NCBI RefSeq assembly: GCF_013009555.1
Contig: NZ_CP046176.1
Span: 1,457,501 to 1,521,500 of the forward strand
Source: Phocaeicola dorei
GTDB taxonomy: Bacteria > Bacteroidota > Bacteroidia > Bacteroidales > Bacteroidaceae
Direction of reading: 5' to 3'
DNA: 64,000 bases
Positions 1 through 64,000 of the stretch are shown piece after piece; within the stretch, counting starts at the first letter, position 1; every line of letters starts with the position of its first letter. The notes under the pieces were generated by a model that saw nothing but the letters and a program-made list of their open reading frames with translations, ran no database searches and was not told the origin of the DNA. The translations under genes and the position numbers were made by a program.

Positions 1-1339
1 CGAAAATCTGAGAGATGGTGCCATTTTCCATACCACGTTTCATCAGTTCCTCTGCAATGAATCTGGCACGGGAACGGCTGAGGTTATCATTGATGGCTTC
101 ACTGCCTGTGGCACTGTCGGCAGCGCCGATGACCTTAACTTTCAAGCCATATTTCTTGGCGATGCGTGCTACTTCGTCGAGATTGACGAGCTGTGACCTG
201 TTGAGCAACCTGTCAGTGCCAAGTTCAAAGAAGAAATAGATGGGCGCACCTATGCAAGCCTTTCCTGAGTGGATGAGCGATAGGTAATCGTCTTCCGGCT
301 CACCTTCAGCATTGCCATATTCTTCTGTACAAGAGGCGGACTCCATGACCTTTGTCTTTTGACCATTACCATACTTGTCTCTCATTCTTGCACGCAGCGA
401 GTTGAGACCGCTGTAGTCGTTTCGAGGATAGCCATTTGTGACGGAAGAAGCGGCATCGTCAGAAAAGAGGTGGCCGTACTTGTCCAGAAGTCCCTCGATG
501 GCAAGAATCTTGCGCAGCTGCTCCAGAGTCTGACAATCTCGATCGTGCTGGGCGTGATAGCGGCTGTTGCTGTCAGAAAGGGATGAGGCGTATGCCGAAA
601 GCCATTCGTTCTGTGCGATGTACGGGCGAGCGTCTATCACTCGCTTCCAGCCAGTCTTGCCGATGCGGACAGAGAGGCCGAGGGATGCGGACAGCAGATG
701 GTCGCCAAGGCGGTGTGCCTTGCCATAGCCGTCAAAATCCTGCATGGTGGTCATGTTGCCTATCTCTGCCGTAACAGCAATGCGTGGGGAGAGATGATAC
801 TGCCCCTGTATGCCGTAGGAAATGGCAAAGGGCTTGTGGGCATTCACCTTGTTGTGCAGCATACCCACGCCCACGTATGGAATGACACTCCATCTGGCAA
901 GAGTGTGTACATCGTCCTTGTAGAGGTTGCCGAGGACATTCCACATGAAATCAGCACGCAGGTACTGGTAGTCCTGCGAGGAGTTGTTGCAGTCGTTGAA
1001 CTGCATACCGCCATAGTTCAGACGACCGCCGACGGAAGGTGTGAACCATTTGCCGATCGACACGGAGAATGCCGGTTTCATGCGACCGAATAGGTCGTTG
1101 CATCCGAGCGGTTTGCCGAGGAAGACCGTAGTTCCTCCTGCCGCTTGGACAAACCAGTTGTCCGTCCATGGCGAAGCTACCAATGCCCCTTTCATGTAGG
1201 AAGGTTTAAGCGGACGAAGCATACCGTCTGCCGAAAGTCTGCATACAACGGTGGTGGTGTCCGCCGTGCGGTGATAGTCTTTGGCTTGCGCACCCAATGA
1301 AAGGGCGAAGCCAAGGGATAGAATAAGTATTTTTCTCAT
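1..1339 (-). CDS. OmpA-family outer membrane protein, partial at window edge
   Basis: The reading frame starts at 1339 and runs off the left edge without a stop, so only about 446 N-terminal residues are visible. Residues 1-19 form a signal peptide (MRKILILSLGFALSLGAQA). The next 200 or so residues alternate aromatic and polar residues like an outer-membrane beta-barrel. The last visible part (FFFELGTDRLLNRSQLVNLD, then VKVIGAADSATGSEAINDNL and LSRSRARFIAEELMKRGM) matches the peptidoglycan-binding OmpA_C fold. Such proteins recur beside mobilisation genes in Bacteroides mobile elements. It is last in the minus-strand mob block; a role in envelope or transfer is inference. Confidence 0.8.
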   Translation of the reverse strand, partial: MRKILILSLGFALSLGAQAKDYHRTADTTTVVCRLSADGMLRPLKPSYMKGALVASPWTDNWFVQAAGGTTVFLGKPLGCNDLFGRMKPAFSVSIGKWFTPSVGGRLNYGGMQFNDCNNSSQDYQYLRADFMWNVLGNLYKDDVHTLARWSVIPYVGVGMLHNKVNAHKPFAISYGIQGQYHLSPRIAVTAEIGNMTTMQDFDGYGKAHRLGDHLLSASLGLSVRIGKTGWKRVIDARPYIAQNEWLSAYASSLSDSNSRYHAQHDRDCQTLEQLRKILAIEGLLDKYGHLFSDDAASSVTNGYPRNDYSGLNSLRARMRDKYGNGQKTKVMESASCTEEYGNAEGEPEDDYLSLIHSGKACIGAPIYFFFELGTDRLLNRSQLVNLDEVARIAKKYGLKVKVIGAADSATGSEAINDNLSRSRARFIAEELMKRGMENGTISQIF

Positions 1340-1356
1340 GTTGTTCAATTTAATCT

Positions 1357-1380
1357 GGTGAATACTATAACAGGTGATAC
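1357..1380 (-). repeat. Leader repeat pair, copy 1 (GGTGAATACT / ACAGGTGATAC)
   Basis: Between the stop of the relaxase gene and the start of the OmpA-like gene lie GGTGAATACT (1357-1366) and ACAGGTGATAC (1370-1380). The same two words recur in the same order in front of the 294-aa wHTH gene (3954-3963 and 4007-4017). The shared leader suggests a common operator or processing site in two transcription units of the same block; no protein is assigned. Confidence 0.45.
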
Positions 1381-1393
1381 GTGACAGTGCCGC

Positions 1394-2845
1394 TTATCGT
1401 TTCTTCCTTTTGCCGGAAGAGGGGCGCATCATGCGTGCAGCTTTCATCATGCAACGGCGTGCCCAAGCGCGTTCATCCTCGTCATCGTCACGTCCCCATT
1501 TGAGGTCGGACGAACTGCCGCCACCGCCATGACCTTCGGCAAAGGTGGTGGCATCATCGACGTAGCCGAGGAATAGAAGCGTGGCACAGTACATCACCTC
1601 CGTTCCATTCTCCGCAAAGGCCTGAAGCAGGGAACCGTCAAACACGTCCTTGCCCTCATTGGAAAGCCGTGCCACACGTTCGGAGAACTCGCTGACCATG
1701 TTTTCGAGAAGGGCATTTCTGAGAACGGTGTCCGCACCTTGTCGGATAGTATCGGAATATCTGTGTGCCTCCTGCCGCAACTCCTCCGTGCGCTCCTTCA
1801 TGGCGGTCATCTCCTCACGCAGGGCATCGAGCTTGCGGTCAGCCTCTGAGAGCTTCTCCTGCTTGTCGTCCAGTTTCGACTGGATAGCGGACAGTTCCTG
1901 CTCCAGCTCTTGGACTTGCTGACGGAGAGCATCAGGATTGTCGTGACCTGCAAGAATCTGCCGATGCAATTCAGCAAGTGCCGCCTCCTTCTCAGCCTTC
2001 TCCTGCAAGAGGTTGTTGACCATTGAGGTGAGTCCTTTTACTCTCCGCTCTGCCAGACGGATGTCCGATTGGAGCGAGGCGAGTGTCCGCTGATGGGTGG
2101 CGACGGACTGCTCAATGGTGGTGCACTGTTCTGACAGCTGGCGGCGGTATTCTTCGGTGGTGCGGTGGCGTGCTCCCGTCTCTGAGACGGAAGTTCCGCG
2201 CTCCATGCCCCAACGCTTGTTGACATCGGCAAATTCGCTGTGCAGGGCTTTCATCCTGGCAGAAAACTCGTACTTGTCCTTTCCGGCGAATATCTGTTTG
2301 TATGCAAACTTGCCGTCCTTGATTGGCAAGAGGGTGCAGTGAACGTGCGGATTGGTTTCGTCCAAGTGTAAGATGAAAGCGACGATGTTCTCCTCACCGT
2401 ATTTGTCCGCAACAAAGCGGTAAACATCCTTTGCCCATTCCTCAATGTCCTTGCATCGGGTTAGATGCGAATTGTCCGCTCCGTGAGTGAGATTCACCTT
2501 CTGGTCACCGAATGCCAATTCTGTCATACGTTCTCGTGAGCCTCCGAAGATGAAATTGACCACTGTGCGGAAGCGTGGCTCTGCCAGTCCCTCGTTGGGG
2601 TCTTTGATTCCACGGCTCCGCAGGATGTCTGCCATGCGCTCCGGGATGCTTCGGCTCTTGTCTATAGGACAAACCTTGCCGCCCCGAACCTCGAAGTTGA
2701 GCCGCTCACGGCTGCGGTCGTAGTTGCCTGTTGATTCAGCGGATCCCCAACCCTTTTCCGTCCAACGGCGTTGGTGCTCGTTGCTCTGTGCTGTGGTGAT
2801 TCCCTTAGATGGTCGGAAATCCATAACCTGTTTTGGTGTTGCCAT
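1394..2845 (-). CDS. MobV-type relaxase (Pre/Mob plasmid recombination family)
   Basis: A 483-residue protein expected to nick oriT and pilot single-stranded DNA during conjugative mobilisation. The MobV signature is visible at about residues 160-175 as HLDETNPHVHCTLLP (H-x-D-E-x-N-P-H-x-H metal-binding motif). The N-terminal region up to about residue 230 is the relaxase domain. Residues about 235-380 are a long Glu/Lys/Gln-rich coiled coil, and the tail is basic (SSGKRKKR), both usual for the family. It is transcribed with the flanking minus-strand genes, and an inverted-repeat region lies directly upstream. No type IV secretion genes are in view, so transfer machinery must be elsewhere. 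Confidence 0.9.
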   Translation of the reverse strand: MATPKQVMDFRPSKGITTAQSNEHQRRWTEKGWGSAESTGNYDRSRERLNFEVRGGKVCPIDKSRSIPERMADILRSRGIKDPNEGLAEPRFRTVVNFIFGGSRERMTELAFGDQKVNLTHGADNSHLTRCKDIEEWAKDVYRFVADKYGEENIVAFILHLDETNPHVHCTLLPIKDGKFAYKQIFAGKDKYEFSARMKALHSEFADVNKRWGMERGTSVSETGARHRTTEEYRRQLSEQCTTIEQSVATHQRTLASLQSDIRLAERRVKGLTSMVNNLLQEKAEKEAALAELHRQILAGHDNPDALRQQVQELEQELSAIQSKLDDKQEKLSEADRKLDALREEMTAMKERTEELRQEAHRYSDTIRQGADTVLRNALLENMVSEFSERVARLSNEGKDVFDGSLLQAFAENGTEVMYCATLLFLGYVDDATTFAEGHGGGGSSSDLKWGRDDDEDERAWARRCMMKAARMMRPSSGKRKKR

Positions 2846-2916
2846 AACCTATTTCCTTTTATGTGTGTACAACTCTCCTGTCTCCAGCTTGCTGCTTGTA
2901 AGGACAGCCTCCCGAT

Positions 2917-2982
2917 GGTCGGAGACCAAGAGGGGTATTAGGCTACCCAAATTCCCTCATTTCCGACCAACGGGCAAGCCCG
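2917..2982. other. oriT-like inverted-repeat region upstream of relaxase
   Basis: GGTCGGA (2917-2923) pairs with TCCGACC (2962-2968). Inside it GAGGG pairs with CCCTC and GGGTA with TACCC, giving a nested imperfect hairpin. It is followed at once by the perfect hairpin CGGGCaaGCCCG (2971-2982). The region is 72 bp upstream of the MobV start, the usual place for a MobV oriT. The nic site cannot be fixed from sequence alone. Confidence 0.45.
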
Positions 2983-3053
2983 ATTATTTTACAGCAATGG
3001 CAGACGTGTAAACACTGTGCCAGTAGAAAAGAAGAAGCGTTGTACGGTGATTA

Positions 3054-3938
3054 TTAGAGGTTAATACAGCCTTTTGATGGACAGGAGCCCTCTTGGTTGG
3101 CTACAATGGCAAGGAACGGTCGGCAGAGTGACTGAAACTGTGACTTGATGGCTGCGCTTTCCTGATGCAAGGCTGGTGAGCTGCCATCCAATGCCAATTC
3201 TGATATTGCCTTTGCCGCCTCGATGAATGAGAGCCAGTCTCCTCCCAGGTCTTTGTAAAAGAAGGGAAGAAGGGAGGTAACGAGGGCGTTATCTGTTTCC
3301 TGCGAAAGCACCTGATGGAAGGTGGCTTCGCAGACAGCTGTGAGTGCAGTCATACAAAAGGCGTGTCCTACAGATTCGGGAATGTTTCTTCCGCATGGCA
3401 CCTTGCCAATTGAATTGCCATTGTCGGCTTTCTGCAAGATAATGGCTACTTCCTCTGTTGCATCTTCGTAGAGTTGTTCACATTCCGAGGCGCAAGCCGA
3501 TGCGGACATCTTGCCGCTTCGCCATTCGTCCAATGCGGTACACATCTTCTGGCGGAACACATCCAAGGCTGCGTCAATCGGAGAAACGGCAGGTGTCTCA
3601 GCCAACATCGGGATGGTGATGATTTGGCTCTTCGTGAGACGGGTGACGGAAATCTGGTTCATCTTCTCCAACTGCTCGATGAAGGTGCGGACAGTGGCGC
3701 GGTGCCAATGCCAGCATCCTGCCAGTTCGGTAATGGTGATTACAAACTGCCCGTTGGACAGGCTGAACTCCTGCTTGCACAGATCCTTGGGGATGTACTG
3801 TACAGAAGCCTTGTCTACAAGGTCAAGGTAGGCTTCGAGCTTCGACAGCCTTATCCCGGACCTCTCTTTCAAGAACTCCAACAGGGACATCCGTTCAGAC
3901 ATCTTGCCGGAACTCGTTCTATGTTTCTGTTTCTTCAT
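3054..3938 (-). CDS. Winged-helix-like protein of mobilisation block
   Basis: 294 residues. Not assigned to a named family. The N-terminal part is basic. The segment around residues 60-110 (FVITITELAGCWHWHRATVR, then FIEQLEKMNQISVTRL) looks like a winged helix-turn-helix, as in replication-initiation or transfer regulators. The C-terminal half is helical and acidic without a recognised domain. It lies directly upstream of the oriT-like region and relaxase gene on the same strand, so a relaxosome accessory or regulator role is plausible but inferred. Its leader carries the repeat pair also found before the OmpA-like gene. Confidence 0.6.
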   Translation of the reverse strand: MKKQKHRTSSGKMSERMSLLEFLKERSGIRLSKLEAYLDLVDKASVQYIPKDLCKQEFSLSNGQFVITITELAGCWHWHRATVRTFIEQLEKMNQISVTRLTKSQIITIPMLAETPAVSPIDAALDVFRQKMCTALDEWRSGKMSASACASECEQLYEDATEEVAIILQKADNGNSIGKVPCGRNIPESVGHAFCMTALTAVCEATFHQVLSQETDNALVTSLLPFFYKDLGGDWLSFIEAAKAISELALDGSSPALHQESAAIKSQFQSLCRPFLAIVANQEGSCPSKGCINL

Positions 3939-3953
3939 TTCAATAATCTGTTT

Positions 3954-4017
3954 GGTGAATACTGTTGTTTGTCGCCAGCTCCATTATACAAAAGGAACGG
4001 CATGATACAGGTGATAC
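3954..4017 (-). repeat. Leader repeat pair, copy 2
   Basis: GGTGAATACT (3954-3963) and ACAGGTGATAC (4007-4017) lie in the 79-bp gap upstream of the 294-aa gene. The two words are identical to those at 1357-1380 but 43 bp apart here instead of 3. Confidence 0.45.
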
Positions 4018-4512
4018 TTAATAGTAGTATATGATGAGCATTTCTGTGTCTTCGAGGAGCATCTTGCGGTCAGCCTTGTTCTTCCACAGCGATATGACTA
4101 TGCGCGAGGGATAGAACAGTGATGCCAGAAGGACAAAGGAGATGGTGACAGCAAGCGTGAACAGATGAGGAGTGAAGACAAACACCACTGCCGCCAACGC
4201 GGCGATGCAGAAGGGTGTCCGCTCCTCGTGCAGACGCTGTAGCCACCTCTCCACATCCATAAAGACAAAGAATATGGCAAACGCTATGGTGGAAGCCACT
4301 ACGCCTATGTCGTTATAGTGTACACAGAGGTAGAGGAAGTGGAACACGTACAGCAGGATGAGCAGCATCAACCGGTAGAGCTTCCTTGCTGTCACAAGCG
4401 CGGTCATGCGCAGATAGAACCGTGTCATAAACTGTCTGCGGCTTCTGTGCAGAATCATCGTCACAAAGAAGAACGCTGACATCAGGATGAGAAACAGTAT
4501 CTTACTTGTCAT
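4018..4512 (-). CDS. Small polytopic membrane protein
   Basis: 164 residues with about four hydrophobic segments: residues 4-20, 45-65, 72-88 and 102-128 (for example CIAALAAVVFVFTPHLFTLA). The connecting loops are basic. No enzyme or transporter motif is recognised. Its start overlaps the 3' end of the upstream 160-aa gene by 11 bases, so the two are translationally coupled. In this context it could be an inner-membrane accessory of transfer or a cargo protein. Confidence 0.6.
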   Translation of the reverse strand: MTSKILFLILMSAFFFVTMILHRSRRQFMTRFYLRMTALVTARKLYRLMLLILLYVFHFLYLCVHYNDIGVVASTIAFAIFFVFMDVERWLQRLHEERTPFCIAALAAVVFVFTPHLFTLAVTISFVLLASLFYPSRIVISLWKNKADRKMLLEDTEMLIIYYY

Positions 4513-4984
4513 AATATGTATAGCATGTGAATAATGGAAGTGGACTCAGGTCGGGCTGGACGACACCGTGTGTGGCAGTGGATATGATACGCTCCACATC
4601 CTCCAGTGTCAGTTCTCCCTTGATTATTCTCTGACGGAAAGCTCCGTCGGTTGTCCGAAGGCTCTTGATAGCCTGTTCCAAGTCGTACTCGGCTATCTGC
4701 CACACTTGCCCTCTCGTGTAGGGGAAATGATGGTGGATGGCCTTGACCACAAGCACACGGCTGAGGATGTCGGTCATTCTGCCGTTCCTGACTATCGTGT
4801 GGTTGCGGACAGTGGCGATGCTCTCAATCTCCAGCCATGTGCGGTGACGGTCGAGAAGATGGATAATCTTCATGTAAAGCGTTTCCTTCATCAGATGGTC
4901 GGGAGCTTGTGGCATGACTTTGGCCTTTGTTGTGGACAACAGAATGGAGCGTTGTTGCGGTAGAACAGGACTGTCATCTGGCAA
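4502..4984 (-). CDS. Hypothetical protein of mobile element
   Basis: 160 residues; family not recognised. The centre (LLDRHRTWLEIESIATVRNH, then MTDILSRVLVVKAIHHHFPY) is alpha-helical with many His and Arg. There is no signal peptide or membrane span. It overlaps the following membrane-protein gene by 11 bases and follows the 148-aa gene by 9 bases, so it belongs to one minus-strand operon. Confidence 0.6.
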   Translation of the reverse strand: MPDDSPVLPQQRSILLSTTKAKVMPQAPDHLMKETLYMKIIHLLDRHRTWLEIESIATVRNHTIVRNGRMTDILSRVLVVKAIHHHFPYTRGQVWQIAEYDLEQAIKSLRTTDGAFRQRIIKGELTLEDVERIISTATHGVVQPDLSPLPLFTCYTYYDK

Positions 4985-4993
4985 ATGTAACTT

Positions 4994-5440
4994 TCAAATG
5001 AAGTCGAGCAGGACTTCCTCCTTGGGCTTCATGTATTTGAAGAACCCGTTCTTGCAATGCAGACTGAGGTCGAGGCATACATCTGCCGACATGTGCTCCA
5101 GCGAGTCATAGATGGTCACTTTTATCTGGCTGACCATGCCACGCTCATCTGTGGAGCCGTTGACCTTGAACATCCGTCCGAAAGAAGGGTTGGAATAGGC
5201 ACAGCAGCTGTGTCCGAACTCCGTATGACGGCTTGGAATGTGGTGATAGAGGATTATCATTTCCATCTCGTCTTCGAGCATATCCATCACCTCCTCTATC
5301 GTGAAAGGGGTGTTCAACTGGAAAGTAAGAAGCACGTAATCGTCATACTTGACAGGCTTCTCCATCTTGCGCTTGTCCAGCAGTTCTGGCAACTGCAAAG
5401 GCACGACGGCAAGGAAATCATCGCAAAACTGTTCTAACAT
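4994..5440 (-). CDS. Hypothetical protein of mobile element
   Basis: 148 residues, soluble, no recognised domain. Visible features are a Pro/Leu-rich start, an acidic Met-rich stretch (MDMLEDEMEMIILYHHIP) and four Cys residues in the second half. It lies 24 bp downstream of the lipoprotein gene and 9 bp upstream of the 160-aa gene. Function unknown. Confidence 0.6.
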   Translation of the reverse strand: MLEQFCDDFLAVVPLQLPELLDKRKMEKPVKYDDYVLLTFQLNTPFTIEEVMDMLEDEMEMIILYHHIPSRHTEFGHSCCAYSNPSFGRMFKVNGSTDERGMVSQIKVTIYDSLEHMSADVCLDLSLHCKNGFFKYMKPKEEVLLDFI

Positions 5441-5464
5441 AATCGTATTCTCTGTTTGGGGTGT

Positions 5465-6529
5465 TTATAATCTTGTGACATAAATCTTCATCATGAGCAT
5501 GGGCATATCCGACAGGCGTTGCTTGTCGAGGTGCAGTTTCTTGGCCAGACCGTCCATCTCCTTGGGGAGCGCATCGGCTATTTTGTAGAGGTCTGCCTTG
5601 TCCTTGTCGGAGAGCACGCTCACGGAAAGGTCATCCATCGTCATGAACGGCTGCATCATCATCAGGAGGTAGGCGTGCATGGTGTGCTCGTCCTTTACCC
5701 TGCCACTATTCAGATCCTCGATAGCCGCTTGTGCGTTGCGCAGCAGACGGTGGTTGGTGCGCATGGAGAGGTATATCATTGCATCCTTGTGGGACAAATC
5801 CTTGCGGTCGGCGGCACGGAGTATCTCCCGACAGCAGTGTTCGGTGTTTCGTCTGATGTCACCGATGTCATCGTCAGCAAAATCCGGCAGGTATTGCAGG
5901 AAGGATTTGAAATACAAATGCTCTTCCTTGATGAAAGCGAGCAGGTCTTCCTTGCCGTGAATGCCTTGCTTGGCGGATTTTTGCAGGAACAGCAGGTAAC
6001 GCTTCAGTACCGCCTGTTTACCACCTTTATTATATATAGGCAGGCTATCCAAGGAAGCGAAGAATGGCTGTGCTTCCTTCACGGCTTGCTGTAGTTCCTC
6101 ATCACCAACATGGGAAGAGGTCTGTTCTCTGAGATAGAGCAGGTCGTGAAAGGTGCGTTGCTTAGACATCGCCATACGGCACAGCTCGATGTGGATGGAG
6201 TCGTTCAACTCATGATATACCGTGAACGGGTATGAGTGGGCTTTCCTGACAGTGTCACGTGAGATGCACGATGTCACGGAATCGTCCAACACGCGCCATT
6301 CGTTGACAATCTTAACTAATGTCTGAATTGAGACCTTGCCGTTCTGTCGAAGAGTGGTCAGAAAGCCATGATACTCTCTGATGGCTTCATCGCTCGAATG
6401 GAACGACTTCGTGCCGTTTCCGTCTGAACATGCTGTCAGCATGACTACGGCAAACGCAGTGGCAATACAAATGGCAAGTCTGATACAGCCATGCGAGTTT
6501 GATTTTGCATTATGCAATATTTGCTTCAT
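5465..6529 (-). CDS. Predicted lipoprotein
   Basis: The frame opens at 6586, but the Met at 6529 gives a canonical lipoprotein signal: basic n-region, hydrophobic core (LAICIATAFAVVMLTAC) and a lipobox ending at Cys followed by Ser-Asp. The mature part is about 320 residues, helical and charged, with no enzyme motif. It is the first gene of the minus-strand block, behind a good minus-strand promoter at 6618-6625. Asp at +2 or +3 after Cys does not settle membrane sorting in Bacteroidota. Such lipoproteins are common next to mob genes; an envelope role is inferred. Confidence 0.65.
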   Translation of the reverse strand: MKQILHNAKSNSHGCIRLAICIATAFAVVMLTACSDGNGTKSFHSSDEAIREYHGFLTTLRQNGKVSIQTLVKIVNEWRVLDDSVTSCISRDTVRKAHSYPFTVYHELNDSIHIELCRMAMSKQRTFHDLLYLREQTSSHVGDEELQQAVKEAQPFFASLDSLPIYNKGGKQAVLKRYLLFLQKSAKQGIHGKEDLLAFIKEEHLYFKSFLQYLPDFADDDIGDIRRNTEHCCREILRAADRKDLSHKDAMIYLSMRTNHRLLRNAQAAIEDLNSGRVKDEHTMHAYLLMMMQPFMTMDDLSVSVLSDKDKADLYKIADALPKEMDGLAKKLHLDKQRLSDMPMLMMKIYVTRL

Positions 6530-6617
6530 GCAATGGAGGTTGGTTTGTCCTCCGAAAAGTTGGGTTTCATATTTCATTGTTGTCATTATTTTGAGTCTGA
6601 TTTTGAAATTGACGGTG

Positions 6618-6625
6618 CAAAGTTA
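6618..6625 (-). promoter_or_regulatory. Minus-strand -7 element TAACTTTG
   Basis: The reverse complement of 6618-6625 reads TAACTTTG, matching the Bacteroides sigma-ABfr -7 consensus TAnnTTTG. A TTG lies 22 bp upstream, slightly far for the -33 element. It would drive the lipoprotein-to-OmpA block. Confidence 0.55.
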
Positions 6626-6680
6626 ATGCGTTTCAGCGATATATTTGCAAGAATGACAGTAAGTTTAATCTTATTTGTGT

Positions 6681-6700
6681 ATCATACTTGCGAGTATGAT
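6681..6700. promoter_or_regulatory. Perfect 8-bp palindrome, operator candidate
   Basis: ATCATACT (6681-6688), 4-bp spacer, AGTATGAT (6693-6700). The right half-site recurs as AAGTATGATT at 6746-6755 and 6764-6773; the last overlaps the -33 region of the rightward promoter. It sits in the middle of the divergent intergenic region, suggesting a dimeric repressor controlling both directions. The resolvase-like protein at 6832 is the natural candidate. Confidence 0.5.
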
Positions 6701-6771
6701 TTTCAATGAAATCAAGTGAAAAGAAAATGGCAAATTATCGTGTTTAAGTATGATTTTTCGTTCAAGTATGA

Positions 6772-6800
6772 TTGTTTCTCGGAAAAATAGTGTACCTTTG
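6772..6800 (+). promoter_or_regulatory. Rightward promoter (TTG ... TACCTTTG)
   Basis: TTG at 6772-6774 and TACCTTTG at 6793-6800 are 18 bp apart, a near-perfect Bacteroides -33/-7 pair. The start codon of the resolvase-like gene follows 31 bp downstream. The half-site at 6764-6773 overlaps the -33 element. Confidence 0.75.
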
Positions 6801-6831
6801 CACTTGATTTCATTTAATAGCGTACAACAGT

Positions 6832-7455
6832 ATGGCAAAAGTAGGTTACATCTTTATCGCCACCAATGGCGAAGAGTATGCAGAAGACAAGGCTTGGATG
6901 CAGCAATACGGCTGTGTTCAGGTGATAGAGGAACTGTCCGAACACGAGAGGCTGCGCCCGATGTGGAAGCAGCTCATATCGAGTCTGGAGCGCGGCGACG
7001 AGCTGGTGGTGTCGAGGTTCAGTAACGCACTGCGTGGCACCCGTGAACTGGCTACATTCATAGAATACTGCCGTGTGAAGGTGGTTCGCATCATCTCCAT
7101 CCAAGACCGCATCGATACGTTTGACGAACTTTTCCCCGACACCAAGCCCTCACAGGTCATCCGTATGTTCGGGTCACTCTCTGAGGAGTGTGCCGTGCTG
7201 CGCAAGGCATCGGCACACATCATCCATCTGCAACAGAATATCCGGCCGCCCAAGAAGTCGGAAAGGGCACTGTCGAAACTGGAGCGTGAGAAGAATATCG
7301 TGAACATGTACAACGAGGGGCACAGCATAGATGACATCTTTGCCATCAGCGGCTTCACAAGCCGAAGTTCCGTGTTCCGCATACTCAACAAGCATGGTGT
7401 GACGCTGAACCGTGGACCTCATAGTGGACCGCTGAAGAAAAGGAATAAAGAATAA
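6832..7455 (+). CDS. Serine-recombinase-like protein lacking catalytic residues
   Basis: 207 residues with resolvase architecture: an N-terminal recombinase domain (about 1-130) and a C-terminal resolvase-type HTH (about 148-190, IDDIFAISGFTSRSSVFRIL). Aligned by eye to gamma-delta resolvase, the YARVST motif reads YIFIAT, so Arg8 and the nucleophile Ser10 are replaced by Phe and Ala. The LDRLGR motif reads FSNALR, so Asp67 and Arg68 are Ser and Asn while Arg71 is kept. Strand exchange is therefore unlikely; a DNA-binding regulatory role is inferred. It leads the three-gene operon with DUF3800 and the 178-aa protein, behind a strong promoter with palindromic sites. Confidence 0.75.
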   Translation: MAKVGYIFIATNGEEYAEDKAWMQQYGCVQVIEELSEHERLRPMWKQLISSLERGDELVVSRFSNALRGTRELATFIEYCRVKVVRIISIQDRIDTFDELFPDTKPSQVIRMFGSLSEECAVLRKASAHIIHLQQNIRPPKKSERALSKLEREKNIVNMYNEGHSIDDIFAISGFTSRSSVFRILNKHGVTLNRGPHSGPLKKRNKE

Positions 7456-7471
7456 ACAAAAAACAGATACA

Positions 7472-8155
7472 ATGAATAAGACATTCAACATCTACTGTGA
7501 TGAAAGCACCCACATGGTGCATGACGGTCATCCCTACATGCTTTTGGGATGTACAAGTATAGCATACACACAAATCCGCATGGCAAAAGATGCCATAAAA
7601 GATATTAAGAAGAAGCACGGCTATAGTGATGAGCTGAAATGGACAAATGTCCACGAGGCCACGTATAAAGTCTATGCAGAGCTTATAGACTGGTTCTTTA
7701 TGAATGACATGGAATTTAGGGCTGTGGTTGTTGACAAGAGTCAGATTGACGAGAAACGAGAAGACTATACGTTTAATGATTTCTACTTTCGCATGTACTA
7801 CCAATTGCTGCATCACAAGATGGACATGGATTATACATATAACATATATATGGATATCAAGGACACATGCAGTAGCGATAAGCTGGAGAGGCTCAGAAAA
7901 ATAATGGAATACAACTCTTCCATTGGCAGGTTTCAGTTTATACGTTCACACGAAAGTGTCTTCATCCAATTGGCAGATGTTCTAATGGGAGCCATCAACT
8001 ACAACCTTAGATATGAAAAGGGAGAAGTTGAAGGAAGGGTGAGAGCCAAAATGAAGCTGATTGAAAAGATAAAAAAACACAGTAATATCAGTCTCAACAC
8101 CACAACTCCCAAATTTAGAAAGAAGTTTAATTTGTTTTTTATCGCACTGAAATAG
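7472..8155 (+). CDS. DUF3800 domain protein
   Basis: 227 residues. The family hallmarks are visible: an N-terminal YCDEST (family Y-x-D-E-S/T), AVVVDKSQID near residue 88, an acidic YMDIKDT near residue 128 and the C-terminal QLADVLMGAI. DUF3800 proteins are thought to have an RNase H-like fold with acidic residues at the active site and are frequent in phages and mobile elements; biochemical function is not established. It starts 16 bp after the resolvase-like gene and ends 3 bp before the next gene, so the three are one operon. Confidence 0.8.
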   Translation: MNKTFNIYCDESTHMVHDGHPYMLLGCTSIAYTQIRMAKDAIKDIKKKHGYSDELKWTNVHEATYKVYAELIDWFFMNDMEFRAVVVDKSQIDEKREDYTFNDFYFRMYYQLLHHKMDMDYTYNIYMDIKDTCSSDKLERLRKIMEYNSSIGRFQFIRSHESVFIQLADVLMGAINYNLRYEKGEVEGRVRAKMKLIEKIKKHSNISLNTTTPKFRKKFNLFFIALK

Positions 8156-8158
8156 CCA

Positions 8159-8695
8159 ATGAGCAGTTTGAATATTATCAAGAAATACCCTGAGCTGCTG
8201 GAACTGGCATATCTCAGTGAACGAGAAAGAGAGCATGATCTTCATGCAATATTCAAGCGTGATATAGAAGATAACTGTCAATTCTCATTCAGAGGGTGGC
8301 GCATCTATCCTATAAAGACAGATGGCGAGATTGACATGGCAAGATTGTTCAAGCATCTTACCTGTGAAGAAATCATGGTTGAGAACGAAGACGGTACGAC
8401 TTATCCAAAGCGAGTATTCGAGATGGCTCGTTCACAAAGGCTTCATTGGATAAATCACCATGTGAGAGAATTGACACCAGACAATCTGGATGTATTTACC
8501 ATAGAAGAGAGGGACGGCAAAAAGCGTAAGGTCAAGAAAACATACATCTATGATAAAGTGGAAAAGTATGTTATTGTCTTGGAACAACAACGTAGCAACG
8601 GATTCTATCTGTTGACAGCATACCATCTTAACAAAGAGTATGGACTAAAGGCTTTGGAAAAGAAGATGAAAAAGAGATTGCAGACACCACTATAA
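8159..8695 (+). CDS. Possible BECR/PBECR-type nuclease-like protein
   Basis: 178 residues. The C-terminal half has FEMARSQRLHWINHHV followed by KYVIVLEQQRSNGFYLLTAY, resembling phage-associated BECR-fold (barnase-EndoU-ColicinE5-RelE) proteins, which share R-x-x-R-L-x-W-I and Y-x-V-x-L ... LLTAY patterns. This assignment is from memory of the pattern and is weak. It starts 3 bp after the DUF3800 stop, so the two are probably coupled. A toxin, an effector of a defence pair or an unrelated cargo protein are all possible. Confidence 0.5.
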   Translation: MSSLNIIKKYPELLELAYLSEREREHDLHAIFKRDIEDNCQFSFRGWRIYPIKTDGEIDMARLFKHLTCEEIMVENEDGTTYPKRVFEMARSQRLHWINHHVRELTPDNLDVFTIEERDGKKRKVKKTYIYDKVEKYVIVLEQQRSNGFYLLTAYHLNKEYGLKALEKKMKKRLQTPL

Positions 8696-8701
8696 AACGC
8701 A

Positions 8702-8733
8702 AGACCCGAATTGCATCAAAGGCAACCGGGTCT
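8702..8733 (+). terminator. Hairpin after the DUF3800 operon
   Basis: AGACCCG (8702-8708) pairs with CGGGTCT (8727-8733), and TTGC pairs with GCAA inside. It begins just after the last stop codon. No U-tract follows, so it may be a weak terminator or an mRNA-stabilising hairpin. The rest of 8696-8889 shows only the -7-like words below. Confidence 0.45.
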
Positions 8734-8764
8734 CGAAACTCCTTCTATCTATAGATGAGCGCTG

Positions 8765-8772
8765 CAAAGGTA
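8765..8772 (-). promoter_or_regulatory. Minus-strand -7-like TACCTTTG
   Basis: CAAAGGTA on the plus strand gives a perfect TACCTTTG on the minus strand. It would transcribe antisense to the nuclease-like gene; no coding gene lies downstream on that strand. A clear -33 element was not found, so it may be fortuitous. Confidence 0.3.
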
Positions 8773-8889
8773 CGAATATTCTTTGAAATAACGAAGGTTT
8801 TTCATTGAATTCTTCTCGATTTTAACATTTGCAGGGCAGTATTGTAAGATAACAGGAAAGAAAATAGCATAATTTTACAGAAAATCGTA

Positions 8890-9189
8890 ATGGAAACATT
8901 CAAAGACGTTATATCAAGTGACCAACTTGTCTTGGTCGATTTCTTCGCCACCTGGTGCCAGCCATGCAAGATGATGCACCCCATCCTTGAGCAGGTGAAG
9001 GAAGTGTTGGGTGACAGAATCCGCATCATCAAGGTAGATGTGGACAAGTATGGGGTGACTGCAAGTCAGTATGGCATACAGTCTGTGCCCACATTGATGC
9101 TGTTCAGACGCGGCGAAGTGTTGTGGAGGACGAGCGGTGTGATGCAGAAATCAGAGTTGCTGGCAACGATTGACCCGTTTTTAAGATAA
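8890..9189 (+). CDS. Thioredoxin
   Basis: 99 residues, the full thioredoxin fold. The active site is FFATWCQPCKMM (C-x-P-C with Gln instead of the usual Gly), followed by the cis-Pro loop SVPTLMLF. There is no signal peptide, so it is a cytoplasmic dithiol-disulfide reductase. It opens a plus-strand operon running to the terminator at 11315. A thioredoxin as cargo of a mobile element may support oxidative-stress survival or folding of an element protein (inference). The chromosome should have its own TrxA. Confidence 0.88.
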   Translation: METFKDVISSDQLVLVDFFATWCQPCKMMHPILEQVKEVLGDRIRIIKVDVDKYGVTASQYGIQSVPTLMLFRRGEVLWRTSGVMQKSELLATIDPFLR

Positions 9190-9199
9190 AAGAGCAGAA

Positions 9200-9775
9200 A
9201 TGTCAAAATCTAAATTAAAGTCTGTCCTCATGTCCATGGACAAGAGTGAAATAATAAAAATGGTATTGGAACTTTATTCTGCACGGAAAGAGGCAAAGGA
9301 ATATCTTGACTTCTATGCAGAGCCGAATGAGGGCCAGAAGCTGGAAGAGTATAAGCACATCATACGGGAAGAGTTCTATCCGAGCAGAAACAGAGAGCCA
9401 AAGACACGCTTCTCAGTGTGCCGCAAGGCATTGTCCGACTTCAAGAAACTGAAGCCTTCGGAAGATTCAGTCGCAGAATTGATGGTGTTCTATATGGAGA
9501 ATGCCTGTCAGTTCACTTATGACTATGGAGACATGTGGGAGCAATTCTATGATTCTGTTGAGAGTAATTTCGACAAGACATTGCGCCACATCGTGCTTTA
9601 TGACCTTTGGGACAAGTATGATTCCCGAATCAAGCAATGCCTTCGTTGGGCAAGCCCTTGTGGATGGGGATTTCCTGACGCACTGAATGATATGTATGAG
9701 GAAATGAAGGCGCAAAATGAGGAACTCCGAAAGAAATACAGGAATTTCAAGATGCCCATCAACGCTGATTATTAA
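9200..9775 (+). CDS. DUF6155 family protein
   Basis: 191 residues beginning MSKSKLKSVLMSMDKSEIIK and LELYSARKEAKEYLDFY, the N-terminal pattern of DUF6155. It is soluble and helical with many Trp/Tyr in the second half (WASPCGWGFPDALNDMYEEM). Function is unknown. It starts 10 bp after the thioredoxin gene and is co-transcribed with it. Confidence 0.65.
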   Translation: MSKSKLKSVLMSMDKSEIIKMVLELYSARKEAKEYLDFYAEPNEGQKLEEYKHIIREEFYPSRNREPKTRFSVCRKALSDFKKLKPSEDSVAELMVFYMENACQFTYDYGDMWEQFYDSVESNFDKTLRHIVLYDLWDKYDSRIKQCLRWASPCGWGFPDALNDMYEEMKAQNEELRKKYRNFKMPINADY

Positions 9776-9789
9776 ACGAATATACTCAA

Positions 9790-10035
9790 ATGGGGAAACC
9801 AAAGAAAAAACATAAGAAAGCGAAACAACTGCCCTTAAGCAAAGAAGAGCAGATTTTTCAAGCGGCAAGAGACCTTGCAGCTGAAATTGGCATATCCTAT
9901 TCTGAGGCATTAGGGTTTACTTTGGGCATAAAGGACGTAACGTATGGTTGGGAAGAAGACTATACGGAAGAAGAGTTTCAGGCACTGATTGACCACGCTG
10001 TGGGAGACACTGATTATGAGCACACCCTCTATTGA
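9790..10035 (+). CDS. Small basic-then-acidic hypothetical protein
   Basis: 81 residues. A Lys-rich N-terminus (MGKPKKKHKKAKQLPLSK) precedes a helical acidic body (ARDLAAEIGISYSEALGFTL). No family recognised. The 3' end overlaps the start of the next small gene (10016), indicating coupling. Confidence 0.55.
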   Translation: MGKPKKKHKKAKQLPLSKEEQIFQAARDLAAEIGISYSEALGFTLGIKDVTYGWEEDYTEEEFQALIDHAVGDTDYEHTLY

Positions 10036-10219
10036 ATCATCTACACGAGAGGAACGTTTGGATTACGTTCTGAATGAATGGAGATGTCTGCACAACTGTG
10101 AGCTGTGCGGTAAGTGCCATATTCTGAAAGGCAGAAGCGAAGAAATACTCTATGCAGACTATATAGACGGCAAGCGGTCATATATGGATATAACATTAGA
10201 AATCAGAAGCAACAGATAA
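10016..10219 (+). CDS. Small Cys-rich hypothetical protein
   Basis: 67 residues from the ATG at 10016. The start is chosen because it lies just inside the upstream gene and trims a poor N-terminus. It contains a Cys cluster, NCELCGKCHIL (C-x2-C-x2-C), which could bind a metal. The stop overlaps the DUF4186 start (TAATG). Function unknown. Confidence 0.5.
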   Translation: MSTPSIESSTREERLDYVLNEWRCLHNCELCGKCHILKGRSEEILYADYIDGKRSYMDITLEIRSNR

Positions 10220-10656
10220 TGATGTCACAGAAATACATATATCCATCGTTGTTCCAAGAGGAAGAGCCGCAAGAAAGCGTTCCTGGTGATAAGAAAGAGT
10301 ATGACCTGACGAATCTCTTTGAGAGATTGGCAAAGTCTGATTTTCGCAGCCGGTTCCATCTGTCCAAGCAAGACAGGGAGTATGTAATGGAAAAGGGATT
10401 GCCGACGATACGAAAACACGCAGAGGACTTTGTGGCAAAAAGACTTGCTCCGGCTGTCATACCGAACGACGGCAAGCAGACTCCCATGCGTGGGCATCCT
10501 GTTTTCCTGGCTCAACATGCCACTGGCTGTTGTTGCCGGGGATGCTTCTTCAAGTGGCATCACATCTCAGCAGGCAGGGCACTGACCAAGGAAGAACAGG
10601 AATATGCTGTTGCCGTATTGATGGCATGGATTGAAAAACAGATGAATAAAGGATGA
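10219..10656 (+). CDS. DUF4186 family protein
   Basis: 145 residues from the ATG at 10219; 10222 is an equally good start. The DUF4186 signatures are clear: RFHLSKQDREYV, KRLAPAVIPNDGKQTPMRGH, HATGCCCRGCFFKWHHI and the closing MAWIEKQM. The conserved Cys/His cluster suggests metal binding, but no activity is established. It sits between two small genes with overlapping starts and stops. Confidence 0.85.
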   Translation: MMSQKYIYPSLFQEEEPQESVPGDKKEYDLTNLFERLAKSDFRSRFHLSKQDREYVMEKGLPTIRKHAEDFVAKRLAPAVIPNDGKQTPMRGHPVFLAQHATGCCCRGCFFKWHHISAGRALTKEEQEYAVAVLMAWIEKQMNKG

Positions 10657-10859
10657 AGATAGAAGAAGCCATAGTATATGTGATGGTAAAGCGAAATGGC
10701 GGCATGACAACCGACCAGATTGCCGATGCCATCAATCGTCATAGGCTGCACCTGAGAAAGGACGGTCAGCCTGTGACAAGCAAGCAGGTGTATGCAACAA
10801 TCTGCCGTTTCCCTGAAATGTTCACAAAAGAAGCTGGCAGAATCATGTTAATGATATGA
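10653..10859 (+). CDS. Small winged-helix (HARE-like) protein
   Basis: 68 residues. The sequence (EEAIVYVMVKRNGGMTTDQI, ADAINRHRLH, then SKQVYATICRFPEMFTKE) reads as a winged-helix resembling the HARE-HTH domain, which is often tied to DNA-modification or restriction enzymes. It overlaps the DUF4186 stop by 4 bp. A regulator or DNA-targeting subunit is plausible. Confidence 0.55.
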   Translation: MKIEEAIVYVMVKRNGGMTTDQIADAINRHRLHLRKDGQPVTSKQVYATICRFPEMFTKEAGRIMLMI

Positions 10860-10868
10860 CGTAACGAT

Positions 10869-11105
10869 ATGACAATAGATACAACCAACATGTGCTCACA
10901 CCTTCAGAAGAAGTTGTTTGAACCAGAAGGTGTGTATTATCCTATATGGCAAGCCATGCAGGATGATGAGACCTTGACAGCAGTGGTACGAAGCAGACAG
11001 CTGCACATCTACAGAAACGGGAAGAAAATTCTCGTTCTGGCAGGTAAGGCACAACCGAAGATTATAAGGGAAGACAAAATACAAGAGTTAATAACAAGAT
11101 TATAA
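10869..11105 (+). CDS. Small hypothetical protein
   Basis: 78 residues with no recognised family: SRQLHIYRNGKKILVLAGKA suggests a small beta-rich unit. It lies 9 bp after the HARE-like gene in the same operon. Confidence 0.5.
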   Translation: MTIDTTNMCSHLQKKLFEPEGVYYPIWQAMQDDETLTAVVRSRQLHIYRNGKKILVLAGKAQPKIIREDKIQELITRL

Positions 11106-11129
11106 ACAAAACATCAAATCATCAAAACA

Positions 11130-11309
11130 ATGGACGCAAAAGAAAAAGTATTGGCAACAATGAAAGAGGCTGGTCAGCCTCTCAACGCAGGTAAAATCGC
11201 AGAACTCAGCGGTCTCGACCGCAAAGAGGTAGATGCAGCCATGAAGCAGCTGAAAGCAGAGGGTGCAATCGTCTCTCCTGTGCGTTGCAAATGGGCACCT
11301 GCAGAGTAA
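11130..11309 (+). CDS. Tiny winged-helix DNA-binding protein
   Basis: 59 residues starting [20 protein letters not shown]. Residues 15-50 ([20 protein letters not shown]) are a textbook winged HTH of the kind that separates transcription units in archaeal and bacterial mobile DNA. It is the last gene before a strong terminator, so it is co-transcribed with the thioredoxin operon and may autoregulate it. Confidence 0.6.
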
Positions 11310-11314
11310 GGTTT

Positions 11315-11358
11315 ATACTGCTGTCTTGAAATATAGGCAGCAGTATCTTTATTTTTAT
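11315..11358 (+). terminator. Intrinsic terminator of the thioredoxin-wHTH operon
   Basis: ATACTGCTG (11315-11323) pairs perfectly with CAGCAGTAT (11338-11346) and is followed by CTTTATTTTTAT. It starts 5 bp after the last stop codon. Confidence 0.85.
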
Positions 11359-11474
11359 CAAAATGTTAAGGTGAGGAATCTGAATATCCTTGCCTACGGA
11401 CACAATTATCCGCTGCATCTTTTTGGGGTAAGGTGCAGACGTATGGCTGTCAGCGTATCTTGGTTTAAAGACGC

Positions 11475-11594
11475 TTAGCGGTCACGGCGGAAGTCGTTTC
11501 GTCTCTCTCCGCCGAACAAAGCTCTGAGCACATTGCCCAAAGCTCCGAACACGAAGTAGCAAACGATGATTGCAACAATATCGTCCATAAGCAT
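11475..11594 (-). CDS. Micro-membrane protein (39 aa)
   Basis: A 39-residue frame starting MLMDDIVAIIVCYFVFGALG and ending in a very basic tail GGERRNDFRRDR: one membrane span with positive-inside tail. An internal Met at 11588 is an alternative start. It lies 15 bp downstream of the SLOG gene on the same strand. Support is only composition and position. Confidence 0.4.
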   Translation of the reverse strand: MLMDDIVAIIVCYFVFGALGNVLRALFGGERRNDFRRDR

Positions 11595-11609
11595 TTTCTG
11601 TTTTATGGG

Positions 11610-12101
11610 TTATACACTATTATGAAGATTCACTATGTCCAATCCCTGCCTCTTGGCTTCTCTGACGGTGTAGAACGTGCCGCCCTTGGGATTGCCATCG
11701 AAGTAGGCTATGAGACGTGAACTGCGGTTGACCATATAGTCGTTGCGCCTCAGAAGGCAGCCATTGTAGTATTGCTCGCTCAATACGACCACGTCATCCA
11801 CGATGCGCAGGATGGCATCATACTTGGCTTGCTCTTCCTTGCTCCACCGGTCAGACTGACCACGGAACGGCACAACGGCTATCACCTGCAAGTCCTTCAA
11901 CTCGCATTGCAACGAAAGGGCGGCTTCTGCCGCCAGCAGGTCAAATCCCATTGCCATGCCACAATAGAAATACCGGTAGCCGTCGGCATACGCCTTGGCT
12001 ATCTCCGATTTGAGACATTGCTTCAACTCCCTCCGCTTGGCGAAAGGTACGCTGCGGTGTCCGCTGAAGCATACGGACACTGCCTTGTCGTACTTTGTCA
12101 T
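11610..12101 (-). CDS. SLOG (DUF1273/YpsA-like) Rossmann protein
   Basis: 163 residues. The N-terminal VCFSGHRSVPF and YFYCGMAMGFDLLAAE loops and the C-terminal NRSSRLIAYFDGNPKGGTFY match the SLOG/YpsA family, which binds nucleotides or nucleotide-like ligands. The family is related to DprA and to SLOG sensors of conflict systems. It lies 3 bp after the phosphoribosyltransferase gene, and the two are surely one operon. Ligand unknown. Confidence 0.78.
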   Translation of the reverse strand: MTKYDKAVSVCFSGHRSVPFAKRRELKQCLKSEIAKAYADGYRYFYCGMAMGFDLLAAEAALSLQCELKDLQVIAVVPFRGQSDRWSKEEQAKYDAILRIVDDVVVLSEQYYNGCLLRRNDYMVNRSSRLIAYFDGNPKGGTFYTVREAKRQGLDIVNLHNSV

Positions 12102-12104
12102 ACT

Positions 12105-12671
12105 TTACCTTACTTTATAATGTGTGCGTGCGAGGAACATACCGCCAATAACACATGCCCCGAGCCTTTCGAGTTGGTTGGCATACTTGGCATAGCTGAG
12201 ACCCTTGGTTATCACATCGTCAAAGACCAACACCATTTTGTTGTCGAAGAACGGCTCATCAAACTCAACGACATTCGCCTTGCGGACTTCATCCTCGTTC
12301 TTGCGGTTATCGTGGATGGTCTTACGCTCTCCGCATACCCTCACGTGCTCGTAGCCGTTTTCCGCTCCTGTCAATTCACACACCCTGTGGCAGAAAGCCT
12401 TGTAGCGGAGTTCGTTGCTCTCGCTTGTGGATGCTGGAACGGGGGCGAAGACGATGTTCACGCAACCCTTGCCGTAGAGTGTCAGCATATTCTCTGCGGT
12501 GCGCTGCGCCACTTCCTCGTAGGCTCTTCCGTCCTTGAAGTCAAACACTAATTGTCTGTCGGCAATCTCCTTCTCACCCACATTGCGGATGCGTGCGGGA
12601 TAGTATTTGCAGAACCAAGTCTGAGGCTTGTCTAACTGCTTTTGGATTTGATAGTCATTCTTGTGTGCCAT
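12105..12671 (-). CDS. ComF-like phosphoribosyltransferase
   Basis: 188 residues from the ATG at 12671; the upstream open frame to 12857 is unrelated in composition and is not used. The PRPP-binding loop is MVLVFDDVITKGLS, and the hood and flexible loop parts are FAPVPASTSESNELRYKAF and the Arg/Asn-rich KTIHDNRKNEDEVRKANVVE, as in ComF-type type I PRTases. The usual N-terminal zinc finger of ComFC is absent. It is paired with the SLOG gene, recalling the ComF and DprA families of DNA uptake; function here is inferred only. Confidence 0.75.
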   Translation of the reverse strand: MAHKNDYQIQKQLDKPQTWFCKYYPARIRNVGEKEIADRQLVFDFKDGRAYEEVAQRTAENMLTLYGKGCVNIVFAPVPASTSESNELRYKAFCHRVCELTGAENGYEHVRVCGERKTIHDNRKNEDEVRKANVVEFDEPFFDNKMVLVFDDVITKGLSYAKYANQLERLGACVIGGMFLARTHYKVR

Positions 12672-13083
12672 TGCTCTTATGTTTTTTCTTCCCTTATTTC
12701 GGAGGCTTTTCCTGCCTGCCCAAGGGATATTTTTTGCTTTCCAAGAGTGATGGCGATCAAAAAGCCAAATCGGGAGCGAAAAATACGCTCTGCACGCAGA
12801 GGAAGATTTTTCGGTCAAATGCAATGGACGATTTGGTGTTTGAACAATCGCCAGCATTACCTTTGCAAAACAATATCCGCAGCGGCAAGGCAGGCGAAAA
12901 GAAATCTGTTATGTAAAAGAGGAAACGGGCGGGATGGCGTGGGGCGAAGCTGTATATGGGGAAGGACGATAGTTGATATGAGGGAAAAAGAGAAAATCTT
13001 GTAATAGGGAACGACATTGCCTTTTATCAGCATGGAGACAGTCCTACAAGCAGAGAAAACTATTGCCCTAAAAATGAGTTGGA
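12672..13083. other. Non-coding stretch with promoter-like word and GGCGTGGGGC motif
   Basis: No credible gene. A plus-strand TACCTTTG (12858-12865) lies here with no strong -33 element. Downstream, GGGCGGGAT (12927-12935) is directly joined to GGCGTGGGGCGAAGC (12936-12950). The latter word recurs at the right end of the folded units at 16482-17460, where a long hairpin separates the two motifs. Confidence 0.45.
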
Positions 13084-13160
13084 TAGTATTTTCTAAAAGT
13101 AGTATCGACTACGAATAGTATAATAGTCGAATAGTTTTTACTACCATACTACGGATAGTA
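13084..13160. repeat. 8-bp-phased TAGTA/TACTA array, downstream of RHH gene
   Basis: TAGTA, TAGTC/TAGTT variants and TACTA begin at 13084, 13100, 13116, 13124, 13132, 13139, 13147 and 13156; steps are 16, 16, 8, 8, 7, 8 and 9. A one-helical-face 8-bp step is typical of operators of ribbon-helix-helix proteins. It mirrors the array at 14272-14380. Confidence 0.7.
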
Positions 13161-13182
13161 AAGTCTGTTTATAGAAGAGATA

Positions 13183-13215
13183 GCGGTATCATCGTCTGTT
13201 CGGCGATGATACCGC
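13183..13215 (-). terminator. Perfect 12-bp hairpin after the partition operon
   Basis: GCGGTATCATCG (13183-13194) pairs perfectly with CGATGATACCGC (13204-13215), 7 bp past the RHH stop codon on the minus strand. No U-tract follows, so it may protect the 3' end rather than terminate alone. Confidence 0.5.
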
Positions 13216-13222
13216 GCGGCAC

Positions 13223-13501
13223 TCATGTGTCATGCCGCTTTAGGTATTCTGTCATTGCCTCATTGACAATATCACGCAAGGACATCCCTTTCTTGATGGC
13301 GAGGTACTTCATCCTCGTGTGGATGCTCTTGTTGATAAGGAAATTGCAATGCACCGGCACTTCGGTAGTCTCAGAAACAGACACAGGTGGTGCTGGTGTA
13401 GTTTCTGTGACTATCTGCTCCTTACTCGGCTTCTTTGTGGAAGAAAGGAGTCCGTTGAGACCGCCTTTCATTCCCTCTTTCAACATACTGCTCTTGCTCA
13501 T
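13223..13501 (-). CDS. Ribbon-helix-helix partition partner (ParG-like)
   Basis: 92 residues. An unstructured Lys/Ser/Thr/Pro-rich N-terminus (1-45) is followed by a short beta strand and two helices, VPVHCNFLINKSIHTRMKYL and MSLRDIVNEAMTEYLKRH: the RHH fold. Its place 7 bp after parA, the flexible N-terminus and the flanking 8-bp arrays suggest the centromere-binding partner of ParA, as in ParG- or omega-type systems. The family name is not recognised. Confidence 0.65.
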   Translation of the reverse strand: MSKSSMLKEGMKGGLNGLLSSTKKPSKEQIVTETTPAPPVSVSETTEVPVHCNFLINKSIHTRMKYLAIKKGMSLRDIVNEAMTEYLKRHDT

Positions 13502-13508
13502 GGCTATG

Positions 13509-14264
13509 CTATTTTAAGTTTAACACTTCTTTTGCCAAAGACATATAATCACTGGCACCATTGGATTTGGGATTATACTCAAAGATAGTCTTGCCGTTGA
13601 TGGGTGCTTCTGCCAAAGCCACATTATCACGGATGACGGTCTTGAAAACCTTCTCGTGAAAACTGTCATTGACGATTTCCCTCACGCTTCGGTTCAACGT
13701 CTTGCGGCGATCGAACTGGGTGATGACGATGCCGCCCACTTTAAGGTTGGAGTTGAGCCGCTCCTGAACGATGCGGATGATGTCCATCAACTTTGCCATA
13801 CCTCTCATGGCAAGGTATTGCGCTTGAACAGGGATGATGATGTAGTCGGCTGCGGTGAGGGCATTCAAGGTCAGCAAGCCCAATGACGGTGGACAGTCGA
13901 TGATGATGTAGTCGAAATGCTCTTTGGCGATGGCTTTGGTGATAAGTCCCTTCAAGATAAGCTCCCGTCCCGGCTCGCTGATAAGCTCTAACTCAGCCGC
14001 AGACAGGTCAAGGCATGAGGGTGAGACGGTGATGCCGTTGTGCAACTTGACCAACGGCAAGGTGTACTGTCCACACATTGCGCCATAGACTGTCTGTTCT
14101 TCCTCGATGGACAATCCCAAGGCTTCCGTGAGGTTGGCTTGTCCATCCATGTCAATAGCCAAGACGTTCTTCTTACTCAGTTGCAGAGCTGCCGCAAGGC
14201 TTACTGCGGTCGTACTTTTCCCTACACCACCCTTGTGATTTAATACTGCAATTATCTGTGTCAT
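13509..14264 (-). CDS. parA: ParA-family partition ATPase
   Basis: 251 residues, small ParA type without an N-terminal HTH. The deviant Walker A is NHKGGVGKSTT at residues 9-19, the A' motif is VLAIDMDGQANLT and the Walker B is YIIIDCPPSLG. It forms nucleotide-dependent filaments or gradients that segregate DNA, here with the RHH protein encoded 7 bp downstream. ParA genes on integrative elements are thought to stabilise the excised circular form. The array 14272-14380 lies immediately upstream and probably contains its promoter/operator. Confidence 0.9.
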   Translation of the reverse strand: MTQIIAVLNHKGGVGKSTTAVSLAAALQLSKKNVLAIDMDGQANLTEALGLSIEEEQTVYGAMCGQYTLPLVKLHNGITVSPSCLDLSAAELELISEPGRELILKGLITKAIAKEHFDYIIIDCPPSLGLLTLNALTAADYIIIPVQAQYLAMRGMAKLMDIIRIVQERLNSNLKVGGIVITQFDRRKTLNRSVREIVNDSFHEKVFKTVIRDNVALAEAPINGKTIFEYNPKSNGASDYMSLAKEVLNLK

Positions 14265-14271
14265 AACATGA

Positions 14272-14380
14272 TACTACTATTAGTGAATACTACTTTACTA
14301 TTCTACTACTGATAGTACATACTAACCATAGTAAAAGCGGATTTACTACGATTAGTACGTACTACTCTCAGTTGATACTA
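14272..14380. repeat. 8-bp-phased TACTA/TAGTA array upstream of parA (centromere/operator candidate)
   Basis: Eleven TACTA or TAGTA words start at 14272, 14288, 14296, 14304, 14313, 14320, 14329, 14344, 14353, 14360 and 14376; steps are 16, 8, 8, 9, 7, 9, 15, 9, 7, 16. All are near multiples of 8 bp. The array fills the whole gap between parA and the SSB gene. RHH proteins such as MetJ and the ParG/omega group bind arrays of 7-8-bp boxes, so a parC-like centromere that doubles as operator is likely. Confidence 0.75.
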
Positions 14381-14383
14381 CCC

Positions 14384-14809
14384 TCAGAAGGGAAGGTCTT
14401 CGCTCTTGTCCTGCGGTGCATCGGCTGGCGGTACGGGAGCCTCGCCCTCTGCCTTGGCTGCCTTGCGTGCCTTTGTTGCAGGTGTGTCGGTTGCATCCTT
14501 CTTCCCTGCATTGACAAAGGCGATGGAGTCAGCTATGATGCTATGCTGTATGTGGTTCTCTCCGTTGCGGTCTGTCCAAATGGAAGAAGTCAGTGTGCCT
14601 TCCACAAGCACCATACGACCCTTGGTGAGGTATTCAGCCAAACGGATATGGTTCTCCTTGCTGCTCTTCACCCTTACCCAAGTGGTGATTTGCTTGCCCT
14701 TACTGTAGTCGTCCACTGCGATGTCAACAGCCATGAATGTTCCGTGTGTACCTGTGATGACGCGGCAATCCTTTGCTCCGATGCGTCCGATAGTGTGAGT
14801 GTAAATCAT
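14384..14809 (-). CDS. ssb: Single-stranded DNA-binding protein with acidic tail
   Basis: 141 residues. The OB fold occupies about 1-105 (TGTHGTFMAVDIAVDDY, TWVRVKSS, GRMVLVEGTL). A disordered Ala/Pro-rich linker ends in KSEDLPF, the acidic-Pro-Phe tail that recruits SSB partners. In mobile elements such SSBs protect transferred single strands. It follows the excisionase-like gene with only a 35-bp hairpin repeat between them. Confidence 0.82.
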   Translation of the reverse strand: MIYTHTIGRIGAKDCRVITGTHGTFMAVDIAVDDYSKGKQITTWVRVKSSKENHIRLAEYLTKGRMVLVEGTLTSSIWTDRNGENHIQHSIIADSIAFVNAGKKDATDTPATKARKAAKAEGEAPVPPADAPQDKSEDLPF

Positions 14810-14827
14810 AATGTGAAAATGTTATAG

Positions 14828-14862
14828 TGGCAAGTTGGTTAGACTTGCCGTTACCTTGTTAT
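14828..14862 (-). repeat. Duplicated intergenic hairpin element, copy 1
   Basis: The element reads TGGCAAGTTGGTTAGACTT and GCCGTTACCTTGTTATT consecutively. GGCAAGT pairs with ACTTGCC. It fills the gap between the HTH gene stop and the SSB start and recurs at 15233-15267 with one base change in the stem. On the minus-strand mRNA the hairpin ends about 18 nt before the ssb start codon. Confidence 0.6.
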
Positions 14863-15219
14863 TTAAATGACTTTTCTTGTTGATTGAACATAAGCTATTG
14901 CTTCATTCATAATTTCTGCTCGTGACCTACTCTTGTTATCTTGCATCCACTCATCAATTTCAGATTTGAGGAACATGATACGTTTCCCCTTCTTATGGAA
15001 TGGTATTTGTTTATTGCTTGTCCAACAATAGATTGTGTGTTCAACTGGATGGGTAGGGAGATACTCACTCAATTCGGAAACACTAAGCCATTCCAATCCC
15101 TTATCGGGCTGAATTTGAGTCATTAGTGTGGAAAACTTTTCTTCTAAAATCTCCAGCTTGTTTATTACTAATGACAATGCTGATGGCAAGTCATTAAAAC
15201 TCAATATTTGCTTTTCCAT
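14863..15219 (-). CDS. Excisionase-like HTH protein
   Basis: 118 residues. An N-terminal coiled helix (LVINKLEILEEKFSTLMTQI) is followed at about residues 43-90 by a MerR/HTH_17-type DNA-binding domain: WLSVSELSEYLPTHPVEH, then IPFHKKGKRIMFLKSEIDEW. This arrangement is standard in Bacteroides excisionases and transposon regulators. It may be the Xis or RDF of the element, whose integrase is not in view. Confidence 0.72.
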   Translation of the reverse strand: MEKQILSFNDLPSALSLVINKLEILEEKFSTLMTQIQPDKGLEWLSVSELSEYLPTHPVEHTIYCWTSNKQIPFHKKGKRIMFLKSEIDEWMQDNKSRSRAEIMNEAIAYVQSTRKVI

Positions 15220-15232
15220 ATCAATATATGTG

Positions 15233-15267
15233 TGGCAAGTTGGTTAGGCTTGCCGTTACCTTGTTAT
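15233..15267 (-). repeat. Duplicated intergenic hairpin element, copy 2
   Basis: Same 35-bp element as at 14828-14862. The stem is GGCAAG/CTTGCC; the T-A closing pair of copy 1 is T-G here. It lies between the 76-aa gene stop and the HTH gene start. The duplication indicates a shared translational or processing element in two consecutive leaders. Confidence 0.6.
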
Positions 15268-15497
15268 TAATATCCTTTCTTCGTCTGCCTTGTATTGGCG
15301 ACAAAAGACTTGTTGCTGCCTGTGAGACTGATAGAGCCGCAATTAACAAACTCTCCGTCGGAATAGACTCTGTACTTCTGTCCGCTTACCTCATGCTTCT
15401 GTTTGATGCGCTCTCGCATCCACTTCTTGGCTGCGGTCAATGAGCAAAAGGTCTCGCTCTCCTTGGTCGTCTCGTCATATACGATGCACTGGGTCAT
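15267..15497 (-). CDS. Small hypothetical protein
   Basis: 76 residues starting at 15497. This start is preferred over 15518 because an AGGAG lies 5 bp upstream on the minus strand. The sequence (TKESETFCSLTAAKKWMRER, YRVYSDGEFVNCGSI) is basic and probably a small alpha-beta fold. Family unknown; co-directional with the partition/SSB block. Confidence 0.55.
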   Translation of the reverse strand: MTQCIVYDETTKESETFCSLTAAKKWMRERIKQKHEVSGQKYRVYSDGEFVNCGSISLTGSNKSFVANTRQTKKGY

Positions 15498-15505
15498 ACA
15501 TGCTC

Positions 15506-16060
15506 CTACTTCATCCATGCACCTATACTCGACGTGACATAGTCCAACTGACCGCCAAATATGTCGCTTGGCTCTATGTCGTATTGTCCATCCCTCACTT
15601 CCTTGTCCTCTCCAAGAAGCGACAAGTTTCCGTCGGCATCCAAACGTGCTGCGTCTATGACGATGTCACGAGGCTCGTCAAAGAGATAACCTGCCACGAT
15701 GGGCTGCTCTCCCTCGAAATGCACCTCAAAGCCTCCGTCCACCTCCGTGCCGTACTTGCGAAGAGCCGCTTTCAGCTCGTCCTGCTCCCGGTGCTGCAAT
15801 GCCTGGAGTTGTCCGTGGATAGTGAGGTCTTGCAGTTCTGCCTCTCGTTTGGTGTGGGTTGCCTCGCCGGTCTTGCAGTCGATGTCATACTTGTGGTAAA
15901 CCACTGGGATATGGTCTGCCGATGTGACAAGCCATGTGATGTTGTTCACTGAGAAGCCCTGTCTGGTGAGGAACTCCTCGATGTCTGAGCCGAGAAGGTG
16001 GTCGGCTACGTCAAGATACTCGATGCGTGCGTCAGCATCATGCAGGATGATAATCTTCAT
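15506..16060 (-). CDS. Hypothetical protein of mobile element
   Basis: 184 residues from the Met at 16060 (MKIIILHDADARIEYLDV). The upstream Met at 16102 gives an atypical N-terminus. It is acidic, with a segment CKTGEATHTKREAELQDLTI that may be helical. The protein resembles uncharacterised Bacteroides mobile-element proteins whose N-terminus reads as a DUF4313-like small domain, but this is not a firm match. Function unknown. Confidence 0.5.
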   Translation of the reverse strand: MKIIILHDADARIEYLDVADHLLGSDIEEFLTRQGFSVNNITWLVTSADHIPVVYHKYDIDCKTGEATHTKREAELQDLTIHGQLQALQHREQDELKAALRKYGTEVDGGFEVHFEGEQPIVAGYLFDEPRDIVIDAARLDADGNLSLLGEDKEVRDGQYDIEPSDIFGGQLDYVTSSIGAWMK

Positions 16061-16340
16061 TGCCTTTCTATTTTTAGTGATACAAATAAGTTTGTCGCCC
16101 ATGTCGCTGGACTTGTTTAACTACGTTGAAGAAACTTACGCTCAGCATAGTGAATAAATTCCCTCTGCGTTCGCTTAACCGTTTCTTTCTCTTCCCTCCT
16201 TTCGAGACCTTTCAGCCTGTGGAGGGATATTTTCTGCTCCCACAAGCCGCAAGAAAAGACATAAAGACAAATTATGTGTGAAGAATACTCTTTTCCGAGG
16301 AAAAGGAAGATTGTTCACAGTCACAAGACCTCAAGCAGAA
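16061..16340. other. Non-coding leader region, nothing specific seen
   Basis: About 280 bp upstream of the 184-aa gene with no frame of credible composition. It precedes the plus-strand promoter described next and shows a purine-rich stretch but no repeat shared with other intergenic regions. Confidence 0.4.
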
Positions 16341-16372
16341 TTTGACGATTGTCTCAGACGCGGCTAACTTTG
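16341..16372 (+). promoter_or_regulatory. Plus-strand promoter (TTTG ... TAACTTTG)
   Basis: TTTG at 16341-16344 and TAACTTTG at 16365-16372, 20 bp apart, fit the Bacteroides -33/-7 consensus. It points into the non-coding region holding the three folded units and no plus-strand coding gene, so it is the likely promoter of a non-coding RNA. Confidence 0.6.
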
Positions 16373-16481
16373 CAGGAAATATGCCTACCACTGCGCTGAT
16401 TGGAAGAAGATTATTGATATTGGCTGCAAGAGGAATGATGTGTTATATATAAAGAGGTAAGAAGAAAGATTGAAACAGTAA

Positions 16482-16720
16482 GGGTGGGCAGTGAAGTGTT
16501 TGCAGGTCTGCTGTACCGACATAAAGCGAGTGTGTTGGCTGACCGGGATGCAAGTCATCAAAGCTTCAGCCTTGATAGCTTGTAGCACGGACAGACAATT
16601 CTCTCGCGTCGGTACTTCGGCATACTGTCAGCTTTGGCTAATAGCAACGTGTTGCCATCAGCCAAGGATGTCTGTATGACGACAGACCATGTAACGCTTC
16701 GCAAAGGCGTGGGGCAAAGC
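16482..16720 (+). ncRNA. Structured repeat unit B (candidate ncRNA)
   Basis: Bounded by GGGTGGGCAG (16482-16491) and GGCGTGGGGCAAAGC (16706-16720). Between them a multibranched fold can be drawn. Outer stems: TTTGC 16499/GCAAA 16701 and GGTCTG 16505/CAGACC 16683. Arm 1: GTACCGAC 16513/GTCGGTAC 16608, GCGAG 16526/CTCGC 16603, with an inner hairpin CAAG-ATCAA/TTGAT-CTTG. Arm 2: GCATAC 16620/GTATG 16674, TTGGCT 16634/AGCCAA 16660 and GCAAC 16644/GTTGC 16651. Unit D has the same layout with different but complementary stem sequences. Strand is inferred from the upstream promoter. Confidence 0.6.
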
Positions 16721-16958
16721 AGTATAATTTAGAAGTAGATAGTAACGTATATCAGGCAAGAAGAGACAGTTGCGCAACGGACAAATCGGGCACTCCTGTC
16801 AGCATGACAAATGTGCCTTGTCCTTGCCGCAGGACACTGAGGCAGATTGGACGTAGCAGACATGTCTGCCACATTCAATATGCCTGAGTGGACAAGAACT
16901 GCCTCTTGTATAGCAGAAGAGAAATTGTAAAACAGTTGATTAGTGGTAAAGGTGGTAT

Positions 16959-17136
16959 GGGTGGGCAGAATGGCATTACACGGACATTGCCGAAGCCCGA
17001 TAATGGGACAGCCAGACAGCAATAAAGGCAGTTATCAGAAGTGTCAGTTTCTGATAGTGACATTGTTGGCTGCCTGTCACATGGGATTCGTGCGGTGTCC
17101 GTACAGTAATGCCGTTCTGAAGGTGTGGGGCGAAGC
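16959..17136 (+). ncRNA. Structured repeat unit C (long hairpin)
   Basis: Bounded by GGGTGGGCAG (16959-16968) and GGTGTGGGGCGAAGC (17122-17136). One long imperfect hairpin lies between: GGCATTAC 16972/GTAATGCC 17106, ACGGACA 16980/TGTCCGT 17096, an AGCAAT/ATTGTT region and the apical TATCAGAA 17033/TTCTGATA 17049. The boundary motifs match units B and D but the insert is a single arm. Confidence 0.55.
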
Positions 17137-17219
17137 GATACAACGCACTTGGACGAAACCACCGCTTATAACAGAAAATATTTTGCAGTCAAAGAGAAGA
17201 AGAATAGTAAAGCAGGTGT

Positions 17220-17460
17220 GGGTGGGTAGTGAAGCTGTCGCAAGATTGACGGTCTGAATATCAAGGCGAGTGGATAGCCAGTAAAGGACACAATTATCAG
17301 AAGCCTCGGCTTCGGCATCTTGTGGCATAGATGGCAGTCCTCTCGCGTTCAGACCTTGGCATACTGTCTTTCTTGGCTAATAGCGACTTTGTCGCCATCA
17401 GCCGGGAATATCTGTATGCCAACCATCTTGGTGACGTTTCGCAAATGGTGAGGGACGAAG
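17220..17460 (+). ncRNA. Structured repeat unit D (same fold as B)
   Basis: Begins GGGTGGGTAG (17220-17229) and ends GGTGAGGGACGAAG (17447-17460). Stems: CAAGAT 17241/ATCTTG 17425; arm 1 GGTCTGAA 17251/TTCAGACC 17348, GCGAG 17266/CTCGC 17342, CACAA 17289/TTGTG 17320, GAAGCC 17300/GGCTTC 17308; arm 2 GGCATAC 17358/GTATGCC 17414 and GCGAC 17383/GTCGC 17391. Compared with unit B, GCAAC/GTTGC has become GCGAC/GTCGC and the long arm-1 stem differs in sequence but stays complementary, which is compensatory change. Confidence 0.6.
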
Positions 17461-17562
17461 TGGTTAGAATAAAGGAAGACGGCGTTGCCGTTATGGTTAA
17501 TAAATGCACATGGTTGTTATTAGAGAAGATTATCACACGCTATAACAGCAGATTGATGTCCC

Positions 17563-17592
17563 TGAGCAAAACAAAAGCGACCCGAAGGTCGC
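17563..17592 (-). terminator. Minus-strand intrinsic terminator after ssb-2
   Basis: GCGACC (17577-17582), tetraloop, GGTCGC (17587-17592); on the minus strand the stem is followed by TTTTGTTTTG. It lies 20 bp past the stop of the SSB gene at 17613. Confidence 0.8.
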
Positions 17593-17612
17593 CTTGTTAT
17601 GGAGAGGAAAGG

Positions 17613-17999
17613 CTATTTCTTGCCTTTCTTGGTTGCTGGCTTGGCCGGCTCTTCCGCAGGAGTCTCCTCCTTGTCGGGACACTCGTAGAACTTGGTTGCA
17701 ACCATGATGATTCTGGAGTGCTTCACGCCATCCTTGTCTGTCCACTCCTCTGGCTTGAAGAAACCCTCGACGGTGAGCAACGTGCCCTTGGTGAGCTTGT
17801 CGAATGATTCGGTGTGCTCGTTCTTGCGCCATGCCTCCATATTCATGAAAGCCGATACGCGGTTGGTTTCCTCGCCGTTCTTCTCCTGACGGCCTACTGC
17901 CAATGAGAAGCGTGCTACGCTGGCGTTTGCGAACTGACGGATTTCTGCATCCTTACCTACGAAACCTGAAACTGTGAAGTTGTTCTCGATCTTTTTCAT
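17613..17999 (-). CDS. Second single-stranded DNA-binding protein, basic tail
   Basis: 128 residues, OB fold of the SSB family: NNFTVSGFVGKDAEIRQF, SVARFSLAVG, FMNMEAWRK, TKGTLLTVEGFF. The C-terminus is a Pro/Ala/Lys tail ending TKKGKK, so it lacks the acidic Pro-Phe tip present in the other SSB at 14384. It therefore probably does not recruit the usual SSB partners and may have a transfer-specific role. It is a single gene with its own terminator. Confidence 0.78.
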   Translation of the reverse strand: MKKIENNFTVSGFVGKDAEIRQFANASVARFSLAVGRQEKNGEETNRVSAFMNMEAWRKNEHTESFDKLTKGTLLTVEGFFKPEEWTDKDGVKHSRIIMVATKFYECPDKEETPAEEPAKPATKKGKK

Positions 18000-18789
18000 T
18001 TTGAATTGAATTTAAAAGTGAAACTTAATTTTTACATGCATTCAAAAGCAGGGATGTGGCACCATGTGGGAAGCACCATGAAAATCGTTCGCAATACTCT
18101 TTTTGTCGTTGGCGGTAAGGGAGAAAAAGGAAGATTACGCACTATTTTATTGGTCACAGCGATAGCGGCCACACAAGAAGGAGGAAGTCCTTCGCAGCAT
18201 CACGCTACCTTTGCATGGTAAAAATAAGTGGCTTTCAAATAGCTCAATTCAGAAAAAGACGGGGCCAAACAATGGAACAAAGGTTGTAAGCAAGGAGGCA
18301 ATCCGTATGCAACAGACAGGGGCACTGCTATGGCTGTATGCCTGGAGAAACGAAGCGGGAAATCCGACCTTACAGCTGTATCATCAGAAGAGTGAGGAGC
18401 ATGAACACTGATGCACGATGAACGACAAGCCTAAGGGTCAGCTTAGCAATAGAGGCATCAAGCCAAAAGAGGACAGACATCAGAGGATTGGCGATAGCAC
18501 TGTCATCATGCTAAGACCAAGTTCTGTGTCCGACAAGGAAGAGTCGCAAAAGACAGACGAGTAAAACCAAAAGGCGAAATGACCATTCCTATAACAAGGT
18601 ACAGAGACGCTTAAAACGGCGAAGGGACTTTGGCGACGTATCGCTATACAGGTGTCGAAGCATCGCTTCTATAACAGGACTGGAGCAAGTGAGCAAACCG
18701 CACAACTTGCTCCCAAGGTATTTCAGTTACAACAGCCATAACCTCATTGGAGGATTGTCCTAAAAGAGTTTTTGCAGTCAAAGGAAGAA
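18000..18789. other. Non-coding stretch with -7 word and shared 15-mer
   Basis: No credible gene in 790 bp. Seen: plus-strand TACCTTTG at 18206-18213 without a clear -33, the word GGGTCAGCTTA (18435-18445, also at 20063-20073), and TTTTGCAGTCAAAGG at 18770-18784, which recurs at 17181 (14 of 15), 19921 and inverted at 20125. Confidence 0.4.
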
Positions 18790-18821
18790 AGAGTCTGCAA
18801 GCCACATAGCCAACAGACTCT
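18790..18821 (-). terminator. Hairpin terminator after the 60-aa gene
   Basis: AGAGTCTG (18790-18797) pairs with CAGACTCT (18814-18821). On the minus strand it follows the stop of the 60-aa gene by 7 bp and is followed by CTTTCTTCCTTTG, a T-rich run. Confidence 0.55.
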
Positions 18822-18828
18822 CTCCTGA

Positions 18829-19011
18829 TTATTCACAGATGACAACATCATCCTTGTACTCCGTCACTTCCTTGCCGTTGATGAGCTGGACAATGACCTC
18901 ACAACCCAAGTCCTCGACAATCGTTCCCTCTGTCTGACCTCTTCGGGGATAAAGCAAGGTGCAGAAACACCCTACAACGCCGTCCAACTGCTCCATGTCT
19001 ATCGTTGCCAT
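18829..19011 (-). CDS. Small hypothetical protein
   Basis: 60 residues, MATIDMEQLDGVVGCFCTLL then an acidic beta-rich tail (GCEVIVQLINGKEVTEY). Looks like a small SH3-like barrel. It lies 15 bp after the Api92-like gene and shares its transcript; the hairpin at 18790 closes it. Function unknown. Confidence 0.5.
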   Translation of the reverse strand: MATIDMEQLDGVVGCFCTLLYPRRGQTEGTIVEDLGCEVIVQLINGKEVTEYKDDVVICE

Positions 19012-19026
19012 ATCCGTTCCTCCTTG

Positions 19027-19611
19027 TTAGCCGAATGTGATTGGATTGATGCAGAAATTCGTGTCCTCTGCCTCATACTCGTATTCATTGATGAAGTCAA
19101 TCATCTTCTGTTCGCTTCTTCCGTCCTGTGAGACACCAGTCTTCTCACACCACAACTTGATAGCATCACCAAAGGTGGAGTAAGCACCCTCACAATCCTC
19201 AAAGAGTTCTCCGTATGCAGTGACGTAGCACTCTTCGGGGAAGAAGTCGTTCTCATCGTGCGTATAGAAGATGTCGCAACCTGGCTCAACCTCTCGCCAA
19301 CTGATTGAAAGTTCATCGCCAAGTGCCTTGTTCACCTCCTCAAAGAACAAGTCGCATGAAGACCAAGCACTTTCGGTGTCAAAGGACAAGAGGGCATAAT
19401 CGTCTTCCACGTTCTCCTCATACTCTGCCCAATAGATGTGTCCTCTCACCGAGATGCCTTTCTTCTCGTAGTCAATGCCATAGTGTTCTGCCAAGAGATA
19501 CAGATACACATTATTACTGTTCACCTCCAACTCTTGGAGTGTGTTCCAAAGGTCTGCCACGGCTTTGCGTGAGCCTGTCACCTTGTACTGAGTGTCGCAA
19601 ATGTTAGCCAT
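19027..19611 (-). CDS. Api92-like / DUF1281 ferredoxin-like-fold protein
   Basis: 194 residues starting MANICDTQYKVTGSRKAVAD, the start typical of DUF1281/Api92-like proteins of plasmids, phages and ICEs (predicted ferredoxin-like fold). It is highly acidic (for example EYEENVEDDYALLSFDTESA), suggesting a DNA mimic or protein-binding role; that is inference. First gene of a two-gene minus-strand unit. Confidence 0.68.
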   Translation of the reverse strand: MANICDTQYKVTGSRKAVADLWNTLQELEVNSNNVYLYLLAEHYGIDYEKKGISVRGHIYWAEYEENVEDDYALLSFDTESAWSSCDLFFEEVNKALGDELSISWREVEPGCDIFYTHDENDFFPEECYVTAYGELFEDCEGAYSTFGDAIKLWCEKTGVSQDGRSEQKMIDFINEYEYEAEDTNFCINPITFG

Positions 19612-19982
19612 AAGATAAAATTTTTATTTTCTTCCCTTATGTAGAACCAACTACCATCGGGATTGATTAAAGAATTATGTTGCCCCAAAAGGTGTTATGG
19701 CTCATCAATGCAAGGTTTTGCCGTCAAATACTACCTCTGCCACAATCAGAGCGTGGAGATTTCACGGACAAACCACAGGCACCGACCTTGCAGGATGAAC
19801 GCCATGACAGGTACCTTTGCAACACAATTCTTATCAAAGCCCGATGGGGTGGTACATGGCAGACTGCATGGTACAGCAGTGTGAAGTGACGTTATAGGTG
19901 GAGATAAGGCTATAAGAGGTTTTTGCAGTCAAAGGAGAAAAGAGTCCACAAAGTGCAGTATCTACAGGACAAAAACACTTTA

Positions 19983-20027
19983 GTTTACCTTGGTTAGCTC
20001 TTATATATATGCTAACCTAAAGTAAAC
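19983..20027. repeat. Imperfect inverted repeat
   Basis: GTTTACCTTGGTTAGC (19983-19998) and GCTAACCTAAAGTAAAC (20011-20027) are complementary over 6 and 7 bp with a small internal mismatch and a TA-rich 12-bp loop. No U-tract follows. It could be a recombination or binding site at the end of the element. Confidence 0.4.
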
Positions 20028-20439
20028 TGTATATATGTCCGTCTAAAACCCGAAAACCGTACGGGTCAGCTTACGTCAGAAACAGAAGTATAGAACCATA
20101 GAAGTGGTTCAAGAAGTCTTTCTTCCTTTGACTGCAAAATATTATCTTTGCACGAATCATAATTGCCCTGTAGGATTTAATATAATTTAACACTCTTTGT
20201 TGAATGCAAGGAAGAACAGCTTCAATATGCTGAATATCAGTAGTATAACATTGTGTTAACCCTTAATCTGTAGAAAAGGATGTTATCATACAAAGTAATG
20301 TCCATTTGTACTTTTTCTATATGGTTTTATACTTACATTTGCATATCATTTGTATCTTGATAACAGTAACTAACTGATTATCAATATACTTTATATTTGA
20401 GGAAGTGAAGTAATTCAGACAAGGACATAAATAATAAGC

Positions 20440-20482
20440 AAAAGCGTGCAGTTTATCAGAACTGCGCGCTTTTGTGTTTTTT
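20440..20482 (+). terminator. Strong intrinsic terminator
   Basis: AAAAGCGTGCAGTT (20440-20453) pairs with AACTGCGCGCTTTT (20460-20473) with one mismatch, followed by GTGTTTTTTATT. No coding gene ends here, so it closes a non-coding transcript, possibly from TATCTTTG at 20143, or the remnant of an interrupted chromosomal unit. Confidence 0.75.
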
Positions 20483-20632
20483 ATTGTTATATACTTGTCG
20501 ATATAAGGACACTGAGTTCTTTCTCTTTAATTCTTAAGAATCTATTTGCCATTACAAGTATTTAAGTCCTCATTAAAATATAAATCATGATATTATATTT
20601 TTCTTTGATGATTTATTTAATTAACCTAGGTA

Positions 20633-21568
20633 ATGGCAAATATGAGATTAGTAAAATTAAAGTATCGTCCGAGTAAGGGCGTTTTCGTTTTTGAATACAT
20701 GCAGGAGCAGATAGAGCGTCTTAGAGGGCAAGGAAAAGAACGGACAGTCGAAACATATCAGTCCGCATTGAACAGCTTCATGAAGTTCCGTGACGGCATA
20801 GACTTATGTTTTGATGAGATGGATGCAGATTTGATGGAACATTATGAAACGGAGATGCGCTCCACTCACCATTTAAGTCGTAATACCACTTCTTTTTATA
20901 TGCGTATTTTGCGTTGTGTGTATCGCAAGGCAGTGGGTGAGGGACTGGCCCTTCCTGCAGATCCCTTTGAGAATGTATATACTGGTGTGGACAAGACCTC
21001 AAAGAGAGCTGCCACCCTGACAGATATCAAACACATCAAGCAGTTGGATCTTTCCGATCATAAATCGTTGGAATTTGCACGAGATATCTTTCTCTTTTCT
21101 TTCTATATGCGAGGAATGTCTTTTATAGATCTTGCCTATTTGCGCAAAAAAGATCTCAATAGTGGCTTTGTGAGTTATAGCCGTCGTAAAACAGGTAAGA
21201 AACTCATTATACGGTGGGAAAAACAGATGCAGGAGATTATTGACAGATACGGAGATTCGGAAACACAATATCTTTTACCTATTATAGAACGAGAAGATGG
21301 CACGGAGCGCAGACAATACCGGAATAAAATGTTGCTGGTGAACCGTAAATTGAAGAAGATTGCAGCCCGGGCAGGATTGACCACACCACTTACTATGTAT
21401 GTAGCTCGGCATTCCTGGGCAAGTATAGCCAAGACGAAAAATATCTCGATTGGTATTATTAGCGAAGCGATGGGGCATGATTCAGAAACTACTACACAAA
21501 TCTATCTTTCGTCTATACAGACTAATCAGATAGATAATGCAAATAGAAATATTTTAAAAGATCTATAA
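20633..21568 (+). CDS. Tyrosine recombinase, probable local invertase of the capsule promoter
   Basis: 311 residues. A SAM-like N-terminal core-binding domain (about 15-110) precedes the catalytic domain (about 120-311). Visible catalytic parts are an Arg in FYMRGMSFIDLAYLR, the box MYVARHSWAS with Arg and His, HDSETTTQIYLSS with the Tyr nucleophile, and the Lys region SRRKTGKK. The first His of box II is replaced by Tyr, as is usual in Bacteroides Tsr proteins. The gene lies 32 bp upstream of a perfect inverted-repeat pair around the capsule promoter, so it most likely inverts that segment. It could alternatively be a remnant element integrase. Confidence 0.85.
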   Translation: MANMRLVKLKYRPSKGVFVFEYMQEQIERLRGQGKERTVETYQSALNSFMKFRDGIDLCFDEMDADLMEHYETEMRSTHHLSRNTTSFYMRILRCVYRKAVGEGLALPADPFENVYTGVDKTSKRAATLTDIKHIKQLDLSDHKSLEFARDIFLFSFYMRGMSFIDLAYLRKKDLNSGFVSYSRRKTGKKLIIRWEKQMQEIIDRYGDSETQYLLPIIEREDGTERRQYRNKMLLVNRKLKKIAARAGLTTPLTMYVARHSWASIAKTKNISIGIISEAMGHDSETTTQIYLSSIQTNQIDNANRNILKDL

Positions 21569-21600
21569 GAAGGGGAATATTTGAATTATTTTGAAATTAG

Positions 21601-21810
21601 GACGCACTCTTATATAGAGAGCGTCTATCGGCTGCAAAGGTATAGATTTATTTTCATTTTCTAGCATTTACAAACTGTAAACTGATAAAAAAGTTTTTTT
21701 TCTCTCTATATATATCATAAACTTATGGGCTGATTTAATTCATACAACTTACTACATTAATGGAAATCAGAAATTTAAGAAATCGGACGCTCTCTATATA
21801 AGAGTGCGTC
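21601..21810. repeat. Invertible promoter segment with perfect 25-bp inverted repeats
   Basis: The left repeat (21601-21625) begins GACGCACTCTTATATAGAGA and is the exact reverse complement of the right repeat at 21786-21810. They enclose 160 bp. Each repeat is itself a near-dyad: GACGC/GCGTC and CTCT/AGAG around TATAT, one A/A mismatch. This is a tyrosine-recombinase inversion site of the kind that phase-varies Bacteroides capsule loci. No other copies were seen in the window. Confidence 0.9.
21635..21642 (-). promoter_or_regulatory. Capsule promoter -7 (TACCTTTG), pointing away from the operon
   Basis: The minus strand reads TACCTTTG just inside the left repeat. The -33 region is degenerate. 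On the plus strand of the segment no -7 word was found. In this orientation the promoter fires toward the recombinase; inversion would place it about 50-80 bp upstream of UpxY and directed rightward. So the sequenced copy is phase OFF. Confidence 0.7.
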
Positions 21811-21834
21811 TGTTTTTAGTCGGATTATTCCACT

Positions 21835-22515
21835 ATGAGTATTGTAAATAACAAGGGCAAAGACATGCCACAACAAATTTTGGGAACGATGGTTCAAAAG
21901 ACCGACGACGCCGTAGGCATATTCCGAAATGATCAGGAAAAAAAGCATTGGTATGTGGCTGTTGTAAATAACAGAAGTGAAAAAGCCTGTCAGGATAGAT
22001 TACGAAAACGTTTGAAGAACGAAACTGATAGTGAGAAAGCTTATGAAGTTTATGTCCCTATCCAACAGGAGATGAGTATTCGTCATGATGGTAAACGTAA
22101 AAAAGTGGACCGTATTGTTTTTCCTGCTCTTGTTTTCATTCGCTGCACAGATTCAGTAAGACGGAAAGAAATAGTCTGCCTTCCTTATATAAAACGTTTC
22201 ATGGTTAACATAGCCGGTTCTTCCCGAAATACTTGCCGTCCCGTAGCTATTATTCCAGATCATCAGATGTACAGCTTGATGCGTATGGTCAATGATGCCG
22301 AAGAACACGTCACTATTGAGTCATGCCCTCTGCATTTGGGCGATCGTGTCCGTGTAAACGGTGGCAAACTGGTAGGATTGGAAGGGAATATATGTCGTGA
22401 GATAGATGGTTCTACTAGTCTGGTTGTAAAAATTGATATTCTTGGATGTGCTAAAGTTACCATTGCTAGAGAATTGCTGGAACCTATAGCGGAAAAAAAC
22501 TCAGTTAACATATAA
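21835..22515 (+). CDS. UpxY-family capsule transcription antiterminator
   Basis: 226 residues. NusG N-terminal domain at about 40-150 (KKHWYVAVVNNRSEKACQDR, VYVPIQQEM, VFPALVFIRC) and a KOW region near 170-190 (LGDRVRVNGGKLVGLEGNIC). UpxY proteins bind the leader of their own capsule operon and prevent premature termination. It is the first gene after the invertible promoter. The usual trans-inhibitor partner UpxZ is not found downstream; a HAD gene takes its place. Two Met codons precede the domain, so the exact start is uncertain. Confidence 0.92.
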   Translation: MSIVNNKGKDMPQQILGTMVQKTDDAVGIFRNDQEKKHWYVAVVNNRSEKACQDRLRKRLKNETDSEKAYEVYVPIQQEMSIRHDGKRKKVDRIVFPALVFIRCTDSVRRKEIVCLPYIKRFMVNIAGSSRNTCRPVAIIPDHQMYSLMRMVNDAEEHVTIESCPLHLGDRVRVNGGKLVGLEGNICREIDGSTSLVVKIDILGCAKVTIARELLEPIAEKNSVNI

Positions 22516-22533
22516 ATTATATATTGACATACA

Positions 22534-22968
22534 ATGACCATAGCAGTAGACTTTGACGGTACTATTGTTGAGCACAAGTATCCGGCAATCGGCAGGGAGT
22601 TGCCGTTTGCCATTGAGACATTGAAAAAATTGCGTGACGAACATCACAGGTTGATTCTATGGACAGTGCGTGAAGGGCGTCTGCTTGACGAGGCTCTTGC
22701 CTTTTGCCGTGATCGCGGTCTTGAATTTTATGCCGTGAACCGCGACTATCCGGAGGAGGAGAAAGGGCGTAACAATCATTACTCACGCAAGCTCAAAGCC
22801 GATCTTTTTATAGATGACCGCAACTTGGGAGGCCTTCCCGATTGGGGTACTATTTATGGAATGATTCATGACGGAACCACTTTTTCGGATTTGATACGTA
22901 GTGCCGGTGAATCTTCTGTTTCGGAGAATCCCGGCAGAGGCCTTTTCTCGCGCCTGTTTGGCAGATGA
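22534..22968 (+). CDS. HAD-superfamily phosphatase-like protein
   Basis: 144 residues with HAD motifs: AVDFDGTIV (motif I, two Asp), LILWTVREG (motif II), RKLKADLFIDDRNLGG (motif III/IV). It lacks a cap domain, so the substrate is probably large or the protein regulatory. Such genes commonly follow UpxY in Bacteroides capsule loci. Function unknown. Confidence 0.75.
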   Translation: MTIAVDFDGTIVEHKYPAIGRELPFAIETLKKLRDEHHRLILWTVREGRLLDEALAFCRDRGLEFYAVNRDYPEEEKGRNNHYSRKLKADLFIDDRNLGGLPDWGTIYGMIHDGTTFSDLIRSAGESSVSENPGRGLFSRLFGR

Positions 22969-22993
22969 TTGAATAATAAATGAAAAAACTGAT

Positions 22994-23794
22994 ATGAAGA
23001 CTTTAAAGAAACTATTATTGTTTGTTGTGGCGTCCGCCTTGTTGGCAGGCTGCACCTCCTATAAAAATGTACCTTACATGCAGAATCCCGAGGTCGTGAA
23101 CAGTTACAGGGAAGATCTTCCCCTTTATGACGCAAAGATTATGCCGAAAGATCTGCTGAGTATAACTGTGAACACGAGTGACCCTCAGGCTGCCGCTCCT
23201 TTTAACCTGACGGTACAGACTCCTCTGAATGCAGCCCTGACCAATATTAATACTACCACACAACCCACTCTCCAGCAGTACCTGGTAAATAACAAGGGTG
23301 AGATAGATTTCCCCGTTATCGGTCGTCTGAAGGTAGGCGGCCTTACGAAAAACGAGGCGGAAGATTTGATCCGGGAGCAATTGCAGCCCTATCTGAAAGA
23401 GAGCCCTATCGTTACAGTCCGTATGGCAAATTACAAAATTTCGGTATTGGGAGAGGTGAACCGTCCGGGTACTTTTACCGTAGGAAATGAAAAGGTAAAT
23501 ATCCTTGAAGCCCTTGCCATGGCGGGAGATATGACTGTTTATGGCGTCCGTGACAATGTGAAACTGATTCGTGAGGATGCAAAAGGCAAGCGTGAGATTA
23601 TCAATTTGAATCTTAATAATGCAGAGCTGGTTGTATCTCCCTATTACTACCTGCGCCAGAACGATATCATCTATGTAACGCCCAATAAGACAAAAGCCAA
23701 GAACTCGGACATTGGCAGCAGCACCAGCATGTGGATCAGTGCTACATCCATTTTGGTATCTCTTGCAAGCCTTCTGGCAACCATCTTGAAATAA
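22994..23794 (+). CDS. Outer-membrane polysaccharide export lipoprotein (Wza-like)
   Basis: 266 residues. Signal peptide with lipobox LLAGC at Cys20, then the poly-export (PES) domain (DLLSITVNTSDPQAA, GEIDFPVIGRLKVGGLTKNE) and one SLBB repeat (ISVLGEVNRPGTFTVGNEKV). The C-terminus has a hydrophobic helix (MWISATSILVSLASLLATIL) as in OPX proteins. It forms the outer-membrane pore for capsule export with the kinase encoded next. Confidence 0.92.
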   Translation: MKTLKKLLLFVVASALLAGCTSYKNVPYMQNPEVVNSYREDLPLYDAKIMPKDLLSITVNTSDPQAAAPFNLTVQTPLNAALTNINTTTQPTLQQYLVNNKGEIDFPVIGRLKVGGLTKNEAEDLIREQLQPYLKESPIVTVRMANYKISVLGEVNRPGTFTVGNEKVNILEALAMAGDMTVYGVRDNVKLIREDAKGKREIINLNLNNAELVVSPYYYLRQNDIIYVTPNKTKAKNSDIGSSTSMWISATSILVSLASLLATILK

Positions 23795-23831
23795 AACTCA
23801 TAAATATAATTGTTGATTACAAACTGTTGAT

Positions 23832-26255
23832 ATGACTGACGAACAGAAGAACACCCCTTCGGGTACCGAGCAACGTGAGGAGAACGTTGATCTTTATGCC
23901 TTGTTTTTTAAATATTTTGCCTATTGGCCGTGGTTTGTAGCCAGTGTGCTGGTTTGTATTATATCTGCTTTCATCTATCTCCGCTATCAGGCCCCCGTCT
24001 ATAATGTTGATGCGGCCGTACTCATCAAAGAAGGTGACAAGAAAAGTGGAAGCAGCAATAATCCTATGGGAGCCCTTCAGGATCTGGGTATGTTCTCCAT
24101 GACTAACAATTTTGACAATGAGGTGGAAATCCTGAAGTCAAGAACCTTGATTAAAAAGGTGGTGAATCATTTGAATTTGTATATTTCAGTGGCTGAGGAA
24201 CGTATGTTCGGCTATAACACTCCTTTATATAAGTCCACTCCGGTAAAAGTTTATATGACTCCTGAAGAGGCAGACAATCTGGAAGAAGGAGCCGAGCTTC
24301 ATCTAAAATACACCATGAATGGAAAATTGGATGTAAAAGTGGAATATATGCTTGACGAGGAGAAGCAGGAGGCTGAGGTAAGTTTTGACAGTATTCCGGC
24401 TGTTTTCCCCACTCCAGTAGGAGTTTTCAGTTTTACAAAGAATGACTCGGTCCCGCCTTTGGAAGAAGATATGAATCTGGTGGCATACGTTAATTCTCCT
24501 ACAGATGTGACGGAAAGTTATGTAGAGAATTTGTCAGTGGAACCCACTTCGAAGACTACCACAATTGCTGCCATCAGCTTGCAGAATACGGTAAAGCAGC
24601 GCGGTATCGATTTCATCAATTGTTTGGTTGACTTTTATAATCTGGACGCGAATGACGAGAAGAATGAAGTGGCTCAAAAATCTGCAGAGTTTATAGACGA
24701 ACGTATTGGCATTATCAATCGGGAGTTAGGTACTGCCGAAACGGAACTTGCCGATTTCAAGCAACGCTCCGGATTGACCGATTTGACCAGCGATGCCCGT
24801 CTGGCTTTGGAGGAGAGTTCGAAATATGAACAGCAGCTGACCGAGAATGCCACCCAGTTGAGACTGGTGGAGTCCTTGCGTAACTACGTGAACAACCCGA
24901 AGAATGCAAACGAGGTGATTCCCGCCAATGTAGGGTTGCAGGACCAGAATTTGGGTTCTATCATCAACCAATATAACACGATGCTGATCGAACGCAAGCG
25001 TTTGCTTCGTACCTCTTCCGAAAACAATCCTGCAGTAATCAATATCAATACGGGCATCGAGTCCATGCGGCACAATGTGCAGACTACCGTGAACAGTGTA
25101 CTGAGAGGGTTGCAGATAGCGCAGTCCAACCTTGAACGTCAGGCACGGAAGTTTGAAGGCAGGATCAGCAGTGCACCGCAGCAGGAGAAAGAATTTCTTA
25201 CTATCTCCCGCCAGCAGGAAATCAAGGCGACCCTTTACATTATGTTGCTTCAGAAGCGTGAGGAAAACGCAATAACCCTGGCATCCACTGCTAATAACGG
25301 ACGTATCATCAAAGCTGCTCTTCCTAGTAAAAAGCCGGTTTCTCCTAAGAAGATGGTTGTTATGTTGGCCGCTCTTGTATTGGGTATGGGTATTCCTGTA
25401 GGTCTTATTTATTTGAAGGATTTATTAAAATATAAGATAGAGAATGCCGAGGATGTGGAGAAGATGACGGATGTTCCTATTTTGGGTGAGCTTCCTTTAA
25501 GTAAGAAGCCCGAAAAAGGTTCCATTGTGGTTCAGGAGAATCAGAATGGTATGATGGAGGAGGCTTTTCGTGGTCTGCGTACCAATATGTTGTTCATGCT
25601 TGGTGCCAGTCAGAAAGTGGTGCTTTTTACATCCACACAGCCGGGTGAAGGTAAATCTTTTATTGCTGGCAATACGGCAGTCAGTCTGGCCTATATGGGT
25701 AAGAAAGTTGTTATTGTGGGTTTGGATATCCGCAAGCCTGGGCTGAACAAGGTTTTTAATCTGTCCCATCGCACGGAAGGTATTACCAATTATTTGGCTG
25801 ATCCCGAGCATACCAATCTTTTTGATATGATACAACATTCGGATGTAAGTCCTAATCTTGATATTCTTCCGGGTGGTCCTATTCCTCCCAATCCTACAGA
25901 GTTGATGGCGCGTACGGTGCTGGAAGATGCAATAGAGAAATTGAAAGAGCGTTACGATTACATTATTCTTGATACGGCTCCTATTGCTATTGTGACCGAT
26001 ACTGCTATTGCCAGTCGTGTGGCTGATATGTGCGTGTATGTGTGTCGTGCAGATGTAACTCCGAAGTTGGGGTATCAGTATATTAATGTGCTGCGGGATC
26101 AGAAGAAATTTGATAAATTGGCTACAGTTATTAATAGCATTGATTTGAATTCAAGAAAGAGTGGCTATGGGTATGGTCATAAATATGGTTATGGATATGG
26201 ACACAAGTATGGGTATGGTTATGGTTATGAAATAGGAGATAAAAAGTCTAAATGA
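23832..26255 (+). CDS. Wzc-like polysaccharide co-polymerase / BY-kinase
   Basis: 807 residues. Two transmembrane segments (about 36-56 and 520-540) flank a long periplasmic coiled-coil domain; Wzz-type motifs follow the first. The cytoplasmic kinase has Walker A STQPGEGKSFIAG, Walker A' VIVGLDIRKPGL and Walker B YDYIILDTAPI. The last 30 residues are a Tyr/Gly repeat, the autophosphorylated tail. It controls chain length and export with the Wza-like lipoprotein. Confidence 0.93.
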   Translation: MTDEQKNTPSGTEQREENVDLYALFFKYFAYWPWFVASVLVCIISAFIYLRYQAPVYNVDAAVLIKEGDKKSGSSNNPMGALQDLGMFSMTNNFDNEVEILKSRTLIKKVVNHLNLYISVAEERMFGYNTPLYKSTPVKVYMTPEEADNLEEGAELHLKYTMNGKLDVKVEYMLDEEKQEAEVSFDSIPAVFPTPVGVFSFTKNDSVPPLEEDMNLVAYVNSPTDVTESYVENLSVEPTSKTTTIAAISLQNTVKQRGIDFINCLVDFYNLDANDEKNEVAQKSAEFIDERIGIINRELGTAETELADFKQRSGLTDLTSDARLALEESSKYEQQLTENATQLRLVESLRNYVNNPKNANEVIPANVGLQDQNLGSIINQYNTMLIERKRLLRTSSENNPAVININTGIESMRHNVQTTVNSVLRGLQIAQSNLERQARKFEGRISSAPQQEKEFLTISRQQEIKATLYIMLLQKREENAITLASTANNGRIIKAALPSKKPVSPKKMVVMLAALVLGMGIPVGLIYLKDLLKYKIENAEDVEKMTDVPILGELPLSKKPEKGSIVVQENQNGMMEEAFRGLRTNMLFMLGASQKVVLFTSTQPGEGKSFIAGNTAVSLAYMGKKVVIVGLDIRKPGLNKVFNLSHRTEGITNYLADPEHTNLFDMIQHSDVSPNLDILPGGPIPPNPTELMARTVLEDAIEKLKERYDYIILDTAPIAIVTDTAIASRVADMCVYVCRADVTPKLGYQYINVLRDQKKFDKLATVINSIDLNSRKSGYGYGHKYGYGYGHKYGYGYGYEIGDKKSK
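26161..26232 (+). repeat. In-frame Tyr-Gly codon repeat in kinase tail
   Basis: A TATGGNTATGG-type tandem repeat encodes YGYGHKYGYGYGHKYGYGYG near the C-terminus. The unit is short and could slip, changing the number of phosphorylatable tyrosines without shifting the frame only in multiples of 6 or 12 bases. Confidence 0.7.
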
Positions 26256-26392
26256 TTTACACTGCGCAGATTAAATTCCTACAATTTGCAGGGTGGATTT
26301 AAAATGTGCCAAGAATGAACACCTTGGCTAGAAAATATTTTCCTTTTGTGCTAATTCCTAATTTTTTATATTATGATAAATTTATTGCTGAA

Positions 26393-27718
26393 ATGAAGAG
26401 AAAACTTACTCTATCATTTAAACAGAAAGCCATAGTTACAAATGTTGTATGGTCTTTAGGAGGTAAAATAGTGAACATGGTTAGTGCCTTATTTGTGGGG
26501 ATTCTTGTAGCTCGTTATTTGGGTCCAGAAAATTATGGTATTATGAATTATGTTATCAGCTATGTGTCTATATTTACAATAGTAGCTACATTTGGAATGA
26601 GTAATATTGAAATAAGAGAACTTTCGCGTAACAAAGAAAAAAAAAATTCGATTCTTGGCACTTGTTTTATAATTCGTGTATGTTTTTCTTTAATAGCTTA
26701 TTTAGGAGTAGTATTATCTTTATTTGTTTTTCAGATAGATAGATTTACAACGATAATGATTTTGGTTTATGGACTTACACTCTTCACTGGAATATCGGAA
26801 CTGTCGAGAAATTATTTTATATCTATAGTTGAGAATAAATATATTGTCAAATCTGAGATATTTAGAACCCTGGTTGGTGCGATAGTAAAAATCGGATTAT
26901 TGTTTCTTAAAGCACCCCTAGAGTATTTTATTATAGCTCAGGTTTTTGATACATTTTTGGTAGCAAGTGGCTATTATTATAGCTATAAAGTTATAGTGGG
27001 CTCAGTAAGAAATTGGACATTTGATAAGACAATAGTACCTTTTTTTATTAAAGAATCATTTCCTTTACTTTTATCCGGTGCTGCAATAGTAATTTATCAG
27101 CGTATAGATCAAGTTATGATAGGTAATATGTTGAATAAAACAGAAGTTGGGTATTTTGCAACGGCTGGAAAATTTGTTGATTTGATTTTATTTCTTCCTG
27201 CTATTTTAGTGCAGACTATAACTCCTATACTTGTACGGGAAAAAGAATGTGATTCTTATAGCTATGAAGCAAAGAAACGTACTTTTGTAGGTATAACTAC
27301 ATGGGTATCACTGCTAATGGCACTTGCCATTTCACTATCTGCTTATTGGATGATAATTTATACCTATGGTGAAAAATATGCATTGGCTATACCTGTATTG
27401 CAAATTATGGCATTTAAAGCTGTAGGTATGGCATTGTCTGCTGCTGGAGGGCAGATTATTATTATAGAGCATATTCAGAAATGGGCTTTTATACGGAATG
27501 TTTTGGGATGTTTTTTGTGTGTGATATTAAATTATCTGTTCATTCCAAAGTATGGAATTATTGGTTCTGCAATTGTTACTGTTATCACTGTCTTCTTCAC
27601 AGGATGTATCTCAAATATATTTATTCCATCATATCATAAAATTCTAAAACTTCAAATTTATGCAATGTTTTGGGGGTGGAAGGATATGGTTTATTTTAAA
27701 CAAATTATAAGACGCTGA
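26393..27718 (+). CDS. wzx: Wzx-type flippase (MVF/MATE-like)
   Basis: 441 residues from the Met at 26393 (MKRKLTLSFKQKAIVTNVVW); an upstream Met at 26306 is unlikely. About 12-14 membrane helices, with the family start KAIVTNVVWSLGGKIVNMVS and YLGPENYGIMNYV. It should flip lipid-linked repeat units. Base composition is AT-rich from here to about 40.7 kb, unlike the flanks. Confidence 0.85.
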   Translation: MKRKLTLSFKQKAIVTNVVWSLGGKIVNMVSALFVGILVARYLGPENYGIMNYVISYVSIFTIVATFGMSNIEIRELSRNKEKKNSILGTCFIIRVCFSLIAYLGVVLSLFVFQIDRFTTIMILVYGLTLFTGISELSRNYFISIVENKYIVKSEIFRTLVGAIVKIGLLFLKAPLEYFIIAQVFDTFLVASGYYYSYKVIVGSVRNWTFDKTIVPFFIKESFPLLLSGAAIVIYQRIDQVMIGNMLNKTEVGYFATAGKFVDLILFLPAILVQTITPILVREKECDSYSYEAKKRTFVGITTWVSLLMALAISLSAYWMIIYTYGEKYALAIPVLQIMAFKAVGMALSAAGGQIIIIEHIQKWAFIRNVLGCFLCVILNYLFIPKYGIIGSAIVTVITVFFTGCISNIFIPSYHKILKLQIYAMFWGWKDMVYFKQIIRR

Positions 27719-27723
27719 ATACC

Positions 27724-28719
27724 ATGATTAAAACTCTAAAACTTTTAATTAGAAAAAGCCTTGAGAAATATTACCTTAGAAAAATATTTATGTTAGAGGC
27801 TTATCATTTTTTTAAGTTGCTAGTTAAGTATAACGCTTCTATCAATACAGATAGAGATATAGCGAAGATGCAATATACTCTGTTGCGTGAGAATCATACT
27901 ATTGAAAAAGGACTTTCTATGAGAAATCCCCGAAAGGGATTTGGGCAAAAAAAAGTGTTAAATCTATTAATAAGGCTTGATAAATATGTAACATTGTATT
28001 ACAATAAGGATAAGGAGTTTGTCGACTATTTGCTGTCAACAATACATTATTATATAACATATACAAAACAAACAGGAGTTGATATATCAGATATTGAATT
28101 GAAGTTTAATACTTTACTTAATAGGTTGGATAATCATACATATAAAAACATAGTTTCAGGTATAAAACCTGAAACAAAGGAACATATTCTTTCTGAATGT
28201 AATAAAAATTTTGAATCATTACTATATAGCCGACATTCGCTACGATATTTTGAAAATACACTTCTTACAAAAGAAGTTCTTGAGAAGGCACTTTCATTGG
28301 CTCAACAAACCCCATCAGCTTGCAATCGTCAAGGTTGGAAAACGCATATTTTTCAAGGTGAAAATAGTCATAAGCTGATTGAATGGCAAGGGGGATGTCA
28401 TGGTTTTGAGGATCAAGTTAATACATCTATACTTGTCACTACAGATTTAAGAGCCTTTCTTTTTTATGAGGTTCATCAAGCATATGTTGACGGAGGTCTA
28501 TATGCAATGAATTTAATTAATGCTCTTCATTCGCTAGGTATTGGTACAATTCCATTGTCGGTTGCATTTGGATATGATAAATTAGATAATTTGTCTCAAT
28601 TTGATATACCTCGAAATGAAATTCCGATTGTGATAATAGGTGCAGGTTATATATTGGATAATTTTAATGTAGCAGTTTCAAGTAGAAAAAGTATTAATAG
28701 AACTAATAAATATCATTAA
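27724..28719 (+). CDS. Nitroreductase-family protein of capsule locus
   Basis: 331 residues. The C-terminal half is the nitroreductase fold: LLYSRHSLRYF, QQTPSACNRQGWKTHIFQ (FMN-binding), YVDGGLYAMNLINALHSLGI. The N-terminal 150 residues are helical with no recognised domain. Its gene sits directly before a pyruvyltransferase gene, a pair frequent in polysaccharide clusters; the role (possibly a redox step on a sugar or acyl precursor) is inferred. Confidence 0.78.
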   Translation: MIKTLKLLIRKSLEKYYLRKIFMLEAYHFFKLLVKYNASINTDRDIAKMQYTLLRENHTIEKGLSMRNPRKGFGQKKVLNLLIRLDKYVTLYYNKDKEFVDYLLSTIHYYITYTKQTGVDISDIELKFNTLLNRLDNHTYKNIVSGIKPETKEHILSECNKNFESLLYSRHSLRYFENTLLTKEVLEKALSLAQQTPSACNRQGWKTHIFQGENSHKLIEWQGGCHGFEDQVNTSILVTTDLRAFLFYEVHQAYVDGGLYAMNLINALHSLGIGTIPLSVAFGYDKLDNLSQFDIPRNEIPIVIIGAGYILDNFNVAVSSRKSINRTNKYH

Positions 28720-28721
28720 AT

Positions 28722-29885
28722 ATGAAATATTATTTACCAATTCATATAAACGGGGGAAATAGGGGTTGCGAAGCTATAACAAAAGCTACTATGGATATTT
28801 TGGGATGTACTAAGGAACAATTGGTTGTCTATAGTAGTAATATAGAAATTGACAGGTCTTTAGGATTGGAACAAAGAGTAACTTTAGTAGCACGAAAACA
28901 GTTTTCTTTTCTATTTAAGGTAATTAGAAAAATCAGAAATGTTTTTGTTAAAGAACAATATAGTAGAAATCTCTTCACATATAACTATTTATATAACCCT
29001 TTTTTACGGAAGATTACCAAACATGATATTATGTTGTCCACTGGAGGGGATATGATGTGTTATGCAGATAATGAAGTGATTTATACAAATGAGTATCTTT
29101 ATGATCGACGAATACGAACTGTTCTTTGGGGGTGTTCAATTGGAGAGGAAAACCTTACATTTCGCAAACTTGAAACTTTGAAGCATTTTTCTGCTATATA
29201 CGCAAGAGAATCGCTTACAAAAGAATTACTACTGAAAAAGGGATTGAAAAATATCTTTTTATTTCCGGACCCTGCCTTTATTCTTAAAGCAGAAGCCTGT
29301 AAGTTACCGTCTTGTTTTGCATCTGGCAAAGTTGTAGGTATTAATATTAGTAATTTTGTTTCTTCTGAAGATGGATTTAATACTTTGTTTGGAAAGAATC
29401 TAATAAAATTAATAGATTATATTATTGAAAATACATCTTATCATATTCTACTCGTGCCACATGTGTTTTGGGGGGCACAGGATGACCGGATTATTTGTAA
29501 TTTGGTAAAGGATAGATATATAAGTAAGAAACGGATTTCTTTATTAGATGCTGATTGTTTGAATTATTGTCAATTACGCTACGTAATTTCTAACTGTACA
29601 ATATTTATGGGAGCAAGAACTCATGCTGTTATTTCTGCTTACAGTACTTGTGTACCCACCGTTGCTATTGGATATAGCATTAAAAGTAGAGGTATTGCTA
29701 AAGATTTGCAACTTCCTGAAACTACTCTTGTTGATGGTGTTCATCTCATTAATGATCAGCAACTTTTAAATGCTTTTCAATATGTGAATGACCATAAATT
29801 AGAGATACGCAAACATTTAGAAAATATTATTTCTGAATATACTTCTCAGGTTTGGGAAGCTAAAAAAATGTTGGATAGTTTATGA
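28722..29885 (+). CDS. Polysaccharide pyruvyltransferase
   Basis: 387 residues of the CsaB/WcaK family: HINGGNRGCEAITKATMDIL at the N-terminus, VLWGCSIGEENLTFRKLETL, then FMGARTHAVISAYSTCVPTV (nucleotide-sugar/PEP region, GARxHA). It should add a pyruvate ketal from phosphoenolpyruvate to a sugar. A second member is encoded at 35435. Confidence 0.85.
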   Translation: MKYYLPIHINGGNRGCEAITKATMDILGCTKEQLVVYSSNIEIDRSLGLEQRVTLVARKQFSFLFKVIRKIRNVFVKEQYSRNLFTYNYLYNPFLRKITKHDIMLSTGGDMMCYADNEVIYTNEYLYDRRIRTVLWGCSIGEENLTFRKLETLKHFSAIYARESLTKELLLKKGLKNIFLFPDPAFILKAEACKLPSCFASGKVVGINISNFVSSEDGFNTLFGKNLIKLIDYIIENTSYHILLVPHVFWGAQDDRIICNLVKDRYISKKRISLLDADCLNYCQLRYVISNCTIFMGARTHAVISAYSTCVPTVAIGYSIKSRGIAKDLQLPETTLVDGVHLINDQQLLNAFQYVNDHKLEIRKHLENIISEYTSQVWEAKKMLDSL

Positions 29886-29952
29886 TCTAGTATTTTGAAG
29901 TTTGTGGATTGATAGAATAGAGTGAGTATAAATTTAATAGTGTCTTTAAAGT

Positions 29953-31206
29953 ATGGTATCGTCTTCTGTTAGTGAATTTCTATCAAAATATTTTGTATGT
30001 AACTATTTTTTATTAATGACGGTGGATGTGCTTCTTGTATGGTGTGGTTTAGCTGTAATTGCAAAGTTTGAACTAATAATCTTATTGAGCGCTATTATCA
30101 TTAGTCTTAATAAATTGCGGAATCAAACAACAAGAATGGACTTGTTTATTATATTTTTTTCTATTTCTATCGCTATTGCTAGTCTTTCCAATATTTATCC
30201 ACAGGCTTTTTGGTTTGAAGGTGTTAGGTATCAGCTGTTTTCTATTATTTTCTTTTTTGTAGGTGAAAGTAGCACTTCAAAAGATTGGGATTTTTTTGAC
30301 AAATCCATAATCCCTGTACTTGTGGTATGTTTCATTGGATTAATATTATATATTACGTCTCCAAGCTGGTACGTGGATTTTAAACTTTCTGGATTTACAG
30401 ATAATGAAGGAGGTCGTTTTTTGGAAATGACACGTTTATCTGCATTTTGGACTTATCCATATTGGGTTAGTTATGGAAGTGGTATTATTTATTTCTATTT
30501 GTTGTTTAAATCTTATAAGGAAGGACGGATAACAACTAAAATTGCATTCGCTTTGATTTTTTTGGCTGTTATTATGGTGTTAGCACAGCAACGTGCCCCT
30601 ATTGCTTTTGTGGCATTAATAACTTTGGCTTTGTTAGTGAATAGTCTTTTCAATGGGCAGAAACGATCTTTTAGTACATACGTACTTTTTTTATTACTCA
30701 TCTTGGTTTGCTGCATTAGTATTGTATTTTCTTTTTTAGATCAAGAACGTTTGATATTTATGCTTTCTAAATTTGAGAGCTTAATAGAAGGTGGAAATGC
30801 TTCATTTTTAAAGGAAAGAACAAATATTTTTAGTGATTTCTATTCTAAGAAAATTACTTTTTGGGGAGATGGCATCGGTCGTTATGGACATGAAGCATAT
30901 TATAGTGGAAAGATGGCAATAACTGACCAGCAATATTTGAAGATAATGTATGAAACAGGATATTTTGGGATAATATGTTATTCTATTTTTATACTCTTGG
31001 TTGTCATTCGTGGAATAAGGAACTTTAAAGATAACCTATTTGAATTAGGCATTATATTCTTTTACTTAATGGCTATGACCGGAGCTAATTGTTTGTCAGT
31101 TACAGGCCAGCATTGCATCGTTTTTTGGTTTTGTTGTGGCCGTATCTTTAATAAATCATGTTTAACGTATAAGTGTACAAGCTGCTATTCCTTGCAAAAA
31201 GATTAA
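29953..31206 (+). CDS. wzy: Wzy-type polysaccharide polymerase
   Basis: 417 residues, about 10-11 membrane helices. The middle periplasmic loop (SLIEGGNASFLKERTNIFSD and WGDGIGRYGHEAYYSGKMAI) is typical of the O-antigen ligase/polymerase family. It should polymerise repeat units. A 67-bp gap precedes it; a Cys-rich tail follows the last helix. Confidence 0.8.
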   Translation: MVSSSVSEFLSKYFVCNYFLLMTVDVLLVWCGLAVIAKFELIILLSAIIISLNKLRNQTTRMDLFIIFFSISIAIASLSNIYPQAFWFEGVRYQLFSIIFFFVGESSTSKDWDFFDKSIIPVLVVCFIGLILYITSPSWYVDFKLSGFTDNEGGRFLEMTRLSAFWTYPYWVSYGSGIIYFYLLFKSYKEGRITTKIAFALIFLAVIMVLAQQRAPIAFVALITLALLVNSLFNGQKRSFSTYVLFLLLILVCCISIVFSFLDQERLIFMLSKFESLIEGGNASFLKERTNIFSDFYSKKITFWGDGIGRYGHEAYYSGKMAITDQQYLKIMYETGYFGIICYSIFILLVVIRGIRNFKDNLFELGIIFFYLMAMTGANCLSVTGQHCIVFWFCCGRIFNKSCLTYKCTSCYSLQKD

Positions 31207-31237
31207 AGTGCTTTAATGGTGAAAATTTAGTTATATT

Positions 31238-32317
31238 ATGAATAAAAGATTGATTGCTATCCATCTTCCACAATTCTATCCATTTCAAGAAAATGATGAA
31301 TGGTGGGGCAAAGGTTTTACAGAATGGACTAATGTAACAAAAGCAAGACCTCGTTTTCCAGGACATTATCAGCCACATTTACCTTCTGACACTGGATTTT
31401 ATGATTTGCGTTTGCCTGAAGCACGGGAAATGCAGGCAGCTATGGCCAAAGAATATGGTATTTATGGTTTTTGTTATTATCACTATTGGTTTAATGGTAA
31501 ACGACTGATGGAAAGGCCTGTGGATGAAATTATTTCAAGCGGGAAACCGGATTTTCCATTCATGATATGTTGGGCAAATGAAAATTGGGCAAGAAACTGG
31601 GATGGTGGTTTTAAACATCTCTTAATGGAGCAACAATATACGGATGAGGATGATGCAGCTCACATGGATTTTTTATGTTCTCATATATTTTCAGATAGAA
31701 GATATATACGGGTTAATGGTAAGCCTTTTTTTGCGATTTATAAAGCCCATTTATTGCCCAATGCGGAAAAGACTATTAAAATTTGGCGCGAGGTAGCTCA
31801 GAAGCATCAGATGGAATTGTATTTAGCTCTTTTTGAACACACTGGCTATAATATTCCGGAATATTTATCCAAGGGTTTTGATATGTCCATTAATTTTCAG
31901 CCTTTCTGCATGGGTAAGTTTCAGCATTGTAAAATGTTATTCAATATAACATTAAGCAAGCTTTTAAATAGAAAAATCACGATGCTGCATTCATACAAGA
32001 AATATGTAAAGTATCGTATTAAAACTCCTTTGCCTTCTTATCGGCAATTTCCTTGTGTTACACCAAATTTTGACAATGCTTCTCGACGTATGCATAAGGG
32101 ATTCACTGCTTTTATAGGAAGTACTCCTCAATTATATGGAAAATGGCTTAGCAGTGTCTTTGAAAAATTCAAGCCTTATAGTCAGGAAGAAAATTTTATT
32201 TTTATAAATGCTTGGAATGAATGGGCGGAAGGAAACCATTTGGAACCAGACCAAAAATGGGGAAGAAAATATTTAGAAGAAACTAAAAAAAATATAGACC
32301 AATATAAAAAACGATGA
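31238..32317 (+). CDS. WbsX-like (GH99-like) glycan enzyme, copy 1
   Basis: 359 residues. Hallmarks: HLPQFYPFQENDEWWGKGF, TEWTNV, YYHYWFNGKRLMERP, CWANENWARNWDG and the C-terminal NAWNEWAEGNHLEPDQ. The WNEWxEG motif carries the acidic residues that are catalytic in GH99. The family (Glyco_tran_WbsX) is widespread in polysaccharide loci and was annotated as glycosyltransferase; it may instead act as a hydrolase-fold enzyme. No signal peptide, so cytoplasmic. Confidence 0.88.
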   Translation: MNKRLIAIHLPQFYPFQENDEWWGKGFTEWTNVTKARPRFPGHYQPHLPSDTGFYDLRLPEAREMQAAMAKEYGIYGFCYYHYWFNGKRLMERPVDEIISSGKPDFPFMICWANENWARNWDGGFKHLLMEQQYTDEDDAAHMDFLCSHIFSDRRYIRVNGKPFFAIYKAHLLPNAEKTIKIWREVAQKHQMELYLALFEHTGYNIPEYLSKGFDMSINFQPFCMGKFQHCKMLFNITLSKLLNRKITMLHSYKKYVKYRIKTPLPSYRQFPCVTPNFDNASRRMHKGFTAFIGSTPQLYGKWLSSVFEKFKPYSQEENFIFINAWNEWAEGNHLEPDQKWGRKYLEETKKNIDQYKKR

Positions 32318-32318
32318 T

Positions 32319-33431
32319 ATGAAAGAAAACAAAGCAAGGGTCATAGCATTTTATCTTCCCCAATATCATCCTATTCCTGAGAATGATAAATATTGGGGAA
32401 AAGGATTTACAGAGTGGACAAATGTAGCTAAAGCAAAACCATTATTCCGTGGACACTATCAACCACATATACCAGCGGATTTAGGCTTTTATGATTTAAG
32501 GCTTCCTGAAGTAAGAGAAGCTCAAGCAGAACTGGCTCGTGATGCAGGCATAGAAGGATTTTGTTATTATCATTATTGGTTTGGAAATGGAAAAATGCTT
32601 TTGCAAAAACCATTTGAAGAAGTTTTGCGATTAGGCAAACCAGATTTTCCATTTTGTTTGTGTTGGGCTAATCATGATTGGACAACTAAAACTTGGGTGA
32701 AAGGCTCTTCTATGGTGAATAATACAATGATTGCCCAACAAGAATATCTTGGTGAACAAGATGATATAAAGCATTTTGAGTATTGTTTGCGAGCATTTAA
32801 GGATCACCGTTATATCACTATTGAAGGTAAGCCGATTTTCCTTATTTATGATCCGTTAAGTTTTCCTAATGTTAAGGAGTTTATGAATAGGTGGAATTTT
32901 CTAGCGAAGAAGAATAATTTGAAAGGTATTTATTTTATTGGAGTTACTACAGGGAGGCAGTCTTCTTATAAAATTGTCACAAATTTAGGATTCGATGGTG
33001 TTTGTCATAATAGGCGTTGGGAGGCTGAAGCTAAAGCTGCAGGTTTTCGTTTTGTTCGTCGTATGCAGTCATTATTGGGATGGCATTTGGGTATCTCTTT
33101 GATGAAATACGATTACAATAAGGTTGTAAGAAATTATGATACACCAGAAAATAAGTTGGAAAACTGTTATCCGGTTATTACTCCAGGATTTGATAGAACA
33201 CCACGTGCAGGAAGACGTGCTGGTATATATGTAAATTCATCTCCTAAAAATTTTAAGAAGCATGTAGCCGAAGTATGTAAATCTATTCAAGATAAAGATG
33301 ATGATCATCGTTTGGTATTTCTTAGTGCATGGAATGAATGGGGGGAAGGGAATTATATGGAACCGGATTTAAAATGGGGACATGGTTATTTAGAAGCGTT
33401 AAAATCTGTCGTAAAATTTCAAATCAAATAA
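32319..33431 (+). CDS. WbsX-like (GH99-like) glycan enzyme, copy 2
   Basis: 370 residues, starts 1 bp after the first copy's stop. Same order of motifs: YLPQYHPIPENDKYWGKGFT, GHYQPHIPADLGFYDLRLPE, YYHYWFGNGKMLLQKP, LCWANHDWTTKTW and SAWNEWGEGNYMEPDLKWG. Here the Asn-Glu of WANEN has changed to WANHD. The two probably arose by old tandem duplication and act on different linkages. Confidence 0.88.
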   Translation: MKENKARVIAFYLPQYHPIPENDKYWGKGFTEWTNVAKAKPLFRGHYQPHIPADLGFYDLRLPEVREAQAELARDAGIEGFCYYHYWFGNGKMLLQKPFEEVLRLGKPDFPFCLCWANHDWTTKTWVKGSSMVNNTMIAQQEYLGEQDDIKHFEYCLRAFKDHRYITIEGKPIFLIYDPLSFPNVKEFMNRWNFLAKKNNLKGIYFIGVTTGRQSSYKIVTNLGFDGVCHNRRWEAEAKAAGFRFVRRMQSLLGWHLGISLMKYDYNKVVRNYDTPENKLENCYPVITPGFDRTPRAGRRAGIYVNSSPKNFKKHVAEVCKSIQDKDDDHRLVFLSAWNEWGEGNYMEPDLKWGHGYLEALKSVVKFQIK

Positions 33432-33561
33432 AGTGGATTTGTTTTTATAAGCTTCTGATTTTTACTGATAATATTAAGTCGAATGCAGAAGTTATATAGT
33501 ATCTATTAAAATAGCTATTATAATTAATGTTTGAAAAAATCAAATAAAAACATACCTAATT

Positions 33562-35328
33562 ATGGGACATGATTATTATACAGATGATAAAGGAACTTTG
33601 GTGCTTATGGCTCTTCTTAAAGAGTATGGGATCAAGAAGGTGGTAGCCTCACCGGGTACAGGGAATATGGCTTTAGTGGTTAGTATGCAACACGATCCTT
33701 ATTTTGAAATGTATTCATGTGTTGATGAAAGGTCTGCTGCTTATATGGCTTGTGGCATAGCTGCAGAATCTGGAGAGCCCATTGTGGTAACTTGTACGGA
33801 GGCTACTGCGTCAAGAAATTATCTGCCTGGGCTAACCGAGGCTTTCTATCGCAAATTACCTATATTGGCTATTATGACAGGACGTGGTGAGAATCGTACG
33901 GGGAGCTATGAACCGCAATCCATTGACAATGCGGTATTACCCAATGATGTGGCAAAATACAGGGTGAATATTCCTGTATGTAGAAATCATAAAGATGAAA
34001 GAATAGTCACAACCAAACTGAATGAGGCTATCAATAATTTATATACAGGCGGTGGTGGTCCGGTATGTGTAGTTATGGAATCGTATGACAGTCTTGGATT
34101 CTTGGTGAAGGAATTGCCTAAAGTAAGGGTAATCAAAACATATAAGAAGAAAGAAGAACTTCCACCTTTACCACAGGGCAATATCGCTATTTTGGTTGGG
34201 GCTCATCAGAAATGGAATGCTAAGACTGTAAAAGCAGTTGAACTTTTTTGTGAGAAGAACAACGCTGTTGTGCTTTGTGATTTGACCAGTAATTACACAG
34301 GCAAATATCGTGTCAATTATTCTATTGTTGCAACCCAAGAAGGATGTTCGAAGTTGCTTCCGGACATTGCTTTGTTAATCTATATTGGTACTGTTTGCGG
34401 TGATTATTATACATCTGAGGCTATGTGTTGTGCTAAAGAGTGGTGGATGGTCAATGAAGATGGTATTTATCATGATAGATTCTACAAGCTAACAGCGATG
34501 ATTTCAATGGAAGAGGTAGATTTTTTTGAGAACTATTCTATTGGCGAATATAAGGAAACAAGTCTGTATGAAGAACTAAAGAAACAGTGTAGTACGATGA
34601 TTGATGCTATTCCTGATTTGCCATTCTCAAATCTATGGATTGCTCAGACTGCGTATAAGCATATTCCGGAAAACAGTGTGATACATGCGGCCATCAATAA
34701 TTCGTTCAGATCATGGAATTATTTTCCTTTGCCTTCCAGCGTAACTGGAAGTTGTAATGTAGGAGGATTTGGCATCGATGGAGGTTTGTCCACATTAGTT
34801 GGAGCCTCATTGGTGCATCCTGACAGACTATACTTTGGTATTATTGGTGATCTTGCATTCTTTTATGACATGAATGCCTTGGGCAATCGGCATATAAGAA
34901 ATAATCTCCGGTTGCTGTTAGTTAACAATGGCAAGGGGCAGGAATTCCGCAATTATCAACATCCGGCTTCGTTGTTGGATGATGATTGTGATAAGTATGT
35001 GGCTGCAGGAGGGCATTACGGAAAGCAATCACCCACTCTTGTAAAGTATTATGCAGAGAGTATGGGCTTTAGATATCTTACAGCATCCAGTAAAAAAGAG
35101 TTTTTTAAATTGTATAAGGACTTCTTTAATGATAAACATGCTGACAAACCAATGGTGTTTGAAGTGTTTACAGATAATGTGCATGAGAATGAAGCATTAC
35201 ATACGATTCGATATATGGTGAAGCCAAAAATATCTCCTGGGCGTTTAGCGAAACAAATTATAGCCAAAGGTATAGTGGGAGAGACTGGAATTCAAGTTAT
35301 TAAAACCATAAAGGATAATATGGGATAA
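33562..35328 (+). CDS. MenD-like thiamine-diphosphate enzyme of capsule locus
   Basis: 588 residues, the MenD/ThDP fold: VDERSAAYMACGIAAESGEP (with the cofactor-activating Glu), ATASRNYLPGLTEAFYRKLP, and [14 protein letters not shown], which closely matches the true MenD here ([14 protein letters not shown]). Compared with it, PGSRNA reads PGTGNM and SSTVR reads NNSFR. E. coli Arg33 and Ser391, which contact isochorismate, are therefore changed while the ThDP site is kept. It most likely forms a carboligated acyl or sugar precursor for the capsule. Confidence 0.8.
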   Translation: MGHDYYTDDKGTLVLMALLKEYGIKKVVASPGTGNMALVVSMQHDPYFEMYSCVDERSAAYMACGIAAESGEPIVVTCTEATASRNYLPGLTEAFYRKLPILAIMTGRGENRTGSYEPQSIDNAVLPNDVAKYRVNIPVCRNHKDERIVTTKLNEAINNLYTGGGGPVCVVMESYDSLGFLVKELPKVRVIKTYKKKEELPPLPQGNIAILVGAHQKWNAKTVKAVELFCEKNNAVVLCDLTSNYTGKYRVNYSIVATQEGCSKLLPDIALLIYIGTVCGDYYTSEAMCCAKEWWMVNEDGIYHDRFYKLTAMISMEEVDFFENYSIGEYKETSLYEELKKQCSTMIDAIPDLPFSNLWIAQTAYKHIPENSVIHAAINNSFRSWNYFPLPSSVTGSCNVGGFGIDGGLSTLVGASLVHPDRLYFGIIGDLAFFYDMNALGNRHIRNNLRLLLVNNGKGQEFRNYQHPASLLDDDCDKYVAAGGHYGKQSPTLVKYYAESMGFRYLTASSKKEFFKLYKDFFNDKHADKPMVFEVFTDNVHENEALHTIRYMVKPKISPGRLAKQIIAKGIVGETGIQVIKTIKDNMG

Positions 35329-35434
35329 AAAATATGAAACTTATAGTTTCGCTTTGCTTTGTATAGGTAGATATTTATTGATAAATAAATACAAAGTGAT
35401 ATTTCTGGATATAATTTGGGAAAAACAGTATACT

Positions 35435-36559
35435 ATGAAAATTTGTATTATCACTTGTCATGATGTATATAATTTCGGTGCATCATTGCAAGCCTATGCT
35501 TTACAGCATTATCTGGAAGAATTGGGCCATGAGGTGGAGATTATTGATTATCGTCCCGGCTATTTATATAAAAAATATGATTGGAAATCATTTACAAGTA
35601 AAAAGTTTGATAAGCTTAATAGTTTCTTTGTAACAAGGTGGATGTTTCGTATAGCTAAATGGTCTTATTTAAGATTTTCGCTAGGACGCAAAAAATGTTT
35701 TGACGAATTCACAAAGAATTATTTGAAGTTGACCGATAAGACCTATTACACTTTTGAAGAATTAAAGATGAATCCTCCTTGTGCTGATATCATTATAGCC
35801 GGAAGTGACCAAATATGGAATCCTTTATTTCCTAATGGTAAAGATCCCAGTTATTACATTGATTTTGCTTTATCACAAACAAAACGCGTGTCGTATGCTG
35901 CTAGTTTTTCTGTAGAATACATTTCTGATGCAGATAAAGAATTTGTAAAAGGAATGTTAGCTAAAATGAATCGTATTTCAGTAAGAGAATATCAAGGAGT
36001 GGATATCCTGAAGTCGTTAGATATTAAAAATGGAGTAAAAGTATTAGATCCGGTCTTTCTTCTTGATAGAAATTATTGGGAAACATTTATGCATAAAGGA
36101 TCAGAAAAGGATTATATCTTAATTTATGACTTTGAGGGAAGTGATTTGATGAAGCGTGTCGCTTTATATTTTAAAAGGAAAAAAGGTTGGAAGATTTATT
36201 CTATTAATGACGCATTGCCTCGATTATATGCGGATAAGAATTTTACTAAGGTAGGACCACAGGATTTTCTTTCCTTAATTTATAATTGTAGTATGTTCTT
36301 GTCTAATTCGTTTCATGGAACTGCTTTTGCTGTTTATTTTAATAAACCTTTTTATGTATTTGGGCTAAAAGGTATTAGTTTAAATTCAAGAATGGAGAGC
36401 CTGCTGCGTTCTGTAGATTTAAAGGATCGCTTTATTACAGAAAATATTGATATAGAAAAACTTCATTTAAATTATGACTTTAATAAGGTGAATTTATTAA
36501 TAGAGGAAGAGAAAAACTATTCTAAGCAATTCTTGGATTCTGTCTTGAAAACTAACTAA
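35435..36559 (+). CDS. Polysaccharide pyruvyltransferase, second copy
   Basis: 374 residues from the ATG at 35435 (MKICIITCHDVYNFGASLQA). Motifs: ADIIIAGSDQIWNPLF, PVFLLDRNYWETF and FLSNSFHGTAFAVYFNKPFY, the S-x-x-H-G-x-A motif of this family. It is divergent from the first copy. Two pyruvyltransferases suggest two modified sugars or one enzyme with another role. Confidence 0.83.
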   Translation: MKICIITCHDVYNFGASLQAYALQHYLEELGHEVEIIDYRPGYLYKKYDWKSFTSKKFDKLNSFFVTRWMFRIAKWSYLRFSLGRKKCFDEFTKNYLKLTDKTYYTFEELKMNPPCADIIIAGSDQIWNPLFPNGKDPSYYIDFALSQTKRVSYAASFSVEYISDADKEFVKGMLAKMNRISVREYQGVDILKSLDIKNGVKVLDPVFLLDRNYWETFMHKGSEKDYILIYDFEGSDLMKRVALYFKRKKGWKIYSINDALPRLYADKNFTKVGPQDFLSLIYNCSMFLSNSFHGTAFAVYFNKPFYVFGLKGISLNSRMESLLRSVDLKDRFITENIDIEKLHLNYDFNKVNLLIEEEKNYSKQFLDSVLKTN

Positions 36560-36572
36560 AAAGATCGTTTGT

Positions 36573-37481
36573 ATGACTCTTTTATCAATCTGTATTCCTT
36601 GTTATGGACGAGTGGAATACGTTAGGAAAACTTTGAAAAGTATTTTTATAGATAATGCTGATGTTCCATTAGAAAAGTATGAAGTTATTATATCAGATAA
36701 TGATTCTAATCAGGCAATTAAAGTGTTGACAGAAGAATTTAAGTATCCTAATCTGAGATATTTTTATACCAATTGCGAAGGATTCATGAATTCTTACTAT
36801 GTGTTGACTTATGCACAAGGAGAATTTTTTAAACTGCATAACAGCCAAACTTTATTTAGAAAAGGGAGTTTAAGTAAAATTATTTCCGAGATAAAGAATA
36901 ATATAGAAAATAAGACTTTAATTTTTTATACAAATGGATTATTGGGAAGTCGTAAAAGTCAAACCTATTCTAATTTTAATGATTTTATGTACAACCTCTC
37001 ATATTGGTCTTCATGGAGTAATGGGTTTAATATATGGAAATCAGAATTTGATAAAATAGACAAAAATCTGAAGTTAAATAAATTGTTTCCTCACACTTCC
37101 TTGTTTCTTACTCAGCATCAGGCAAAATTATTTTGTATAAATGATAACCTATTATTTGATGTACAAAGAATACCTAAACGAGGGGGACATAATAAATTTG
37201 AGGCATTTACAATTGAGTATCCTTCGTTGCTGGATGAATGTTGTAAGAAAGGGCATATTTCAACGAAATGTAAAAAACACATATTATTTGGAATTATGGT
37301 ACAGTTTCTTCCGTCTTTACTTTTTAATAAATATATTATTCGAATAGAAACATTTGATGATACGGGCTTTAGAAACAACTTGAAGAAATATTATCCTTCT
37401 TATGCTTATTGGCTTGTTTTAATTTCTGTTTTAGGTGTTCCTTTTAGATTGTTCTGTCGAAAATTAAAAAATAAAAGATGA
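36573..37481 (+). CDS. Glycosyltransferase family 2
   Basis: 302 residues. GT-A fold with LLSICIPCYGRVEYVRKTLK at the start and VIISDNDSNQ, the divalent-metal region. The usual D-x-D is not obvious; FFKLHNSQTLF is where it would lie. AT-rich. The stop overlaps the next gene start (ATGA). Confidence 0.8.
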   Translation: MTLLSICIPCYGRVEYVRKTLKSIFIDNADVPLEKYEVIISDNDSNQAIKVLTEEFKYPNLRYFYTNCEGFMNSYYVLTYAQGEFFKLHNSQTLFRKGSLSKIISEIKNNIENKTLIFYTNGLLGSRKSQTYSNFNDFMYNLSYWSSWSNGFNIWKSEFDKIDKNLKLNKLFPHTSLFLTQHQAKLFCINDNLLFDVQRIPKRGGHNKFEAFTIEYPSLLDECCKKGHISTKCKKHILFGIMVQFLPSLLFNKYIIRIETFDDTGFRNNLKKYYPSYAYWLVLISVLGVPFRLFCRKLKNKR

Positions 37482-38527
37482 AAGCTAAGATATTCTGTCT
37501 GTTTTTTCTTATAGTATTAGAATTTATAGTATGTCCGCAGAACGGTTGGACACAAGACAATACTATTCCTATGATTGGTGCCTACTATTTTGATGGTTGG
37601 TCCGGAAAAAATAATTCTCAAGAACTATGGGCACAAGAAGCCCCTACTCATCTGACAGAGAAACTATATAATGATTATAACGAACGTCAACCAATTTGGG
37701 GGTGGAGAAATGATGATTTAGCTATAATGGAACGTCAAATAGATATTGCTTCCCAAAATGGCATTACTTTTTTCCTGTTTTGCTGGTATTGGAAAAAAGA
37801 TAAGGGGGAGATGGATATTAAAAGTATAGAAAATCATGCATCGCATACTAGTTTAAAGCTCTTTATGAAAGCTCGCAATAAGCATAAAATGAAATTCGCT
37901 TTATTAATAGCCAATCACCAGGGAGCTCGGATAGAAGGGGAGGATAATTGGTTGAAAGCAATGGATTATATGGCGGAAATATATTTTCAAGATAGTCAAT
38001 ATCTTAAAGTTGAAAATAAGCCTGTGGTAGCATTCTTTAATGCCAAAGCAGCTGCTCCATCGCTTACCAAAATGAATGACTATTTAAAAGCTAAAAATTA
38101 CGCAGGACTGTTTTCAATATCCTGTAATGATAAAAGTAAGAAATACAGTGCAAATTCATGGTATAATATTCGTGAACATGAGCCGGGATATGCTTATAGA
38201 AAAGAGTATGAGATCTTAGCGAAGAATGCGGAAGTAAGTTGGTACACTTATCCTAAAGAGTACAATATTATTCCATTGGTAATGGCAGGATGGGATCAGA
38301 GGCCATGGGAGAAACAAGAAAAATCTCTTTATTATGTGAACAGGACACCTCAACTCTTTAAACAACATCTTAAAAATGCGGTGCAATTTGTGAATGAAAG
38401 AAGTTGTAAACCTAAAATGATATTGATATATGCATGGAATGAATATGGCGAGGGCGGATATATAGCACCTACTGTAGGAGACCCGAAAGGAAAGTATTTA
38501 AAAATGATTAAAGAAGTAATTCGTTAG
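37478..38527 (+). CDS. Exported WbsX/GH99-like protein
   Basis: 349 residues beginning with an uncleaved-looking signal peptide (FCLFFLIVLEFIVCPQNGWT) and then a GH99-like barrel: MIGAYYFDGWSGKN, NGITFFLFCWYWKKD, YAWNEYGEGGYIAPTVG. WNEYGEG corresponds to WNEWxEG of the two cytoplasmic copies. Because it is exported it could trim or edit polysaccharide in the periplasm. It overlaps the GT2 gene by 4 bp. Confidence 0.75.
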   Translation: MKAKIFCLFFLIVLEFIVCPQNGWTQDNTIPMIGAYYFDGWSGKNNSQELWAQEAPTHLTEKLYNDYNERQPIWGWRNDDLAIMERQIDIASQNGITFFLFCWYWKKDKGEMDIKSIENHASHTSLKLFMKARNKHKMKFALLIANHQGARIEGEDNWLKAMDYMAEIYFQDSQYLKVENKPVVAFFNAKAAAPSLTKMNDYLKAKNYAGLFSISCNDKSKKYSANSWYNIREHEPGYAYRKEYEILAKNAEVSWYTYPKEYNIIPLVMAGWDQRPWEKQEKSLYYVNRTPQLFKQHLKNAVQFVNERSCKPKMILIYAWNEYGEGGYIAPTVGDPKGKYLKMIKEVIR

Positions 38528-38530
38528 ATT

Positions 38531-39661
38531 ATGAAAATAGCATTTATCAGCACCCGTGGTATCCCAAATAACTATGGAGGTTTTGAACAGTTTGCCGAAT
38601 ATATTTCAGTGGGGTTGGCTGCACGTGGGCATGAGGTTGTGGTATATTCACCTCATTTCCATCCTTATAAAAAAGACACTTATAAAGGAGTACGTATAAA
38701 GCACATCTATAGTCCCAAAACTTGGATGGGCAGTTCGGTAGGGAGTTTCTTTTATGATTTTGCGTCATTGAAAGATGCATTGAAAAAAGAGCATTTCGAT
38801 ATCATTTACGAAGCCGGCTATACAAGTATTGTACCTGCTTATATTTGGTTCAATGTGAAGAAGATCAAATATCCCATATTTACGACTAATATGGATGGCT
38901 TGGAATATAAGCGTACTAAATTCAACAAATGGGTACAGAAATTCATTTTTTGGGAAGAACGTACTACCGTGAAACATAGTCATTATTTGATTGCCGATAA
39001 CATGGGAATTCATGATTATTATAAAGAGAAGTATAATAAAGAAAGTAAGTTCTTGGCTTATGGAGCAGATATCCATGAGGATTATGACATATCATTATTG
39101 GCTGAGTTTGGTTTGCAACCACGCAAATATTATTTATTAGTGGCACGCTTGGAACCTGAAAATAATATTGAAATGGCTATACAAGGCTTTTTAGCATCTG
39201 GCGAAACGGACAAAAAGGAATTTATTATAGTTGGAAAAACGAATACTCCTCATGGCAAGTATTTGGTAGGAAAGTATACAGGCCAACCAGGTATTCGTTT
39301 TGTAGGGGGGATTTATGATTTTAAAAAGTTGAATTCAGTCAGATACTATTCGTTTGCTTATTTTCATGGACATAGTGTGGGTGGTACGAATCCTTCTTTG
39401 CTGGAGGCAATGGCGTCAAGTTGTTATATATTGGCACATGATAATATCTTTAACAGGGCGGTTTTGAAAGATAACGCACACTATTATGCTTCTTCTCAAG
39501 CCGTAACTAAACTACTGAATTCTATCTATGAATTAAATGAATCTTGTCGTAATAAGTTTATTGAAAACAATTTGCAAGAAATTCGGAACGAATACTCATG
39601 GGAAAGTTTGATAGATAAACACGAAAAATATTTTTATTGGTTACTTTCTCAGAAACAATAA
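38531..39661 (+). CDS. DUF1972/GT4-family glycosyltransferase
   Basis: 376 residues, GT-B fold. N-terminus STRGIPNNYGGFEQFAEYIS is the DUF1972 signature (rhamnosyltransferase-like). C-terminal FVGGIYDFKKLNSVRYYSFA and HSVGGTNPSLLEAMAS is the sugar-nucleotide domain with the conserved Glu. As dTDP-rhamnose is made by this locus, it may be the rhamnosyltransferase (inference). Confidence 0.82.
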   Translation: MKIAFISTRGIPNNYGGFEQFAEYISVGLAARGHEVVVYSPHFHPYKKDTYKGVRIKHIYSPKTWMGSSVGSFFYDFASLKDALKKEHFDIIYEAGYTSIVPAYIWFNVKKIKYPIFTTNMDGLEYKRTKFNKWVQKFIFWEERTTVKHSHYLIADNMGIHDYYKEKYNKESKFLAYGADIHEDYDISLLAEFGLQPRKYYLLVARLEPENNIEMAIQGFLASGETDKKEFIIVGKTNTPHGKYLVGKYTGQPGIRFVGGIYDFKKLNSVRYYSFAYFHGHSVGGTNPSLLEAMASSCYILAHDNIFNRAVLKDNAHYYASSQAVTKLLNSIYELNESCRNKFIENNLQEIRNEYSWESLIDKHEKYFYWLLSQKQ

Positions 39662-39666
39662 ATTGC

Positions 39667-39674
39667 TACCTTTG
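39667..39674 (+). promoter_or_regulatory. Internal -7 element TACCTTTG
   Basis: A perfect TACCTTTG right after the glycosyltransferase gene. The -33 position has only a weak TTTC. It could give low constitutive expression of the small gene, YjbH-like gene and rml genes independent of capsule phase. Confidence 0.4.
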
Positions 39675-39703
39675 TTCATGATATCATCATGAATAATTAG
39701 GTT

Positions 39704-39925
39704 TTGGCAAAAAAAGAGTATAGACAACTTTCCGCACAAGAGGAAACGGCATTCATCCTAATGGTGTTGTTGGATGAAGGCAAAAGCAATTTGCCTTATA
39801 GATTGTTGCGTTGTTTGACAAGTGTACATTTTGCCAATCAATATTATTTAAAAAGACTGTTCTCCGGATACCGTTCTTTAAACTATAATTTTTATCGTGA
39901 TAAATTTGAAAAGGAACAAGGTTGA
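39704..39925 (+). CDS. Small conserved capsule-locus protein
   Basis: 73 residues; start is a TTG since no suitable ATG exists. Helical and basic: QLSAQEETAFILMVLLDEGK, LLRCLTSVHFANQYYLKR. No recognised domain. Composition suggests a real gene; it is adjacent to the YjbH-like gene. Confidence 0.5.
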   Translation: MAKKEYRQLSAQEETAFILMVLLDEGKSNLPYRLLRCLTSVHFANQYYLKRLFSGYRSLNYNFYRDKFEKEQG

Positions 39926-39952
39926 TTGTTGTTTTTCCTGCCTTTTGTTTTA

Positions 39953-40762
39953 ATGAAGAAAATTTTATTTGTTTTTCTGCTGTGTATGATATGGCAGGAA
40001 GGTTTTTCTCAGTATGTGTATGGAACCACCGGACTTCTGCACATGCCTACTGCCGATATGCAACGGGATAAGACATTCCTGTTCGGAGCTTCTTATTTGG
40101 ATGTGGCTGCTACTCCTGCCCATTGGAATTATCATACGTTTAATTACTACATTAATATCACCATTTTTCCTTGGCTCGAAATCGGATATACTTGTACCTT
40201 GCATAAGGCAGAACACGGTAGTACTTATTTCCCACCTTCCGTTTGGGGGAAATATTGTAACCAGGACCGACAGTTTTCAGGGCGGTTGCGTATATGGAAG
40301 GAAGGGTGGTGGAAAGAATGGACTCCTCAGATTGTATTGGGCGCGAATGATCCAAGTACCAATGATATATTAGGAAATTCTGATAAAGATGATTATGGCA
40401 TTGGTGGAGTAGGAGAGATGGGTAATGGACATTGGAACCGATATTATATAGCTGGTACTAAGCATTTTTATTTCAAAAATAGGGGAGAGCTAGGCATTCA
40501 TGTTGCTTATTTATACAATAAACGGAAAGACTATCATTTAAACGGTCCGGCTGTTGGAGTAAATTTTCATTTTTATCTATCGGGTACAAATTTCTTTGTG
40601 AAGGCATTAAACAATCTTAATGTAATGGCTGAATACGACAGTCGTACCATAAACTGTGGGTTAAAATATAGTTTTTGGAAAGATTATATTAATGCTGTGG
40701 TAGAAATGACAGAATGTAAGCATTTGTCAGGCGGAGTGATATTTAAAGTACATTTAAAATAA
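39953..40762 (+). CDS. YjbH-like outer-membrane protein of exopolysaccharide export
   Basis: 269 residues from the Met at 39953: signal peptide MKKILFVFLLCMIWQEGFSQ. The mature part starts YVYGTTGLLHMPTADMQRDK, the YjbH motif, and reads as an outer-membrane beta-barrel ending in a hydrophobic Leu-Lys strand. YjbH-family proteins occur in exopolysaccharide loci; precise role unknown. A TTG 27 bp upstream is not used. Confidence 0.75.
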   Translation: MKKILFVFLLCMIWQEGFSQYVYGTTGLLHMPTADMQRDKTFLFGASYLDVAATPAHWNYHTFNYYINITIFPWLEIGYTCTLHKAEHGSTYFPPSVWGKYCNQDRQFSGRLRIWKEGWWKEWTPQIVLGANDPSTNDILGNSDKDDYGIGGVGEMGNGHWNRYYIAGTKHFYFKNRGELGIHVAYLYNKRKDYHLNGPAVGVNFHFYLSGTNFFVKALNNLNVMAEYDSRTINCGLKYSFWKDYINAVVEMTECKHLSGGVIFKVHLK

Positions 40763-40783
40763 CAAACACTATAACTTATTCGT

Positions 40784-41689
40784 ATGAAAGGAATTGTTCT
40801 CGCCGGTGGTAGCGGTACCCGTCTGTACCCCATCACCAAGGGAGTAAGCAAGCAGCTTCTCCCCATCTTTGACAAACCGATGATTTACTACCCCATTTCA
40901 GTCTTGATGCTGGCAGGCATCCGTGAGATTCTGATTATATCCACTCCCTATGATCTGCCCGGCTTTAAGCGTCTTTTGGGCGATGGATCAGACTATGGTG
41001 TGAAGTTCGAGTATGCCGAACAACCTTCTCCCGATGGTCTTGCACAAGCCTTTATTATCGGAGAGAAATTCATTGGTAATGATTCTGCATGTTTGGTATT
41101 AGGCGACAATATCTTCCATGGTAACGGTTTCAGTTCTCTTCTTCGTGAAGCCGTGCGTATGGCGGAAGAAGAACAAAAAGCCACTGTATTCGGTTACTGG
41201 GTGAACGATCCGGAACGTTATGGTGTGGCAGAATTTGATGCGGAAGGTAACTGCCTGAGCATCGAAGAAAAACCGGAACAGCCCAAATCAAATTATGCAG
41301 TGGTGGGCCTCTATTTTTATCCCAACAAAGTAGTGGAAGTGGCCAAGAACATCAAACCTTCCGCACGTGGCGAACTGGAAATAACGACAGTGAACCAGCG
41401 TTTTCTAGAAGATCGTGAACTGAAAGTACAGACGTTGGGACGCGGTTTTGCCTGGCTGGATACGGGGACGCATGATTCATTGGCAGAAGCTTCGACTTAT
41501 ATAGAAGTCATTGAAAAACGTCAGGGTTTGAAAGTGGCTTGTCTGGAAGGAATTGCTTATCGCAAGGGCTGGATAACGGCAGATAAGATGCGTGACCTTG
41601 CCAAACCGATGCTGAAAAACCAATACGGTCAGTATCTGCTCAAAGTGATTGATGAAGTGGAACGTACAGGCAAAGAAAATCTAGATTAA
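40784..41689 (+). CDS. rmlA: Glucose-1-phosphate thymidylyltransferase
   Basis: 301 residues, full length. N-terminal [20 protein letters not shown] (nucleotide binding), then [25 protein letters not shown] and [23 protein letters not shown] end. It makes dTDP-glucose, the first step of dTDP-L-rhamnose. G+C rises again compared with the genes upstream, marking the end of the AT-rich block. Confidence 0.95.
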
Positions 41690-41692
41690 GAT

Positions 41693-42265
41693 ATGGAGGT
41701 TATAAAAACAGGAATAGAAGGTGTGGTGGTCATTGAACCGCGCATCTTTAAAGATGAAAGAGGCTATTTCTTTGAATCTTTTTCTCAACGGGAGTTTAAT
41801 GAAAAGGTGATGCCTGTCAATTTTGTACAGGATAATGAGAGTATGTCATCGTATGGCGTGATGCGTGGGTTGCATTTTCAGCAAATGCCTTATACGCAGA
41901 GCAAGCTGGTGCGTTGTGTAAAAGGTGCCGTACTTGATGTGGCGGTAGACATCCGCAAGGGAAGTCCTACATACGGGCAGCATGTTGCGGTGGAATTGAC
42001 GGAGGAGAACCATCTCCAATTCTTTATCCCCCGTGGATTTGCCCATGGTTTTGCCGTATTGAGTGAAATAGCGGTTTTTCAATATAAGTGCGATAACTTC
42101 TATGCACCGCAAGCTGATGGTGGCATTCAGCTGCGCGATGAAAGTCTGGGTATTGATTGGAAAATACCCGTTGCCGAGGCCATTTTAAGTGAGAAGGATT
42201 TGAAACATCCTTTGTTGAAAGACTATGACTCTCCGTTTGACTACACTATTAATCTATATGAATGA
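41693..42265 (+). CDS. rmlC: dTDP-4-dehydrorhamnose 3,5-epimerase
   Basis: 190 residues; cupin fold with IEPRIFKDERGYFFESF, GVMRGLHFQQMPYTQSKLVR and IPRGFAHGFAVLSE (catalytic His). Third enzyme of the pathway. The stop overlaps the rmlD start. Confidence 0.95.
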   Translation: MEVIKTGIEGVVVIEPRIFKDERGYFFESFSQREFNEKVMPVNFVQDNESMSSYGVMRGLHFQQMPYTQSKLVRCVKGAVLDVAVDIRKGSPTYGQHVAVELTEENHLQFFIPRGFAHGFAVLSEIAVFQYKCDNFYAPQADGGIQLRDESLGIDWKIPVAEAILSEKDLKHPLLKDYDSPFDYTINLYE

Positions 42266-43125
42266 TGAATATACTTGTTACAGGTGCCAATGGTCAACTT
42301 GGCAATGAGATGCGCAGGGTGTCGTTAGACAGCCGGAATCGTTATCTCTTTACAGATGTAAATGAACTGGATATCACAGATGCGACAGCTGTCTGTAATA
42401 TGTTGAAAAAGGAGCAGATAGATGTGATTGTAAATTGTGCTGCTTATACGAATGTAGACAGGGCGGAAGATGATTTTGCTATGGCCGATTTGCTGAATAA
42501 CAAAGCTGTGGAGAATTTGGCTGTTGCTGCCGCAGAAACAGGTGCCACGCTTATTCATGTATCTACAGACTATGTGTTCCAAGGGGATAAAAACATTCCT
42601 TGCCGTGAGTCTTGGGAAACTGATCCGTTGGGTGTCTATGGAAAAACCAAACTGGCGGGCGAACAGTCTTTGGTAAAAGCAGGATGTAAATATCTTATTT
42701 TCCGCACAGCTTGGCTTTACTCGCCTTTCGGTAAGAACTTCGTGAAAACCATGCGGCAATTGACTTCAACAAAAGATTCACTGAAAGTGGTTTTTGATCA
42801 AGTAGGCACTCCTACTTATGCCGGAGATTTGGCTGCTTTGATCTATAACATAATCGAAGAGAACTTGCTGGATCGTCAAGGTGTCTATCATTTCAGCAAT
42901 GAAGGGGTATGTTCTTGGTATGATTTTGCGAAGGAAATTTGTGAATTGAGCGGAAATAATTGTGACATACAGCCTTGTCACAGCGATGAGTTCCCCAGTA
43001 AGGTGGAACGTCCTCATTTTTCGGTGCTGGATAAAACAAAAGTGAAGGAAACTTTTGGTATCACTATCCCTTATTGGAAAGATTCTCTAAAGAAATGTAT
43101 GCTAGAATTGGAAACTCAACAATAA
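42262..43125 (+). CDS. rmlD: dTDP-4-dehydrorhamnose reductase
   Basis: 287 residues. Rossmann GANGQLGNEMR at the N-terminus, STDYVFQGDKNIPCRE, catalytic YGKTKLAGE (Y-x3-K), then DQVGTPTYAGDLA. Final step to dTDP-L-rhamnose. Overlaps rmlC by 4 bp. Confidence 0.95.
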   Translation: MMNILVTGANGQLGNEMRRVSLDSRNRYLFTDVNELDITDATAVCNMLKKEQIDVIVNCAAYTNVDRAEDDFAMADLLNNKAVENLAVAAAETGATLIHVSTDYVFQGDKNIPCRESWETDPLGVYGKTKLAGEQSLVKAGCKYLIFRTAWLYSPFGKNFVKTMRQLTSTKDSLKVVFDQVGTPTYAGDLAALIYNIIEENLLDRQGVYHFSNEGVCSWYDFAKEICELSGNNCDIQPCHSDEFPSKVERPHFSVLDKTKVKETFGITIPYWKDSLKKCMLELETQQ

Positions 43126-43149
43126 CTAATTAAAACAATATTTTAAATT

Positions 43150-44226
43150 ATGGATTCATTTAAACGCAATATAATCATTACCGGTGGTGCCGGTTTTATC
43201 GGCAGCCATGTGGTACGTCTTTTTGTAAACAAGTATCCGGAATACCGCATTATAAACTTGGATAAACTGACTTATGCCGGTAATCTGGCCAATTTGAAGG
43301 ATATAGAGGACAAACCGAACTATATTTTTGTAAAGGCGGATATTTGTGATTTTGGAACCGTTCAGGAATTATTGGTGCGATATCAAGTGGATGGTATTAT
43401 CCATCTTGCCGCCGAGAGTCATGTGGACAGAAGTATCAAAGATCCGTTTACTTTTGCACAAACCAATGTGATGGGTACATTGGCTTTGCTTCAGGCAGCC
43501 AAGTTGTATTGGGAATCCCTGCCGGAAAAGTATGAGGGGAAACGTTTTTATCATATTTCTACCGATGAAGTATATGGGGCATTGGAATTTGACGGGACTT
43601 TCTTCACGGAGGAAACCAAATATCAGCCTCATAGTCCGTATTCTGCAAGTAAGGCAAGTAGTGATCACTTTGTTCGTGCTTTTCATGACACATATGGTAT
43701 GCCTACCGTTGTAACAAACTGTTCTAACAATTATGGTCCTTATCAGTTTCCGGAAAAATTGATTCCGCTTTTTATCAACAATATACGTCATGGAAAACCA
43801 TTGCCGGTATATGGTAGGGGAGAGAACGTACGCGACTGGTTGTATGTTGTGGATCATGCCCGTGCTATTGATCTTATTTTTCATCAGGGCAGAACAGCGG
43901 ATACATATAATATCGGTGGTTTCAATGAATGGAAGAATATAGATTTGATAAAAGTAATAATCAAAACCGTGGATCGTTTGTTGGGAAATCCGGAAGGCAC
44001 TTCAGAGTGTCTGATAACTTATGTGACCGACCGCAAAGGTCATGATCTCCGCTATGCGATTGACAGCAATAAACTGAAGCACGAATTAGGATGGGAGCCT
44101 AGTTTGCAATTTGAAGAAGGAATAGAGAGAACGGTCCGTTGGTATTTGGACAATCAGGAATGGATGGATCATATTACCAGTGGCGAATATGAAAAATATT
44201 ATGAGTCGATGTATAAGAACAGATAA
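43150..44226 (+). CDS. rmlB: dTDP-glucose 4,6-dehydratase
   Basis: 358 residues. GGAGFIGSHVVRLFVN binding loop, LAAESHVDRSI, the STDEVYGAL and catalytic YSASKASSDHF (Y-x3-K) regions, and NNYGPYQFPEKLIPLF. Second step of the pathway. With rmlA, C and D it makes the set complete, in the order ACDB. Confidence 0.96.
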   Translation: MDSFKRNIIITGGAGFIGSHVVRLFVNKYPEYRIINLDKLTYAGNLANLKDIEDKPNYIFVKADICDFGTVQELLVRYQVDGIIHLAAESHVDRSIKDPFTFAQTNVMGTLALLQAAKLYWESLPEKYEGKRFYHISTDEVYGALEFDGTFFTEETKYQPHSPYSASKASSDHFVRAFHDTYGMPTVVTNCSNNYGPYQFPEKLIPLFINNIRHGKPLPVYGRGENVRDWLYVVDHARAIDLIFHQGRTADTYNIGGFNEWKNIDLIKVIIKTVDRLLGNPEGTSECLITYVTDRKGHDLRYAIDSNKLKHELGWEPSLQFEEGIERTVRWYLDNQEWMDHITSGEYEKYYESMYKNR

Positions 44227-44285
44227 TGAGAATCCCAGTTGGGGATAATACGGCATACATCTTTAAACTTACCCCCCATACCACT

Positions 44286-45701
44286 ATGAAAGACAAATTA
44301 GCATCCTACAACCACTTGATCGAGACCTTTGTGATTGTCACCGAGACCTTTCTTTGCGGTCTGCTATTCCTGCTTTTCAGCAAGCTGTCCAATGAGATGC
44401 AGTGGGATAGCCTGCAGGTTGGTGGAACCACCGTTCTGCAAGTCATGCTTACACTAATGTTATGTTACGCCCTTTGCGCCATCCATTCAGGAGTAGTGCT
44501 TCACCGGAGGAAAGTGCATTCCCTTCAGATATGGAAACGTGTGCTCGAGAATATGTTCCTGTTTGTCCTCCTGGGCGGTCTGGTCCTTTCTGTAGGAAAC
44601 TATGCGGATATAGCCTCCCTGTTCATGCTGGAGTACCTTTTTCTCCTGTTTCTGTGTCTTGTTTCGTTCCGTTTCACTCTTCGTCTTCTCGTCAGGCTTT
44701 ACCGTATGAGCAAGAAACATACGCGTTTTGTGGTACTGGTAGGAAGTACGGACAACAACTTGGAAATCTACCATGAGATGTCGGGCAGTGAAGATACAGG
44801 TTATTCGGTCGTGGGCTATTTTGACGGTCAGGCGAATCCTGCTTTTCCGGTAGAATGTCCGTATTTGGGCCAGCCGGCGCAGGTACAGGAATATCTGGAG
44901 AAACATGATTATGTACATTACCTGTTCTGCTGCCTGCCCTCAAAAGACAGAGAGGTCATTGTTTCTCTGATTGATTACTGCGAGAACCATCTGGTACATT
45001 TCTTCAGTGTGCCCAATGTGCGCAATTATCTCCACCACCGTATGTCGTTCAACATCATGGGGAACGTCCCTTACCTGGGCCTTCGCCCCGATCCCTTAAG
45101 TTGGCCGGGGAACCGCCTGCTGAAAAGAACCTTTGACATAGTAGTCTCATCGGTGTTCCTTTGTACGCTTTTTCCGGTTATTCTGATTGTGGTGGCGATA
45201 GTGACCGGATTGACCATGCCCGGCCCGCTGTTCTTCCGCCAGAAACGGAACGGGCTGAACGGCAGGGAGTTTTATTGTTACAAGTTCCGCAGTATGAAAG
45301 TAAATGCAGATGCCGACAGGATACAGGCCACAGAGCATGATCCCCGCAAGACGCGCTGGGGCAATATAATGCGTAAGACGAATATAGATGAGCTGCCCCA
45401 GTTTATCAATGTGCTGTTAGGAGATATGAGTATCGTGGGGCCTCGTCCTCACATGCTTCTCCATACGCAGGAATATTCAAGGTTGATCAATAAATATATG
45501 GTGCGGCATTTTGTGAAACCGGGTATAACGGGGTGGAGCCAGGTTACGGGTTTCCGTGGGGAAACGAAGGAACTAAAAGACATGGAGGGCCGTATCCGTG
45601 GTGATATCTGGTATTTGGAGCACTGGAGCTTCGGTCTGGACCTTTACATCATGTACAGGACGGTGGCGAATGTCTTCCGTGGCGAGAAGAATGCCTATTA
45701 G
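44286..45701 (+). CDS. WcaJ-type undecaprenyl-phosphate glycosylphosphotransferase
   Basis: 471 residues from the Met at 44286 (MKDKLASYNHLIETFVIVTE); the frame extends to 44226 but lacks a membrane-type start. Four N-terminal helices, a Rossmann-like central domain (DNNLEIYHEMSGSEDTGYSV), a fifth helix near 300, then the PNPT catalytic domain: FYCYKFRSMKVNADAD, RKTNIDELPQFINVL and GDMSIVGPRPHM. It starts the lipid-linked repeat unit. Last gene before the operon terminator. Confidence 0.92.
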   Translation: MKDKLASYNHLIETFVIVTETFLCGLLFLLFSKLSNEMQWDSLQVGGTTVLQVMLTLMLCYALCAIHSGVVLHRRKVHSLQIWKRVLENMFLFVLLGGLVLSVGNYADIASLFMLEYLFLLFLCLVSFRFTLRLLVRLYRMSKKHTRFVVLVGSTDNNLEIYHEMSGSEDTGYSVVGYFDGQANPAFPVECPYLGQPAQVQEYLEKHDYVHYLFCCLPSKDREVIVSLIDYCENHLVHFFSVPNVRNYLHHRMSFNIMGNVPYLGLRPDPLSWPGNRLLKRTFDIVVSSVFLCTLFPVILIVVAIVTGLTMPGPLFFRQKRNGLNGREFYCYKFRSMKVNADADRIQATEHDPRKTRWGNIMRKTNIDELPQFINVLLGDMSIVGPRPHMLLHTQEYSRLINKYMVRHFVKPGITGWSQVTGFRGETKELKDMEGRIRGDIWYLEHWSFGLDLYIMYRTVANVFRGEKNAY

Positions 45702-45871
45702 TAAAACGGGCTGTTCTTAACGATCCTTCTCGATGAGGGTCCTTAGTAATTTAGCAGTTAAAAAACTTTGTTTTTGCAGCCTGTTATTTCCGTCTGCCGG
45801 CCGGAAATGGAACATAGCCGGCACTAATGTTAGATCAGAACCCTTGTCCTTTGTGAAAAGTGCAGGGGGAG

Positions 45872-45912
45872 CTCCGGGAACGAGAGCGCTTGTTCCCGGA
45901 GTTTTAATAATA
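45872..45912 (+). terminator. Capsule operon terminator
   Basis: CTCCGGGAAC (45872-45881) pairs perfectly with GTTCCCGGAG (45892-45901), followed by TTTTAATAATAA. It lies 170 bp after the last capsule gene. Confidence 0.85.
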
Positions 45913-46169
45913 AAGAAGATTATCCGATTAGGATTTATTCAGCTTTAAAAATAAACGCAGATTATATAATAACCCGTAACAGGAAGGATTTTTTATTTTC
46001 TGATATTACTATATTTACTCCTAAAGAATTTTTATCTATATGATAGTCTGTTTCGGTGTGTCGGTACCGACCGGATGATCTTAGTAAAGAACTTCCCTCT
46101 GCCAGTAGTATCACTCTCTACTTGAGAGCAGAAACGAACACTGGCAAAAGGAAACCTTGGGAAAAGAAA
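45913..46169. other. Non-coding gap with a hairpin at 46100-46146
   Basis: No gene. TGCCAGT (46100-46106) pairs with ACTGGCA (46140-46146); inside, CTCTC pairs with GAGAG. On the minus strand it lies 23 bp past the amidase stop and may be its terminator, without a U-tract. Confidence 0.4.
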
Positions 46170-46646
46170 TTACCTTTCCAAATATCCGAACACCCCTTCC
46201 GCGTCAAAACACGGACAAGCCTTCGGGATGCTTCCGCTCATATCCCTATGTCCCCTTATCCGGGCACCGGGAAAGAGCTTTGCCAGACGCATCAGCAACA
46301 AGATAAGCTGTTCTGTCTGCTCTGCGGTCCGGGTGTCTGCCGGATGTCCGTCTGCATCCAGACCGCCCTCGTAGCAGATGCCGATGCTGCAACGGTTCCA
46401 GGGACGGCAGTGTGCCCCCACTTCCAGCAGTTTGCGGTGCTGGGTGATGGTGCCGTCGCGACGGATATAGAAGTGGTAACCTACAGTCCGGAAACCACGG
46501 GTCTTATGGTCACGAAGTAATTGCTCGGCAGTATAGTCTTTGTCACAACGTGTGGCGCTACAGTGGAGGATGAGGTATCGCACTGATTCGCGTCCTTGCA
46601 TCAGCGCTCCGTCCTCTACGGTGAGGAGTTGGCGTTCGTTCTTCAT
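46170..46646 (-). CDS. N-acetylmuramoyl-L-alanine amidase (amidase_2)
   Basis: 158 residues from the Met at 46646; the frame opens at 46688. Motifs HCSATRCDKD, VGYHFYIRRDGTI, HCRPWNRCSIGICYEGGLDA and IRGHRDMSG hold the zinc His ligands and the K/R tail of the fold. It cleaves the amide link between muramic acid and the stem peptide, and lacks a signal peptide. An amidase of this kind is frequent beside Bacteroides capsule loci and prophage-like elements. Confidence 0.88.
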   Translation of the reverse strand: MKNERQLLTVEDGALMQGRESVRYLILHCSATRCDKDYTAEQLLRDHKTRGFRTVGYHFYIRRDGTITQHRKLLEVGAHCRPWNRCSIGICYEGGLDADGHPADTRTAEQTEQLILLLMRLAKLFPGARIRGHRDMSGSIPKACPCFDAEGVFGYLER

Positions 46647-46724
46647 TTCTTCCTCACCGATTATCATTGGGAATGTTTCTTGTATCATAATAAATTGAGA
46701 TTTGGAAAATGTTGTGTTTGTTCT

Positions 46725-46847
46725 TTAGATGAGGGATGCGCAACTGGTAATGCCCAAAGCGGTGAGTGCCGCGATGGCTGCCTGGATAACTGCCCGGAGA
46801 ATTTGTGTCCAGGTGATTTTCTTGGATTCGTGGTTGGATTTATTCAT
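46725..46847 (-). CDS. Smalltalk protein
   Basis: 40 residues ending IAALTALGITSCASLI: a short N-terminal charged part and a hydrophobic C-terminal half with SCxS-like end, the pattern of the Bacteroides smalltalk family. It is encoded between the amidase and HU-like genes. Function unknown. Confidence 0.75.
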   Translation of the reverse strand: MNKSNHESKKITWTQILRAVIQAAIAALTALGITSCASLI

Positions 46848-46998
46848 GGAAATATCTGTTTTTTGTCAGTTTAAAATGCGAATGGAACAAAAGGAGGTTA
46901 CGGAACTGGCGGACGGACACGGGGGAGTGAAAGAAGAATCCGTGTCGCCCGTGTTCCATAATCACATCATGCTATCTCTGTGGAGCGGAACAAGCCGG

Positions 46999-47538
46999 TC
47001 AGCTATTCTCGTCTGCCGGTTCACCGGAAGCGGCTGGAATGCGGGAGGCGTCAGCATCGTCAGCGGCAATGCCGGCGGCAGAAGAATTGCCTGTCAGGTC
47101 TACCGTAGTCTTTCCGGCCTTCAATGCCTTCACTACTTCGGCGGCTGCCTTGCGTGTGGGAACCAGTTGGAATTCGGCATCTTGGCGCAGGTTGTTGAAA
47201 CGGACGCCCGGAGCCCACAGTACGTTCACCTCGGTGATGTTGTCCACAGTGAACTCTGCCATCGAATGGGCGCCGAGGCTTCGGATACTGTTCGAAAATA
47301 CGCCCAGATCGCCCATCTGTATCTGCTGTCCGTTCAACAACTGCTCGCGCAGGCAGTCCACGGCAAGAATAAGGATGGCCTGGATATCGGCACGCGAATA
47401 TACACATCCGTGGCTGGCAATGTGGTAACAGAACTTGTCCAGTGTCATTACTTGTGAGTACTGGGCGTTGGCATACGCCTTCTTGGCCGCGTCTTTGTCG
47501 GTGGGGTTACCACGCATGCAGGTGCTGTAGTTAATCAT
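46999..47538 (-). CDS. HU-family DNA-binding protein, long form
   Basis: 179 residues from the Met at 47538 (MINYSTCMRGNPTDKDAAKK). The HU fold lies at about 1-130 (KKAYANAQYSQVMTLDKFCY, MGDLGVFSNSIRSLGA, VNVLWAPGVRFNN). The tail is Ala/Ser/Asp-rich and acidic. Such extended HU proteins are nearly always found next to Bacteroides capsule loci; role unknown. Its leader contains the repeats at 47649-47703. Confidence 0.8.
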   Translation of the reverse strand: MINYSTCMRGNPTDKDAAKKAYANAQYSQVMTLDKFCYHIASHGCVYSRADIQAILILAVDCLREQLLNGQQIQMGDLGVFSNSIRSLGAHSMAEFTVDNITEVNVLWAPGVRFNNLRQDAEFQLVPTRKAAAEVVKALKAGKTTVDLTGNSSAAGIAADDADASRIPAASGEPADENS

Positions 47539-47648
47539 GATAAATAGGGTTTTAAGAGATGAAAAATAAAAAATGAATTTCGTCAGTGAAGAAGGAGAAT
47601 ACTTTACTTTTCTTGCGGATTGCACGTAGGTAACGTGTAAGGCTGAAG

Positions 47649-47703
47649 GTTAGTAACGTATGGGGTTACATGTTAGTAACATGCTAGGCCGAAGGTTAGT
47701 AAC
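47649..47703. repeat. Three GTTAGTAAC repeats with 23-bp step
   Basis: Identical nonamers begin at 47649, 47672 and 47695, exactly 23 bp apart, within the leader of the HU-like gene. The nonamer is itself nearly palindromic (GTTA-G-TAAC). The outer copies also share flanks (GGCTGAAG/GGCCGAAG and CGTAT). They lie just downstream of the -7 element, so an operator for autoregulation is likely. Confidence 0.6.
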
Positions 47704-47730
47704 GTATCGGCTCCCTCATTGTTGACATTG

Positions 47731-47738
47731 CAAAGATA
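47731..47738 (-). promoter_or_regulatory. Minus-strand -7 TATCTTTG for HU-like gene
   Basis: The reverse complement of 47731-47738 is TATCTTTG, a good -7 element. The -33 is weak. It would place the GTTAGTAAC repeats in the untranslated leader. Confidence 0.5.
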
Positions 47739-47820
47739 GGTACTGTGAAATGCGTGCTGACGCTTTATGACACCTTGTGGCACTTTATGGCTTTCATCCT
47801 GTTCCAAAGAGCTTGCAGGG

Positions 47821-48045
47821 CTATCCGGGGCTGCCCAGATGCCGGTTGATCAGTGTCACCTGGCGGCTCGTGAAGACTTTTTGCGAGGTATAGTAACCCG
47901 TTGCGGATAACTCTTCCATCAGAGGGGGACAGCCGTTTATCCACCTCATCAGATGCCGGGTGGCTATCCGGGGATTTGAACCGGGAAAATAGAGCAGAGC
48001 CAGGCTACCCTTTGTCATGGATGGGAAATAAAGGAAATCTTTCAT
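47821..48045 (-). CDS. DUF4248 family protein
   Basis: 74 residues, MKDFLYFPSMTKGSLALLYF ... FTSRQVTLINRHLGSPG. The LA-x-LYFP start and TSRQV-x-LI end are the DUF4248 signature. It lies 17 bp after the DUF3987 gene and is conserved in this order in Bacteroides. Function unknown. Confidence 0.8.
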   Translation of the reverse strand: MKDFLYFPSMTKGSLALLYFPGSNPRIATRHLMRWINGCPPLMEELSATGYYTSQKVFTSRQVTLINRHLGSPG

Positions 48046-48062
48046 ATTTATACATTTTAAAT

Positions 48063-50006
48063 TCAGGAATCTTGCAAACTTGCAGAACTTGCACTCTCTC
48101 TCACACCCACACACGTACGTGTGTGCATGCGCGCGTTGAATTCGTATTCGCCACGCCCCACTTTGACCAGCTGTCCGCGTTCGGTCATACGTTTCAGCAG
48201 CGAGTCCACCGAGCCTGCCGGAACTCCTACCTGTTCTCCTTTGTCGATGGCTTCGTTGCGGGTGAAGCGCAGGGGAAGGCAGTCGAACAGGGTTTCGGGA
48301 GTCATGTTCGCCGATGGTGCGCTGGGGGTTCCTGCGGGCAGGAGCGAGAGAATGTGGCATGCATGGCGGTACAGAGGTTCCACCAAGGCCAGCACGGCAT
48401 AAAAGTCGTCGGTGCGGATGGAGAGGTTGAATTGCGGCACGATTCCGTCTGCTATGTTTTCTTGTGGAATATGGGCCGACGGGGTCAGTCCGGGACAGTT
48501 CAGCAGGGTACGCACGATGTTTTCCTGTGGTTCGCCGCTCCTTTCGCCTCCCGGCAGCAGGGATTCCAGAGAGCGCAGCAGGGCGATAATGCTTATGATG
48601 CGGAAGATATTGATGGCAATACGGGTTACAGCGCTTTTCATCTGGTTACCGTGAATGGCGGAGGCTCGTCCGAATACACGGGCAAAGTGGAAGTTGAATA
48701 TCTCTTTTTGCTCGTGGGTGAGCTTCATGTTGATGTTGCTCACCGAGGCGGTGATGGCGTCCAGCACTTCTTTCCATTGTGCCCCCCATTCCAGAAAACG
48801 GGAGTCATAGTCTGTATCCGCTTCGTTGAACTGGTCTTCCCATTCTTCAATGGCAGGCATATAGTAGAACAGCTGGCGCGAGAACAATCCGTTTTCGGCC
48901 GATGGGATAAGGGGCTTGATTTGTGCAGGCGTGCCGCTGAGAAGCACGCAGAGGAACGTGACGTTACATTCGCGGTATTCGTGATTGGTGCGCCGGTTGT
49001 AGGCCAGCCGGTCATGGTCGAAACATTTCCGGAGGAGGTCGCTCCAGTGTCCGTGGTCGCCTCCAATGGCGGTGCTCACGGTGTCGGCCTCGGTTTCGCA
49101 TATCAGTCCTACGCCTCCGGAGTCCATCAGGTTTTCCTGTATGCCTGTACCGGTATTGTCACCGGCTATGAGGAGCATTTTCAGCTGGGGCTGTTCGGGT
49201 TCAGGGGTATTTACCTTTTCCTTCCCCAAAGTGTCCCATTTTGTCTTTTCCATGCGGTAGGTCTTTATTTTTTCCCGGTAGGTGTCCAGCAGCGCGTTGT
49301 GTATGGGTTCTGCCAGACGGCGTACCCAGGTCAGTGCACCCTTGCCGGAAGCGGGAGGCGCGGTGACGAACACTTGCAGACAGGGATACTTGTGTTTTCG
49401 TCCGTACACAAAACTTACCAGTTTGTTGAGGGTGCTTCCCAGCACGGTTGCTGCACCCAGCAGCAGGATATCCCGTTGGGCGGGAGAGTTACCGCAGTCT
49501 ATGATCCCTTGCAGGAAGGCGGGCCAGCGGTAGTCGGGGAAAGAGGGAAGTCGGGCAGGGAGGATGGCTTTGGGCACGCCGTCGGACAGGGGGGAGGCTG
49601 TGTCCGTGAAAACAGCGTCGGGCGGAGTCCCGTCGGAGGCATCCGGATGGGCATTATAGGATACGCGTGCACGTGTGTGGGTGTGGAGAGACTGCAAGTT
49701 CTGCAAGTTTGCAAGTTTCGGGTCCATTTTCACCCCGGCCACCTCTGCCAGATGGAAGACGGTTCCCAGGGAATTTCTGCCTGTTCCTTTGGTCAGGGCA
49801 TGTCCGTACAGTTTGTCTGCTTCATCGTGGTGGTACTTTTCGGATATGCGGCAGATGCGGTGGAACCGGGTGCGTCCTTCTTCTCCGCAACTGTTGGCTA
49901 TGGCAAAGGCCAGCGGCATATATTCCTGATAGGTGGGGGCCACATTGACTCCCGCTTGTTCGATGGCTGTTACCAGCTGTTCCAAGATAGAAATAGAATC
50001 GTTCAT
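48063..50006 (-). CDS. DUF3987 primase/helicase-like ATPase
   Basis: 647 residues. The N-terminal 85 residues form a PriCT-like domain (LAFAIANSCGEEGRTRFHRI, YHHDEADKLYGHAL). The P-loop is VFVTAPPASGKGALT, and downstream come ICETEADTVSTAI and TFLCVLLSGTP, consistent with a DUF3987 AAA-type fold. A disordered linker LQNLQSLHTHTRAR and the C-terminal VGVRESASSASLQDS are encoded by the two arms of a 45-bp inverted repeat. Encoded 3 bp after the VirE_N gene, a known primase-like pairing. Confidence 0.85.
   Translation of the reverse strand: MNDSISILEQLVTAIEQAGVNVAPTYQEYMPLAFAIANSCGEEGRTRFHRICRISEKYHHDEADKLYGHALTKGTGRNSLGTVFHLAEVAGVKMDPKLANLQNLQSLHTHTRARVSYNAHPDASDGTPPDAVFTDTASPLSDGVPKAILPARLPSFPDYRWPAFLQGIIDCGNSPAQRDILLLGAATVLGSTLNKLVSFVYGRKHKYPCLQVFVTAPPASGKGALTWVRRLAEPIHNALLDTYREKIKTYRMEKTKWDTLGKEKVNTPEPEQPQLKMLLIAGDNTGTGIQENLMDSGGVGLICETEADTVSTAIGGDHGHWSDLLRKCFDHDRLAYNRRTNHEYRECNVTFLCVLLSGTPAQIKPLIPSAENGLFSRQLFYYMPAIEEWEDQFNEADTDYDSRFLEWGAQWKEVLDAITASVSNINMKLTHEQKEIFNFHFARVFGRASAIHGNQMKSAVTRIAINIFRIISIIALLRSLESLLPGGERSGEPQENIVRTLLNCPGLTPSAHIPQENIADGIVPQFNLSIRTDDFYAVLALVEPLYRHACHILSLLPAGTPSAPSANMTPETLFDCLPLRFTRNEAIDKGEQVGVPAGSVDSLLKRMTERGQLVKVGRGEYEFNARMHTRTCVGVRESASSASLQDS
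48071..49715. repeat. Inverted repeat pair inside the DUF3987 gene
   Basis: The arm at 48071-48116 (beginning CTTGCAAACTTGCAGAACTT) is the reverse complement of 49671-49715 with one substitution and one extra base. The arms enclose about 1.55 kb of coding sequence and each contains three TTGCA units. They encode disordered linker and tail residues, so coding pressure does not explain the match. Confidence 0.75.
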
Positions 50007-50009
50007 TTT

Positions 50010-50564
50010 TTAATATTTATGGTTATTGATTTTCGCTTCTCCGTCGTGCGACAGAAAACAGGCTCTGGACAAGTCGGCATTGGCCCTGTCCACTTTCAGC
50101 TCGTATTTCCATTCCAGATACTCCCATGCGGTGTGCAGGGCATTGTCGAAGGATTCTTCCACGCTCAGGAAAGGGTTTATGCGGTAAGGGATAAACAGTT
50201 TTACTCCCTGGTTTCCGGGGCTGACAAAGGAAAGTACGGGGTGCAGCACTTCATCGGCAAAGAGGCGGTCGCGCCACATTGCCGCTTCTTCGGTGGAAGC
50301 CAGTTCGTCAATATCTATGACAAAGAGGCCCGAAGGAACTTGCATGCATTGTTCTTTGCAGTAAGAGAAGATACCTGCCGGAGTGACATACGGTAAAAGG
50401 GTCTGTTTATTCTTTCGGAACGCTTGCTTGTCTCCGAGTCCGGCTCTGACTTTATGCGTCAGTTCTTCCAGTTGCGGATTGGTGCTGATGTAGGTATGAA
50501 GCCCTGCCACACTGCATATACATGTGGGTATTTTATTGGTGACGGGTGCATTGAAAAATGACAT
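50010..50564 (-). CDS. VirE_N (BT4734-like) primase-associated protein
   Basis: 184 residues from the Met at 50564; Met at 50579 is an alternative. GLFVIDIDELASTEEAAMWR (acidic metal-binding-like), LSFVSPGNQGVKLFIPY and ADLSRACFLSHDGEAKIN match the VirE_N/BT4734 family, often fused or next to DUF3987 and thought to form an archaeo-eukaryotic-type primase active site. TATATTTG at 50608-50615 (minus) is its likely -7 element. Confidence 0.82.
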   Translation of the reverse strand: MSFFNAPVTNKIPTCICSVAGLHTYISTNPQLEELTHKVRAGLGDKQAFRKNKQTLLPYVTPAGIFSYCKEQCMQVPSGLFVIDIDELASTEEAAMWRDRLFADEVLHPVLSFVSPGNQGVKLFIPYRINPFLSVEESFDNALHTAWEYLEWKYELKVDRANADLSRACFLSHDGEAKINNHKY

Positions 50565-50607
50565 GATGTATTCTTTCATAAAAGAAATTGATTTTGATTT
50601 ATCTGCA

Positions 50608-50615
50608 CAAATATA
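50608..50615 (-). promoter_or_regulatory. Minus-strand -7 TATATTTG
   Basis: The reverse complement of 50608-50615 is TATATTTG, fitting TAnnTTTG. A TTTCC lies 19 bp upstream, a weak -33. It drives VirE_N, DUF3987 and DUF4248. Confidence 0.55.
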
Positions 50616-50764
50616 CGGGTAGGGAATGACGTATGGAAATCGATTCATAACCGTTTACTATCTGTTTACTATTGGTGCATGCTATTGATTATATATTGAT
50701 GAAATATGGATTTTGATTAACGATCTGTTGATAATAATTAAAGAATAGAGAAAAGAAATAGTAT

Positions 50765-51232
50765 ATGAATGAAAAACCTGATATGATGATAAATATTTAT
50801 GGCGGAAATAATCTGATTGCTCCTGTGGCATCTTCCGCCATTCAGAACTTTTATGGCGACCGGGGTGATGAGGCCGCCGACCAACCGGAAGATTCTGAGA
50901 AAACGGAGAATACAGAAAGTGTGGCGGATGAGAAGCCGGCACAGGAACCGGCGGAACTGTCGGATGATGAATTTTACGTATCGGTCTATATACCCGATAT
51001 AAAGGTGATGAGGGCTTACAAGATACTTTTGGGAGAGTGTACCACGGCACGCGAACTGGCGGTGGTGGTAGGAAAGATGCTGGCCGATGAGAACTGTAGG
51101 AATGTAGACAAACACACGGTGGTGAAAGCGGCTTTCATCAAGTCGTTGCTACCTTTTGCCAAACGACTCGTGTCGGGCGGTACGATAGCCAATATACGGG
51201 CGCAGATTAATAATATGCTGGCTAGTAAATAA
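50765..51232 (+). CDS. Hypothetical protein
   Basis: 155 residues. Disordered acidic middle (about 35-85, rich in Glu, Asp, Ala) and a helical C-terminal half (ECTTARELAVVVGKMLADEN, FIKSLLPFAKRLVSGG). No recognised family. Divergent from VirE_N and 55 bp upstream of the helicase gene; the same order is usual in Bacteroides capsule neighbourhoods. Confidence 0.55.
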   Translation: MNEKPDMMINIYGGNNLIAPVASSAIQNFYGDRGDEAADQPEDSEKTENTESVADEKPAQEPAELSDDEFYVSVYIPDIKVMRAYKILLGECTTARELAVVVGKMLADENCRNVDKHTVVKAAFIKSLLPFAKRLVSGGTIANIRAQINNMLASK

Positions 51233-51287
51233 TTTTTTCGATTATCCTCTTACTCCATTGGCACGTTAGCAAATCGACAAATTATTT

Positions 51288-53567
51288 ATGTTGCGGGATT
51301 ATCAGATAGAGATGAAAACACGTCTGATGGAAGCGTGGAAAGCTCACCGGAGTGTGATGGTGCAGATGCCTACCGGTACGGGCAAGACACATCTGCTGGC
51401 ATCTGTGGTCAGTGAGTTTGTGTCTTCTGCAGGCAGCGGGGTATGGCTTATTGCCCATCGTAGGGAACTGGTGGCGCAAATGGAGGAAACGCTGGCTAAA
51501 TATGGTATCCGGAGGGAGGATACTCCGGTCAGGGTAATGTCTGTCCAATGGCTATCCCGGCACTGGAATGAGGCGGGTGATGCTCCGGGACTGATTGTGA
51601 TAGACGAGGCTCATCATGCCTTAGCCGCTTCTTACACGGAGATGTGGAAGCGTTATCCTGCCGCAAAGAAACTGGGTGTGACTGCCACACCTTGCCGCTT
51701 GAACCGTAGGGGGTTCACGGAACTGTTCGAGGTGCTGGTTACTTCGTGGAGTATTGCCGAGTTTATTGAAAAAGGCGTGTTGTCTGTGTTCGATTATGTA
51801 TCCATCCGTCCCGGCAGCGAGGAGCAGCGGCTCATTGACGGTCTGGAGAAACGGGGGGCCGATGGGGATTATCAGGTGAAAGAGATGGATGCGGTACTGA
51901 ACAGGCGTCCCGGTATCGAGCGCCTGTACCGCAGTGTCAGGCAGTTTGCTTCCGGCAAGAAGGGGATGGTGTATGCCATCAGCATTGAACATGCCCGGCG
52001 GATAGCGGAGTATTACAGCAGGTGGGGAGTGAATGCGGTGGCTGTGGACAGCAAGACTCCTGCTATGGAACGCAAGCGGATGGTGGAGGAGTTCAGACAT
52101 GGAAAAATCGAGGTGCTGGTGAATGTGGATGTATTTAGCGAGGGGTTCGACTGTCCCGATGTGGAGTTTGTACAACTGGCCCGTCCTACTTTGTCACTGG
52201 CTAAATATTTGCAGCAGGTAGGACGCGGATTGCGGAGATCGGAGGGCAAGGAGGCGTGTATGCTGATAGACAATGTGGGGCTGTACCGCATTTTCGGGCT
52301 TCCTACACAGCGATGGAACTGGGATGCTATGTTCCGGGGACGGATGGCGGGAAAGGGGAGTTTGCCCGGACGGATGAATTGTGATGCTTCCGTTACCGCT
52401 TTTCCGGTGGTGGAAAGGCCGGCTGAAGCCGGTGGGGACTTGGTGATGGTTATGGAGCACGGGCGTTTGCTTTCTTCCATCAGAGAGCAGGCTTTGCCGG
52501 ATGAGAAGGAGCAGTCACCGTCATGCAGGCTGAGGGCATTTGTAGATAAGGAAACAGGTCTTTGGGGATTGGAAAAGGGAGATGAGATGCTGCCGGACGT
52601 TTCGTTTAAAGAGATTTTGAGTATCAAAGGACGTTTTGCCGTGGGGAGGCTTCGGAACGGGTGTGTCCGGGTACTGAATGATACGGGGGCTTTGGTGGCC
52701 GAACTGGGGCATTGCTGTGAGGTGAGATTGCTGAAAGATGATTTGTTGCAAGTCCGTCATGCCGGGAATTCGGTGTCTTATGTGGATTTACGGAACGGCC
52801 GGTGTTATGCTGTCCGCCCGCGTGTCCTCAGATACGGGAGCATAGAATTGTTACAGGTGAACCGTACTTATTACAGCAGGACAAGGCAGGTGTATGCCAA
52901 TACATGCGGGTTGCCTTCTTCGTCCATTGTGTGGATGGGGTTTTATGTGAAGATGTACGATGGCAGAGTGCCTTTCCGATGCCGCCGCATGGAAGATGGA
53001 GGCTTTTGTTGTGAACCGCAGGTTTGTCTGTTGGAGGGGGATGAGGAGCGTGCTTATTACCTGAGCGGACGGTTGTCGGATCAAAGTATTGTGGTGATGG
53101 ATGAGGAGGGACGGTATTATCATGTGGAGAAAGGACATGGAAAGCGTTATGTGGCTTGTAACCGTCCGTCGGACCGGAGTGAGGATTTTGATGAGGCGGT
53201 GGCATTGCTCCGAAGGCAGGCGGATGAGCGTGTGGAGAAACATTTGCAGGAGGAAAAGTGCGAGACTGAACGGAAACGGCAGCGTATAATCAGCAGGAGT
53301 GTGGAGGCCGTACCTTTTCAGATAGGAGTGAAATGGGGGTTGAGGACAGCGGAGCAGATTTTGATTCCACCTGTCTATCGGAGAATATTGCGTCCGGTGG
53401 GTGGTTATTGCGCCTATCAGGACAGCTCCTGCCAGTGGGGGGTGCTGACTGTAGACGGAAGGATCATTATCCGGGCCCGGTATATGGAGGTGGAGATAGA
53501 CAGGGATGGAACGGCGCGTCTTACTTTGGTTCCGGGGAAGATGGAAACGGTGAAGCTGACGGATTAA
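51288..53567 (+). CDS. SF2 DEAD/DEAH helicase with WG-repeat tail
   Basis: 759 residues. Motif I MPTGTGKTHLL, motif Ia HRRELVAQM, motif II VIDEAHH, motif III VTATP, motif IV-VI VFSEGFDCPDVEFVQL and LQQVGRGLRRSEG. The C-terminal third contains WG-like beta repeats (VKWGLRTAEQILIPPVYRRI, CQWGVLTVDGRIIIRARY). It unwinds nucleic acid; the substrate is unknown. The WG tail may be a protein-binding module. Confidence 0.85.
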   Translation: MLRDYQIEMKTRLMEAWKAHRSVMVQMPTGTGKTHLLASVVSEFVSSAGSGVWLIAHRRELVAQMEETLAKYGIRREDTPVRVMSVQWLSRHWNEAGDAPGLIVIDEAHHALAASYTEMWKRYPAAKKLGVTATPCRLNRRGFTELFEVLVTSWSIAEFIEKGVLSVFDYVSIRPGSEEQRLIDGLEKRGADGDYQVKEMDAVLNRRPGIERLYRSVRQFASGKKGMVYAISIEHARRIAEYYSRWGVNAVAVDSKTPAMERKRMVEEFRHGKIEVLVNVDVFSEGFDCPDVEFVQLARPTLSLAKYLQQVGRGLRRSEGKEACMLIDNVGLYRIFGLPTQRWNWDAMFRGRMAGKGSLPGRMNCDASVTAFPVVERPAEAGGDLVMVMEHGRLLSSIREQALPDEKEQSPSCRLRAFVDKETGLWGLEKGDEMLPDVSFKEILSIKGRFAVGRLRNGCVRVLNDTGALVAELGHCCEVRLLKDDLLQVRHAGNSVSYVDLRNGRCYAVRPRVLRYGSIELLQVNRTYYSRTRQVYANTCGLPSSSIVWMGFYVKMYDGRVPFRCRRMEDGGFCCEPQVCLLEGDEERAYYLSGRLSDQSIVVMDEEGRYYHVEKGHGKRYVACNRPSDRSEDFDEAVALLRRQADERVEKHLQEEKCETERKRQRIISRSVEAVPFQIGVKWGLRTAEQILIPPVYRRILRPVGGYCAYQDSSCQWGVLTVDGRIIIRARYMEVEIDRDGTARLTLVPGKMETVKLTD

Positions 53568-53644
53568 TAGGATAAAAAGCAGGGGATAACTTTTTGTCAG
53601 ACCGATATTTAGCGATGGAATACGGATCATTATGAAAAGTTTTG

Positions 53645-53652
53645 TAACTTTG
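53645..53652 (+). promoter_or_regulatory. Plus-strand -7 TAACTTTG
   Basis: TAACTTTG 30 bp upstream of the DUF4250 start. No convincing -33. The start codon is preceded by AAAAAAGGAGATATTGAT, a good ribosome-binding site. Confidence 0.5.
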
Positions 53653-53681
53653 CATCCGATTTTAAAAAAGGAGATATTGAT

Positions 53682-53858
53682 ATGGAATTACCTGATGACC
53701 CGATGATGCTTTTCAGCATGGTGAATATGAAACTTCGTGACTGCTATCATTCGCTGGACGAGCTTTGTGATGATATGAATGTAGACAAGGAGCTGTTGGT
53801 GAAAAAATTGAAGGCGGCCGGATTTGAGTATAGTAAGGAAAACAACAAGTTTTGGTAG
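53682..53858 (+). CDS. DUF4250 family protein
   Basis: 58 residues: MELPDDPMMLFSMVNMKLRD then SLDELCDDMNVDKELLVKKL and the closing AGFEYSKENNKFW, which is the DUF4250 pattern. It has an HTH-like look but no tested function. GGAG 8 bp before the ATG, and its own terminator. Confidence 0.85.
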   Translation: MELPDDPMMLFSMVNMKLRDCYHSLDELCDDMNVDKELLVKKLKAAGFEYSKENNKFW

Positions 53859-53866
53859 ATAGAGGG

Positions 53867-53910
53867 ATCAGCCCGTTCCGGAAGAATGCTTGGGACGGGC
53901 TGATTTTTTT
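53867..53910 (+). terminator. Intrinsic terminator
   Basis: ATCAGCCCGT (53867-53876) pairs with ACGGGCTGAT (53895-53904), followed by TTTTTTATT. It can act in both directions, between DUF4250 and the convergent AraC gene. Confidence 0.85.
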
Positions 53911-53920
53911 ATTGAGATAC

Positions 53921-54832
53921 CTATTGTTGATTATTTTTGTATAAGTCCTGTTTCCGGTATTGCAACAGGGATGTTCCGGTATGCCGCTTGAAGAAACGTC
54001 TTAAGGTGGCAAGATTGGCAAACCGGGTTCTTTGAACGATTTCCTGTATGCTGATGGATGGATTCTCCAATAATGCGTAAATCTCTTGCAGGGTATAATG
54101 TATAATCCATTCTTTGGGGGATTTTCCACTTACCAGAGTCAAGGCTTCAGTCAGGTATTTGGAGGAAACATGCAACTTTTCGGCATAGAACGCCACTTCT
54201 TTGTTTTCTTTGTAATGCTTTAACAGCAAATCCAGAAAAAAGTATCCGATTTCTTCTTTATGCAAGGTGGTGACTTTATGTTCTTTTACTGTGCTGTAAT
54301 AGTCTGCATAAAGTTCCAGAAAAGGTAATTTCAGCAGATTGGTAATAGATTCTTTTGTAAATAAATAAGTTGGAGAAGTAGCTCTGTTGTATAGTAACCG
54401 GAAATAGAGGGAGAACTGTTCCGCTTTCTCTTGGGATAGCGAATAGATGCAGTGGGTTTGGGTGTAGGTATGAAAACCGGTCGGAAAACGTTTGATACTT
54501 CCATTGATCACGTCATAAAAAAGGGCATTTGAAAAAGTACAATAATCGATGGTGAAAGTCAGACTGGATTTTATAAATGAAACCAAGAATCCCGGCATGA
54601 AAATAAGAATGTCGTTTGCACAAATAACATATTTCCGGAGACCAATCTGGATCTCGGCATTCCCTTCAGTACACATACCCAAAACTCCTTCCGGCAGATA
54701 AGAGGGGTATTTGCTGAAAGGCACTGTGTGCGCATCCATATAAATACTGAAATCTTGATCGGACAGTCCTTCTTTGGTATCCTGTGGTTTTGGGGTATTA
54801 TATAACATACTTTGTATCAGCTCTAGGTTCAC
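53921..54832 (-). CDS. AraC-family transcriptional regulator
   Basis: 303 residues. The C-terminal AraC HTH pair covers about 205-300 (KHYKENKEVAFYAEKLHVSS, ALTLVSGKSPKEWIIHY, TRFANLATLRRFFKRHTGTS). The N-terminal part is a cupin-like ligand domain (GVLGMCTEGNAEIQIGL). The target is unknown; the downstream men operon is divergent in order, 231 bp away. Confidence 0.87.
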   Translation of the reverse strand: MNLELIQSMLYNTPKPQDTKEGLSDQDFSIYMDAHTVPFSKYPSYLPEGVLGMCTEGNAEIQIGLRKYVICANDILIFMPGFLVSFIKSSLTFTIDYCTFSNALFYDVINGSIKRFPTGFHTYTQTHCIYSLSQEKAEQFSLYFRLLYNRATSPTYLFTKESITNLLKLPFLELYADYYSTVKEHKVTTLHKEEIGYFFLDLLLKHYKENKEVAFYAEKLHVSSKYLTEALTLVSGKSPKEWIIHYTLQEIYALLENPSISIQEIVQRTRFANLATLRRFFKRHTGTSLLQYRKQDLYKNNQQ

Positions 54833-54999
54833 AAAATTAGAATTTAATGATACATTCCGCCGGAAGTAGTGGACATAAGGGAAAATAAAACGGAAAAAAA
54901 CTACGTGTATTTGATTTTTTTAATATAATGATAGGAGAACAATTTTAGCTTCCCGTAAGTTGTAGGAGAACACGGAAAATTATTCTTTTTTACAGAAAG

Positions 55000-55047
55000 A
55001 AGGGTGAATTCAAAAAGATCGTTTGATTTGTTTTTGAATTCACCCTT
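55000..55047 (-). terminator. Terminator of the men operon
   Basis: AAGGGTGAATTCAAAAA (55000-55016) pairs with the exact complement at 55031-55047. Its long AT stem and flanking TTCTTTC on the minus strand fit an intrinsic terminator 17 bp past the menE stop. Confidence 0.8.
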
Positions 55048-55063
55048 TATGAATGGAGCGGAG

Positions 55064-56149
55064 TTATTTTTGCGCCAGTAATTTGGCTATGGCACGGTCG
55101 GGTTTCCCGGTTTCTGTCAGGGGAAGTTTGAATACCGGAACAAAACGTTTGGGACGCCAGTAGGGAGGTAATTGATGTGTGCAGGTCTGTTCTATGTCGT
55201 CGGGCAGTTGCCCTTCGGCAAGCAGCACAATGATTTCTCCGAATTTTTCGTCGGGAGCGGAGGTGATCAAGAAAGGAACGGACAGGTGTTCTTTCAATGC
55301 GGCCTCTACTTGTTCTATCTGCACTTTCACTCCTCCGGTATTGATCGTATTGTCTTTTCTGCCTAGAATGCGGAATTGGTTCTGTCCGTTTATCTCGGCT
55401 ATGTCATTGGTCACCAGTTCTTTTCCGCAAATTTCGGGAGCGTATATCACCAAGGTGTTTTCTTTACTCAGACGGATCTGTATGCTCTCGAAAGGGGTGT
55501 ACCAGTCTGAAGCTTCAGGACCGTTCAGTCTGCGTAGGGCAATGTGTGATAAGGTTTCGGTCATGCCGTAAGTAGACCATACGGCATGGGGGAAATCTTT
55601 TAACGCAGCGTTCAATTGGGAGTCGATAGGACCACCTCCGATAATGAGGTGCCTGATTTGTTGCAATATCGCTCTCTCTTCGGGAACTTGCAGTGAGTTA
55701 TAGACTTGCATGGGGATCATGGCGGCAAAGACGGGGGCTTTTGTCAGGTCTTTTAAAGGATGCCCGGATGGAGTGACAGGCAGCAAGTCCAGTCCCGCTA
55801 CCAAGGCACGTACTACCACCATTTTTCCGGCAATGTATTGCAAGGGCATACAGAGCAGGGCGGAATCTTCTTTTTGTAGTCCGAGGAAGGAACAGGTGAG
55901 GCAGGCGCTTTCCATCATGCGTTCTTTTTCTACATACAGTTCCTTGGGTTTGCCAGTGGAGCCTGAAGTATGTACCAGCAGGGTGTCTGCCGGGTCAAAC
56001 CATTCGGAAAGAAAGGAGAAAAGTTCCTGCCGGAAACTTCGGTTGTCGGCAGGGATATTCATTCTTACCATTTCAATTTCCCAATTGGAGTAGGGGATGC
56101 TTTCTATCAGAATGGTTTGTTTGTTTCTATTGGTGCAGAATTTTGTCAT
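55064..56149 (-). CDS. menE: o-Succinylbenzoate-CoA ligase
   Basis: 361 residues from the Met at 56149; the frame opens further upstream within menC. ANL-family motifs: VHTSGSTGKPKELYVE (A3), STYGMTETLSHIA (A5), ILGRKDNTINTGGVKV (A8) and the catalytic Lys in TETGKPDRA. Activates OSB to OSB-CoA in menaquinone synthesis. Shorter than E. coli MenE, as in Bacteroides. Overlaps menC by 4 bp. Confidence 0.92.
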   Translation of the reverse strand: MTKFCTNRNKQTILIESIPYSNWEIEMVRMNIPADNRSFRQELFSFLSEWFDPADTLLVHTSGSTGKPKELYVEKERMMESACLTCSFLGLQKEDSALLCMPLQYIAGKMVVVRALVAGLDLLPVTPSGHPLKDLTKAPVFAAMIPMQVYNSLQVPEERAILQQIRHLIIGGGPIDSQLNAALKDFPHAVWSTYGMTETLSHIALRRLNGPEASDWYTPFESIQIRLSKENTLVIYAPEICGKELVTNDIAEINGQNQFRILGRKDNTINTGGVKVQIEQVEAALKEHLSVPFLITSAPDEKFGEIIVLLAEGQLPDDIEQTCTHQLPPYWRPKRFVPVFKLPLTETGKPDRAIAKLLAQK

Positions 56150-57201
56150 TGTTTCAGCCAGTTTAGTAAATCGGGTTCTTGTTCTTCGGGGTGGAACCAA
56201 AGGCAGTCCCCTTCGATGTGAAGCGGATAGTCTATATTGTCGGTAAACAGCAAGCCGGTACCTAGTCCTTGGGGGAGGGCGGGCTGCAAGGTGGCACACC
56301 ATTGTGCGATGGCATTCAGTCCGATATTGGACTCCAGAGCGGAAGTGACCCATGAGCCGATGCCTCTTTCAGCCGCCAGTTCCATCCATTCTTCGGAGCC
56401 GCTGATTCCTCCGTGCAGAGAAGGTTTCAGGATAATGTACTGAGGACGGATGGTTTCCAGCAATTCTATTTTCCGGTCGCGCCGGTTGATGCCTATCAGC
56501 TCTTCATCCAGTGCAATGGGAAAGGGGGTGGCGGCACAGAGTCGGGCCATTTCATCCCATTGTCCCGCACGGATGGGCTGTTCGATGGAATGGAGCTGGA
56601 ATTCGGAAAGACGATGTAACTTTTCGAGGGCATCGGTAGGAGAGAAAGCACCGTTGGCATCTACACGCAGTTCGATTTGGGCTGGGGTGAAATGCTGGCG
56701 GATGTGCGCCAGCAGCTCCAGTTCCTTTTCAAAGTCGATAGCGCCTATTTTGAGTTTGATGCAGCGGAAACCTTGCTGCATCTTTTCCCCGATGCGCCGG
56801 TACATCTCGTCAAAGTTTCCCATCCAGATGAGTCCGTTGATGGGGATACCCTCTTTGCCTTTGCTGAACGGGGTGTGCCAGAATTGCAGGCTGCGTGCCC
56901 GGAAATGCAGCAGGGCGGTTTCCATACCGAACAGGATGGACGGATAGGGAAGCAAGGCTTCCCGGTCTATTTCCCCATTCTTTTCCAGGTTCTTGCAGGC
57001 AGTGGCCAACACCTCGTCGTATGAGGGGATATCATCACAGCTCAGGGCAGGGAGAGGGGCGCATTCACCCACGCCATAGTGGCGGCTGCCGGTGTCGGTG
57101 AGGAGGATGTACCATACATCCCGGGTAGTATATACTCCTCTGGAAGTACCGGCAGGTTGCTTGAAGTGTAATTGTTTTTTTATAATTTGGGTTTGGAACA
57201 T
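56146..57201 (-). CDS. menC: o-Succinylbenzoate synthase
   Basis: 351 residues, enolase superfamily: CIKLKIGAIDF (KxK base), LRVDANGAF and IEQP and ALDEELIG (Asp/Glu/Asp metal ligands), ILKPSLHGG (second Lys). Dehydrates SHCHC to OSB. Its start lies within the 3' end of the MmcQ/YjbR gene (overlap 22 bp). Confidence 0.93.
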   Translation of the reverse strand: MFQTQIIKKQLHFKQPAGTSRGVYTTRDVWYILLTDTGSRHYGVGECAPLPALSCDDIPSYDEVLATACKNLEKNGEIDREALLPYPSILFGMETALLHFRARSLQFWHTPFSKGKEGIPINGLIWMGNFDEMYRRIGEKMQQGFRCIKLKIGAIDFEKELELLAHIRQHFTPAQIELRVDANGAFSPTDALEKLHRLSEFQLHSIEQPIRAGQWDEMARLCAATPFPIALDEELIGINRRDRKIELLETIRPQYIILKPSLHGGISGSEEWMELAAERGIGSWVTSALESNIGLNAIAQWCATLQPALPQGLGTGLLFTDNIDYPLHIEGDCLWFHPEEQEPDLLNWLKQ

Positions 57202-57563
57202 TTTTTTTTATGTGTAGTTGGTTTGGTATATTTATCCCTGACAATCTCAAAGGCGCGTTGGACCCATGTGTATATGCTCGTGTCGGGAATATCACCATCA
57301 AAATTAAGTTGAAGCCAATGTTTCAGACTTTGGTTGATGGGATTGCCGACTGAAACATGTCTCTCTTTTATATACTCAATTTCGTCCGAAGTAGATTTGA
57401 CATTGACAAAAGTGAAATTGTCAATGTCTATAAAACAGAACATGTGTCCATAAACATAAAAGGCAAGGATAGAATCATATCTTGCAGCAAATTTGCCAAA
57501 TGGCATCTTTTCGGAAACGTCACCTAACGAAAGACAATATTTTCTGAATTCTTCAATGTCCAT
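57180..57563 (-). CDS. MmcQ/YjbR (DUF419) family protein
   Basis: 127 residues, MDIEEFRKYCLSLGDVSEKM, PFGKFAARYDSILAFYVYGH, MFCFIDIDN and KHWLQLNFDG; YjbR fold, double-wing DNA-binding-like. It lies between menB and menC and overlaps the menC start, so it is cotranslated with the men genes. No role in menaquinone synthesis is known. Confidence 0.85.
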   Translation of the reverse strand: MDIEEFRKYCLSLGDVSEKMPFGKFAARYDSILAFYVYGHMFCFIDIDNFTFVNVKSTSDEIEYIKERHVSVGNPINQSLKHWLQLNFDGDIPDTSIYTWVQRAFEIVRDKYTKPTTHKKKCSKPKL

Positions 57564-57583
57564 GCTTTGAATTTGTAGTTTGT

Positions 57584-58405
57584 TTATGGGAACTTCGGAT
57601 AATCCTGGAACCGTGGCTTGCGTTTTTCCAAAAATGCCTTCCCTCCTTCCTGCGCTTCCTCTGTCATGTAATACAGCATGGTGGCATCTCCGGCAAGTTC
57701 TTGTATGCCGGCTTGTCCGTCCAGTTCGGCATTCAGTCCGGCTTTGATCATACGAAGAGCGAGCGGGCTGTGCTCCATCATCTTTTCTGCCCATGCCACG
57801 GTTTCGTCTTCCAGGCGGTCGAAAGGAACGACTGTATTGACTAATCCCATTTCCAGTGCTTCCTGTGCGGAGTATTGACGGCAAAGGAACCATATTTCAC
57901 GGGCTTTCTTCTGCCCTACGATGCGTGCCAGATAGGAAGAGCCGAATCCGGCGTCGAAGCTGCCTACCTTGGGACCTGTCTGTCCGAAAATGGCATTTTC
58001 TGAGGCAATGGTCAGATCGCATACCACATGCAGCACATGGCCGCCGCCGATGGCGTAACCGTTTACCATGGCGATGACCGGTTTTGGCAGTGACCGGATT
58101 TGCTTTTGTACGTCCAGCACATTCAGACGGGGAACTCCATCTGTGCCGATATAACCGCCATGACCTTTTACGTGCATATCTCCCCCGCTGCAGAAGGCTT
58201 TGTCACCTGCTCCGGTCAGAACCACTACATTGATATCCTGGCACTCGCGGCAGTAATACAGGGCGTCGCTGATTTCCGAAGTAGTGGTGGGGGTGAACGC
58301 GTTGCGGTAACGCGGACGGTTGATGGTGATTTTCGCTATTCCGTTGTAAAAGTCAAACAGAATATCTTGATATTCTTTGATGGTTTTCCATTTTCTTGTT
58401 TCCAT
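57584..58405 (-). CDS. menB: 1,4-Dihydroxy-2-naphthoyl-CoA synthase
   Basis: 273 residues, crotonase fold. Visible: [38 protein letters not shown] (oxyanion hole), [36 protein letters not shown]. Cyclises OSB-CoA to DHNA-CoA. The Asp and Tyr residues for the CoA-dependent cyclisation are present. Overlaps menD by one base. Confidence 0.95.
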
Positions 58406-60078
58406 TATTCATTTTTATTTTTAAGTCCGTGATAATATTCTCTTAATAGGGTGGTGTCTTTTTCCTTGTCGGTAAACACCTCCAGCAGCATGGGTTGCAT
58501 CCTTGTCTCGGGTGAGGTGAATGGCTGCATCGCTTCTTCCAGCTCTTCTTCTCCGGTCACTTTCATGTAAATAAAGCCACGTTCTTCCGCCCAGCCTTTG
58601 GCGGTGGTGTAATGCTCGGCTGTGATAAACTCCCGGGAACGGCTTGATTTGTCCATTCCAGGCAGGGTATGGAATATTTCTCCTCCTTCGTTATTCAGTA
58701 ACAGGATGCGGATGTTGGCACCGTAATTTTGATTCCACAGTGCGTTCATATCATAGAAGAAGCTCAAGTCGCCTATGATGATGAAATTCAGCTTGCTGGA
58801 AGCGGCGGCATAACCGATGGCGGTGGACAGGGAGCCTTCTATGCCGTTCACGCCCCGGTTGCAACAGATTTCCACCCGGGGAGGAACTGTAAATAACTGT
58901 GCATAGCGCACGGTGGAGCTGTTTGCCAGATGCAGGGCACAGGGTTCGGGTAATGCCTGAATGAGTTTTCCGATAACGGAGATTTCGGAATAAGCAAGAT
59001 CCGGCATCGGAATGGTTTTGCAATAGTTTTCCCACATCAGCGGATAATGGGTCGGTTTGTTGTCCAGCAGGAAAGCTATTTTTTCCAAGAACTCAAACGG
59101 ATCCATCTCGATGACGGTGGTCAGGCAACCGTATAAATCGGCTATCTTCCCGTCGGCGGCAACATGCCAATGTTCGCGCGGGGGATGATTGCGCAGGTAT
59201 TTCTTCAATTGCTTGGATACGATATGTCCGCCGTAGGTAATCAGTATTTCGGGGGCCATGTCTTCCTGGCGCTCCGGCGTCATGGAATAAACGGCGGCGT
59301 CGAAATTCTTGATAGGAATGCCGGGGATGGTCTGGTTGCCCAGATGTTCCGTCAACCAGGCGAAATGTTTATAAAGCGGTTTCACATATTTTTTCTCGAA
59401 CAGGTAAATCAGATTCATCTGGCCTACCACGACCATGCGCTTGTTGTACTTGTTCAGCCGTTCGATCAGTTCCTTATAGTCACGGTCGTACACGCTCAGT
59501 CCCTGATAACGGGTGATGACACGTGCCTCGGGAAGTGTTTTGGCGGTGAAGCGGTAGATGGGTTCGGAAATGGGTACATTGATATGTACGGGTCCTTTGC
59601 CGTGGTGGGTGGTTTCCAGTATGGCTTCGTTGATGAGGCGGTTGCAAAACCATTCGTCTTCCTCTGTATGTACTTCGGGCAGGTTGACAGACATCTTGAC
59701 TAACGTTCCGAACACATGGGGCTGGGGCAGGGTTTGTCCGTCCATTTGTCCTATCCAGGCGGCGGGGCGGTCGGCAGAAATGACAATCAGAGGTACTTGT
59801 TGGTAAAAAGCTTCGGCTACGGCAGGGTGCAGGTTCAGCAGGGCCGAACCGGAGGTGCAGCATACTGCGGCAGGACCTCCCCCTTGTAAAGATAGGCCGA
59901 TAGCAAAAAAACCGGCACTGCGTTCATCGGTTACAGAATAACAAGTGAAGTCCTCTATATTGGCCAGAGTGTGTACGATGGCAGCATTACGGCTGCCGGG
60001 ACAAAGCACTATTTTCCGCACACCGTGCGCTTTGAGAAGTGCCACCAACTGAAGTATGTTCTTTTTGTCTGAATACAT
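58405..60078 (-). CDS. menD: 2-Succinyl-5-enolpyruvyl-6-hydroxy-3-cyclohexene-1-carboxylate synthase
   Basis: 557 residues, full length. [40 protein letters not shown] (activating Glu), [31 protein letters not shown] and [14 protein letters not shown]. All isochorismate- and ThDP-contacting residues of E. coli MenD seem present, unlike the capsule paralogue at 33562. The start overlaps the menF stop by one base. Confidence 0.95.
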
Positions 60079-61247
60079 TATTCTTCTACTTTAATTGTTT
60101 CCATTTGTTTACTTATAAAGTCAGGATGAAGGATGCTCCGCATCGTATTCATCTTGTCTCCCGTTTCCACCCATTCCGATTCTACTTCCGAGGAAGCCAG
60201 TATTCCTCCTCCTGCATACAGGATGGCTTCACCCGGCTTTATTTCCATGCAGCGCAGATTGACGTAGATATCGGTATGTCCCTCTGTGTCCAGCCATCCG
60301 GTGAATCCGGAATAATAACTGCGGTCGTACCCTTCGTTGTTCAGAATAAACCGGAAAGCCTCCTCTTTGGGCAGGCCGCAGACGGCGGGAGTGGGATGGA
60401 GTTCTTGCAATAAATCGCCTATATGGTCTGTATTTTTCAACAAGAAATAAAAATCAGTCTTGAGGTGTACCAATTGTCCGGCACGGGCGGTATAGGGACC
60501 TTTCTCCGTCATCTTGTTGCCGAATTTTTTGGCGATCCGGCGGATATAATCAGCCACATAGCCCTGTTCTTCTTGGTTCTTCTTGTCCCAGTTTGTCGGC
60601 ATCACTTCGTCCTGCATCGGCATTGTACCAGCCAGGGCCACGGTGTGCCATTCTTTGCCTTGTCCGCTTAATAAGATTTCCGGTGTGCTGCCCAGCCAGG
60701 TTCCGGAAGCGGGGGTGTGGCATAGGTAAATCATCATGCGCGGATAATTGTTACAGGCCCGGACAAAAGCGCCAAGTGGTGAAAAATCATCTCCGATATG
60801 TCTGGCGGAAGAACGTGACAGAACCAATTTTTGAAACTGCTTCTCTTGTAAGGGAGTGATGAAACGCCCGAATGCGCGGGTATATTGTTCTTTATCCGTT
60901 TCTTCGGAAACAAAAGGAGAGAGTTCATTCTGCCGGCTTTTGCAGGTGAGCAGGGTATCCACACATTCCAGTGAAGACAGTGCTTCGCTGATTTCGTTCC
61001 AGTCGTATGCCGTGACATCCGGACGGATAAGTACCAAGGGATGTTCCTCCGATATCCGGAAAGGAGCCACGACAAATCCCTTTTTTTCATTCAGTTCTTG
61101 AATGTCCGCTAATTGTTCCACATCGCCCGAGGTTTGCAATACCAGGTAGCATTCGTCTGTCCAAGGTAACCGGTAGAGGGCGAAACCGAGGTGGCTATGT
61201 GTCAGGCAATCCAATAATTTTTGCGTATGTATATCTGGTAGATTCAT
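60078..61247 (-). CDS. menF: Isochorismate synthase
   Basis: 389 residues, chorismate-binding fold: [63 protein letters not shown] and YSGFTGWLD. Converts chorismate to isochorismate. First core enzyme of the operon; overlaps the thioesterase stop by 4 bp. Confidence 0.93.
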
Positions 61248-61651
61248 TTCTTTTTCAGTATGAAATTAACGACACGAACAGTAGAAACCAGTTCTCCCTG
61301 TGGAGTGGTGATATCTATATTCCATATATGCGAGGATCTGCCGCGGTGAATCAGTTTGCCGGTGGCGAATACTTTGCCTCCGACGGGTACGGCCGACAGA
61401 TGATTTCCACTTACTTGTACTCCGCAGGCATATTCGCCTTCCCGGCATAGCGACATGGAGCCATGTCCTGCCACAATCTCGGCCAGAGCCAGTGACGCGC
61501 CGCCGTTCAACATACCAAAGGGTTGTGAAGTACGATGGTCTACAGGCATTTCGGCATGTACCGCATTCTCGGTGGGGGGTAGAAACCGGATACCCAGATG
61601 TTCCGCCATCGAATTCGAATAATCAGGTTTGCAGGTTATTTCTTCCATCAT
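61244..61651 (-). CDS. Hotdog-fold thioesterase (DHNA-CoA thioesterase candidate)
   Basis: 135 residues of the PaaI/YdiI type: LGIRFLPPTENAVHAEMP, then SQPFGMLNGGASLALAEIVA with the catalytic Glu and AGHGSM. It heads the men operon, so hydrolysis of DHNA-CoA is the likely role (MenI/YdiI-like). Naming menI would need a specificity test. Confidence 0.85.
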   Translation of the reverse strand: MMEEITCKPDYSNSMAEHLGIRFLPPTENAVHAEMPVDHRTSQPFGMLNGGASLALAEIVAGHGSMSLCREGEYACGVQVSGNHLSAVPVGGKVFATGKLIHRGRSSHIWNIDITTPQGELVSTVRVVNFILKKK

Positions 61652-61680
61652 TTGTATGTCTGTTCTTTTCTATAGGGCTA

Positions 61681-61688
61681 CAAAAATA
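61681..61688 (-). promoter_or_regulatory. Promoter -7 (TATTTTTG) of men operon
   Basis: The reverse complement of 61681-61688 is TATTTTTG. The -33 is degenerate. It is 30 bp upstream of the thioesterase start, in the divergent gap to the SLC13-type transporter. Confidence 0.55.
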
Positions 61689-61839
61689 CATAAATTTTAG
61701 ATGAAAATGTCGCTAATGTTGTTCTTTTAAGAACAAAAACATTCGGGGTTTGTTTCTATTTTCGGAATATATTTTTTATTTTGCAAAAAGAATTCGTACA
61801 AATGCAACAACGAATGAATAAAACAATAATTTAATACCT

Positions 61840-63702
61840 ATGCTCATTACGATTATTATCCTTGTACTGTCCGCAGTATTTTTTGTAAATGGCAAGATAC
61901 GGTCGGATCTTGTGGCTCTTTGTGCTTTAGTGGCTTTGTTGATTTTTCAGATATTGACGCCTGACGAGGCTTTGTCCGGATTCTCCAATTCGGTCGTCAT
62001 TATGATGGTGGGGCTGTTTGTGGTTGGCGGAGCGATTTTTCAGACGGGACTTGCCAAAATGATCAGTTCACACATTCTGAAATTAGCGGGTAAGAGTGAA
62101 TTGAAATTATTCTTGCTTGTAATGTTGGTGACTTCTGCTATCGGGGCTTTTGTGAGCAACACAGGTACGGTGGCTCTGATGTTGCCTATCGTGGTCAGTC
62201 TGGCAGTCAGTGCCAACATGAATCCCAGTCGTTTGCTTATGCCGTTGGCGTTTGCCAGCAGTATGGGAGGTATGATGACACTGATTGGTACGCCGCCCAA
62301 CCTTGTTATTCAAAATGCGTTGACTTCGGCCGGTTTTCCTCCGCTTTCGTTCTTCTCTTTTTTTCCGGTAGGGATTATTTGTGTGGCAGTGGGTACTTTG
62401 GTGTTGCTTCCGCTCAGTAAATGGTTTCTTTCGAAACGGGGGAAAAACGGAGACGACAATGTTCATTCGGGCAAATCCCTGAAACAGTTGGTGAAGGAAT
62501 ATGGGCTATCCAGTAATTTGTTCCGGTTGAGGGTGGTCGGTGACTCCCGGCTGCATGGAAAGACGATTATAGAGTTGGATATCCGGCGCAAGTATGGATT
62601 GAATATACTGGAGGTGCGTCGTGGGGATATGTCACAACACCGCTTCCTGAAAACAATTACTCAGAAGCTGGCCGATCCCGGTACGGTTCTTCAGAAAGAG
62701 GATATTCTGTATGTGACGGGGGATTTTGAGAAAATAAAGTTGTTTGCCGAAGATTATCTGCTGGAGATGCTGGACGAGCATACTACCGAAGAAGCGAAAA
62801 ACTCAGCCAATTCATTGGATTTTTATGACATAGGTATTGCTGAAATCGTTTTGATGCCTTCCTCCAATCTGATAAACCAGACGATAAAGGGGGCGGGCTT
62901 TCGTGATAAGTTTAATGTGAATGTACTGGGTATCCGCCGGAAGAAGGAATATTTGTTGCAGGACTTGGGCAATGAGCGGATTCATAGCGGGGATGTGTTG
63001 CTGGTGCAGGGTACATGGAACAATATCGCCCGGCTGAGCAAGGAAGATGCCGACTGGGTGGTACTGGGACAACCGCTGGCCGAGGCTGCGAAGGTCACGC
63101 TGGATTACAAAGCACCGGTAGCTGCGGTTATCATGGTGCTGATGGTGGCAATGATGGTGTTCGACTTCATTCCGGTAGCTCCGGTGACGGCGGTGATGAT
63201 TGCGGGTATCCTGATGGTACTGACAGGATGTTTCCGCAATGTGGAGGCGGCTTACAAAACCATTAACTGGGAAAGCATCGTACTCATTGCGGCCATGCTG
63301 CCTATGTCGCTGGCATTGGAAAAGACAGGGGCTTCCGAATACATTTCGAACAGTCTGGTCAGTGAACTGGGAACATACGGACCGTTGGCGCTGATGGCGG
63401 GTATTTATTTCACTACTTCCCTGATGACGATGTTTATCAGCAACACGGCTACCGCAGTGCTTCTGGCTCCTATCGCGATGCAAAGTGCAACACAGATAGG
63501 GGTAAGTCCCGTACCTTTTCTCTTTGCGGTGACACTGGGGGCAAGTATGTGTTTCGCTTCTCCATTCTCCACTCCGCCCAATGCGCTGGTGATGCCCGCC
63601 GGACAATATACCTTTATGGATTATGTAAAGGTAGGGCTGCCGTTGCAGATTATTATGGGCATTGTCATGGTGCTGGTACTTCCTTTGCTGTTTCCTTTTT
63701 AA
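61840..63702 (+). CDS. SLC13-family (DASS-like) transporter with two TrkA-C domains
   Basis: 620 residues. N-terminal half (5-6 helices) with the motifs VSNTGTVALMLPIV and LIGTPPNLVIQNAL, two soluble RCK_C domains at about 215-400 (FRLRVVGDSRLHGKTIIELD and IKGAGFRDKFNVNVLGIRRK), and a second membrane half with FISNTATAVLLAPIAM and FSTPPNALVMPAG. Likely Na+-coupled uptake of a dicarboxylate or sulfate; substrate not set. It ends 38 bp inside the convergent MATE gene. Confidence 0.88.
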   Translation: MLITIIILVLSAVFFVNGKIRSDLVALCALVALLIFQILTPDEALSGFSNSVVIMMVGLFVVGGAIFQTGLAKMISSHILKLAGKSELKLFLLVMLVTSAIGAFVSNTGTVALMLPIVVSLAVSANMNPSRLLMPLAFASSMGGMMTLIGTPPNLVIQNALTSAGFPPLSFFSFFPVGIICVAVGTLVLLPLSKWFLSKRGKNGDDNVHSGKSLKQLVKEYGLSSNLFRLRVVGDSRLHGKTIIELDIRRKYGLNILEVRRGDMSQHRFLKTITQKLADPGTVLQKEDILYVTGDFEKIKLFAEDYLLEMLDEHTTEEAKNSANSLDFYDIGIAEIVLMPSSNLINQTIKGAGFRDKFNVNVLGIRRKKEYLLQDLGNERIHSGDVLLVQGTWNNIARLSKEDADWVVLGQPLAEAAKVTLDYKAPVAAVIMVLMVAMMVFDFIPVAPVTAVMIAGILMVLTGCFRNVEAAYKTINWESIVLIAAMLPMSLALEKTGASEYISNSLVSELGTYGPLALMAGIYFTTSLMTMFISNTATAVLLAPIAMQSATQIGVSPVPFLFAVTLGASMCFASPFSTPPNALVMPAGQYTFMDYVKVGLPLQIIMGIVMVLVLPLLFPF

Positions 63703-64000
63703 GTTGTTTATAATATATGATGCCGATGACGTCCGCTATAAACCATCCGATAGGAATAGACCACCAGATTCCGATGACCCCGATGGCAGGAATGCCGGCA
63801 AGCCAATAGGAAAGGGCTACACGGGTTCCCAACGATACCACTGTGAGCACTACGGACATTCCCGGCATACGGATGGCCCGATAATATCCGTATAACAGGA
63901 ACAAAATCCCGATTCCGCAATAAAACGCTCCCTCGATGCGTAAATAACTGATACCGATGTTCAGAATTTCCGTTTCGTGGGGGCGGACAAAAATCAGCAT
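63665..64000 (-). CDS. MATE-family efflux transporter, C-terminal end only
   Basis: 111 residues of the last four helices: ILNIGISYLRIEGAFYCGIG, YYRAIRMPGMSVVLTVVSLG and WWSIPIGWFIADVIGIIYY fit the C-terminal half of a MATE transporter. The Met at 64000 is probably internal; the gene runs on beyond the window. Overlaps the SLC13-type gene tail by 38 bp. Confidence 0.8.
   Translation of the reverse strand: MLIFVRPHETEILNIGISYLRIEGAFYCGIGILFLLYGYYRAIRMPGMSVVLTVVSLGTRVALSYWLAGIPAIGVIGIWWSIPIGWFIADVIGIIYYKQLKKETAKEVPAP

Follow-up and report, generated by a model that had tools for sequence, protein, structure and literature searches.

A covarying promoter-like fold and an adjoining array of structured units on a mobile element of Bacteroidales

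The window analysed here, a 64-kb stretch of the Phocaeicola dorei chromosome, carries an array of folded units to the right of a promoter-like fold (Table 1). Two units of the array, B and D, were shown to be members of a family whose folded units measure roughly 200-260 bases and mostly keep runs of G at their ends. This large structured element is absent from Rfam and is represented by five array lineages, one of which is almost the same in many species. To the left of the units, consensus modelling showed that 16227-16382 is a conserved, covarying fold holding both promoter boxes. We propose, with a confidence falling only a little short of even, that the fold works as a strand-state switch, by which leading-region genes would be transcribed from the entering single strand and an array RNA would be produced once the DNA is double-stranded, where we infer the transcription, the entering strand and the function.

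The region probably forms the leading side of an integrative mobile element of the Bacteroidales. The array is situated close to the right end of the element, with similarity ending at 20404-20451 in seven compared loci (L011, L013, L016, L017, L032, L055, L076) and a tyrosine recombinase gene starting beyond, while a serine recombinase, DUF3800, ParA and two SSB (single-stranded DNA-binding protein) genes, besides the relaxase, are found to its left. Stretches 99.4-100% identical were recovered in L016, L017, L026, L027, L032, L034, L038, L055, L057, L062 and L076, and that of L040 is about 95% identical to the element of the window. In PLSDB, one record of B. finegoldii and one of Phocaeicola massiliensis are 100% identical over the full 1521 bases around the array, and BLAST within the bacterial family matched 3 of 151 genomes, the window's own genome among the three. 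L008, L009 and L010, unverified faecal contigs labelled 'Bacteriophage sp.', carry this mobile-element region or a relative of it and may not be phage. PADLOC models also matched 11610-12857 and 7472-8695 (a ShosA/ShosT-like pair and a PDC-M04A/B candidate defence pair).

Table 1. Features of the window and their positions (window coordinates unless stated otherwise).
Feature	Position	Strand	Description
Window	1457501-1521500 of the chromosome		5.63-Mb chromosome
MobV relaxase	1394-2845	-	left of the array; nearest relaxase, MobV family
Leftward gene adjoining the promoter fold	15506-16102	-	198 aa; no Pfam, NCBIfam or PADLOC match
Candidate Frpo-like single-stranded-DNA promoter fold	16227-16382	+	outer stem ATATTTTCTGC / GCAGGAAATAT, inner stems, central hairpin; predicted fold of the window leaves the -7 box unpaired
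Central hairpin	16277-16319	+	variable outer stem, conserved internal loop ACT/GAAG, stem CTTTTC/GAAAAG
Promoter boxes	16341-16372	+	-33 box TTTG 16341-16344, 20 nt, -7 box TAACTTTG 16365-16372
Unit B	16482-16722	+	GGGTGGG end 16482-16488, P1, P2 GTACCGAC 16513-16520 / GTCGGTAC 16608-16615, P3 arm 16615-16685, GGCGTGGGG end 16707-16715; fold z -4.6
Fourth structured unit	16740-16930	+	without G-words; P3-like tip 16841-16885; fold z -5.1
Unit C	16959-17141	+	G-word ends of the B/D type, one long hairpin; fold z -5.6
Unit D	17220-17464	+	three-way junction as in B; P3 arm 17355-17424; G-words 17220-17226, 17447-17454; fold z -4.0
Terminator-like hairpin past the array	17577-17592	+	few T on the + strand; terminator-like on the - strand too, for the SSB gene
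SSB gene	17613-17999	-	PF00436, TIGR00621
Possible second promoter-type fold	18055-18235	+	upstream of the SSB gene; hairpin variant, TAnnTTTG at 18206; z -1.2, not significant
Possible third promoter-type fold	19655-19850	+	upstream of gene 19027-19611; TACCTTTG at 19812, in the right arm; -49.2 kcal/mol (DNA), z -8.7, mononucleotide shuffles
Tyrosine recombinase	starts 20633		beyond the end of similarity

The observation on which the original prediction was built, three repeat units sharing boundary words and stems with compensatory changes, was confirmed where it had been placed. GGGTGGGYAG, the 5' word, begins at 16482, 16959 and 17220; the 3' word said to be common to the units is exact in B (GGCGTGGGGCAAAGC) and C (GGTGTGGGGCGAAGC), but D reads GGTGAGGGACGAAGT, three letters off. 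The stems named for B and D are present in the predicted folds and the two units do have the same shape, a single three-way junction in which P1 closes two arms, P2 and P3. C, the third unit, is present but is predicted to form a single hairpin, and a fourth folded unit between B and C had been missed. In each of the four stretches, none of 200 dinucleotide shuffles folded as well as the native sequence. Unit C is identical in 11 places, with variants in L004/L026 and L040, and occurs in no other lineage. A P3 arm of 69-73 bases was recognised by a search expression in D and in 27 of 31 distinct word-defined units, those without it being three of C type and one of L065 that had escaped the expression. 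A loop, GTGTTTAG, is kept on different stems at the P2 tip of L010, L023 and L045 units, possibly as a binding loop. An open reading frame of 104 aa (16943-17257, + strand) overlaps C and the start of D and is annotated as a hypothetical protein (WP_224204806.1) in the element copy L011; it is probably not a gene, given that L040 and L004 align with it with 3 and 1 gap positions, respectively, and L083 not at all.

Most units begin with GGG-N(1-2)-GGG and end with GG-N(3)-GGG, the G-runs being constant and the linkers variable (T, C, TT, AT or CC at the 5' end; TGT, CGT, TGA or TAT at the 3' end). Both G-words are found in 26 of 28 listed places, many of which had been picked by these very words in the first instance; of the other two, the fourth unit of the window lacks both words and one place is truncated at its right side. 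In five places found by the model alone (L043, L049 and the second units of L023, L059 and L063) the left words are present in 5/5 and the visible right words in 4/4. Judging from the sequence, the kept G-runs may possibly act as a quadruplex clamp of the unit.

In the alignment of B and D with five relatives, 83 consensus pairs have 92% of their cells paired and 28 pairs are changed on both sides, against 11.3 in shuffles (reached in 0/500; RNAalifold's own count of such changes is 27), and when the structure is slid along the alignment paired cells fall to 31-45%; further pair types are not clearly above shuffles (91/500 reach the value). Divergent arrays were found in four other Bacteroidales lineages, and the P3 set drawn from these four, 16 rows of which 15 are distinct, has 16 of its 27 pairs changed on both sides and a covariation score of 0.432 vs. 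0.151 in shuffles (0/500), with 20/500 for further pair types. The rows of these alignments are related, so that shuffles overstate significance and such counts are not probabilities. Homologues with covariation, on which the claim of a family had been made to hang, were found.

Model R1, built from the P3 rows of the other lineages without any sequence of the window, ranked D first in the 64 kb when run with filters off (22.5 bits, E 0.00085), B third (16.8 bits, E 0.041) and the fourth unit fifth, the family link of the latter being weak (16841-16885, 12.6 bits, E 0.68). Two places remain unexplained in this search, the second-best, 14309-14371 on the - strand, which at 20.3 bits stands above B and lies between ParA and SSB genes, and the fourth-ranked (14.3 bits). 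With default filters R1 had no match in the 64-kb window and none in 393 genomes of the order, a result that says little because the window's own genome, with B and D, is one of the 393. Likewise, BLAST with the type-II unit of L010 matched 0/393 genomes of the order, the P3 pattern had 0 matches in viral contigs, and plasmid searches with the L042 and L045 arrays returned no match. The pattern match L012 has the GGCTAATAGC/GCCATCAGCC pair without aligning to the window, which indicates that this pair of words alone does not mark the family.

As in the original prediction, no known family was recognised. Rfam 15 at the gathering threshold gave 0 matches in the 64 kb, and with E up to 5 the window had one snoRNA match only, at 19.5 bits vs. 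a threshold of 45. A group II intron, the remnant of which had been named as an alternative identity, was ruled out by the lack of an Rfam match, as were the known ornate RNAs; a tRNA-like element was excluded by the finding of 0 tRNA genes, and a dispersed repeat by BLAST of the own genome, which returned the array itself and its own palindrome only, with no second copy. GOLLD and ROOL, both included in Rfam, are large structured non-coding elements that also occur on mobile DNA. The units of the array differ from these in being tandem, of roughly 200-260 bases and without Rfam match, the comparison leaving the details of anatomy aside. Another parallel is RteR of CTnDOT, a 90 nt non-coding RNA of a Bacteroides conjugative element that acts on the tra operon (PMC7366714): both it and, as proposed here, the array would be non-coding RNA on mobile elements of Bacteroides type, a likeness of kind and setting.

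The boxes at 16341-16372 had been read as a promoter with good spacing, which is exact as a motif but too simple, as they are part of a larger conserved and covarying fold resembling a single-stranded promoter. With DNA parameters the fold of the window reaches -25.9 kcal/mol (z -5.0 vs. 60 mononucleotide shuffles). The consensus, derived from 20 sequences of 142-157 bases, comprises 42 pairs with 96.8% of cells paired, 12 of them changed on both sides (2/500 shuffles), and its covariation score was reached in 0/500 shuffles, further pair types being not above shuffles. The + strand consensus has an energy of -25.0 vs. -13.9 for the - strand, and G-T pairs outnumber A-C, 19:6. In the predicted DNA folds of 19 loci the -33 box is mostly in a stem and the -7 box mostly near a stem base; the latter is unpaired in L083 and L084, as in the window, and partly paired in L010 and L042, L070 and L045 being without the fold, while the CTTTG half of the box is paired in the 20-sequence consensus.

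A scan of genome contigs for the hairpin core yielded 71 stretches. At least 7 of 9 outer-stem pairs, with G-T counted as a pair, are kept in 61 of 77 hairpins; these lie in 55 stretches, 54 of which we take to be Bacteroidales by record name, the order coming partly from the genus, and L058 is not. Units occur in 28 of the 71 stretches (26 by G-words and 2 more by the model), and 12 of these 28 carry copies of the element seen in the window. In 29/29 loci the first unit follows rightward of the hairpin, on the same strand and at a distance of 132-267 bases. Selection contributes to this count, because the hairpin had served to retrieve most of the loci and 12 of them hold copies of the element in question. 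Outside the window, all word-defined units of the loci compared have a hairpin to their left on the same strand; unit-like places without hairpin are L088 and L009, the latter with a P3-like match only. This constancy of place and strand bears on the view that the units are repeat remnants without function, or else palindrome-type mobile repeats, a view invited by tandem imperfect palindromes without a known family. Considering also that BLAST finds the array at this locus only in the window's genome, and that pairs are changed on both sides across lineages, we hold such an origin to be very improbable.

What the fold does is less evident. The boxes match the sigma-ABfr consensus as given in PMC7366714 and point right, whereas sigma-70 promoter sites in the window are at chance (3 found vs. 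2.2 expected). An ordinary promoter active in duplex DNA and carrying an operator hairpin, transcribed rightward and devoid of single-stranded function, would suit these boxes, yet it appears improbable in view of the long covarying outer stem, the + strand bias, the leftward genes that the fold adjoins and its presence in loci where no array follows. The last circumstance also means that conservation of the boxes is not evidence for an array RNA. The single-stranded-DNA promoters of conjugative plasmids, Frpo and ssi (F, ColIb-P9), are described as long imperfect stems that rebuild the promoter boxes; they lie upstream of leading-region genes such as ssb, whose orientation makes the entering strand the template (PMC11541004, PMC9849209). 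The predicted fold at 16227-16382 resembles Frpo in its long imperfect stem with promoter boxes and, in the window, in its place upstream of the leftward gene 15506-16102, a putative leading-region gene. It differs in having the boxes TTTG and TAnnTTTG, its own ACT/GAAG hairpin, and a -7 box left unpaired by the predicted fold of the window and paired over about half its length in the consensus.

Gene orientation here is as described for leading regions in PMC11541004. The leftward starts 16102, 17999 and 19611 each have a TAnnTTTG of + orientation 201-263 bases upstream and none of - orientation within 320 bases; among the 14 leftward gene starts checked, 9 have no box on either strand, that at 12857 has its box at the start and that at 6586 has boxes on both strands. 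SSB genes are near the promoter fold and the array, and in most array-bearing loci the nearest ORF beside the hairpin is leftward. On the other hand, in L024, L030, L051, L053 and L061 the nearest simple ORFs of both sides converge on the hairpin, which therefore precedes no gene there, and these five loci are not accounted for by a promoter serving a leftward gene.

Returning to the strand-state switch, the + strand would be the strand entering the recipient, and once folded it would offer RNA polymerase a promoter reading leftward into the protein genes of the leading region. Since the right arm would be the non-template strand in the folded + strand, the polymerase would move leftward over the left arm and into gene 15506-16102. 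After second-strand synthesis the same boxes, now in duplex, would read rightward into the array, yielding a structured non-coding transcript that would extend to ~1.2 kb at most and stop near 17590, or else units processed from it. The G-runs may pair as a two-layer quadruplex clamping each unit, and the array RNA could assist establishment of the element, for instance through binding to a protein of the host or of the element. The full version, in which one promoter element drives two programmes according to the state of the strand, establishment genes leftward from single-stranded DNA and G-clamped three-way-junction RNAs rightward from duplex, we consider rather doubtful; if true, it would give Bacteroidales an equivalent of Frpo into which a non-coding RNA output is built, as a mark that second-strand synthesis is complete.

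Importance of rightward transcription would agree with the Segatella hominis plasmid NZ_CP137560.1 (L088), where the half that holds the hairpin is replaced and the -7 box GCGATAACTTTG, the leader and one unit are kept. Inspection by eye reveals no evident -33 box there, and the kept -7 box may be a mere mark of the breakpoint. The same plasmid has six tRNA genes in a row (L088 10398-10891) about 1 kb from its unit, and tRNA was the only Rfam match in it.

Whether the units act as RNA is a separate question, for which RNA is the better guess and single-stranded DNA a serious rival. The promoter boxes, the terminator-like hairpin past the array (such sites number 5 vs. 2.1 expected) and the retention of box, leader and unit in S. 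hominis after the loss of the hairpin argue for RNA, as does the excess of G-T over A-C, 33 vs. 16, among the variable pairs of eight unit groups. Single-strand origins, such as that of ICEBs1, are places where a folded single strand serves to begin second-strand synthesis. Units folded as DNA in the entering strand might be starts of this kind, or sites of protein loading, and we would put the chance of such a role well below even. It would agree with the neighbourhood, a fold resembling a single-stranded promoter and SSB genes, and with G-runs that could pair in DNA too. The likeness to single-strand origins is by fold only, and several different tandem units are unusual for such origins.

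Pair counts also bear on a DNA role. In the P3 set of the other lineages, A-C is tolerated as often as G-T (G-T:A-C 10:12, mostly in columns of Watson-Crick pairs), and the ratio of the B/D type, 28:12, is weaker than in RNase P (40:9, 95:11 and 164:11 for 7, 15 and 22 rows) or tmRNA (35:7, 71:18 and 116:19) of the same bacterial family, so that a role as single-stranded DNA retains some standing. Whole-unit energies of the + and - strands did not decide the strand, shuffled controls covering 6 of 32 units only, and units of the L045 type fold better on the - strand. The original claim of a new non-coding RNA family stands as regards a structured family with compensatory changes, but non-coding RNA as opposed to a structured DNA strand is not proven.

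Gene expression of gut Bacteroidales conjugative elements in the first minutes after entry seems to be little explored. No word starting with 'bacteroid' occurs in the main text of PMC11541004, and among the matches listed from the open-licence literature no title or abstract opening named a Bacteroidales single-stranded promoter or units of this kind. A defined sequence with covariation makes such early expression directly testable.

Folds of this type may not be confined to the place beside the array. Two further candidates precede leftward genes of the window (Table 1), and the ACTC/GAAG hairpin is absent from that at 19655-19850. A variant of the hairpin also occurs near genes matching MobB-type relaxases in L082, L024, L020, L052 and L036, with scores of 128-166, below the NCBI cut-off of 200; L082 and L020, the two run against Pfam, matched DUF5712.
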